A model generated the notes under the pieces. The model saw only the letters and a list, made by a program, of their open reading frames with translations. It did no database searches and had not been told where the DNA came from. Below are positions 1 to 32,918 of a DNA stretch of 32,918 bases, piece after piece. Every line of letters starts with the position of its first letter. The stretch's first letter is position 1. This stretch comes from a virus. A program made the position numbers and the translations under genes. The stretch covers positions 1-32,918 of the IMG/VR virus record IMGVR_UViG_3300046542_000612; one strand, 5' to 3'.

Positions 1-546
1 ATGGATTGGCTTCAGTTCGTTTCATCAGTCGTCGGTTCGCTGGCTTGGCCGGCAACAGTGATCGCAGCGGTAGTCCTGCTTCGGAAGCCCCTTGGAAAAC
101 TCATTCCGTTGATTCGTACCCTTAAATACGGGGAGTTGCAGATCGATGTGGGCATGGAGCTGGACGCTGTCAAAGAGAGTGTCGAGGCGACTCCTGACCA
201 GCTCGACCTGATTCCGGAAGAGCCAACGCCAGTCTTCCGGCAGTTAGCGCAAATTGACCCACGCGCAGCAGTGCTGAGCGCGTGGGCTCCGGTTGAACTT
301 GCACTCAAAGACTTGGGGATAAGACACAACGTTTATAAGGTCGAAATGCCCGTCAACCAATTGACTCATAACCTGGCAAACGCTGGAGTTTTAGACGACA
401 ACACTCATGAGGTTATAAGTCGACTCAGGCGCATTAGAAACGAAGCAGTGCATCTTCGGACTATAAGTTACGACCAGGCGATATCCATGGGCGAGCTGTG
501 TGAATGGGCATTCGAGAGATTGAAGGCGAAGGGAGCACAGATATGA
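1..546 (+). CDS. Membrane-anchored HEPN/DUF4145-like protein
   Basis: This 181-residue protein has one hydrophobic segment near residues 8-27, then basic residues (RKPLGK), so it is probably anchored in the inner membrane with the rest in the cytoplasm. The C-terminal third is helical and carries R146-N147-x3-H151 inside RRIRNEAVH, the R-x4-H signature of HEPN domains, as in DUF4145-type proteins. Many HEPN proteins are RNases or toxins, but some are inactive. The window opens on its ATG, so no upstream signals can be seen. Function is unknown; a role in stress or phage defence is inference from the motif and from its accessory location. Confidence 0.7.
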   Translation: MDWLQFVSSVVGSLAWPATVIAAVVLLRKPLGKLIPLIRTLKYGELQIDVGMELDAVKESVEATPDQLDLIPEEPTPVFRQLAQIDPRAAVLSAWAPVELALKDLGIRHNVYKVEMPVNQLTHNLANAGVLDDNTHEVISRLRRIRNEAVHLRTISYDQAISMGELCEWAFERLKAKGAQI

Positions 547-600
547 ACTGCGATGCCGCCACACATCGAAGTCACTTCTCCCTGAGGTAGGTACCAGTTT

Positions 601-633
601 CGGGGTGTGATAGGTCCAGTTTTTTAGACCCCG
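601..633 (+). other. Inverted repeat CGGGGT/ACCCCG downstream of first gene
   Basis: CGGGGT (601-606) and ACCCCG (628-633) are perfect complements separated by 21 nt that include a T run. This could be a weak terminator or leader hairpin. The T run lies inside the loop rather than after the stem, so it is not a classical terminator. Confidence 0.3.
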
Positions 634-717
634 TTGCCAAGTGTGCGTGTGTGACGAAACGCCCCTTATGCGAGGCGAAAAAAAATTAGGGTTGACCCCT
701 CAAAAGCCCGTCAGTTT

Positions 718-982
718 TGTCAGATTACTACTCTAACTACTGTCTAACCCTTGTAATTAAAGCCTCTTAACGCTTTTGATCAGTGTCAGAACTGTGTCAG
801 CTACCTGTCAAAACCTGACAGAACAGTAGTGTCAGATTCTAGATTCTCAAGCCATTGATTTATAAGGGTTTTATATTCTTGATGGAGAAACTGACACGGA
901 CATCCATGCCCAGTGTCAGAGCTGAAGCCCAATGAATACGCGGCCTCCAGAGGATTGACTGACAAATATCCATGGTCTGACA
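718..982. repeat. Cluster of nine TGTCAG/CTGACA hexamers
   Basis: TGTCAG occurs at 718, 784, 795, 830 and 914, and its complement CTGACA at 815, 891, 959 and 977. That is nine copies in 265 bp, where about 0.13 would be expected by chance counting both strands. Related variants are CGTCAG at 709 and TGTCAA at 806. Both orientations are mixed and spacing is irregular. The cluster lies in AT-rich DNA between the first gene and the gene at 1075. Possible roles are a multi-site regulator operator, an iteron-like replication or partition site, or a relic of one. The sequence does not choose between these. Confidence 0.75.
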
Positions 983-1074
983 GGGTTTTTAGGGTCAACT
1001 TAAATAAAACTTTAAAAGGCATTACGAGGCTATCCTCCAAGATGCCCCAAGCGCGCACTGATCAAGGCAATAAA

Positions 1075-1434
1075 ATGCGTAGAACATCATCTCGAGCAGC
1101 AGTCCCCATCGTCGAAACCATCAACAACGGCGCGGTTTGGGAGGTGCATTGGGATTACCAAGAAGCCCCCGAAAGCTCGATCCTGTTCCAGCGCGGTGAA
1201 TACCTACGCGGTTACATCGACGGCACCATGGATGACCTAGGCATCCATCCCGACAACGTGTGCTGTGCCAGCGGACAGACCGGGACCGTTAAGAAGCTGA
1301 CCGAGGACCAGGCTGCAGGACTGCGTGATGCATTGAACCGCGTGTTAATCCCGATCGTGACCAAGGAATTCGAGCGCCTTCAGAAAATGGATGCCCTACC
1401 TCACCTCCATTTGGCTGACGTTCCAGAGACGTGA
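1075..1434 (+). CDS. Hypothetical protein, 119 aa
   Basis: The product is a soluble, mixed-charge protein that I do not recognise. The open frame extends upstream to a GTG at 913, but the extension runs through the TGTCAG repeat cluster and has no plausible ribosome site. ATG 1075 is preceded by AAGG at a 7-nt spacing and is preferred; ATG 1042 is also possible. It has no obvious membrane segment. A CC pair and the acidic stretch GTMDDLG lie in its middle. It stands alone, with the repeat cluster directly upstream as a possible control region and a hairpin downstream. Confidence 0.6.
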   Translation: MRRTSSRAAVPIVETINNGAVWEVHWDYQEAPESSILFQRGEYLRGYIDGTMDDLGIHPDNVCCASGQTGTVKKLTEDQAAGLRDALNRVLIPIVTKEFERLQKMDALPHLHLADVPET

Positions 1435-1458
1435 AAGCCTCAGAAATTCAACGATTCG

Positions 1459-1489
1459 CCTACAGGCCCTGCCCCGCTTGGCTTGTAGG
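1459..1489 (+). terminator. Hairpin after gene at 1075
   Basis: CCTACAGGCC (1459-1468) pairs with GGCTTGTAGG (1480-1489), giving a 10-bp stem with one G-U pair and an 11-nt loop. It starts 25 nt after the stop codon of the gene at 1075. There is no T tract, so termination is probable only from position. Confidence 0.4.
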
Positions 1490-1890
1490 GAATTCAGCCT
1501 CTCCCCGACCACAACCAATCCCCGCCAGAAAAAGAACGTGCGCGTTTTCTAAAACAAACTGAAAACCACGTTTTATGAGTTTTGGCCCAATGAAACCGGG
1601 CACTCCAGCGTTTACCCTTCAGGGCGGACTCTTTGCTTAGATGTGCAACCGCACTGCATTTCCCGTCAAAACTTTGCACTTAGTGAAATTGCCGATCGCC
1701 TTCAGAGCCCCACGGCCCGCCTGGGCTGCAGGTTCGTTTGCACTACATCTGGATTTGCACAAAAAACGGACGCAAAGCCCGTTGGCGGGAGGGGGATAAG
1801 TGCTTTTTCAACTGTTTTTTTATGAGCGGCGGGATTTTCCCAAGTCAAGCGGCCGACCGGCTTGGTAAATCCCACACCGTCAGTCGCCGT
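1490..1890. other. Non-coding stretch, no gene recognised
   Basis: Several short frames cross this 400-base stretch on both strands, but none has a ribosome site or convincing protein character. It holds A/T-rich patches, including GTTTTCTAAAAC (GTTTT/AAAAC arms) and a T-rich run near 1803-1821. I see no RNA gene, insertion sequence or attachment core. Confidence 0.4.
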
Positions 1891-1917
1891 GCAGATGTGG
1901 AGTGCGTGGCCTACCGA

Positions 1918-1937
1918 TATACTGTTTGCATATACAG
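1918..1937 (+). promoter_or_regulatory. LexA-type SOS box overlapping a -10 element
   Basis: CTGTTTGCATATACAG at 1922-1937 fits the LexA pattern CTG-N10-CAG with an AT-rich centre. TATACT (1918-1923), a good -10 hexamer, overlaps its left edge, so bound LexA would block the promoter. The next gene starts 20 nt downstream after an AGGTAGG ribosome site. This implies that the following genes are induced by DNA damage. Confidence 0.75.
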
Positions 1938-1957
1938 TTATTCGACAGGTAGGCCCG

Positions 1958-2209
1958 ATGAATAGAGAATCTGCTGCAGCCATAGCGAGGGGGCCGCACG
2001 GCGTTGCGCAATGGCAGGTGATGCTGCGCGATGAAGTGGCGCTTCTTGCGATGCCCGGCGCTCATCACAAAGCACTGCTCAGGCAAGCGCATGCCCTGCA
2101 CCAGGACCATTTCATTGATGCTGACGAACTTAGTGACTTGCTGGAGTTAGCGGACGCGGCGTTGGCCTATGCGGTCGAATCGCTACTAGACCTCGACGCC
2201 GACGAGTAG
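1958..2209 (+). CDS. Small SOS-controlled protein, 83 aa
   Basis: ATG 1958 is preceded by AGGTAGG, which excludes the longer frame that starts upstream. The product is small, helical and acidic at its C-terminus (LLDLDADE). It has no membrane segment or motif that I recognise. Transcription probably starts at the LexA-controlled promoter 20 nt upstream, so it should be expressed in the SOS response. It is followed after 8 nt by the next small gene and likely shares its transcript. If it belongs to the prophage it could be an SOS-induced antirepressor like Tum of phage 186; that is inference from regulation only. Confidence 0.65.
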   Translation: MNRESAAAIARGPHGVAQWQVMLRDEVALLAMPGAHHKALLRQAHALHQDHFIDADELSDLLELADAALAYAVESLLDLDADE

Positions 2210-2217
2210 GGGGCACC

Positions 2218-2514
2218 ATGCACGTACTGGTCACGCCTATGCGCTTACGTGGTGTTGCGTTAGATCCGAAGGAGCGGCGCCGATATCGCGCGATCCGAGG
2301 TAACGTCATGGTCAACTCAACTAACTGCCATGAATTAGGCCGCGCAGCAAATGTAGCCCGCGTTGACGTGGGAATGCCGCTTGATCCGGATCCACTGCCG
2401 CCCTTACTCGATGCAACTCTGGCAGGGATGGCAGTAACCGGGTTCGTCTTGAGTGGAATCGAATACGTCGACGGCTGCGCCTACGCGCAATCTTGGTGGT
2501 GCCGGCTGGAATAA
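2218..2514 (+). CDS. Hypothetical protein downstream of SOS-controlled gene, 98 aa
   Basis: ATG 2218 follows TAGGGGG by a few bases, 8 nt after the previous stop, so the two genes are probably co-transcribed and SOS-induced. The first 25 residues are strongly basic (LDPKERRRYRAIRG); the rest is mixed, with a proline-rich stretch (PLDPDPLPPLL). I do not recognise a family. It converges on the phage late operon, with a short bidirectional-looking hairpin between. Confidence 0.55.
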   Translation: MHVLVTPMRLRGVALDPKERRRYRAIRGNVMVNSTNCHELGRAANVARVDVGMPLDPDPLPPLLDATLAGMAVTGFVLSGIEYVDGCAYAQSWWCRLE

Positions 2515-2534
2515 AAAATGGGGGCAATGCCCTC
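2511..2534 (-). terminator. Terminator of the leftward late operon
   Basis: Read on the minus strand, a GGGC-ATT-GCCC hairpin is followed at once by CC and ATTTTTTAT. It sits just past the stop of the last leftward gene and overlaps the end of the convergent gene at 2218. The stem is short, but the T tract is good. Confidence 0.5.
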
Positions 2535-2538
2535 AACT

Positions 2539-3438
2539 TCATTCATCTTCAGCTTGCCACTCCGCGATTCCAGCGATATGGCAAAGCAGAGAAAAAGCTT
2601 TAAGACTATTAATCTCACTTGCATAGTTGATATCAATGCCGTGCAATGTGGTGTTCCTATTTAAACCTGTATAAGAGTTGTCAGTCCGAAGTTTTTGCCC
2701 CCAGCCAATTGGAAGGTCGCCGCTGAGCTGTGCCCAAATTGCGTCATCCGAAAGGTTAAGCCAATGCTCTCCAGTGGGTATTAGCGCTCTTTGCTGTCGT
2801 GCGTATTTTGAAATTGGCGATTTTCTTTCGCTGAATAATTCGCTCAAAGTCATGTCTCGCAGTATCCCTTCAGCTTGGGAAAAAAATACCGGAACAGACA
2901 GCGCGTATTCTCCTCTTTCATGTGCAGCGCCGGCAGGCGCTATTGCAAAAGCTCTTGCAGGAAACATTGAAATAACTTTGTTGAGCAAATAAGGAAAAAG
3001 CTCTCTATATTTTTCCGCGTAGGCCGCCTCTATCACTTCCTGACGTTTATCTGCTTCTACGCCGTCAGTTACAAACGACAGTTCCTCGTAGGAATGGAAA
3101 TCCATAAGTACGCTAGCAAACCAGCTGTGTGATGCGGCCTCCGCAAGATTTGATGAAATCGCTGGATATTTCTCGGCACGTATCTCATTTGCGCGCTTCA
3201 TATGGTCGAGCGTCTCAGTCAAAAAAGACATTCCGCTTAAATCGGGCAAAACGAATTGCTGGCTAAGTTTGCTAATTTTATCTTGGAAATCTTTGATGGA
3301 ATCTGAAAGCACTTCCAGTACCGGAATTCTAAATTGCGAATATATAGAGTACTCTTTTTTTGACTTTTCAAGTTCGTCGAAAGCCAGCCTTTCTTCGGGA
3401 CTTACACTTGATGATAGTTCTTTCGAGTCTTTATCCAT
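2539..3438 (-). CDS. HEPN-motif cargo protein at end of tail operon (candidate phage exclusion)
   Basis: The product is a 299-residue soluble protein, helical and charged at its N-terminus. The segment FFSQAEGILRDM (185-196) and the C-terminal N260-R261-N262-x3-H266-G match the two active-site helices of HEPN RNase-type domains, as in DUF4209 and several abortive-infection families. It is visibly richer in A/T than the tail genes upstream and lies 45 nt after the spike gene on the same strand, with its own GGAG ribosome site. That is typical of a lysogenic-conversion (moron) gene. A structural role is unlikely. The function as a prophage-encoded anti-phage or toxin protein is inferred. Confidence 0.65.
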   Translation of the reverse strand: MDKDSKELSSSVSPEERLAFDELEKSKKEYSIYSQFRIPVLEVLSDSIKDFQDKISKLSQQFVLPDLSGMSFLTETLDHMKRANEIRAEKYPAISSNLAEAASHSWFASVLMDFHSYEELSFVTDGVEADKRQEVIEAAYAEKYRELFPYLLNKVISMFPARAFAIAPAGAAHERGEYALSVPVFFSQAEGILRDMTLSELFSERKSPISKYARQQRALIPTGEHWLNLSDDAIWAQLSGDLPIGWGQKLRTDNSYTGLNRNTTLHGIDINYASEINSLKAFSLLCHIAGIAEWQAEDE

Positions 3439-3483
3439 GTTCTATAGCTCCATCTCGGATCCACTGGGGATCGAAGTTACTTG

Positions 3484-4461
3484 TCACATTGTTATAGCTT
3501 TAAGATTGCTGAAAAGCAAAGCGGTATGTTTTGCCCCTGCTGTGAAGGCTGCTGCATCTGCTGGAGAAGGTGAAGGGCCGGGCAAATGTGTATGAGCGGC
3601 TAATTGCATATTCATCTCTTCGACAATCTCTAGCAGATCGCACAACACTTTCAGAGCATTGAGGTCGGTGGAGCCTAACCACGTTTTGGGTGCCTCATAG
3701 CGCTGACTTCTTCCCGAAACACTGCGTTTCAGCCCTTCAATTCGCTCCTGCATGTCGCCACCCACCGTTGCGTTGTGCTTCTGCCCCACGACCAAGTTTA
3801 GATCCCGGCCGGTAGCCTGGTGCAGATCATCCACAGCCGCCACACTGGCTGATCCACCCGACAACAACTTCAGCGCTCCCAGGGCTTCAATCTTCTTTAC
3901 TCCACCCACCGACTCCGTTGAATGCTGCTCAACGTCCTGCGTGTGGCTCTGGAACTGCTCGTGGTTGCCCAGGGCCTGAACCTCGCGCTCGATCGCCTCG
4001 TCGCGGATCTTGCCGTCGGTGCTCCTGGTCCAGTTGCCATCCGCATCGACTCGCTGTTGCACCGCGTCACTGTGCTGCCACACCTGGTCGCCCTTTGGCA
4101 CCTTGGGCAAGCTCAGGCCGTGGGGCAGGATCGTTTGGATGTAGGGACTGCTAGGCAGTCCGTAGGCAAAGCACACCACGACGCGGGTGCCCTCTTCCGG
4201 AAACCCGTACATGCCCATTTCTTCGCCGCCGTTGGCCAGCGGCAGTGGTACGCCCGACAGGATCGGCATGTCCGGATCCGCCTCGCCCTCCGGTGTCAGA
4301 ACTTCAATATCGACCGCGTAGCGCGGACGGAAGTCATCGCATAGCCCGGCCCCGGCCGGCGCATCGGCTACCCCCACAACGCGGGCAAAGCGCGGCAGGT
4401 GGTAGCCGCCTGTCAATTCGGGAAATTGGCGCTCTACACTGCGCTTTATTGAGTCGTCCAT
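3484..4461 (-). CDS. V: Baseplate spike protein (gpV-like)
   Basis: This 325-residue protein has an N-terminal OB-fold-like region (RFARVVGVAD...YAVDIEVLTPEG) and the GxPEEGTRVVVCFAYG segment typical of gpV/gp45 spike proteins. A repetitive, glycine- and charge-rich region at about 150-250 probably forms the beta-helical needle. The C-terminal HTHLPGPSPSP resembles the histidine- and proline-rich tips of such spikes. It would sit at the centre of the baseplate and puncture the outer membrane. Its start overlaps the hub gene's end by 16 nt, so the two are probably translationally coupled. The family is clear in broad outline; the P2 letter is by analogy. Confidence 0.7.
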   Translation of the reverse strand: MDDSIKRSVERQFPELTGGYHLPRFARVVGVADAPAGAGLCDDFRPRYAVDIEVLTPEGEADPDMPILSGVPLPLANGGEEMGMYGFPEEGTRVVVCFAYGLPSSPYIQTILPHGLSLPKVPKGDQVWQHSDAVQQRVDADGNWTRSTDGKIRDEAIEREVQALGNHEQFQSHTQDVEQHSTESVGGVKKIEALGALKLLSGGSASVAAVDDLHQATGRDLNLVVGQKHNATVGGDMQERIEGLKRSVSGRSQRYEAPKTWLGSTDLNALKVLCDLLEIVEEMNMQLAAHTHLPGPSPSPADAAAFTAGAKHTALLFSNLKAITM

Positions 4462-5144
4462 TTGATCGCCATCTGTGTGCCGGCGAGCGTCACGCTGGTG
4501 ATGCGCTCCCCTTGATTGATCGTTGCGCCGGGTCGCAGGCCTGGCAGGGCCGCGATCATTGCGCTCTGGTTGCCCTGGTAGCCATCGAACAGGCTGACCG
4601 GGAGTTGCAGTGGCGCACGTGCGCCGAAGAAGCTGTCAGCCCAGGAGCCGGCAAACACCTCGCCATCGCCTTGCTGCTGCCAAACGAAGTCATCGATTCC
4701 GAACACTTTCGCCAAGCTATCCATTGCCAGCGTGCCGGACGCCAGGCTGTAGAAAAATGGAGCCTTTACGCGCGTGTAGTCCCGATCAGGCACGCGAAAG
4801 CGCAGGCCGGTCTTGCTGCTTACATCGGCCAGCACGGCCCGCATGTCGACGTGACGCAGGTTCATCGGCAGCTTGCCGGCGAGCACGGCAGCAAGCTCGC
4901 GGCAGTACACCACCTGCTCGATGCCGTTAGCCGCGGTACAGCGCTCGACGTAGCCGATGAAGTGCCGCTGCAGTGCCGCGTCGTTATAGCCAATATCGAG
5001 CGTGACCAGGCCTTTGACTTGGGCACCGGCTTGGACCGTGAAGGTCGCCCGGCCCGGACTCTTGAGATCGAGGCGAACGTCATCGCTCACCAAGGGAACG
5101 ACCACCCCGTTGATGGTCAGCACCTTGTGCAGTTTCATGCTCAT
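4446..5144 (-). CDS. Baseplate hub protein (gpD-like)
   Basis: This 232-residue protein lies directly upstream of the spike gene and opens with a beta-rich stretch (HKVLTINGVVVPLVSDDVRLDL). This, with RVPDRDYTRVKAPFFYSLASGTLAMDSLAKVFGI written here only in part by its features, resembles the fold order of late-control/hub proteins that anchor the spike. ATG 5144 overlaps the preceding stop in an ATGA arrangement. Assignment rests on weak similarity plus position; it is shorter than P2 gpD (about 390 residues), so it may be a reduced hub or a hub partner. Confidence 0.5.
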   Translation of the reverse strand: MSMKLHKVLTINGVVVPLVSDDVRLDLKSPGRATFTVQAGAQVKGLVTLDIGYNDAALQRHFIGYVERCTAANGIEQVVYCRELAAVLAGKLPMNLRHVDMRAVLADVSSKTGLRFRVPDRDYTRVKAPFFYSLASGTLAMDSLAKVFGIDDFVWQQQGDGEVFAGSWADSFFGARAPLQLPVSLFDGYQGNQSAMIAALPGLRPGATINQGERITSVTLAGTQMAIKWTTQ

Positions 5145-5695
5145 GCGGAGTCGCCCAGGTAGGTGTCCACTTTTTTCAGCACAGCCTCAAAACCGGTCAG
5201 TTCCTGGGGCGCGCCACCAGATCCTCCGGAACCGCCGGTACCGCCGGAGCCATTGACCCCATCGCCCGGGGCAGACTGAGACGTGACCGCGTTGCCGGTG
5301 CGGCGGTTTTCGACCTTTTCCGGGTTGGAGAGCTTTTCGCTCAAGGTGAACTGGATGATCCACTGCGCCAGGCTGTCATCCTCCCGGGCGCTGACGCCAT
5401 CGGCGAAGGTCACCTGGCGGATGCCGAAAGCCTCGGCCGTGTCGTTGACGATCCGATACGTGGTCAGTTGTCCGCCCTTTTCGGTCCCTTCCGCCAGGCG
5501 CATCAGGGTGCGCAGGTCTGCTTTCTCCCGGTAGGGGATGGTCAAGGCTACCGTCAGGGTCTTGGGCTTGAAGCCCTTGTGCGACTTCTCGGTACCGGAC
5601 GTTTGCCCGCCCATGTCATCGGCCTCGATCCTCAGGTTCGCCGTGACCTTCATCCGGTTGCCCAAGATCTGCTGGCCGTTGAGCAACATCGTCAT
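5141..5695 (-). CDS. Baseplate/tail structural protein, unassigned
   Basis: The 184-residue product contains a beta-rich central part and a Gly/Ser linker (GSGGTGGSGGSGG) near 148-160 before a short helical tail. The start at 5695 overlaps the previous stop as ATGA; the longer upstream frame is an extension into the neighbouring gene. It lies among baseplate genes, and its stop overlaps the hub start, so tight coupling and a structural role in the tail tip are likely. I cannot name the family. The flexible linker suggests two separately docking parts. Confidence 0.6.
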   Translation of the reverse strand: MTMLLNGQQILGNRMKVTANLRIEADDMGGQTSGTEKSHKGFKPKTLTVALTIPYREKADLRTLMRLAEGTEKGGQLTTYRIVNDTAEAFGIRQVTFADGVSAREDDSLAQWIIQFTLSEKLSNPEKVENRRTGNAVTSQSAPGDGVNGSGGTGGSGGSGGAPQELTGFEAVLKKVDTYLGDSA

Positions 5696-6618
5696 AGGCC
5701 CACCAGCTCGCGTACGAATGCGAGTCCCTGCAGCGAACCCACCAGCATGACGCCGGACGACAGCACCCATTCATGCCCTGGTGAATCGTCCCCGGCGAGC
5801 AACTGCTTGCGCAGCTCGGTGGTGTCACCTGGACCCAGCAACCGGACCTGCATCGAGGCGTCCGGCGTGCCGTTGGCCAGCAGCTCCTTGAGCGCCGTTA
5901 GGTTGCCGGCCTGGCTTACCGCTTGGTCCGCTTTGCGCTGAGCCAGTTGGGCCAGATCGTCCAGCGGCGAGCTGTCAGCCGCGTAGCTTTCCAGCCGGGC
6001 CACTTGGCTACTGATGGCCTGCTTGGCGTCTTTTACCAGGGTGCAACGCTCCAGCGGCAGATCCGACCAGCGTGGCAGGGTGCCGGCGGTGGGCAAAGTC
6101 CACTTCTCGGCCTCCAAGGTGAACAGGTTGCCGGCGCGGCGTTCGGCCTTCTGCAGATCGGCGATCGGTAGCAGCGCGTTGAACTTGGCCAGGCTGCTGG
6201 CCAGACCGTCATACCGCGTGCCCAGGAACAAGATCACCAAGGCGTGCTGCTCACCCGCCGGCAGGTTGATATCGCTGCCGTCCTGCAGTTTGTCAGCCAG
6301 GCGCTGCAGCAGATTCGGCGCGGACAGGAAGCGTTGACTGCCCTTGCCCTGGCCGACGCCGCTCTGAAACGGTGTCACCGCGACGCAGCGCGGCACTTCG
6401 CCGAACTGCGCATCGAGCGCGGCCAGGCTCTTGTCAGCCGCTGTTTTGGCAAGCGCGCCAAGCGGGTTGGGATCGATGCTGACCAGGTCGGCCAAACCTT
6501 CGACGCGCTGCGCAGTCTTGCCCAGCTCGGCGGTGGCCATGTTCTGGACACCGGCCAGCTCGTCCATCCACTGCGTGGACTTTTCGGGCCAGCTCATGGC
6601 CACGGGTGTCCAGTTCAT
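5692..6618 (-). CDS. Tail/baseplate protein of unknown role, 308 aa
   Basis: ATG 6618 overlaps the stop of the fibre assembly gene (ATGA); the much longer open frame upstream is antisense shadow. The protein is rich in Ala, Leu and Gln, largely helical, with heptad-like stretches around residues 200-270 (AKQAISSQVARLESYA, LAQLAQRKADQAVSQ). It sits between the fibre genes and the baseplate hub, and both junctions are 4-nt overlaps. Such a position suggests a baseplate or tail component. No family recognised. Confidence 0.6.
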   Translation of the reverse strand: MNWTPVAMSWPEKSTQWMDELAGVQNMATAELGKTAQRVEGLADLVSIDPNPLGALAKTAADKSLAALDAQFGEVPRCVAVTPFQSGVGQGKGSQRFLSAPNLLQRLADKLQDGSDINLPAGEQHALVILFLGTRYDGLASSLAKFNALLPIADLQKAERRAGNLFTLEAEKWTLPTAGTLPRWSDLPLERCTLVKDAKQAISSQVARLESYAADSSPLDDLAQLAQRKADQAVSQAGNLTALKELLANGTPDASMQVRLLGPGDTTELRKQLLAGDDSPGHEWVLSSGVMLVGSLQGLAFVRELVGL

Positions 6619-7139
6619 GGCTGCTCGCCCCAGATCACGGCTTCCATGGTGCTCTGATCCTCGTCGGCCAAGGCCTGGTCCAGCTGCTGCTTGAGCAGAT
6701 GCGCATATTCCAGCAGCTTGACCTTGTACACGGCCAGGTCCCGCCCGACCTCCTGCAGTTGCGCACTTGTGTGCATCAGGAATTCCCTGGTGCCGTCCTC
6801 GTTGCGGCATGGGTGCGGCAGGTCCTGCCCGCTCTGTACCGCGCCGGTCAGGTTCAACTGGTCGTGAATCTCGCTGCTGTAGGCATGCGGTGCGCCGAGC
6901 GCGGACGACCAAAAACCGGCGATGATGACCGCTTCGCAGGCCCGATCAATCTCCTGCAGCTTGCGCTCATGCAGCTGCGGCAGCAGTTCACCAGATGGCA
7001 GCAGCTTGCCGTTGACCAGCATCCAGCCCGGGCGAACGGTCTTGGCGCAGGCCATCCAGATCATGGACGGGTGAAAGCGCCCGGCGGGGTCAATGTCCGT
7101 GAGTTCGGCCACGGTGCCGTTTTCAATTCTTGCCCACAT
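6615..7139 (-). CDS. Tail fibre assembly protein (DUF4376-like)
   Basis: The 174-residue product opens with WARIENGTVAELTDIDPAGRFHPSM, the short beta segment common in fibre assembly chaperones, and ends with a helical part rich in charged residues. It lies immediately after the fibre gene, as these chaperones normally do. The start at 7139 has GAGGA upstream; the extended frame to 7238 overlaps the fibre and is not needed. It should help fold or trimerise the fibre rather than form part of the virion. Family assignment is moderate. Confidence 0.6.
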   Translation of the reverse strand: MWARIENGTVAELTDIDPAGRFHPSMIWMACAKTVRPGWMLVNGKLLPSGELLPQLHERKLQEIDRACEAVIIAGFWSSALGAPHAYSSEIHDQLNLTGAVQSGQDLPHPCRNEDGTREFLMHTSAQLQEVGRDLAVYKVKLLEYAHLLKQQLDQALADEDQSTMEAVIWGEQP

Positions 7140-7149
7140 GTGAAAATCC

Positions 7150-9108
7150 TCAGTACAGAATAGTGACGGCACCAGGTGCGCCGTCGCCTGCATAGCCGCC
7201 GTTGTCCATCCGGCCGCCACCGCCCCCACCCGGCCCACGGCCGTTTCGGAGCGAGCCGTTGCTTGAGCTCGATGCCGTCACCGCCACGCCTGCCCCACCT
7301 GGGCCGCCACCGGCGCCGGCGACCGCCAGGGTCGTGGTGCTGACGCGATAGCCAGCATGGCCATCGCCCAAGCCATAATTCAGGTCGCCACCACTGCCGA
7401 TACCGGAATAGCCGCCTTGCCCGCTGGTTTGCCCGCTAGTCCCACCGGTCGCGGACATGTACGCACCAAATGCCGATGAACCTCCGGTCCCCCCTACACC
7501 GTTGGTGCCGTCGTACCACGCCCCCGCGCCGCCGCTGCCCACGGTGACGGAGATGACTTGCCCTGGTGTGACGTTCACCAGGCCTTCGGCCACGCCGCCG
7601 CCACCACCGCCACCGCCAAACACGGAGCTGTTGCGCCCGCCGCCACCGGCGCCGATGACCTTGGCGAAGACCCGGTAGACGCCTTCTGGCACGGTCCAGG
7701 AGAAGACCCCAGGCACGGCGAAGACCTTGTGAGCGCGGAAAGGAAGCAACTGCAGGGTTTGCAGGGTCGTTAGGGCGTCAGAAATGCCCGCGCCGGCCAG
7801 CGTGGTCGGGTTGGTGCCACCTATGACCCGGCCGCGTTTGTCCACCGTGACACTGCGGTAGGTGCCGGCGGCGATGCCGGCCGGACCGGACGCCACTTCG
7901 AAATGCAGCGCGGTGACGCCCAGGGTGATAGGGCTATCGGTCACCAGTTGCCAGAGGCTGTCGCCGTTGAGCGTGCCCTGCTCAACCGGAACCAGCATCC
8001 CCGGCGTCACTTCCAGACTGACGTCGGCATCGGCTGCCCGCGTCCAGTTACCGCCGGACACGATGTAAATCCCGTTCATCAAGGCGTCCGCCTGGTTCTT
8101 CACCAGCACCCGGTCACCGCTGTATACCGCGATGTCATCGATGCGCTGCGAACCGTTGAGAATGATGGGAGCGGTAGTAGCTGCGAGGACGGACTGCTTG
8201 CTGTCGAGCTTGTTGATCTCGTCGCGCACGAAGGCCCGGGAGGCGAAGTAGCTGACCAGCGCGGCATCGATCGGCTCGACAGTGCGGCGATCGACGATGC
8301 TGTTTGCGTTCGCCAGATCCGCGATCGGCACGCAGTAGTGACGCACGCCCAGACTGTCGGCGTAGTCCGGACGAGTTGCGGCGAACACTATCTGCCAGCT
8401 GGCCACCACGTCGCTCAGTTCGCGCTGCAGGGCAACATCCAACCAGGCGGTGGTGGGAAAGCTCGCCGGCGCAACAGCCAGAGCAGCCGACCGCATCACG
8501 CGGACGCCTTCGACATAGGCGATGCCGGGTTTCACCTGGTACGCGCTGCCGACCTTTTCCAGCTGCAACGCGCTGCCGAAGAAACAGGCGCGGCCAAACA
8601 TGTCGCGGTTGCTCAGGCGTTTGCGCTCATCGATGCCGGCCAGGCGGATGGTGAAATCGTGCTGCCAGGTGCTGGCATCGATCGTGATGCCGGTCAGCGC
8701 CTGGGCACCGTCGAAGGCCACCAGAAAGTTTCGAGTCAGGTTGTTGCCGATCTGCAGCGGCGGAATGTTGCGGCGCTTCTCCTGCAGGGCGACGGTCGCC
8801 ACCGCAAACAGGATGCTTTCGTCCGTCTCCAGACCGATCCAGTTGAAATCCCAATCGCCCTGGTCAGATCCCAGCTGCGCGCTGTAGACCACTTGGTTGG
8901 GGTTCACATAGCCCGCGCTGTCGATGGCGATGTCGTGCGTGTAGACGATCTGGCCGGCAGGCGGCTTGCCGGCGGCGCGGTCGACCGGCAGCGCCGGGTC
9001 CAGACCGGGCACGTTGGCGAAAATGAACCGCACAACGTTGAGCGGCTTTTTCGCAACGATCTTCTGGGCGATCAGGCTTTCGCCGGCGAGGGTAATACTG
9101 GCTCCCAT
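7150..9108 (-). CDS. Tail fibre with glycine-rich adhesin tip (gpH-like)
   Basis: The N-terminal 150 residues (ASITLAGESLIAQKIV...) match the tail-collar fibre N-terminal domain (DUF3751) that binds the baseplate. The middle is repetitive beta structure with SVTVDKRGRV near 430, a recurrent fibre segment. From about residue 470 the protein changes to a glycine-rich domain: VPEGVYRVFAKVIGAGGGG followed by several runs of 4-8 glycines and GSGG/GTGG blocks to the C-terminus. In T2/S16-type gp38 adhesins such runs form polyglycine-II sandwiches whose loops set receptor specificity. This tip probably decides host range. Confidence 0.85.
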   Translation of the reverse strand: MGASITLAGESLIAQKIVAKKPLNVVRFIFANVPGLDPALPVDRAAGKPPAGQIVYTHDIAIDSAGYVNPNQVVYSAQLGSDQGDWDFNWIGLETDESILFAVATVALQEKRRNIPPLQIGNNLTRNFLVAFDGAQALTGITIDASTWQHDFTIRLAGIDERKRLSNRDMFGRACFFGSALQLEKVGSAYQVKPGIAYVEGVRVMRSAALAVAPASFPTTAWLDVALQRELSDVVASWQIVFAATRPDYADSLGVRHYCVPIADLANANSIVDRRTVEPIDAALVSYFASRAFVRDEINKLDSKQSVLAATTAPIILNGSQRIDDIAVYSGDRVLVKNQADALMNGIYIVSGGNWTRAADADVSLEVTPGMLVPVEQGTLNGDSLWQLVTDSPITLGVTALHFEVASGPAGIAAGTYRSVTVDKRGRVIGGTNPTTLAGAGISDALTTLQTLQLLPFRAHKVFAVPGVFSWTVPEGVYRVFAKVIGAGGGGRNSSVFGGGGGGGGVAEGLVNVTPGQVISVTVGSGGAGAWYDGTNGVGGTGGSSAFGAYMSATGGTSGQTSGQGGYSGIGSGGDLNYGLGDGHAGYRVSTTTLAVAGAGGGPGGAGVAVTASSSSNGSLRNGRGPGGGGGGRMDNGGYAGDGAPGAVTILY

Positions 9109-9116
9109 GGGGGCTC

Positions 9117-9641
9117 CTACAAAGTGGCGATCAGCGTCTGCTGGTCGTCGTTGAATTCGACCAGGCCGACCCCAAGCGTTACGGGGGTCAGGGTCACGAA
9201 GTCATAGCGTCGGCAGGTGCGGCCGTACTGCTGAATCAGCACGCGCAGCAGCTCGGGATTCTTGGAGAGCTGGGAGTCGGAGAACCGCAGCAGCACCACG
9301 TCCCAGTCGCGGCCGGGCATGCGCTCCTCGATCTCCACGTAACCGACGCCCAAGCGCTCCAGGATGCGTTTCATCCCGGCGGTGCTGCCCGCGTCGACGG
9401 CGTTGATGAAGGCGTACTTGACCCGCAGGCGGTACAGGCTTTCGGGCTCGTTCTTGAAGCGGGTGATGTCCCGCTGCCAGGCCAGCAGATCGAGCACCAC
9501 CAAGTGGCAGGTGTCCGCGTCCATCTGCATCAAGGGCCAGCGCAGCCAGCCCTCTACCGTTTCCCACCAGCCCTGTCCGGCGGCCTTGAGCTTGGTCAGC
9601 TCCGTGCCTTCGAGCCAGAACGGCAAACCGAGCTTAATCAT
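9117..9641 (-). CDS. I: Tail protein I-like baseplate protein
   Basis: The 174-residue protein has the features of phage tail protein I: LLAWQRDITRFKNEPESLYRLRVKYAF, then a helix and an ERLGVGYVEIEERMPGRDWD segment. It lies between baseplate J and the fibre, as in P2. It overlaps the J stop by 8 nt. It is expected to join fibre and baseplate wedge. Confidence 0.75.
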   Translation of the reverse strand: MIKLGLPFWLEGTELTKLKAAGQGWWETVEGWLRWPLMQMDADTCHLVVLDLLAWQRDITRFKNEPESLYRLRVKYAFINAVDAGSTAGMKRILERLGVGYVEIEERMPGRDWDVVLLRFSDSQLSKNPELLRVLIQQYGRTCRRYDFVTLTPVTLGVGLVEFNDDQQTLIATL

Positions 9642-10809
9642 GCAGAACGATCTCCAGGCTCTGGATCCTAGGAATGTTCAGCTCGGACAGGATGTCGGCG
9701 TTTTCAAAGTCCAGCGACTCGATGCCGGCGAACTGCTGGTGCAACTCTTCGCCCAGGCGGCTGAACGAAAAGCGCGACTGCGGCAGGGTCAGCGTCGGCT
9801 GGTAGTCACTGGTCGTGCTTTCGCGGAACGCTGCACGCACGAACTGCTCGACCTGCTGTTCCAAGGTCAACCGCTGTTCGGCGGTCAAGGTCGAGCGCGG
9901 CCAGATCTGCAGCTGCAGCGCGTGAAAGGTTTCGGGCATGACCATCACCTGCAGGTCATCGCCGTGACCATGGTTGCCCTGGTCTCGGATGTGCGTATTG
10001 ATCTGCTGCAGGAATGCCTCGGCCGGAACGCCGGCGTCGAACAGCACGAAGGCGTTCGCACTGCCCGGGCCGCGTGGCGCGCCGTGCTCGAAATACACGC
10101 CGTCCGGACGCACGCCTGGAAACGCGGAGATCATGGCGCGATAGACCGCGTCGGTGTGCCACTGGTTGACCGCCGAGAACTGGTTACGGGTGCGCAGGCG
10201 CAGCTCGTCGTCGGGCTCAGGATCCGCCCCGGGCGTGGTCAACCAGCCGTCGGCGTTCACCACCTGAGCAATGCCTGGCACAGGGACCGGCAGAATCGCG
10301 TAGTACCCCGGAGCCAGGTTGAAGCCGGAGCCGGCCTCGATCGCCTCGACCGGAATTTCCAGTTGCATCAGCCCATCGGCAAATTCGCCGGCGGCGGTGG
10401 TGCGCAGTTGATAGACGTGGCCATTGATCGCGGCGGACTGCACCAGGGTGCCGATCGGCACCGAGAAGGCCCCGCCCGGCGCGGTGCGGGTGAACAGCAG
10501 CACGCCGGCGGCGCGAGTCGCGCCCTTGCGCTCGACGTTCACCGCCCAGGCCAGCATGTCCAGCCAAGCCGCTTTGGCGGTCTTGACGAAGAAGTTCGGC
10601 AGCACCGTGGCCACGAAGAAATCGAGGATCCACAGCACCGGCTTAGTCACCAGTGCGGTGATTACCCGCCAGAATGGCGAATAGGCGCTGGTGTTGGCCA
10701 CCTTGCTGCCCTGCGCGGCCACTTCCTTTTCCCACGCCTGGCGCAGCCCGACCTCGGTGGTCGGGATGCCGGCGTCGGTCAGGGCCTGCTTGAAATCGAC
10801 GTCGCTCAC
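9634..10809 (-). CDS. J: Baseplate J-like protein
   Basis: The 391-residue product has the gpJ/Mu gp47 pattern: TRAAGVLLFTRTAPGGAFSVPIGTLVQS, GSGFNLAPGYY, then DDELRLRTRNQFSAVNQWHTDAVYRAMISAFPGV. This is the inner wedge of contractile-tail baseplates. The start is GTG at 10809, forming a GTGA overlap with the DUF2590 stop. Length fits this branch of the family. Confidence 0.9.
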   Translation of the reverse strand: MSDVDFKQALTDAGIPTTEVGLRQAWEKEVAAQGSKVANTSAYSPFWRVITALVTKPVLWILDFFVATVLPNFFVKTAKAAWLDMLAWAVNVERKGATRAAGVLLFTRTAPGGAFSVPIGTLVQSAAINGHVYQLRTTAAGEFADGLMQLEIPVEAIEAGSGFNLAPGYYAILPVPVPGIAQVVNADGWLTTPGADPEPDDELRLRTRNQFSAVNQWHTDAVYRAMISAFPGVRPDGVYFEHGAPRGPGSANAFVLFDAGVPAEAFLQQINTHIRDQGNHGHGDDLQVMVMPETFHALQLQIWPRSTLTAEQRLTLEQQVEQFVRAAFRESTTSDYQPTLTLPQSRFSFSRLGEELHQQFAGIESLDFENADILSELNIPRIQSLEIVLHD

Positions 10810-11123
10810 AGGGTCACCTCGATCGAGCCGAACTCAAGCGTCGTCGCCGTGACCAGGTACTGCCCAGGCTCGACCTGGGTGATCGATGCGGTGCCCGGCA
10901 CCAGGCGCAGGTCGGTTTCCACCAGCAGCTCCAGCTGCTGGATGCAGTCGCGCTGCCGCAGGCGGTCACGCTCGGCCACTAGGGTGACCAGCAAGCCGCT
11001 GTCGCGGATCATGTGCGCGATGTCCTGGGCGATGCAGGCGCGGTCTTCGACTGGCTCGGGCTGACGCGAGGGATCGAGCACCAGGTCGTTGTTCTCGATC
11101 AGCAGATCGATATAGACACTCAT
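10806..11123 (-). CDS. DUF2590 baseplate protein (gpW/gp25-like position)
   Basis: This 105-residue protein (SVYIDLLIENNDLVLDPSRQP...) matches DUF2590, which precedes baseplate J in HP1/K139-like phages and takes the place of the gp25/W wedge protein: the helical middle with IAQDIAHMIRDSGLL is typical of that group. ATG overlaps the tape measure stop as ATGA. Role in wedge assembly is inferred from position. Confidence 0.8.
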   Translation of the reverse strand: MSVYIDLLIENNDLVLDPSRQPEPVEDRACIAQDIAHMIRDSGLLVTLVAERDRLRQRDCIQQLELLVETDLRLVPGTASITQVEPGQYLVTATTLEFGSIEVTL

Positions 11124-13189
11124 CCGCCGATCGCCATGTTCATCATCCCTTCCATCTCCAGAGGGGTCATGGGTTTGCTGGTGTAGATGTTCACGTTGCC
11201 CACCTTGTTGCCGTTGGAATTCTGGTTGGTGTTGTTCTGGATGCTGGTCAGCAGCCCGCCCCGGGGCACCGCTTCCGGCCGCGAGGGTGAAAGGCTGCCG
11301 GTCGTCGGTGCATGTCGCGCTAACAGCTCAGCGCCTTGAGGGATCGGCGCAGGTGCGGCCAACAGCGCAGCGCCTTGAGGGACTGGCGTAGGTGCGGTCA
11401 AAAGCGCAGCACCTTGCGGAATGCCTGCTGGCAGCACCGGTGCTTGAATACCCGGGATCTCGGGGGCCTTGGGCATCTCGCCGAAGGCCGCATCGATCTC
11501 GATGCCCGGTATCTTGTTGAGCATGTCGATCAGGCCGTTGATGGCACTCCGGAAGATGGCAACGATGCCGTCCCATGCGGCCGACGCCATGCCGGTCCAG
11601 CCGCCGATCGAGCCGAACCAGTCCGACAGGCTCTGCAGCTGCGCGGCGATCCATTTGAACGCGGCGGTATTCATCAACGCGCCGGTCCACTGGTCCCAGT
11701 AGACGACCGCTGCGACAACAGCCGCGCCCAAGGCGATGATGCCGGCGACGATCAGCAGAACCGGGTTGGCCAGCATGGCGGCGTTGACGAGCCAGATCGC
11801 GCCTTGCCAGAGCAACATGCCGGTGCGCACCAGGGCCATCCAGGTGTAAATCGCCACCAGACCGACAACGAATGCGGTCACCATGACGGTGTGTAAAAGA
11901 AACATGGCAATCGAGCGGAAGCCGGTCCAAGTGAGCAGTTTCCAGACCGTGACCAGGGCCAACCAAACCATCTTGCTGATGCCCACCACCAAGGTCATGG
12001 CGGACATCGCCGCGACCAGGCCGAACACGGCCAGCACGGTGATCCCCAGCACGCGGGTGATGTTGGGAAACAGCTGCGTCCAGCGGGTCAACGTCGAAGC
12101 GATACCGACGAGGCGGTCCATCAACGGGGTCAGCATCGGAATCAGCGCCTGTCCAAAGGCGATGCGCAGCGCCTGCACGGCCGCGCCGAACTGCTGCCAT
12201 GGATCGACCATGGCCTTGGCCATCTTCTCGGCGTTCTCCAGCCCACGCACCTTGCCCAGCTCGCTGATGCCGCCGCGCAGCCGGTCGGTATCTTTGGCCA
12301 GTGCCGCGATCACCTGGGCACCTTCCCCACCAAAAGCCTCGGTCAGCTTGGTGCCCGCTGCCGCCGTGGTCAGGTCGCCGTATTTACCCTGCAGCTTGTC
12401 CAGGATCTGGATCATCGGCAGCGTGTTGCCAGCGGCGTCGGTGAACGCCAAGCCGGTTTTCTCTGCAGCAGCTCCGATGTTTTCGAAGAAGGCCTTGTAG
12501 CGCCCGCCGGCGTCGCCGCCTTCCATGGTGCTCGACAGCGTGCCGATCACTGCCATCTGTTCAGCCACGCTGATGCCCGCCGTGGTAGCGATCGCACCAA
12601 CTTCCTTGAAGGCGTCTTTGAGCTGGGCACCGTCAGTGCGAAACAGCTTCACGGCCAGGGCGGTTTGCCCCGTCAGCTGTTCGACCCATTGAACCTTGCC
12701 CATCTTGTCGGCTTCGGTTTTGAACAGGGTGTACATGGTGCCCAGGTAATTGCTGGTGGTCTCGGTGTCGGCTTTCGTCACCTTGGCCAGCAACCCGCTT
12801 GCAGCCGTAATCGCCGCCAGTTGATCGCCGACCAGGCCCTTGATTGCCCCTTCGATGGTGCGCGACGACGCCACGAACTCGGCGGCGCTAGTCGCGTAGG
12901 TCACGGAGAATTCCAGCGCTCTGCTGTTGAGCGCGGTCAGCGCATCTTCCGTGACGCCCAGCGCACGTACGTCGCCCAGTGCCCGATTGACCTCCAACGC
13001 CGGTTCCAGGGACTCGGTGATGGCCACGCCTGAGCCGACCATGCCGGCCAAGCCCGCGCCCATCTTGACGATGTTCTGCTGCCCTTGGTCGGCGAGGTCG
13101 GAAAAGCTGGTTTTCACCTTGCCCAGAGGAGCGCTGACCTTATCGGTCAGGCTCAAGATGAAAGCCAAGCGGGCGGAACGGTCAGCCAT
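11120..13189 (-). CDS. Tail tape measure protein, TP901 family
   Basis: At 689 residues this is the longest tail protein. It begins with the core SLTDKVSAPLGKVKTSFSDLADQ and continues with long alpha-helical Ala-rich sequence; a TP901-type domain at about 90-300 includes QLTGQTALAVKLFRTDGAQLKDAF. Several hydrophobic segments follow at about 380-500, which may enter the host membrane during DNA delivery. Near the C-terminus three 13-residue repeats (IPQGAALLTAPTP type) occur. Tail length should scale with this protein. There is no strong ribosome site; the start lies just after the frameshifted chaperone's stop. Confidence 0.9.
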   Translation of the reverse strand: MADRSARLAFILSLTDKVSAPLGKVKTSFSDLADQGQQNIVKMGAGLAGMVGSGVAITESLEPALEVNRALGDVRALGVTEDALTALNSRALEFSVTYATSAAEFVASSRTIEGAIKGLVGDQLAAITAASGLLAKVTKADTETTSNYLGTMYTLFKTEADKMGKVQWVEQLTGQTALAVKLFRTDGAQLKDAFKEVGAIATTAGISVAEQMAVIGTLSSTMEGGDAGGRYKAFFENIGAAAEKTGLAFTDAAGNTLPMIQILDKLQGKYGDLTTAAAGTKLTEAFGGEGAQVIAALAKDTDRLRGGISELGKVRGLENAEKMAKAMVDPWQQFGAAVQALRIAFGQALIPMLTPLMDRLVGIASTLTRWTQLFPNITRVLGITVLAVFGLVAAMSAMTLVVGISKMVWLALVTVWKLLTWTGFRSIAMFLLHTVMVTAFVVGLVAIYTWMALVRTGMLLWQGAIWLVNAAMLANPVLLIVAGIIALGAAVVAAVVYWDQWTGALMNTAAFKWIAAQLQSLSDWFGSIGGWTGMASAAWDGIVAIFRSAINGLIDMLNKIPGIEIDAAFGEMPKAPEIPGIQAPVLPAGIPQGAALLTAPTPVPQGAALLAAPAPIPQGAELLARHAPTTGSLSPSRPEAVPRGGLLTSIQNNTNQNSNGNKVGNVNIYTSKPMTPLEMEGMMNMAIGG
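11322..11438 (-). repeat. Three 39-bp tandem repeats inside the tape measure gene
   Basis: Units begin near 11322, 11361 and 11400 with AACAGCTCAGCGCC, AACAGCGCAGCGCC and AAAAGCGCAGCACC on the plus strand. They encode a 13-residue unit, PQGAALLTAPTPV, PQGAALLAAPAPI and PQGAELLARHAPT, so the frame is kept. Copy-number change could alter the protein by 13 residues at a time. Confidence 0.85.
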
Positions 13190-13194
13190 CGGGG

Positions 13195-13649
13195 TTATCC
13201 GTTAAAGGCAATGGAAATGCCGTTGGCCACGGCCATTTCCATGCGTCTCCAATGTTCGTCTTCCAGCCACTTGGCAGTGCCCATGTTCTCGATCGAGGGC
13301 GGCGCGCCAGGTAGCCAACGTTGGGTCAGGGCCAGCAACTGGCCCAGCCCGTCTTCGGTCAGGCCTTCGGCTTGCGCGAGGGCTTTTTTACGATCACTTC
13401 CACGTCAGGCGAGTACTCCTCGAGCAACGCGCCGGCGATGGTCATGGTGGTCACCGGGTTTTCCAGCAGCGTTTTGAGCGTGGCTTTCTCGTCCTGCTTC
13501 ACGGTGCCCATCAGCAGGTTGTGCGCCGGGGCGACCTTGTTGGCTTGGGTGGTCGAGTTGAAGTACTTGGTGATGTCCTGCGGGGTCAGGGAGAACGTGA
13601 ATTCCTGCGCGCCGATTTCCAGGGTGATGTCGCGGTTTACTTCGGTCAT
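13195..13649 (-). CDS. Frameshifted tail assembly chaperone (short form plus extension)
   Basis: The short frame ends at 13359, but a -1 shift at A AAA AAG (13389-13383, in zero frame GTA AAA AAG) opens a 62-residue extension. The extension starts ALAQAEGLTEDGLGQLL and ends GISIAFNG at a TAA at 13195-13197, six bases before the tape measure ATG. The fused product would have 151 residues. This copies the lambda G/GT and P2 E/E+E' arrangement, in which the extended chaperone brings the tape measure to the tube protein. The extension has normal protein composition and fills the otherwise empty gap. Confidence 0.85.
13359..13649 (-). CDS. Phage tail assembly chaperone, short form (TAC_10-like)
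   Basis: The 96-residue product (MTEVNRDITLEIGAQEFTF...) matches the putative tail assembly chaperone family seen upstream of the tape measure gene in HP1-like phages. ATG 13649 has GGAAAG 4 nt upstream; the frame continues to a TTG at 13661, which is less likely. The last seven residues (PSRKPKA) follow a slippery heptamer that also makes the longer form. It is needed for tail assembly and is absent from the virion. Confidence 0.85.
   Translation of the reverse strand: MTEVNRDITLEIGAQEFTFSLTPQDITKYFNSTTQANKVAPAHNLLMGTVKQDEKATLKTLLENPVTTMTIAGALLEEYSPDVEVIVKKPSRKPKA
13383..13389 (-). promoter_or_regulatory. -1 ribosomal frameshift site A AAA AAG
   Basis: The heptamer has the canonical X XXY YYZ form and sits exactly in zero frame (GTA AAA AAG). 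It lies 25 nt before the zero-frame stop. Confidence 0.85.
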
Positions 13650-13670
13650 GGTGCTTTCCAAATGGTGGGT

Positions 13671-14150
13671 TCAGGGTTGTGCCGGCGTGCCCAGCACGAC
13701 GCGGCGGATGTAGTCCTGCAGGCCGAGAATCATTTCCCGGCTGCGGGCGAGTTCGTCTCTGAGGGTGAAATAAGCCGATCGAGCGTCTGCTGTGAGTTCG
13801 GCGGTTCCTGCATCAGCCAGGCCGGCGGTGCCGGCGGCATTTGGTACGGCTGAACAGGTCGCGTGGACGAGCAGCCGCTGATCACGATCAGCAACAGCGC
13901 GCTGCAGACGTTTTGTTTCATTGAACGCACGGGTCAGTGCCTCCGTTCGTTGGGTATCGATCGAATCGCGGGCGGCGAGCATTTCGCCGCTGATGCGGGC
14001 GGCCTCGCGTAGACCGTCGCGCTCGACTACGGCGGTGTTGCGCTCCTGGACAACGGTTTCGTAGCGGCCAAGCGCCCAGTCGACAGCGAGCCAGATCACC
14101 AGGCCAACGAACAGAGTGCGAAACAGCAGCTGTAGCGGGCCGATGGTCAT
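13671..14150 (-). CDS. Rz: Inner-membrane spanin (Rz-like)
   Basis: The 159-residue protein starts with one N-terminal membrane segment (LLFRTLFVGLVIWLAVDWAL) followed by a long charged coiled coil (RYETVVQERNTAVVERDGLREAAR...), the structure of an i-spanin. ATG 14150 overlaps the lysozyme stop (ATGA), so the GTG at 14159 is not used. It spans the periplasm with the nested Rz1 lipoprotein and fuses inner and outer membranes at lysis. Confidence 0.85.
   Translation of the reverse strand: MTIGPLQLLFRTLFVGLVIWLAVDWALGRYETVVQERNTAVVERDGLREAARISGEMLAARDSIDTQRTEALTRAFNETKRLQRAVADRDQRLLVHATCSAVPNAAGTAGLADAGTAELTADARSAYFTLRDELARSREMILGLQDYIRRVVLGTPAQP
13730..13921 (-). CDS. Rz1: Outer-membrane spanin lipoprotein (Rz1-like), nested in Rz
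   Basis: A 63-residue frame lies wholly within Rz in another frame. It has a lipoprotein signal, MKQNVCSALLLIVISGC, with lipobox I-S-G-C17, followed by a short proline-rich mature part (RPVQPYQMPPAPPAW). Both are typical of Rz1. ATG 13921 is favoured over the GTG nine bases upstream. Confidence 0.85.
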   Translation of the reverse strand: MKQNVCSALLLIVISGCSSTRPVQPYQMPPAPPAWLMQEPPNSQQTLDRLISPSETNSPAAGK

Positions 14151-14671
14151 GACAGGCACAGCCTCACCTCAGCGAGACGGCGGTTATGCAGCCCCTGAAT
14201 GAAACGCTTCTTGCCATTTGCCAGGGTCACCGAGGCCCACACTGGTCGACCGTCAATCCCCCATGCGAGCGCCTTGCACCCTTCTACGATGCGTCCGGCG
14301 TTGATCAGGCCCACGGCCCGACTGGCGCAAGTGCTCGGTGTGCCGACGTTATGCGCGTGGCTGCTCAAGGCATCAAAGGTGTTCTGCCCGATCGCCTGAT
14401 TGGTCAGGCAGTCGGCCAAAGCCAGTTGCCCATTTGCGATCACTTGGGCTTCCACCTCGGCGCAGCGCGCATCGGACCAGTAGTCGCCGACGATCACCGG
14501 CTGCGGACTGGTATAGCGAGTGATGCCCTTACATACGGTGGGCAGTCCCTGGGCGAGCTTGTCGGCATAAACGACGTTCTGTCCCTCGCCTTCCCAATCG
14601 CCCAGAAAAATGCCCAGACCGCTGCTGCAGAGCACAATGACGCCGGCGGCGATCTTGGCGCGCAGGCTCAT
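14147..14671 (-). CDS. GH24 lysozyme with SAR-type N-terminus (endolysin)
   Basis: The 174-residue enzyme cuts the glycan strands of peptidoglycan. Residues 6-24 (KIAAGVIVLCSSGLGIFLG) form a weakly hydrophobic Gly/Ala-rich segment like a signal-anchor-release helix, so the enzyme probably goes to the membrane by Sec and is released when the membrane depolarises. Catalytic residues are probably E27, D37 and T45 in DWEGEG...YAD...LPTVCKGIT. Spacing (10 and 8) is longer than in T4 lysozyme (9 and 6). Cysteines at 15 and 47 could control folding. ATG overlaps the holin stop. Confidence 0.85.
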   Translation of the reverse strand: MSLRAKIAAGVIVLCSSGLGIFLGDWEGEGQNVVYADKLAQGLPTVCKGITRYTSPQPVIVGDYWSDARCAEVEAQVIANGQLALADCLTNQAIGQNTFDALSSHAHNVGTPSTCASRAVGLINAGRIVEGCKALAWGIDGRPVWASVTLANGKKRFIQGLHNRRLAEVRLCLS

Positions 14672-14874
14672 GGCTTTTCCTTCCAGTCGCGCAGCATCCG
14701 CCGGTACTTGGGGGCCAGCAGTAGGATCTGCAGCACCATGTAGAGCGCGGTCAGCATGTAGGCCACCGACGACCAGTCGACCGCACCAGTGACACCAGTG
14801 GCGGCGACGCCGATCGCGGGCGATGCCTTGACCAACGCGATTGCAGTGTCCTGGGCAGCCTGATTCGTGCTCAT
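14668..14874 (-). CDS. Holin
   Basis: The 68-residue protein has two hydrophobic segments (about 16-32 and 35-54: VDWSSVAYMLTALYMVLQILLLAP), then a charged tail (KYRRMLRDWKEKP), fitting a small class II holin. ATG 14874 overlaps the TGA of the zinc-finger gene; the longer frame upstream is shadow. It lies directly before the SAR lysozyme and would time lysis by depolarising the membrane. Confidence 0.8.
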   Translation of the reverse strand: MSTNQAAQDTAIALVKASPAIGVAATGVTGAVDWSSVAYMLTALYMVLQILLLAPKYRRMLRDWKEKP

Positions 14875-15083
14875 CGATGAGCCTCTTTTTCGAAGATGGT
14901 CTGGCACGGGACGCAACGGGTCATACCGCCCAGCGCCTGGCGCGCTGCCGGGATCTTTGCGTCGCAGTCCTCGCAATGGGTCAGGCTTGGCCCGCTCGGG
15001 CGCTTGCGGGCGAGCTGGGCCGCGATGGCTTGGTCGCGTTGCCTCTGCTCCAGAGCCTGGGCGCGATCGAACGGGCAAACCAT
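14871..15083 (-). CDS. TraR/DksA-type zinc-finger protein
   Basis: The 70-residue protein has an N-terminal helical part and a C37-x2-C40...C57-x2-C60 zinc finger, as in phage TraR/DksA homologues found in P2-like late operons. TraR binds the RNA polymerase secondary channel and acts as a transcription regulator without DNA contact. Its start overlaps the tube gene stop (TGATG). Whether it affects host or late phage promoters is unknown. Confidence 0.85.
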   Translation of the reverse strand: MVCPFDRAQALEQRQRDQAIAAQLARKRPSGPSLTHCEDCDAKIPAARQALGGMTRCVPCQTIFEKEAHR

Positions 15084-15535
15084 CAGGTCAGGCCCTCAAT
15101 CTCTGCAGCACTCAGATACGGCACGCCGTTGATCTTCACGAAGTCCGGCGACGTGACGTCGAACGGAATCTTGTGGGTGTTCTTTGCGCCGCCCTTGGGG
15201 TCGATGCTCAGCAAGCTGGAGATGCGCAACTTGCAGCCGAACGCCTCGATGCGCAGTTCTTCCTCGCCAGCCTTGGCGAAGAACACGATGTCGAAAGGCT
15301 CCAGCTCGCGGAAACTGCCCGAACTTTTGGCCTGCTCGACCATCAAGTTGAAATTGGTGGTATCCAGCTCGATTTCGCCAGCCGCTGCGACGTCGCCGTC
15401 GACGTGGCCATTGGGTACGCCCTTGGTCTGGGCAACGGTGCTGTTGTCGGTGATATCCAACGTTGCAGCCTCAACGTGAACCAGCGAGTCGCCGAGATTC
15501 ACGTCGAAGTTTTTGCCGCCAATCTTTGCAGCCAT
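15083..15535 (-). CDS. Tail tube protein (DUF2597)
   Basis: The 150-residue product matches DUF2597 (AAKIGGKNFDVNLGDSLVHV...), which follows the sheath in HP1/K139-like phages and forms the inner tube of the contractile tail. It lies four bases after the sheath stop. The protein is beta-rich, as expected for a tube. Confidence 0.85.
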   Translation of the reverse strand: MAAKIGGKNFDVNLGDSLVHVEAATLDITDNSTVAQTKGVPNGHVDGDVAAAGEIELDTTNFNLMVEQAKSSGSFRELEPFDIVFFAKAGEEELRIEAFGCKLRISSLLSIDPKGGAKNTHKIPFDVTSPDFVKINGVPYLSAAEIEGLT

Positions 15536-15538
15536 GAC

Positions 15539-16651
15539 TTACTCCGTATCGGTGGTCGAAAGGTCCAGCGCGATGTTCGCGGTCAGGTCTTTCGGGCAGT
15601 TGAGGGGGGTGAGCTGCAGATACGCCTCGACGGCGGTCTTGCTCTTCCAGGTCAGAACGATGTCGCCGTCCTTGGGCTGCTCGATCTCGCCCGGGAACAC
15701 CTGGCCAGCGAAACGGGTGGACTTGGCCATCGCGCGCAGCGGGGCCATGAGCTTCGAAGTGGTAGTTGCCATGCTGTTGGCCGAGCTGTTCAGCGAGCGA
15801 TCGCCGACGTAACGGATCAGCAGGATCCGGACGCGACGTGCCGCCTTGTCCACGACTCGCAGATATTCGATCACCTGGTAATCGCTGCCAGGCGCGTCCA
15901 GCAGGTTGCCGTCGCCCCAGAAGGTGCCCGGGTAGTCGGGATAGGTCTGCGGTACGGAAAGGCGGGCGGCATCCAGCTGGCTCAGAACGGCCGACTGCAG
16001 CGGCGTGCCTTCGGAATCGACGGGCTCAGCGCCCAAACCCACGACCGCACCGGTTGCGACGCGCATTGGCGAATCGGCAATGCTTACGGCGGCGTTGGCC
16101 AGGCGGCCGGCGAGCACGCCCAGGTTATTGCCGTGCAGCTGCGGAACAGCCAGCACACGCGGCGCGGCTAGGCCGTCGACAATCGTCTTGGCGCTAACCA
16201 CGTAGTCGTTCCAGGTCTGCGCCTGGGCGATGCCCGGCAGCGCAGCCATGACGAACAAGCGCCGACCCAGTCGGTTGCTTAGCTCGATGGCCGCGTCATG
16301 CATGGCGGACAGCTCCGCTTTCGACGCGACTGGCGTGGTGATGACGACCGCCTCTACTGAGTAGGTGCGATTTGCGGCTTCCAAGGCTTCTTGCCAAGTA
16401 ACGTCGTCCGCGATCGGGGCTGCGACGCAGGCCCAGCGATCACCGCCATTGAGGCGGGCGGCAGTGATTTGGGTTTTCAAGTCGCTGTCCGGAACGCCCA
16501 ACTGGACGTCCAAGTCGCTTTGCGTATCCAGCGGGACCAGCTTGCCGACGTTTTTGGACGCAGGGCCGATGATCAGGAAATAGCGCTCAATCTCGGTCAC
16601 GGCACCCTGGCCGAGGTTAAGATTGTTGACGCTGACTTTGCCGAGTGCCAT
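15539..16651 (-). CDS. Tail sheath protein (DUF2586)
   Basis: The 370-residue product starts ALGKVSVNNLNLGQGAVTEIERYFLIIG, the N-terminus of DUF2586 sheath proteins. ATG 16651 has ACGAGG upstream, so the longer 506-residue frame is an artefact running through gene S. It polymerises round the tube and contracts on infection. Order S - sheath - tube is normal for this phage group. Confidence 0.9.
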   Translation of the reverse strand: MALGKVSVNNLNLGQGAVTEIERYFLIIGPASKNVGKLVPLDTQSDLDVQLGVPDSDLKTQITAARLNGGDRWACVAAPIADDVTWQEALEAANRTYSVEAVVITTPVASKAELSAMHDAAIELSNRLGRRLFVMAALPGIAQAQTWNDYVVSAKTIVDGLAAPRVLAVPQLHGNNLGVLAGRLANAAVSIADSPMRVATGAVVGLGAEPVDSEGTPLQSAVLSQLDAARLSVPQTYPDYPGTFWGDGNLLDAPGSDYQVIEYLRVVDKAARRVRILLIRYVGDRSLNSSANSMATTTSKLMAPLRAMAKSTRFAGQVFPGEIEQPKDGDIVLTWKSKTAVEAYLQLTPLNCPKDLTANIALDLSTTDTE

Positions 16652-16662
16652 GTGATGCCTCG

Positions 16663-17340
16663 TTAGCGGGGTGAATTGATGATTTGTTGAAGCACCAGGT
16701 TCACCAGCTGGCTGGTTTCGCTGTTGCTCGCGCCGAGGAACTGGCGTTTCGGCAGGGTGATATCCCAGCTCTGCGCGCCGGTTGTCGCGGTTCGTTCGGA
16801 GTCCAGGATGCGGATCAACAATCCCGCCCGGGCGTAGTTCAGGTGTTGCTGGATCCAGGCAACGGCTGGGCGAGACGCGGATTTCTTGCCTGGCTGACGG
16901 ACCTTGAAATTCAGCTGACGCAAGCGTTTGGCCTGTTTCTCGGTAGCAGCGGTGCCAGGCGGCACCCGGTTCCACTGGCGCATTTGCGCGGCGGTGCGCC
17001 GCTCGGATACACCGTTGTGTTGCTGCGAGGCGACCCAGCGGGTCAGTTGGTTGCGCCATCCCAGTTCGGCTTCGGTCGGACTCAGGCGGGTGACCTCCAG
17101 CAATTTGCCGAGGCCCGCTTCCATCTTTTTCTTGCCCTTGCTGTTGTCCTTGCGCGCCTCAAACGGCGTACCGTCCAGGTTCTCCTGGTTGCGGATCCGC
17201 TGACGACTCAGGCTGCGCACGCGCTTACTGACGTTGTTGAGCAGCCGCTTGCGCTTGGGCACTGGCAGTTCCATCAAGGCCAGCAGATCCTGCGCTTCGA
17301 GCATGCCGCGAATGTCCAGCTCGAACGTGCTACGCGCCAT
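16663..17340 (-). CDS. S: Tail completion protein S (virion morphogenesis)
   Basis: The 225-residue protein is basic and helical, with KRKRLLNNVSKRVRSLSRQRIRNQENLDGTPFEARK near 28-63, the conserved core of the P2 gpS virion morphogenesis family. It overlaps R by 11 nt. It is a tail-terminator or tail-to-head joining factor. Confidence 0.85.
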   Translation of the reverse strand: MARSTFELDIRGMLEAQDLLALMELPVPKRKRLLNNVSKRVRSLSRQRIRNQENLDGTPFEARKDNSKGKKKMEAGLGKLLEVTRLSPTEAELGWRNQLTRWVASQQHNGVSERRTAAQMRQWNRVPPGTAATEKQAKRLRQLNFKVRQPGKKSASRPAVAWIQQHLNYARAGLLIRILDSERTATTGAQSWDITLPKRQFLGASNSETSQLVNLVLQQIINSPR

Positions 17341-17773
17341 GGCCGGTCACCTCACCGGATTCGGCGATCCATAGGTCGAACGGCACGAACGACCAGGTCT
17401 TGCCGTAGGCTTCAATCTCGCCTTCCAGATCCTCAGCCAAGTACTGCGCCTCGGAGAACTGCAGCTTGATGTCGACGTCGGCCAGATCGTTGTCGAGCAT
17501 GACCACGTCGAACACCACAGCAGGCAGGCCGTCGCGATCCTGGTCGTGAGTTTCCAGCCAGCTGCCCACCAGGGCGAACAGGCGCGCCGGGTTATCCGCG
17601 AACCGCTCGATGGCGATGGTTGCGCCATAGTTCATGTCGCCCATGTGCATGCCCTGCGTGTCGGGCTTCCAGATCAATTCCACCTGCACCTGGTCGGTCC
17701 AGCTGTCGAGCTGTTCCGGCGCGACCAGTTCGCGGTCGATCAGGAAGGTGGTCAAGGCGCGGAGCTTGATCAC
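17330..17773 (-). CDS. R: Tail completion protein R
   Basis: The 147-residue protein (IKLRALTTFLIDRELVAPEQL...) matches P2 gpR. The start is GTG at 17773, giving a GTGA overlap with L. R and S act together in finishing the tail before joining to the head. Confidence 0.85.
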   Translation of the reverse strand: MIKLRALTTFLIDRELVAPEQLDSWTDQVQVELIWKPDTQGMHMGDMNYGATIAIERFADNPARLFALVGSWLETHDQDRDGLPAVVFDVVMLDNDLADVDIKLQFSEAQYLAEDLEGEIEAYGKTWSFVPFDLWIAESGEVTGHGA

Positions 17774-18231
17774 AGCAGCGCCGCCGTGATGCGTCCGCGG
17801 CCTTGCAGCGAGCGAACAGACTGCTGGCTGAACTCCAGGAAAGTTTCCTTACGCTCGGGGGCTTCCTTGCCCAAATTCTCGGCACTTTCGCGACGGACGA
17901 TCGACGCGAATTCAGGCAGCAAGCTGGACTTGGCGCGGCAATAAACGGCGCGCTTGTACGTCTCGGCTTGAAAGGTGCGCTCCGGCAGGACGGTGGTGTC
18001 TGCAGACTCAACGCGTGACACTCCAGCGCCCTGCCAGCGCGCTTTTAACTTCGCCAAATCACGATTGACCTCGATCATGGCGGTCGTCAGGTTGATGACC
18101 AGCACGTCTACCAGGTGCTCCGCCGGCAGGCGGTAGCCCTTCTGGAATTCGGTCACGGAGAGGTCCGGCCAAAAGCCGTCGTTCTCGATCGCTTGTTCCA
18201 CAAAGGTGGTGGGTTTCCCGGAAAAGCTCAT
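17770..18231 (-). CDS. L: Head completion protein L
   Basis: The 153-residue product (SFSGKPTTFVEQ...NDGFWPDLSVTEFQKGYRLPAEH) matches P2 gpL, which binds the portal vertex of filled heads. ATG 18231 is taken from family N-termini; an ATG at 18282 would add 17 residues and lacks a ribosome site. A 97-nt gap separates it from gene M, unusual in this otherwise packed operon. Confidence 0.85.
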   Translation of the reverse strand: MSFSGKPTTFVEQAIENDGFWPDLSVTEFQKGYRLPAEHLVDVLVINLTTAMIEVNRDLAKLKARWQGAGVSRVESADTTVLPERTFQAETYKRAVYCRAKSSLLPEFASIVRRESAENLGKEAPERKETFLEFSQQSVRSLQGRGRITAALL

Positions 18232-18328
18232 TGCTGGCCGCTCGAATAGGGCGGGGAGCCTGTTTTCAGTGGGACGGTCCATAAATGGGCGGCTCACTTC
18301 CACAGGTCCCCGCTGGGGGGGTAGTCGG

Positions 18329-19054
18329 TTATTCGGAAGCCGGGTTAGTGGCCGCTTGTTTTGCCAAGGCCTTGCGGACCTTCTCGATGCGTGTGTCATT
18401 GCCCGCCTGGGCATACAATTCGGTCGAGCGCTCCAAGTGCTTGAGCGCGACTTCCAGATCGCCAGCCTCCATGGCTCGCATCCCGATCAACTTGTGGTAC
18501 TTGCTCGGGATCTGCTCCGTCAGGTTCCATTCACCATCGACCAACGGCAGCAGGTCGGACAGGTAAGGCTCGGGACTGCGATTTGCCTTGTATTCGGCAT
18601 AGGCCCATTCACACACGGCGTCAGCAACAAAAGTCTGGATATCCCGGCGCTTGAAGCGCTCGGGCATCTGCTGGCCTTGCTCGATCAGGAAGTCCGCCAG
18701 TCCCAGCGCGTCATCGAACTGGACTGTGTCGAACAGCCAGACCATCACCTGCACCACGACGCGATTCGGGAAGTTCAGCCCCGACTCGCAGTAGCGTTGG
18801 ACGTATTCCTGGTACTTAGGCAGCAGCTCATCGCGCTTCAGCGCCTGGCGTCCGGCCAGGCCGTTGATGGCACTGATGCGAGCCAGATCCTGATCCAATG
18901 CCGCTTCCTGCAGCAGCAAATGCTTGCGGGCATTGGCGGGACTGCTCAGCGCGTCGGCCGGGGTGTATGCCATGGCCGCGCTCGACAGAGCGGCGGCAAC
19001 AGCGGTCACGCCCATGGCCAAAGTGCGGCGCTTGTGCGCCAGGGCCAGGCTCAC
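18329..19054 (-). CDS. M: Terminase small/endonuclease subunit M
   Basis: The 241-residue protein matches P2 gpM (LALAHKRRTLAMG...LLQEAALDQDLARISAINGLAGRQALKRDELLPKYQEYV), which cuts DNA at cos together with subunit P. The start codon is GTG, forming a GTGA overlap with the capsid stop. Confidence 0.88.
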   Translation of the reverse strand: MSLALAHKRRTLAMGVTAVAAALSSAAMAYTPADALSSPANARKHLLLQEAALDQDLARISAINGLAGRQALKRDELLPKYQEYVQRYCESGLNFPNRVVVQVMVWLFDTVQFDDALGLADFLIEQGQQMPERFKRRDIQTFVADAVCEWAYAEYKANRSPEPYLSDLLPLVDGEWNLTEQIPSKYHKLIGMRAMEAGDLEVALKHLERSTELYAQAGNDTRIEKVRKALAKQAATNPASE

Positions 19055-20070
19055 GCCAGCAGCTCCACGTTCTCGGTCAGCGCGATCTTTTCCAACTGCT
19101 CAATCACGTAACCTTCGTTGCGGCTGTTGTAGTCCTCGACGCGGGAGCGCTTCGGGTTGTCGACGGCCTGTTTGCGCCAGCTGGAGTCCTGGAAGTAGAT
19201 CGACAGGTTGTCCCAGCTGGTGACCAACACGGCATTGACCGGAAAGTTCGGCACGCTGAACGAAGGCAGACCGCCGTAAGTCGCGATGACCTGCAGGTTT
19301 TCGATGCGCTCTTTTTCGGTCGGGGTGTCGCCCTGTTTGGTGTACAGCTTGGCCTTGTCAGCCGCCAACAGATCGGAACCGATGATCGCCACCAGGTCGC
19401 CGTCTTCGCGCAGGATCTCGTCGACCATTTGCTTGTTGTCATGCACCAGGGCATCGAGGTTGGCGTAATCGCCGCCGGCGCCGAGTGTCACCTTGCCTGC
19501 AGCAGCGCCTTCCTTGAGCACCTGCTGCGGGGCCTGCTCACGCAGTTGTTGCAACCAGCCCTTGTTCACGTCCTGCAGCTTTGGATTCGCAGCCAGATCG
19601 GTTTGGGTTGCGGCGTGCGTGCCGTGGAAGCCGATCACGATGCGGTCCTGGGCGATACGCTTTTGCACCGCGCCGGAATAGCGATCCTGGAAGTCCGGAA
19701 ACTTCGCCCAGGCGTCGATCTTCGCGTATGGCAAACCCACGTCGGACTGTGTGTCGCTCAGCTCGTAGGTGGTGTTTTCCAGCGCCGAAGCATCCTTGGC
19801 TTCGCGATCGGTGGTCTTGGTGTTGGTCCGGCCGGTCACTGGACCGTTGACACCAATGAACACTTTTTCGCCTTTGATCTCGCTGACTGGAACGACGTTG
19901 ATGCGCTCCAGGAAATCGGCCTTGGCGGTGATCGAATCGTTCAGCTCTTGTGCAATCGACGGGTCAACGCTGAAAGACTTGCTGGCGCGCTCAACACCGT
20001 AGGTTTCCGCGATCGCTTCCTGCAGCGCGGCATATTGCTTGGCGCCCTTGGCGCTCAATGGCTGGCCCAT
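19051..20070 (-). CDS. N: Major capsid protein N, P2 family
   Basis: The 339-residue product has the P2-family pattern: N-terminal YAALQEAIAETYGVERASKSFSVDPSIAQELNDSI, a middle GFHGTHAATQTDLAANPKLQDVNKGWLQQLREQAP, and SWDNLSIYFQDSSWR near the C-terminus. It lies one base after the scaffold stop. Residues near the N-terminus are probably removed by the scaffold protease. Confidence 0.92.
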   Translation of the reverse strand: MGQPLSAKGAKQYAALQEAIAETYGVERASKSFSVDPSIAQELNDSITAKADFLERINVVPVSEIKGEKVFIGVNGPVTGRTNTKTTDREAKDASALENTTYELSDTQSDVGLPYAKIDAWAKFPDFQDRYSGAVQKRIAQDRIVIGFHGTHAATQTDLAANPKLQDVNKGWLQQLREQAPQQVLKEGAAAGKVTLGAGGDYANLDALVHDNKQMVDEILREDGDLVAIIGSDLLAADKAKLYTKQGDTPTEKERIENLQVIATYGGLPSFSVPNFPVNAVLVTSWDNLSIYFQDSSWRKQAVDNPKRSRVEDYNSRNEGYVIEQLEKIALTENVELLA

Positions 20071-20071
20071 G

Positions 20072-20989
20072 TCAGAGCACCCGCTTTTTGGCAGTGGTCA
20101 CAGGACCGGGGTTGCGTGGCAGCTGGCGACCAGTTGGGGTGTTCTGCAGCGCAGAGAATTGCTTCTGCAGTGCGGCCATGCTGGCGAGCAAAGCTTTGTT
20201 CGTGGCGCCGCCATTGCGGCTGAACTCACGTTCCTCTTCGGCAGTGGTCACGATGCCGTCGACCGCCGCTTGTACGTCATCGATCGGTGCGGCTTCCGGC
20301 TCAGGAGCCTCTTCCGCGACGGGCTCAATCACAGCCTGAATGCCAGCAGCGACAATCAGCAATTGAGCCAGCAGGGCTTTAAGGGCCGTTGCTGTAGCTT
20401 CATCCATTGGGGGTTTGCTCTCGGTTGGGGTGGTGGGTTCGGCGGGCGGCGCGTCCGCTGCAAAGCGCTTGAACAGGCCGGTGAGCAAGCCAATCAGCTT
20501 GCCCACTTCGCCCTGGGGTTCTTCTTCAAAGGAGCCCAGTTCCACGGACGCGGCGTAGAAAGCGTCCTTGTGGGTTTTCTTCGAAAAATAGAGTTCCTGC
20601 GTGCCCAGGCTGGCGGGTTCATCAGTCACGCCCAGGCCGGTCAAGTACGCCTTGCCACTGCCGGCGAAGTTCGGGGTGATCTCGATGCTGGTGAACAGCT
20701 TCTGGCCCTGGTCATTCAGGAACAGCAGTCGATCGTTGGGCTTGAGCTGGGCTTCGAGAGCAATCTGCCCTTCTTCCAGATCATCGCCCTCTTCCACCAG
20801 GCGCACGGCGTAAACAGTGCCGTGGGAACCACTCCAGCGTTCGTGGTCGCACCAGATCACAGCCGTGTACCTGGCAGGCTTGTAGGTCTCGGCGATATCG
20901 CGCAGTTCCTGGGGAAGGATCTCGCGACCATCGGCGGTGGTGCCGCTGGTGGCGACACGTTTCCAGAACGAAACAAGGGAACGGGGCAT
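20072..20989 (-). CDS. O: Capsid scaffold/protease O
   Basis: The 305-residue GPO-family protein starts PRSLVSFWKRVATSGTTADGREI and combines an N-terminal serine protease domain with a C-terminal helical scaffold. An Ala/Pro/Glu-rich linker (175-245) joins them. It directs capsid assembly and then cleaves itself and the capsid protein. It is the first gene of the leftward late operon; the ribosome site is weak, and an inverted repeat lies 14 nt upstream in the leader. Confidence 0.9.
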   Translation of the reverse strand: MPRSLVSFWKRVATSGTTADGREILPQELRDIAETYKPARYTAVIWCDHERWSGSHGTVYAVRLVEEGDDLEEGQIALEAQLKPNDRLLFLNDQGQKLFTSIEITPNFAGSGKAYLTGLGVTDEPASLGTQELYFSKKTHKDAFYAASVELGSFEEEPQGEVGKLIGLLTGLFKRFAADAPPAEPTTPTESKPPMDEATATALKALLAQLLIVAAGIQAVIEPVAEEAPEPEAAPIDDVQAAVDGIVTTAEEEREFSRNGGATNKALLASMAALQKQFSALQNTPTGRQLPRNPGPVTTAKKRVL

Positions 20990-21002
20990 GGGCGATAACT
21001 GC

Positions 21003-21022
21003 GCTCAATCGGTGATTTGAGC
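21003..21022 (-). promoter_or_regulatory. Leader hairpin before gene O
   Basis: GCTCAA (21003-21008) and TTGAGC (21017-21022) are perfect complements around an 8-nt loop. In the leader of the leftward late mRNA this would fold 13 nt before the start codon and could limit translation or stabilise the 5' end. Confidence 0.4.
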
Positions 21023-21076
21023 CGCCAAGATATGGAGCAAAACGCCCCCTAACAAACGGTTCAATTGCACGTTCCT

Positions 21077-21095
21077 CCTAGATTCAGGATCTAGG
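21077..21095. promoter_or_regulatory. Perfect dyad CCTAGAT-N5-ATCTAGG between divergent late operons
   Basis: CCTAGAT (21077-21083), tcagg, ATCTAGG (21089-21095) is an exact 7-bp inverted repeat. It lies in the only intergenic region shared by the two late operons (O leftward, P rightward). It is a candidate site for the Ogr-type activator or another regulator. The TGT-N12-ACA consensus of P2 Ogr is not seen here. Confidence 0.5.
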
Positions 21096-21152
21096 TAAAT
21101 CGCAGAATTTAACCCCGCGTTTTCGCTGTTTTCGCCGCATAGACTGCGGCCC

Positions 21153-23207
21153 ATGTACTACTCGACCGAAGTTAAAGAAGCCGCCAAACGCCTGTTTCTG
21201 CGCCGCTGTAAGGCCAAGGAAATTCAGGCGCAACTCAACCTGCCCAACATCCGGATCGTCTACTACTGGATCCGCCAGGGTGGATGGGAGGACATGCTGT
21301 CGGATGAGGAACCGCTGACCGCTGTTGGCCGGCGTATCACGTTGCTGCTGGACAAGGTCGGCAGCCTGTCCAAGGACGATCTAAACGAACTCGACCGACT
21401 CACCGCCGTGCGCGAACGGCTGTTAAAGCAAGCGGCCAAACCGGCCCCGGCGGCGGCATCGATCGGAGACGATCCGGGCGATTCCTCAGAACCTCGCCAG
21501 CGACCACGTAGTGATCGCTCCGGTCGTGGCGAAGGCGGCGGCAAGAAAGAGAAGAAGGCCAAGAACGACATCAGCGGGCTGACCGAAGTCGACTTCCTGG
21601 ATAAGTTCATCAGCAAAATGTACCGCTACCAGCAGGAGCTGTTCGCGGCCAAACAGAACCCGCTGACCTGCCGAATCCGCAACATTCTCAAAAGTCGGCA
21701 GGTGGGCCTGACCTACTACTTCGCCGGCGAAGCGTTCATGGACGCGGTGTTGAGTGGCGACAACCAGGTGTTCCTGTCGGCCAGCCGATCGCAGTCCGAG
21801 ATCTTCCGCAGCTACATCATCCAGTTCGCCAAGCAGTGGTTCGACATTGAGCTGACCGGCAACCCGATCGTGCTGAGCAACGGCGCCGAACTGCGCTTTC
21901 TCAGCACCAACAGCAGCACTGCCCAGGGCTACCACGGCCACGTCTACGTCGACGAGTATTTCTGGATCCGCGACTTCGAAAAACTCAGCACCGTGGCCAG
22001 CGCCATGGGCACCCACAAGAAGTGGCGCAAAACCTACTTTTCGACGCCTAGCGCTGTGTCGCACCAAGCCTACCCGTTCTGGACCGGCGAAGAATTCCGC
22101 AACAGCAAGCGCGGGAAAAAGGCCGGCGGTACCTGGCCGATCGAGGCGGCGTACACCCAAGGTGCGCTGTGTCCGGACGGCCAATGGCGCAAGACCATCA
22201 CCATTCAGGATGCAATCGACGGCGGCTGCGATCTGTTCGACCTCGAGCAGCTGCAGCTGGAGTACGACGAGGACAAGTTTCAGCAGCTCTTCTACTGCAA
22301 GTTCATCGACAGCACACAGAGCGCGTTCGGCCTCAAGGATCTGGAGCGGTGCTATTCCGACCTGTCGTTGTGGGAGGACTACAAGCCCGACGAGGAACGA
22401 CCGTTCGGCAACAGCCCGGTCTGGCTGGGCTACGACCCGAGCCGAACTCGCGACGACGCGACGTGCGTTGTCATCGCCCCGCCGCTGGAGCCTGGCGCGA
22501 AGTTCCGGATCTTGGAAAAGCACAGCTGGCGTGGTCACTCGTTCACCTACCAGGCCGCTCAGGTCAAGAAGCTGACCGAGCGTTTCAACGTCCAGCACAT
22601 CGGCATAGATGTCACCGGTGTGGGTTACGGCGTGTTCGACCTGGTGCGCGACTTCTACGCCAAAGCGACGCCGATTCATTACAGCCTCGAGGCGAAGAAC
22701 GCCCTGGTGCTCAAAGCCCAGGACACGATTCAAGGTAGCCGCATCGAGTGGGATGCCGGATGGACCGACATCGCCCAGGCGTTCCTGACCATCAAGCGCG
22801 GCACCACCAACAGCGGCCAAGTTACCTACAGCGCTTCGCGCACCGACGCGACCGGCCACGCCGATATCGCTTGGGCGGTCATGCACGCCTTGGCCAACGA
22901 ACCTTTGAACACCAACAAGCGGCGTCGTAGCCGCTACGTCACGAGTGGAAACAATGCCCAATCCTCGACACAAACAGCGCCAGGTCAAACAGCAGGCACG
23001 ACAGCAGCAACCGATGCGGGCGTTTACGTTCGGCGAACCCGAGCAAGTGCTGTCGGGCAACATTGGCGAGTATCTGGGAGTGTTCCTCAGCGACGACGGC
23101 GAGATCTACAAGCCGCCGGTGTCCCGTCCCGGCTTGGCCAAGCTGCTGCGCGCCAACGCGCACCACGGCGCCATCCCGAAGTTCAAGCGCAACCTGCTGC
23201 TGCGTGA
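21153..23207 (+). CDS. P: Terminase ATPase/large subunit P, with C-terminal overrun
   Basis: This is the P2 gpP-type packaging motor. An N-terminal helix-turn-helix (1-42) is followed by a charged linker (100-140), a P-loop-like LKSRQVGLTYYF near 178-187, a Walker B-like VYVDEYFW and an RNase H-fold nuclease with LGYDPSRTRDD and IGIDVTGVGYG. Homologues end near residue 600, about position 22950. Here the frame runs on for about 85 residues into the portal gene, ending at 23207. The overrun is Arg/Ala-rich and looks like shadow sequence. The normal stop may have been lost. Confidence 0.9.
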   Translation: MYYSTEVKEAAKRLFLRRCKAKEIQAQLNLPNIRIVYYWIRQGGWEDMLSDEEPLTAVGRRITLLLDKVGSLSKDDLNELDRLTAVRERLLKQAAKPAPAAASIGDDPGDSSEPRQRPRSDRSGRGEGGGKKEKKAKNDISGLTEVDFLDKFISKMYRYQQELFAAKQNPLTCRIRNILKSRQVGLTYYFAGEAFMDAVLSGDNQVFLSASRSQSEIFRSYIIQFAKQWFDIELTGNPIVLSNGAELRFLSTNSSTAQGYHGHVYVDEYFWIRDFEKLSTVASAMGTHKKWRKTYFSTPSAVSHQAYPFWTGEEFRNSKRGKKAGGTWPIEAAYTQGALCPDGQWRKTITIQDAIDGGCDLFDLEQLQLEYDEDKFQQLFYCKFIDSTQSAFGLKDLERCYSDLSLWEDYKPDEERPFGNSPVWLGYDPSRTRDDATCVVIAPPLEPGAKFRILEKHSWRGHSFTYQAAQVKKLTERFNVQHIGIDVTGVGYGVFDLVRDFYAKATPIHYSLEAKNALVLKAQDTIQGSRIEWDAGWTDIAQAFLTIKRGTTNSGQVTYSASRTDATGHADIAWAVMHALANEPLNTNKRRRSRYVTSGNNAQSSTQTAPGQTAGTTAATDAGVYVRRTRASAVGQHWRVSGSVPQRRRRDLQAAGVPSRLGQAAARQRAPRRHPEVQAQPAAA

Positions 23208-23985
23208 GCTGATTCCCTCGGCCGGCTGCAGCGCTCGAACGATGGGCTGCGCGGGGTTGGATTACATGGTGTTTGGCGAAGCGTTCTTCTACCGCGACAC
23301 CAACGCTTTCGGCCAAGTCCTGGAGCTGCAGCACCTGGCAGCGATCAACATGCGGATCAAGGTCGACGGTGGCTTCCGCATGCTGCTGCCCGACAACAAG
23401 TTCATGGACTTCGATCAGGACGAGATCGAGCACGTGCTCGACTATGACGTGGAACAGAACATCTACGGGGTGCCGGACTATCTGGGCGGTATGCAGGCGC
23501 TGCTGCTCAACGAAGCCGCCACCCTGTTTCGCCGGCGTTACTACAGCAACGGTGCCCACGCCGGCTACATCTTCTACACCAACGACCCGGACCTGACCGA
23601 AGAGGATGAGGACAACCTGCGCGCGCAGATCAGCTCCAGCAAGGGCGTGGGCAACTTCCGATCGATGTTCGTCAACATCCCGAACGGCAAAGAGAACGCG
23701 ATCCAGATCATCCCGGTGGGGGATTTCCAGGCCAAAGACGAGCTGGAAAAAGTGAAGAACATCACCCGCAACGACGTGATCGCCGCTTGGCGGATGAATC
23801 CCGCGCTCGCCGGCATCATTCCGGAGAACAGCGGCGGTTTTGGCGACATCGAAAAGATTGACCGGGTTTACACCAGCAACGAGATCCGGCCGATCTGTCA
23901 GCTGTTCGATCAAATCAACGACACGCTGCGGGCCGATCGACGCATTGCTTGGCGGGATCCGCAAGAAGTAAACCCTACAAGCTGA
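22954..23985 (+). CDS. Q: Portal protein Q
   Basis: The 343-residue portal (GEPEQVLSGNIGEYLGVF...HHGAIPKFKRNLLLREL...GLDYMVFGEAFFYRD) is a clear P2 gpQ/PBSX-family member, forming the ring through which DNA enters the head. ATG 22954 is favoured over a GTG at 22945. The first 254 bases overlap the extended terminase frame. In P2, Q and P diverge in order but both lie beside O; here both read rightward towards ogr. Confidence 0.9.
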   Translation: MPNPRHKQRQVKQQARQQQPMRAFTFGEPEQVLSGNIGEYLGVFLSDDGEIYKPPVSRPGLAKLLRANAHHGAIPKFKRNLLLRELIPSAGCSARTMGCAGLDYMVFGEAFFYRDTNAFGQVLELQHLAAINMRIKVDGGFRMLLPDNKFMDFDQDEIEHVLDYDVEQNIYGVPDYLGGMQALLLNEAATLFRRRYYSNGAHAGYIFYTNDPDLTEEDEDNLRAQISSSKGVGNFRSMFVNIPNGKENAIQIIPVGDFQAKDELEKVKNITRNDVIAAWRMNPALAGIIPENSGGFGDIEKIDRVYTSNEIRPICQLFDQINDTLRADRRIAWRDPQEVNPTS

Positions 23986-23990
23986 AGATT

Positions 23991-24007
23991 TTACCCAAAA
24001 TGAGTAA
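23991..24007. promoter_or_regulatory. Repressor operator copy upstream of ogr
   Basis: TTACCC-AAAAT-GAGTAA has one mismatch in its dyad and the same 6-5-6 form as the operators in the immunity region 800 bp away. It ends 56 nt before the ogr start. A possible promoter between them is TTGGCT (24016) with TAACAG (24038) at 16-bp spacing. The site suggests direct control of the late activator by the C-type repressor. Confidence 0.65.
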
Positions 24008-24063
24008 TGCCAGCATTGGCTGTGGCAAAATGATGGCTAACAGACAGCCCTGGGGAGGGAAGC

Positions 24064-24327
24064 ATGCGTGTTTATTGCAAAGAGTGCGGATTCAAAGGCC
24101 GGATAGCCTCAAGAGACGAACTTTCCAAAGAGTTCGCCAAGCTGTACTGCCAATGTTTGTCTCCAACGTGCGGCCACACCTGGGTAGCAAACCTTACGTT
24201 TTCACACACCTTGAGCCCGTCCGCGCAAGCGATTGATCGGTTCATCTTCGATCGACTGCGGGATATGTCGCGCTCCAAGCAGCGTGAACTCTTTGAGCAA
24301 CTGGGAGCGACCGCCGCTTTGGCGTAA
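24064..24327 (+). CDS. ogr: Ogr/Delta-type late gene activator
   Basis: The 87-residue zinc-finger protein has C5-x2-C8-x22-C31-x4-C36, as in P2 Ogr and P4 Delta, followed by the typical HTWVANLTFSHTLSPS segment. It activates late promoters by contacting RNA polymerase alpha. A strong ribosome site (GGGAGGGA) precedes ATG 24064. It lies downstream of the portal and converges with the repressor gene across only 20 nt. Confidence 0.9.
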   Translation: MRVYCKECGFKGRIASRDELSKEFAKLYCQCLSPTCGHTWVANLTFSHTLSPSAQAIDRFIFDRLRDMSRSKQRELFEQLGATAALA

Positions 24328-24347
24328 GGGGGGCAAATGTGCGCACT

Positions 24348-24764
24348 TTAGGCGTGTTTCTTCACGTCGGCCAGGGCAGTGGTTAGATCCTCTAGGCGCT
24401 GCTCAATGTCCCTAATCCGTTTCTTTTCCTCAGCAGCGTTTTGTATTTCCCGCTTATCTGACTCTGCAAGCGATCGGTACAAATTGAGGATCGCTTCTTC
24501 CTCGGGTGAGTTTGAGGAAGCGGATCCAGCTTCTATCCCGCTGCTCCGACGTGTTGGCCCCTCGCCAGTCAGCAGCCAATCCAGCGAAATTCCTTTGCTT
24601 TGCGCGACCGATACACAAAGAGGATAGGGCACGGAATCTCTAGATCGCCAATTGCCCAGCGTAGCTCGTGGCGTGCCCGTAGCCTCGCAAAGCGCAGAGT
24701 CAGAGGACACACCGAACACAATTTGAAGACGGTCCAAAACCTCGGCCGCGCTGGTTTTACCCAA
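24348..24764 (-). CDS. C/CI-type phage repressor with TTG start
   Basis: The 138-residue protein has an N-terminal helix-turn-helix of the phage CI repressor family (VLDRLQIVFGVSSDSALCEATGTPRATLGNWRSRDSVPYPLCVSVAQSKGISLDWLLTG given here only by its family pattern). It ends in a charged coiled coil (about 85-138). No LexA/S24 self-cleavage domain is present. The start is TTG at 24764 with AGAGGA 9 nt upstream; no ATG is available. Operator O1 overlaps the start, so it should regulate itself. Confidence 0.85.
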   Translation of the reverse strand: MGKTSAAEVLDRLQIVFGVSSDSALCEATGTPRATLGNWRSRDSVPYPLCVSVAQSKGISLDWLLTGEGPTRRSSGIEAGSASSNSPEEEAILNLYRSLAESDKREIQNAAEEKKRIRDIEQRLEDLTTALADVKKHA

Positions 24765-24773
24765 TTTGAATAA
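24757..24773. promoter_or_regulatory. Operator O1 (over repressor start)
   Basis: TTACCC-AATTT-GAATAA matches the operator pattern in one half and four of six positions in the other. It covers the repressor TTG start, where bound protein would block expression of its own gene. Confidence 0.5.
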
Positions 24774-24780
24774 TCCTCTG

Positions 24781-24809
24781 TTGACTTACCCGTAATGGGT
24801 AATTACGAT
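24781..24809 (+). promoter_or_regulatory. Rightward early promoter
   Basis: TTGACT (24781-24786), a 17-bp spacer and TACGAT (24804-24809) form a good sigma-70 promoter reading into the early genes. Confidence 0.65.
24786..24802. promoter_or_regulatory. Operator O2 (perfect dyad in early promoter)
   Basis: TTACCC-GTAAT-GGGTAA is a perfect 6-bp inverted repeat with a 5-nt centre. It overlaps the last base of the -35 and fills the spacer of the rightward early promoter, so bound repressor would exclude RNA polymerase. Confidence 0.75.
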
Positions 24810-24836
24810 TACACGCAATGAGTACATCCTAACCAA
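24808..24836 (-). promoter_or_regulatory. Leftward repressor promoter, face to face with early promoter
   Basis: On the minus strand TTGGTT (24836-24831), a 17-bp spacer and TGTAAT (24813-24808) form a promoter for the repressor. Its -10 overlaps that of the rightward promoter, so the two converge, as Pe and Pc do in P2. Confidence 0.6.
24809..24825. promoter_or_regulatory. Operator O3 (over early start and repressor promoter)
   Basis: TTACAC-GCAAT-GAGTAC shares the 6-5-6 form and the central AAT with the other sites. It overlaps the -10 and spacer of the leftward promoter and the predicted start of the rightward one. O2 and O3 are spaced 23 bp centre to centre, and O1 and O2 are spaced 29 bp. 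Confidence 0.55.
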
Positions 24837-24846
24837 ACAGGAACAG

Positions 24847-24897
24847 ATGAACCATGGCCTCAGCTTGCCATCAGTGGAAGCTGACGACTTCAAATAA
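24847..24897 (+). CDS. Possible 16-residue leader peptide
   Basis: ATG 24847, four bases after CAGGA, opens a 16-codon frame (MNHGLSLPSVEADDFK) ending at TAA 24897. It lies just downstream of the early promoter and ahead of the first early gene. It may be a leader peptide or the remnant of a longer gene; evidence is limited to the ribosome site and position. Confidence 0.3.
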   Translation: MNHGLSLPSVEADDFK

Positions 24898-24940
24898 CGA
24901 GTGGCTGACCTGCGGGTCCATCACAATCTGGAAGACCAGA

Positions 24941-25198
24941 ATGGAAAAGCGCCAGATACAAGCTCGGCTGATTGAGAAAGGCAGCAATTTTCGCCAGTTC
25001 GCGATCAGTCACAAATACGTGCCGCGGACGGTGACGCAGGTCGTTGATCGCTGGGCAGGAAGCAGCACGCTGCCGTGCGGACGGCTGACCTTCTGCATCC
25101 TGAAAGATCTTTCAAGGTTTATCGATCAAGAGGTTCTTCCCGGAATTTTGACGGAAAACGTTGAAGATCCATCGAAAGAAACCGCGCGCAAACACTAG
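24941..25198 (+). CDS. Early regulator candidate (Cox/Ner position)
   Basis: The 85-residue basic protein is the first substantial early gene, opposite the repressor, where P2-like phages encode Cox or Apl. EKRQIQARLIEKGSNFRQFAISHKYVPRTVTQVVDRWAG reads as a helix-turn-helix core. ATG 24941 has GGAAG six bases upstream and is preferred; ATG 24854 would add 29 residues of less convincing sequence. A role in the lytic switch or in excision is inferred. Confidence 0.55.
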   Translation: MEKRQIQARLIEKGSNFRQFAISHKYVPRTVTQVVDRWAGSSTLPCGRLTFCILKDLSRFIDQEVLPGILTENVEDPSKETARKH

Positions 25199-25227
25199 TG
25201 GCACCGAGCCACAGGGAAAAGCAGAAC

Positions 25228-25707
25228 ATGAAAAGCACCGTTCTAAAAACTCGGCGTCAGGTAGTCAGCGCAATCATCTGCGCCTATCCAGGCGGGCGCG
25301 AATGCGCCGCCGCTCGAATCGGTCTATCACTCAAAAAGTTCGACAACCACGCCTATGAAAACAACAACAGCCGCCCGCTGACCGATGCTCAGATCCACCA
25401 GCTCGAACTCGAGGCAAAGACGAGCTTCCTGCCCGAGTACATCACAGCAATGTACGGCGGGATGTTCGTTCCGGTTGTTGAGCCAGAAGCGTTGGACAAC
25501 GTCGAAATGTACGCCCGCTGTGTTCAGGCGTCAGCCAAGAAGGGCACCGTCGACCACCTCATTGAGGAGGCACTGAAGGACGGGATCATCAGCGCGGCCG
25601 AGGCCGAAGCGATTCTTCACGCGGACTCACTGCACCTCGCGGCAAGACACGCCGAAGTTCTCGCCGTAATCCAATTGCACGCGTCTAAATCGGGGCAAGC
25701 CAAATGA
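25228..25707 (+). CDS. YmfL/CII-like regulatory protein (Phage_CP76 family)
   Basis: The 159-residue product (KSTVLKTRRQVVSAIICAYPGGRECAAARIGLSLKKFDNHAYEN by pattern) matches YmfL-type proteins, which have an N-terminal DNA-binding region and belong with phage CII-like regulators. AGGGAAA precedes ATG 25228; a GTG at 25198 would add ten residues. It probably helps set the lysogeny decision. The next gene overlaps it by ATGA. Confidence 0.85.
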   Translation: MKSTVLKTRRQVVSAIICAYPGGRECAAARIGLSLKKFDNHAYENNNSRPLTDAQIHQLELEAKTSFLPEYITAMYGGMFVPVVEPEALDNVEMYARCVQASAKKGTVDHLIEEALKDGIISAAEAEAILHADSLHLAARHAEVLAVIQLHASKSGQAK

Positions 25708-26066
25708 ACACCGCTTCCAAGGATCTGGATTACCGCAGCACTATCCGGGCTGCCGCTCTCACATTCCTTGAACGTCATCAAGGAGAGCACTTGGGCGATC
25801 AAGGGCAATTCATTGAGCGCACCGCCAACCACCTGGTGGATAGCTTTCAGGCTGATAAGCCGCTTGCGATCCGGCTCACCTGTGAAGCAATGAGCGACCT
25901 TTACGAAATCAATGTCCGGCAACGGCTCGATCTCCATGCAAGTGAATCCCATGCGGTGGTCATCACTGACCCGGTCCGTGGTTGCACTTGGTCGGTGCCT
26001 GTCCACCTGATTTACGAACACTTGATAGCTGCCGGCCGCGCCACCCGTATTACCTCCGCCACCTAA
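25704..26066 (+). CDS. Hypothetical early protein, 120 aa
   Basis: A soluble mixed-charge protein overlaps the YmfL-like stop as ATGA and is probably co-translated. It has a helical N-terminal half (STIRAAALTFLERHQGEHLG) and a beta-rich end (HAVVITDPVRGCTWSVPVHLIYEHL). I recognise no family. Confidence 0.6.
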   Translation: MNTASKDLDYRSTIRAAALTFLERHQGEHLGDQGQFIERTANHLVDSFQADKPLAIRLTCEAMSDLYEINVRQRLDLHASESHAVVITDPVRGCTWSVPVHLIYEHLIAAGRATRITSAT

Positions 26067-26136
26067 GCCCCTACCACTGTCCTGAGCCTGCTAGTCGTGG
26101 GTTTGGGTGAGCTGCGCCCGAAATTGAGGTTTGACG

Positions 26137-26388
26137 ATGGAAAACGCCCTGAACATCAACGCAAAACTGCCGCCAGATCAGGCCCAAGCGCTCTTGGCCA
26201 ACCTGCGCGAACAGTACCGTCTCAGCCTCAATGACCTTTGGTACGCAGACGAGTACCGCCTGATTCCCGATGGCCTGCGCCACGGATCGATCCTTGCCAA
26301 CAGCCCAGTAATGGCCGCTCAGAAACACCTGATCGGCGCTCTCACCCAAAGCCTCGGCCTCAGCCTCAAAGCAGCGAAAAAATCATGA
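26137..26388 (+). CDS. Hypothetical early protein, 83 aa
   Basis: ATG 26137 is preceded by TGAGG at 8 nt. The helical product (NALNINAKLPPDQAQALLANL...) lies just before the primase-helicase, and its TGA overlaps that gene's first ATG, so it is likely part of the replication operon. No family recognised. Confidence 0.6.
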   Translation: MENALNINAKLPPDQAQALLANLREQYRLSLNDLWYADEYRLIPDGLRHGSILANSPVMAAQKHLIGALTQSLGLSLKAAKKS

Positions 26389-29090
26389 TGAATGAAGACA
26401 TCCGAACTCAAGTACTTCAGCGGCTGGAAGACGACTTCGGCCTGAAGTTACGTGTAAACACAAACTACATGCGAGGCGGCGTCTGCCCTGCCTGCAACAA
26501 AAAAGAGCTTTACGCCCGCTACGACAAGCCTTGGCAGATCCGCTGTGGTCGCCCGGAGCGGTGCGGTCATATCGAGCACGTCAAAGAACTCTACGAAGAT
26601 CTGTTCGAGGATTGGAGCAAGCGAGCGCCGGCAACGGATAACGACCCGACCGTAACGGCGCGTGCGTATTTGGAATTCGCCCGCGGCTTGAACGCCGGAA
26701 CCATGACCGGTTGGTTCACCCAGGAAAATTACGTTAACCACGAAACAAACGAATCCAGCGCCACGATTCGATTCCCCCTGCCGAACGGTGGCTACTGGGA
26801 GCGTCTGATTGATCGGCCATCCCGCTTCGGCAAGATGAAGGCTCGCTTCAAGCCCAAATACAGTGCCCAGGGTGAATGGTGGTGCCCGCCGAGTGTAGAT
26901 CTGGCTACCGTCAAAGAACTGTGGATAGTCGAGGGCATCTTTGACGCCGTTGCCCTGGTGCAAAACACCGTCGACGCGGTGTCAGCCATGTCGAGCGTGA
27001 ATTTCCCGATCGAAGCCTTGAAGCACCTGCTCGAGCAGCGACCGGGCAATCTTCCCACTCTAGTTTGGGGCCTAGATAACGAACCGACTGCACGTGGCTA
27101 CCTGCTGCGCTGGGTGAAACAGGCCCGCGAAATGGGCTTCACATGCAAGGCTGCGCTCATTCCCCAGCGGGATAAGAAAGTCGACTGGAACGACCTACAC
27201 CAGCGCTGGCAGTTCGAAGACGAAGGCCAGGCCCGGCACGACAAGCGCAAGCGTGATTTGGATGCCGCACGCCATGAAGGTGATTTGCTGTTGGCTCCCT
27301 CGCCAAAAGAGAAGGCGCTACTGATGTACACCTGGGAAGAAGGATTCCCGGAGTTCGCTTTTGATTTCGGCAACCAGACCTACTGGGCCAAGTTCGACCT
27401 GTCGAAGCTGGAAGAGGAACAGAAAGCGCTGGCAACCAGCGAAGACCACGAAGACCAGCAGCTCAACGACAAGGCGGCCCGTCGCAAGGTGCTGCAGAAC
27501 GTCTGCAGCCTGAAGCTTCTGGCTAACTGCCGCTTTGAGGCGCTGTACAAGCAGGTGAACGACGTCACCAACGAGGCGTGGTTTTACTTCCAGGTGTTGG
27601 GTATCCACGACGATCTGGGCGAGAACTACACCTTCACTCCAAAACAGATCTCCTCGAGCAGTGAATTCAAGACCCGTCTGATGTATTCCGGCGCAACTTG
27701 GCTCGGCACTCAGAAGCACTTGGATCAGATCATCATTCGGCAGACCGAACGCCTGAAAACAGTCGAGACCATCGACTTTCTGGGCTATAGCCGTGATCAC
27801 AAGGCGTACATTTTCAACGACATCGCCATCCACGGCGGATCTATCTACAAGGCCAACGACGAGGACTATTTCGAGTTCGGCAAGCAGCGCGTCAAATGCC
27901 TCATGAAGTCGGTGAAGCTCAAGATGGCCCTGGACAGCAAGGGCTATCGCGAAGACTGGCTGCCGAACCTTTGGACTGTCTTCGGCGAGAACGGAATTCT
28001 GGCCCTCACCTACTGGTTCGGTTCGCTGTTCGCCGAGCAGATCAGGGCAGAGCATGAGAGCTTTCCTTTTCTGGAAATGTCAGGCGAGCCCGACTCGGGC
28101 AAAACCACGCTGATCAAATTCATCTGGAAGCTCTTCGGGCGGATCTATGAGGGTTTCGACCCGGCCAAAAGTTCGTTCTCAGGCTTGAGCCGGGCGATGG
28201 GCCAGGTGGCCAACCTCCCATTGGTACTCCTCGAGGCAGACCGAAACACCAACGAAGACAACACCAAGGCCTTCGAGTGGGATCAGTTCAAGGACTTCTA
28301 CGGCGGCGGCACTCTGCGTACCCGGGGCGTCAAGTCCAACAGCAACGACACCTATGAGCCACCGTTTCGTGCGTCCATCGTGATCGCTCAGAACGCCATC
28401 GTCACCGGTCACGAAGCGATCATCAGCCGTATCGTAAGGCTGCCATTTCTTAAGCCAGTGATCACCGATGCGAGCCGCAAAGCTGCTGATGCGATCGTCC
28501 AGACCGAACTGGAACACGTCAGCCACTTCATGGTGAAGGCAATGCGCGCCGAACCGCTGGTGCTCAAGCGCTTCGCCGAACTGTATCCCAAGTACCGCGC
28601 CGAACTTTGGGCCACCCGTAACCTGGCATCCGATCGGGTCATCAAGAACCACAGCATGATGCTGGCCCTGCTGGATTGCCTGCAGCTCGTCATCGCGATC
28701 CCGGACCACATGGTCCAGGCCTGTCGCAAATACCTTCTGAAAGCAGCCAACGAGCGCCAGGCGGCGATCAGTACCGATCCGAAGGAAGTGAACGAATTCT
28801 GGCAGGTATTTGATTACCTGGAATCGCTGCCTTCCGCGCCGATGGTCAACCACAGCAAAAAGTCCGGCGTGATCGCTATCAACCTCAACCAGTTCGCCGA
28901 GGTCGCCCTGGAACACCGCCAGCGCATTCCAGATTTGGCCGTGCTGCGACGCCTGCTCAAAGACTGCCGTGCCCACCAATGCTTGGACACTCAAAAACGA
29001 GTGGAAAGCGCGATCCGTGCGCGGCAGCAAGACATGGCACCAACCGCCCACATCCCCTCCACCATGCGCTGCTTCATTTTCCGGGAGTAA
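26385..29090 (+). CDS. Primase-helicase (TOPRIM plus P-loop) replication protein
   Basis: The 901-residue protein has a zinc-binding N-terminus with CPAC near residue 33 and CGRPERCGH near 55, a TOPRIM-type catalytic segment VEGIFDAVAL near 181 with a later LDNE, and a helicase domain with Walker A GEPDSGKTT near 566 and VLLEADRN. It should prime and unwind prophage DNA. ATGATG at 26385 gives two candidate starts; translation is coupled to the preceding gene. The open frame running back to 26238 is overlap with that gene. It replaces the P2 A (rolling-circle) initiator, which is absent in this window. Confidence 0.88.
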   Translation: MMNEDIRTQVLQRLEDDFGLKLRVNTNYMRGGVCPACNKKELYARYDKPWQIRCGRPERCGHIEHVKELYEDLFEDWSKRAPATDNDPTVTARAYLEFARGLNAGTMTGWFTQENYVNHETNESSATIRFPLPNGGYWERLIDRPSRFGKMKARFKPKYSAQGEWWCPPSVDLATVKELWIVEGIFDAVALVQNTVDAVSAMSSVNFPIEALKHLLEQRPGNLPTLVWGLDNEPTARGYLLRWVKQAREMGFTCKAALIPQRDKKVDWNDLHQRWQFEDEGQARHDKRKRDLDAARHEGDLLLAPSPKEKALLMYTWEEGFPEFAFDFGNQTYWAKFDLSKLEEEQKALATSEDHEDQQLNDKAARRKVLQNVCSLKLLANCRFEALYKQVNDVTNEAWFYFQVLGIHDDLGENYTFTPKQISSSSEFKTRLMYSGATWLGTQKHLDQIIIRQTERLKTVETIDFLGYSRDHKAYIFNDIAIHGGSIYKANDEDYFEFGKQRVKCLMKSVKLKMALDSKGYREDWLPNLWTVFGENGILALTYWFGSLFAEQIRAEHESFPFLEMSGEPDSGKTTLIKFIWKLFGRIYEGFDPAKSSFSGLSRAMGQVANLPLVLLEADRNTNEDNTKAFEWDQFKDFYGGGTLRTRGVKSNSNDTYEPPFRASIVIAQNAIVTGHEAIISRIVRLPFLKPVITDASRKAADAIVQTELEHVSHFMVKAMRAEPLVLKRFAELYPKYRAELWATRNLASDRVIKNHSMMLALLDCLQLVIAIPDHMVQACRKYLLKAANERQAAISTDPKEVNEFWQVFDYLESLPSAPMVNHSKKSGVIAINLNQFAEVALEHRQRIPDLAVLRRLLKDCRAHQCLDTQKRVESAIRARQQDMAPTAHIPSTMRCFIFRE

Positions 29091-29095
29091 CTGCC

Positions 29096-29386
29096 ATGCA
29101 GATTCAGGTGATCAACGATCAGGATCGAGACATCGCAATCGCTGAGATACGCCGACTGAATGCGGTCATGGCGCAGTTTAGAAAAGAGGGTCGGACGGTC
29201 TACGCCGAAGCCTATGCCCTATGCGGGCTGATAGATGCTTTGGAGGTCCGGGCCAGCCGTGGCCATAGGGAGATTCTCGTCCTGGACTGCACAACCGCGC
29301 AGATTCAAGCCGTTATGGAATGGCGGTCTTGGGACGAGGACGGGGATTTTGAGGATTTGGTTATTCACCTGGTGCGAAAGGCCTGA
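29096..29386 (+). CDS. Hypothetical protein, 96 aa
   Basis: ATG 29096 lies five bases after the primase stop, with GGGAG spanning it as a ribosome site. The soluble acidic product (QIQVINDQDRDIAIAEIRRLN...) has no motif I recognise. It ends before a structured intergenic stretch. Confidence 0.6.
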   Translation: MQIQVINDQDRDIAIAEIRRLNAVMAQFRKEGRTVYAEAYALCGLIDALEVRASRGHREILVLDCTTAQIQAVMEWRSWDEDGDFEDLVIHLVRKA

Positions 29387-29407
29387 GCCTGGCCACCAGA
29401 TCCAACG

Positions 29408-29456
29408 CCGGCGATCGCCGGTGAAGGAAGGCGTCGAGGGGAGGCAACCCCTCGGC
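29408..29456 (+). other. Two strong hairpins in the gap before 29482
   Basis: CCGGCGATCGCCGG (29408-29421) is a perfect 14-bp palindrome. CGAGGGG-AGGCAA-CCCCTCG (29435-29454), extended by G-C and T-G pairs to 29433-29456, is a 9-bp stem with 6-nt loop. Neither has a T tract. They could be an mRNA-processing or attenuation region within the early transcript. Confidence 0.5.
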
Positions 29457-29481
29457 ACCAACCACCACTGAGGGCAACACC

Positions 29482-29763
29482 ATGCAAGCACAGCACCAAA
29501 GCAGCAGCGCCCCGAAGGCTATCACATCACCGGCCGGCGGCGTGCAGGAGGCACGTCACTTGATGGCCATCCGCATTGTCGGTACCGCGCTATTCGACTA
29601 CCAGGTGCGCAAGACGCCCGACGCTCGGATCCGCCTCGAGTCGCTGGCGACACTAGCTCAAGCCCAGGGCGATCTGACCGACGTTGACGCACTTGTCGTC
29701 GCCCAAGTTCTCGCCACTTCGAATATCTCCGTTCACCAGCTGCAGGACCGAAATCATGTCTGA
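29482..29763 (+). CDS. Hypothetical protein, 93 aa
   Basis: ATG 29482 has GAGGG at a suitable distance. The product is a helical soluble protein (ARHLMAIRIVGTALFDYQVRK...) of no recognised family. Its stop overlaps the start of a 22-codon frame. Confidence 0.55.
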   Translation: MQAQHQSSSAPKAITSPAGGVQEARHLMAIRIVGTALFDYQVRKTPDARIRLESLATLAQAQGDLTDVDALVVAQVLATSNISVHQLQDRNHV

Positions 29764-29824
29764 GCAAATCAACATCAAACGGTACAACGTCAAAGACGTG
29801 GCTTTGGCAGAGGTAGCTTTATGA
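29756..29824 (+). CDS. 22-residue micro-ORF linking two genes
   Basis: ATG 29756 opens MSEQINIKRYNVKDVALAEVAL and stops at TGA 29822-29824. It overlaps the preceding stop, and its own stop overlaps the next ATG as ATGA. It is too short for confidence, but the double overlap suggests translational coupling or a real small peptide. Confidence 0.35.
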   Translation: MSEQINIKRYNVKDVALAEVAL

Positions 29825-30042
29825 GCGGCCTTGATTTAGGCATCACTCGCACACGCCCTGCGCTCGCCAGCAAGCGGCTTGATCTGCCCAGCATTTGCGA
29901 TATTTGCGGCTTCGCTCGTTCGACACGACGGCACAAGGTCTGCAGCAAGCTACGTCAGCAAAGGAAGGCGGATGAATGGGCTTCGCTAATGGCAGAAAAA
30001 CTTGCTGCTCGAGCAGCCCGCGAAAAACGCTATACACGCTAA
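29821..30042 (+). CDS. Small basic zinc-ribbon-like protein, 73 aa
   Basis: ATG 29821 follows AGAGG by 7 nt. The basic product has C-D-I-C and a further cysteine 13 residues on (SICDICGFARSTRRHKVCSK), a possible partial metal site, and a helical basic C-terminus. Function unknown. Confidence 0.55.
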   Translation: MSGLDLGITRTRPALASKRLDLPSICDICGFARSTRRHKVCSKLRQQRKADEWASLMAEKLAARAAREKRYTR

Positions 30043-30087
30043 TCCACCGGTCAGCCAGTAAGCCGTCCAGGACGTTCTAACAACAAT

Positions 30088-30118
30088 GCCCCAGTGCAAG
30101 TACTACACTGCCTGGGGC
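30088..30118 (+). terminator. Hairpin before the integrase unit
   Basis: GCCCCAG (30088-30094) pairs with CTGGGGC (30112-30118) across 17 nt. It lies between the early genes and the DUF4224-int unit and may separate their transcripts. No T tract follows. Confidence 0.4.
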
Positions 30119-30139
30119 GCAATACCGCAGAGGAATACC

Positions 30140-30343
30140 ATGTCGAGCAACGTCTTGATATTTGAAGACCTGCAGCGCATCACGGGCTACCAGCGCCGCT
30201 CCGACGTCGAGAGAACGCTGATTGACCAAGGCGTTCGCTTGTTCCGTGGCCGCACCGGGCCTTGGACAACGCTGGACCTCATCAACCAAGCAGCAGGTAT
30301 GAAGCCCGCAGCAGCAGAGCGATACGAAGCCGACATCCTATGA
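30140..30343 (+). CDS. DUF4224 protein upstream of integrase
   Basis: The 67-residue protein (SSNVLIFEDLQRITGYQRRSDVERTLIDQG) matches DUF4224, small winged-helix-like proteins paired with prophage integrases. ATG 30140 has AGAGGA upstream. Its stop overlaps the integrase start, so the two are co-expressed; a role in excision or integrase control is inferred. Confidence 0.8.
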   Translation: MSSNVLIFEDLQRITGYQRRSDVERTLIDQGVRLFRGRTGPWTTLDLINQAAGMKPAAAERYEADIL

Positions 30344-31488
30344 GGAAAGCACGGAAGCGGGCGCATAATCCGCACATCCCCGCTCACATTGACCAGGCCG
30401 CTCTCCCAGCGGCCGTTTACTTTGACCAAAGAAATGAGGGAGTTTGGTACACACTCCACCGTGACGAGGCAGGCAAGCAGCGCCGGCGCAACATTGCGCC
30501 GGCGGACGTTTCGCTGGCTGAGTTGCATCAGATCATGGATGAAGCGTCGAACGTCGATCGGGGGACGCTCCGCTATGTGTGCGAGCAGTTCCATGACAGT
30601 GATCGTTACAAGAAGCTCAGCTCAAAAACCCATAGCGACTACTGCTACTCCCGTGACGTCCTGCTGACCTTACCTACCAAGCTGGGCAAGCCACTGGGTG
30701 ATTTGGCGGTGAAGAAATTCACCTCTGCCCTGGTGCAGCGAATCGTTGATCGATTGGCAGACGAAGGCACTCCCTCTAAAGCCGCGCACGCCCTTCGCTA
30801 CTTGCGCCGGGTGCTGCAGTGGGGCCGCAACCGCGGATTTCTGGAAGTGAACCCGGCGCTTGGCGTTGAGGCCCCCGTCGAACGCAAGCAACGCCGCCTA
30901 CCAAACCATCAGGTCATGGACACGCTTATCGATCGGGCAATTGCTCGGGGCCTGCTGATACGCGGCGAGAAAGGCGGCTGCCCCGAATACCTCGGTTACG
31001 TCATGGAGCTGGCCTATCTCTGCAGGCTGCGCGGAATCGAAGTCGTTACCCTGACCGACGCAAACGAGCTGGAAAGCGGGATCCTCACCAACCGTCGGAA
31101 GGGAAGTCGAGACAACATCGTTCGCTGGACGCCACGCCTGCGCAAAGCTTGGGACCACGCGAAGGCCTATCGGGCCAAGGTCTGGGCCAAACGCAAGACC
31201 GCTATACCGATCGCACCGTCACGTCGGAACATCATCGTGGCCAGCCATGGTGGACCGCTCCGCAAGTCCAGCCTGGATACGGCATGGCAAAGATTCATTA
31301 CTTTGGCTCTCGTCGACGAGGTGATCACACCGGAGCAAAGGTTCGCCCTTCACGACCTGAAACGACGTGGCATCACCGACACGGCCGGCACTCGGGCTGA
31401 TAAGCAAGAGGCCAGCGGCCACCGCGATCCGAAGATGATGGACGTCTACGACCACAGTATCCCCACCGTCTCCCCTTCTGCTGACTGA
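30340..31488 (+). CDS. int: Tyrosine integrase
   Basis: The 382-residue recombinase has an N-terminal arm-binding region and a catalytic domain with CRLRGIE (Arg near 229), HDLKRRG (His near 337), SGHRDPKMM (His near 360) and the nucleophile in VYDHS (Tyr near 369). It inserts the phage into the 3' end of tRNA-Thr, found 112 nt downstream. ATG 30340 overlaps the DUF4224 stop (ATGA). Confidence 0.93.
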   Translation: MRKARKRAHNPHIPAHIDQAALPAAVYFDQRNEGVWYTLHRDEAGKQRRRNIAPADVSLAELHQIMDEASNVDRGTLRYVCEQFHDSDRYKKLSSKTHSDYCYSRDVLLTLPTKLGKPLGDLAVKKFTSALVQRIVDRLADEGTPSKAAHALRYLRRVLQWGRNRGFLEVNPALGVEAPVERKQRRLPNHQVMDTLIDRAIARGLLIRGEKGGCPEYLGYVMELAYLCRLRGIEVVTLTDANELESGILTNRRKGSRDNIVRWTPRLRKAWDHAKAYRAKVWAKRKTAIPIAPSRRNIIVASHGGPLRKSSLDTAWQRFITLALVDEVITPEQRFALHDLKRRGITDTAGTRADKQEASGHRDPKMMDVYDHSIPTVSPSAD

Positions 31489-31497
31489 GCAAATCGG

Positions 31498-31570
31498 ACG
31501 TAACAAGCGAACCAAGGCCCGCTATCTACGCGGGCTTTGGTGCGTCTGAACGTAACAAGGAATCACGTAA
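31498..31570 (+). repeat. Candidate integrase arm sites ACGTAACAAG
   Basis: ACGTAACAAG occurs at 31498-31507 and 31550-31559, with a shorter ACGTAA at 31565. All lie between int and the core. Direct repeats beside the core are typical arm-type integrase or Xis sites. Confidence 0.5.
31511..31541 (+). terminator. Terminator hairpin after int
   Basis: ACCAAGGCCCGC pairs with GCGGGCTTTGGT, a 12-bp stem with one G-T pair and a 7-nt loop. It ends integrase transcription, though no T tract follows. Confidence 0.55.
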
Positions 31571-31600
31571 GTGCTTGATTTTTATGCTTGAAGCACCTAC
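31567..31600 (+). other. Inverted repeat abutting the attachment core
   Basis: GTGCTT (31571-31576) and AAGCAC (31591-31596), extended by GTA/TAC across one mismatch, border the core at 31601. It may be a recombination-protein site. Confidence 0.35.
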
Positions 31601-31645
31601 CTTGTAATCAGTAGGTCCCGGGTTCGACTCCTGGTGCCGGCACCA
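31601..31645 (+). other. Attachment site: 3' fragment of tRNA-Thr(TGT)
   Basis: CTTGTAATCAGTAGGTCCCG onward to GCCGGCACCA reproduces the anticodon loop (TGT), variable loop, T arm (GGTTCGA) and acceptor 3' strand with CCA of tRNA-Thr. The 5' half is absent: upstream sequence cannot form the anticodon stem or D arm. This is the prophage-side junction left by integration. The complete tRNA should lie at the other end, outside the window. Confidence 0.85.
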
Positions 31646-31654
31646 TACAAAACG

Positions 31655-31690
31655 AAGCCCCTGCAGAAATGCAGGGGCTTTGTTGTTTTT
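31655..31690 (+). terminator. Rho-independent terminator of the tRNA-Thr unit
   Basis: AAGCCCCTGCA-GAAA-TGCAGGGGCTT is an 11-bp stem with a GNRA tetraloop, followed by TGTTGTTTTT. It is the normal terminator behind the host tRNA and marks the far side of the junction. Confidence 0.9.
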
Positions 31691-31717
31691 GGCGTTTGGA
31701 ACTCCGTAGGAGCTTCA

Positions 31718-31744
31718 GCATCGCTGAGATGCGATCAGCGACGC
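31718..31744. other. Hairpin in gap before abi locus
   Basis: TCGCTGA (31721-31727) pairs with TCAGCGA (31735-31741), continued by GC/GC across one mismatch. Nothing else is seen between here and the promoter at 31811. Confidence 0.4.
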
Positions 31745-31810
31745 CACTCAATCAACAGACCAACTCAGCCCGCGCGCCTCGACCCGTTACAATTTCACAT
31801 CAGCCCAACA

Positions 31811-31838
31811 TTGACGGGCTCTTACACCTACCTATAAT
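31811..31838 (+). promoter_or_regulatory. Strong promoter of the RNA-abi locus
   Basis: TTGACG (31811-31816), a 16-bp spacer and TATAAT (31833-31838) form a near-consensus sigma-70 promoter. Transcription should begin near 31845. Confidence 0.8.
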
Positions 31839-31844
31839 GCACCC

Positions 31845-31906
31845 CAACACACCCGCCAAGCCTAGGTTGACCCTGTCAGCAAGCTCAAATCGTGCGGGTT
31901 TTTTTT
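31845..31906 (+). ncRNA. Candidate AbiF-associated structured RNA
   Basis: A roughly 62-nt transcript would run from the promoter start to a T8 run at 31899-31906. ACCCGC (31851-31856) pairs with GCGGGT (31894-31899) to close the RNA, and GTTGAC-CCT-GTCAGC makes an inner 6-bp hairpin. The T8 after GCGGG forms a terminator just before the abi gene. A structured RNA upstream of Abi_2 genes (the AbiF RNA motif) has been described; this fits its place and size, but I could not compare the consensus. Confidence 0.55.
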
Positions 31907-31922
31907 GCCTGGAGAAAACTAC

Positions 31923-32918
31923 ATGAGGCCCTTCGACAAGCCGGCCCTCAGCGTAGAACAGCAATTGGAACTGCTAAAGCAACGAGGCCTGCAAGTCGCA
32001 AACGACGAGCGCGCCATGCGTTTCCTGGAAGTGGTCACGCTGTTTCGCCTGAGTCCCTACATGCGCCCTTTTCAGGAAACAAACCCTGAACACACCTTCA
32101 AACCTGGTAGCACTCTGAAAGCAGTCGTCGACATCTACCGTTTCGATGGTTCGTTGCGACGCATTACCATGGATGCTATCGAACGTGTCGAAGTCGCCAT
32201 ACGAGCGACTATTAGCAATCACATGTGCCCGAAGTACGGGCCTGACTGGATAGCTGACGCGTCAATCTTCTCCTCGTCATACTCACATTCGGATTTATTG
32301 CGGCCCCTGCGAGATCAACTGAGCAAGGAACGCAACAAACTTGGACGTGAGATTGATCGTATAAAAAAGAGCAGCCGAGCAGATCAGATCCAGCAGCAGC
32401 AGCAGCGAATTGAAAATCGCACGCGTGATAACTATTTTCGATTCTACGGATCAACATATTCCAATCCCGAGTTGCCTCCCGCTTGGGCTGTTCTGGAAGA
32501 GCTTAGCCTTGGGACGGTATCCACCCTGTTCAATGCCATAGGCAAAAGCGTCGACAAGAAAGCGATCGCGAGCAGATTCAATCTCCCCTTCGAAGTACTG
32601 GCCTCCTGGCTCCACACTTTGACCTTCATTCGAAACTGCTGCGCCCACCACTCACGACTATGGAACAGAGAGCTCTCGATTCGACCATCCTTACCTAAAG
32701 AATGGGTCATCCAAAATGCACCTGGCGATCGGCCTCAGCCCAAGCAGCGGCTATTCATAGTACTAACGATGCTAGCGTATCTAACCGATTTGATCAGTCC
32801 AGACAGCCATTGGAAATTTCACTTGGCCGAAATGATGGACGAAAGAGAGCCGGGTTATTTGAAACTTATGGGGTTTCCAGATGACTGGAAACGGCAACCG
32901 CAATGGTGTTTGGGGTAG
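31923..32918 (+). CDS. AbiD/AbiF-type abortive infection protein (Abi_2)
   Basis: The 331-residue protein carries the Abi_2 order: FDKPALSVEQQLELLKQRGL at the start, YRFDGSLRRITMDAIERVEVAIR (72-94), a variable charged helix with a glutamine run (QIQQQQQ, 155-161), PAWAVLEELSLGTVSTLF (186-203), and the HEPN core R237-N238-x3-H242-H-x-R245-x-W247-N248. This family aborts phage growth. ATG 31923 has GGAG nine bases upstream; a TTG at 31905 is unlikely. It lies outside the prophage, beyond the attachment site, directly behind a candidate RNA with its own terminator. Confidence 0.88.
   Translation: MRPFDKPALSVEQQLELLKQRGLQVANDERAMRFLEVVTLFRLSPYMRPFQETNPEHTFKPGSTLKAVVDIYRFDGSLRRITMDAIERVEVAIRATISNHMCPKYGPDWIADASIFSSSYSHSDLLRPLRDQLSKERNKLGREIDRIKKSSRADQIQQQQQRIENRTRDNYFRFYGSTYSNPELPPAWAVLEELSLGTVSTLFNAIGKSVDKKAIASRFNLPFEVLASWLHTLTFIRNCCAHHSRLWNRELSIRPSLPKEWVIQNAPGDRPQPKQRLFIVLTMLAYLTDLISPDSHWKFHLAEMMDEREPGYLKLMGFPDDWKRQPQWCLG

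What the first reader, a model, noticed from the sequence alone, without database searches (positions are those of the whole stretch)
31811..32918. Promoter, terminated small RNA and Abi_2 gene form a probable RNA-controlled abortive infection unit
A near-consensus promoter reads into about 62 nt that can close by ACCCGC/GCGGGT, holds a second hairpin and ends in GCGGG plus eight Ts. Only 17 nt further on lies an AbiD/AbiF gene with its HEPN core intact. A terminator placed between promoter and gene means the RNA is the main product and the protein needs read-through. This is the layout of RNA-antitoxin or RNA-guided toxin pairs. An AbiF RNA motif upstream of Abi_2 genes is known, but its mechanism is little described. 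The RNA here may neutralise or activate the HEPN protein.
Basis: partly seen in the sequence, partly recalled or inferred. Interest (0 to 1): 0.75.

Follow-up and report, generated by a model that had tools for sequence, protein, structure and literature searches.

The report
AbiF toxin gene with RNA antitoxin
Next to a prophage in a Pseudomonas genome lies a small RNA gene followed directly by an RNA-cutting toxin gene; it is a clear member of the recently described AbiF RNA-antitoxin systems from which the CRISPR enzyme Cas13 is thought to have evolved, so it is real but mostly already explained.

Summary
TTGACG-16-TATAAT (31811-31838) reads into an RNA of about 62 nt ending in GCGGG and T8, 16 nt before an Abi_2/AbiD-F gene (31923-32918) with an intact HEPN motif (R237-N-C-C-A-H242). 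The RNA matches Rfam abiF (RF03085): 34.2 bits, E 6e-5. It falls just under the cut-off of 37, probably because its apical hairpin is longer than the model's. A 23-haplotype alignment shows covariation in the two inner helices. In close Pseudomonas relatives promoter, RNA, T-run and gene are kept together. The protein matches PDB 8VZ6 (PbAbiF bound to its RNA; E 5e-47), whose catalytic pair aligns with R237/H242.

Published work on AbiF of C. difficile and PbAbiF gives the mechanism: the RNA binds and neutralises a HEPN RNase toxin, and a terminator between RNA and gene limits toxin synthesis. Differences: a single RNA motif whose closing stem is itself the terminator. One correction: the unit lies just outside the prophage, beyond its tRNA-Thr attachment site.

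New lead: among 43 strong RNA loci in 299 Pseudomonas genomes, 12 have no toxin gene beside them and 6 a broken one, while the RNA fold mostly stays intact.

The parts
31811..31838 (+). sigma-70-type promoter TTGACG-N16-TATAAT of the RNA/gene unit
   Evidence: same or similar hexamers in most close relatives
31845..31906 (+). predicted abiF-type antitoxin RNA (about 62 nt)
   Evidence: RF03085 match 31852-31899, 34.2 bits; own model R1 match 31851-31904, 76.2 bits, by construction because the window is in the training set; covariation. Start is inferred from the promoter
31851..31857 (+). 5' strand of closing helix P1 (ACCCGC, plus C31857 that pairs with G31892)
   Evidence: Rfam consensus pairing, fold; invariant in 23 haplotypes, so no covariation within this clade
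31859..31861 (+). 5' strand of P2 (AGC), pairs with 31883-31885
   Evidence: A-U/U-A compensatory swap, 13 versus 10 haplotypes
31866..31880 (+). apical hairpin P3 (GTTGAC / GTCAGC), longer than the Rfam consensus loop
   Evidence: five of seven columns with changes on both sides across haplotypes
31886..31891 (+). single-stranded linker CAAATC, likely toxin-inhibiting bulge
   Evidence: CAAAT conserved in nearly all members; a bulge of AbiFr inhibits PbAbiF (PMC12737573); position-by-position correspondence is inferred
31894..31906 (+). 3' strand of P1 plus T8: the closing stem of the antitoxin RNA serves as intrinsic terminator
   Evidence: T-run of 4-9 directly after P1 in all members found
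31911..31914 (+). ribosome-binding site GGAG, 8 nt before ATG
   Evidence: sequence
31923..32918 (+). AbiF-type HEPN RNase toxin, Abi_2 family, 331 aa, catalytic R237/H242
31592..31646 (+). 3' part of a tRNA-Thr(TGT) gene, read as the right attachment site of the prophage; homology to phage-free relatives starts here
30262..31488 (+). prophage integrase-like gene next to the attachment site (not part of the AbiF unit)
   Evidence: PF22022 3.2e-5, 24.5 bits, under the curated cut-off of 27

Best explanation
A single-gene AbiF toxin with an RNA antitoxin (like a type III toxin-antitoxin pair). One promoter makes mainly a short RNA that folds into the abiF structure and stops transcription with its own closing stem plus T8. 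Occasional read-through makes the mRNA of a HEPN ribonuclease. The abundant RNA binds the toxin dimer and blocks its RNase activity, so the cell grows normally. When the balance is disturbed, for example by phage take-over of transcription, free toxin cleaves RNA and arrests the cell. Shown here: the parts, their conservation and the covariation. Shown by others in homologues: toxicity, neutralisation in cis and trans, direct binding, RNase inhibition and attenuation by the terminator. Inferred for this locus: all functional steps, and any anti-phage effect.
For: Rfam abiF match at the exact place and a unique genome match in five relatives, all at this locus. Abi_2/AbiD protein whose R237/H242 align with R210/H215 of PbAbiF (8VZ6, residue numbers counted from the alignment); those residues are needed for activity (PMC12373285). 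Covariation score 0.280 versus 0.101 in shuffles, none of 500 reaching it. All 23 full-length genes of at least 45% identity in 299 Pseudomonas genomes carry the RNA immediately upstream. C. difficile RCd22: the same order of promoter, RNA, terminator and gene; deletion raises toxin mRNA 17-fold; neutralises in cis and trans; binds the protein.
Against: No transcript, toxicity or phage data for this locus. The Rfam score is under the gathering cut-off. Folding energy is not better than shuffles. P1, the terminator stem, does not vary in this clade, so covariation does not test it here. Protein identity to the C. difficile phage homologues is only about 24%, although the match to PbAbiF is strong.
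Confidence: 0.87

Rival explanations
1. The RNA is only a leader/attenuator (riboswitch-like) that sets transcription of the gene; it does not act on the protein.
For: Terminator directly between promoter and gene; in C. difficile termination alone strongly lowers a reporter.
Against: Conserved sequence in the single-stranded linker and inner helices is not needed for a terminator. The homologous RNA works in trans and binds the protein. The RNA is kept at loci where the gene is gone.
Confidence: 0.07
2. The RNA activates or guides the HEPN protein, as a crRNA guides Cas13.
For: AbiF is held to be the ancestor of Cas13 (PMC12373285, PMC12737573).
Against: No variable guide segment: haplotypes differ mainly in the P3 hairpin, with pairing kept. 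Homologous RNAs inhibit the nuclease.
Confidence: 0.03
3. A worn-out or coincidental arrangement: the gene is a passenger in a tRNA-Thr hot spot and the hairpin an ordinary terminator.
For: The locus sits at a tRNA-Thr integration site and several relatives carry damaged genes; energy z-score is weak.
Against: ORF intact with catalytic motif; Rfam match; RNA nearly identical across many species while the upstream flank varies.
Confidence: 0.03

Closest known systems
AbiF-Cd / RCd22 of Clostridioides difficile prophage phi027 (PMC12373285)
   Same: Promoter, short RNA with abiF motif, intrinsic terminator, Abi_2 HEPN gene in this order; catalytic Arg/His pair of the HEPN motif
   Different: RCd22 has two abiF motifs and a separate terminator hairpin; here there is one motif whose closing stem is the terminator. 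RCd22 sits in a phage lysis module; this unit lies in a tRNA-Thr flank beside a prophage
PbAbiF with its ncRNA AbiFr (PDB 8VZ6)
   Same: Protein homologous over nearly full length (phmmer 4.6e-47), catalytic residues aligned; one RNA motif, compatible with one RNA per monomer
   Different: This protein is 331 aa against 300, with extra residues in the middle; the RNA of the clade has an enlarged apical hairpin relative to the Rfam consensus (the RNA in 8VZ6 was not compared)
Rfam RF03085 abiF RNA
   Same: Core CCCGCCAAGCCU ... GCUCAAAUCG-GCGGGU and the P1/P2 pairing
   Different: Apical loop of 19 instead of 9 nt and a bulged U; scores 34.2 against a cut-off of 37
Type III toxin-antitoxin systems (ToxIN)
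   Same: RNA antitoxin and terminator ahead of an RNase toxin gene (general knowledge)
   Different: ToxI is a tandem-repeat pseudoknot RNA and ToxN is not a HEPN protein (general knowledge); no tandem repeat here

Membership tests
AbiF/AbiD (Abi_2) toxin | Abi_2 domain over curated cut-off | tested here: met
   159.9 bits against 25.6; PADLOC AbiD 2.9e-64
AbiF/AbiD (Abi_2) toxin | HEPN Rx4H motif aligned with the catalytic residues of a solved AbiF | tested here: met
   R237/H242 align with R210/H215 of 8VZ6
abiF RNA (RF03085) | match of the Rfam covariance model at gathering score | tested here: inconclusive
   34.2 bits against 37, E 6.3e-5; near relatives L049 (42.9) and L034 (37.1) pass
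abiF RNA (RF03085) | P1 and P2 helices with covariation | tested here: inconclusive
   P2 covaries (A-U/U-A); P1 is formed but invariant in the clade, with one A-U to G-C replacement in the copy without adjacent gene, L115
abiF RNA (RF03085) | position directly upstream of an Abi_2 gene | tested here: met
   met for the window; also for 31 of 43 strong RNA loci in 299 Pseudomonas genomes
RNA-neutralised (type III-like) toxin-antitoxin | terminator between RNA and toxin gene | tested here: met
   P1 followed by T8; T-run in all members; termination itself not measured
RNA-neutralised (type III-like) toxin-antitoxin | toxin alone inhibits growth; RNA rescues in trans by binding the protein | not testable with these tools
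   shown for the C. difficile homologue only
Abortive infection system | protection against phage | not testable with these tools
   not shown even for the C. difficile homologue

The most novel reading that the evidence does not exclude
Solitary abiF RNAs: in Pseudomonas the RNA gene is often kept, folded, after the toxin gene has been deleted or broken. Such orphan RNAs could serve as stand-alone antitoxins that make a cell immune to AbiF carried by incoming mobile elements, or be re-used as leaders of neighbouring restriction-modification genes.
Probability: 0.3. Interest if true: 0.6.

Novelty: new member of a known kind. Interest (0 to 1): 0.36.

Why it matters
It places a compact one-motif form of the AbiF RNA-antitoxin system, the presumed ancestor of Cas13, in Pseudomonas genomes, where genetics and phages are easy to work with. 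Because the antitoxin fold is also the terminator, one structure may control both how much toxin is made and whether it is active. The retained RNAs without toxin give a natural experiment on why cells keep an antitoxin.

Tried and rejected
Default Rfam scan of the whole window: no match above the curated scores; only the permissive search of the region showed abiF. Folding energy as proof of structure: not distinguishable from shuffles. The idea that asymmetric decay (gene broken, RNA intact) by itself proves an antitoxin role: rejected, because the gene is about sixteen times longer than the RNA, so neutral decay would hit it first too. Unit as phage cargo: rejected for this window, because homology with phage-free relatives starts inside the tRNA-Thr attachment site. 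Anti-terminator fold: extending the folded stretch to 32000, 78 nt into the coding sequence, drops predicted P1 pairing to about 0.5, but this is a single prediction and was not pursued. A structure prediction was not run because a close solved homologue exists.

Full report
What is in the sequence. At 31811-31838 lies TTGACG-16 nt-TATAAT, 11 of 12 consensus positions. The transcript predicted from it, about 31845-31906, folds into three nested helices: P1 ACCCGC/GCGGGU, P2 AGC/GCU and P3 GUUGAC/GUCAGC, with a single-stranded linker CAAAUC between P2 and P1. P1 is followed at once by T8. Sixteen bases later an ATG starts a 331-codon gene that ends with the window. Folding energy alone does not exceed shuffles (z -0.57), so the case rests on comparison.

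What it is. The default Rfam scan is silent, but a permissive scan gives RF03085, abiF RNA, at 31852-31899: 34.2 bits, gathering score 37, E 6.3e-5. The alignment shows the conserved core intact and 19 nt in place of 9 in the apical loop, plus one bulged U; that is the likely reason for the sub-threshold score. Relatives L049 and L034 with the same core pass the cut-off. With the Rfam model, each of five related Pseudomonas genomes has one match, and in all five it is the one upstream of this gene. The protein is Abi_2 (1.1e-46), AbiD in PADLOC, and its only solved relative found by sequence is 8VZ6 (4.6e-47), which PMC12737573 names as PbAbiF with its ncRNA. Counting along the printed alignment, R237 and H242 fall on R210 and H215 of that chain, the pair whose change inactivates PbAbiF (PMC12373285).

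Comparative anatomy. Homologues were fetched from genomes and viral contigs and from 299 Pseudomonas genomes. In the near clade most RNAs are identical while the sequence around and upstream of the promoter varies. Twenty-three distinct haplotypes, including a clade of 45-49% protein identity, were aligned (A2). P2 shows an A-U to U-A exchange (13 and 10 haplotypes) and P3 has five pairs with changes on both sides; the covariation score is 0.280 against 0.101 in shuffles and 0.02-0.06 in slid controls. P1 is formed throughout but hardly varies, so it gets no covariation support within this set. A T-run of 4-9 follows P1 directly in all members found. So in this lineage the closing stem of the antitoxin fold is also the terminator stem. 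In C. difficile RCd22 there are two motifs and a separate terminator hairpin.

Mechanism. For the C. difficile homologue it was shown that the protein is toxic in C. difficile and E. coli, that deleting the RNA raises toxin mRNA 17-fold, that the RNA neutralises in cis and in trans, and that it binds the protein. For PbAbiF the RNA inhibits single-strand RNase activity through a bulge. All parts needed for this are present here, so I assign the same mechanism by homology. Not shown for this locus: expression, toxicity, neutralisation, phage protection. A guide or activator role has no support.

Where it sits. The record is an IMG/VR virus record with P2-like phage genes (terminase, scaffold peptidase, tail proteins) and an integrase-like gene at 30262-31488. 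At 31592-31646 lies the 3' part of a tRNA-Thr(TGT) gene; ARAGORN finds no whole tRNA in the window. In 13 of the 20 nearest genome loci (L002-L021) a whole tRNA-Thr(TGT) lies upstream of the AbiF unit, 210-410 bp before the start codon in all but one of them, and the homology with the window begins inside the tRNA. Hence 31592-31646 is best read as the prophage's right attachment site and the AbiF unit as flanking DNA of the host or of a neighbouring island, swept in because the provirus was cut at gene ends. In L007/L008 a second tRNA-Thr 3' end with the phage-end sequence lies downstream of the gene, so the flank is itself an integration hot spot.

RNAs without toxin. A model built from A2 gives 43 matches of 35 bits or more in 299 Pseudomonas genomes, with the next at 31 bits and below, mostly short terminator-sized matches. 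Of the 43, 25 precede an intact Abi_2 gene, 6 a broken one and 12 none (compare). Several of the 12 keep a short 5' remnant of the gene. Three stand directly before hsdM of a type I restriction-modification operon; in an intact relative the order is RNA, abiF, hsdM, probably hsdS (L135), so these look like deletions of abiF. In 11 of the orphans the fold is kept: 178 pairs against 168.6 +/- 2.8 expected if the same substitutions fell at random (p about 3e-4), the most diverged one (L115) with paired changes in P1 and P3; one (L117) has decayed. This suggests but does not prove selection after toxin loss: some substitutions may predate the loss, the nearest intact sequence is only a proxy for the ancestor, and neutral decay would also break the longer gene first.

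Caveats. The R1 survey is partly circular because R1 was trained on RNAs found beside AbiF genes; the Rfam results are independent of that. Genomes were drawn mainly from one genus; in 294 genomes of the order the model found nine with a match, so the form is sparse outside it. The counts of intact and broken genes rest on single-sequence protein matches.

Noticed in passing
L106-L117 (for example G251:C37:95480-95533, G235:C157:28638-28692): abiF RNAs with mostly intact fold and no toxin gene beside them, some followed by a short remnant of the gene; the G235 copy has compensatory changes in P1 and P3.
   Followed up: partly
L111, L113, L116; intact order in L135: abiF RNA directly upstream of a type I restriction-modification operon (hsdM), apparently after deletion of abiF; the intact order is RNA-abiF-hsdM and probably hsdS.
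   Followed up: partly
window 31592-31646: Partial tRNA-Thr(TGT), right attachment site of the prophage; the viral record runs past it into flanking DNA up to a stop codon.
   Followed up: yes
L007 and L008, 5293-5487: Second tRNA-Thr 3' end preceded by the same sequence that follows the integrase in the window, downstream of abiF: signs of repeated integration at this site.
   Followed up: partly
L031 2595-4227: Two AbiF genes in tandem in a Bacteroidia contig, the second with its own abiF RNA (59.8 bits).
   Followed up: no
L128/L133 (G517:C15:203113-204532): Three abiF-type RNAs clustered within 1.4 kb, one of them followed by an HsdS-like gene.
   Followed up: no
L076, L077, L080, L083: A distinct Abi_2 subfamily (YPKPWKSYQEQL start) without a recognisable abiF RNA, closely following other genes.
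   Followed up: no
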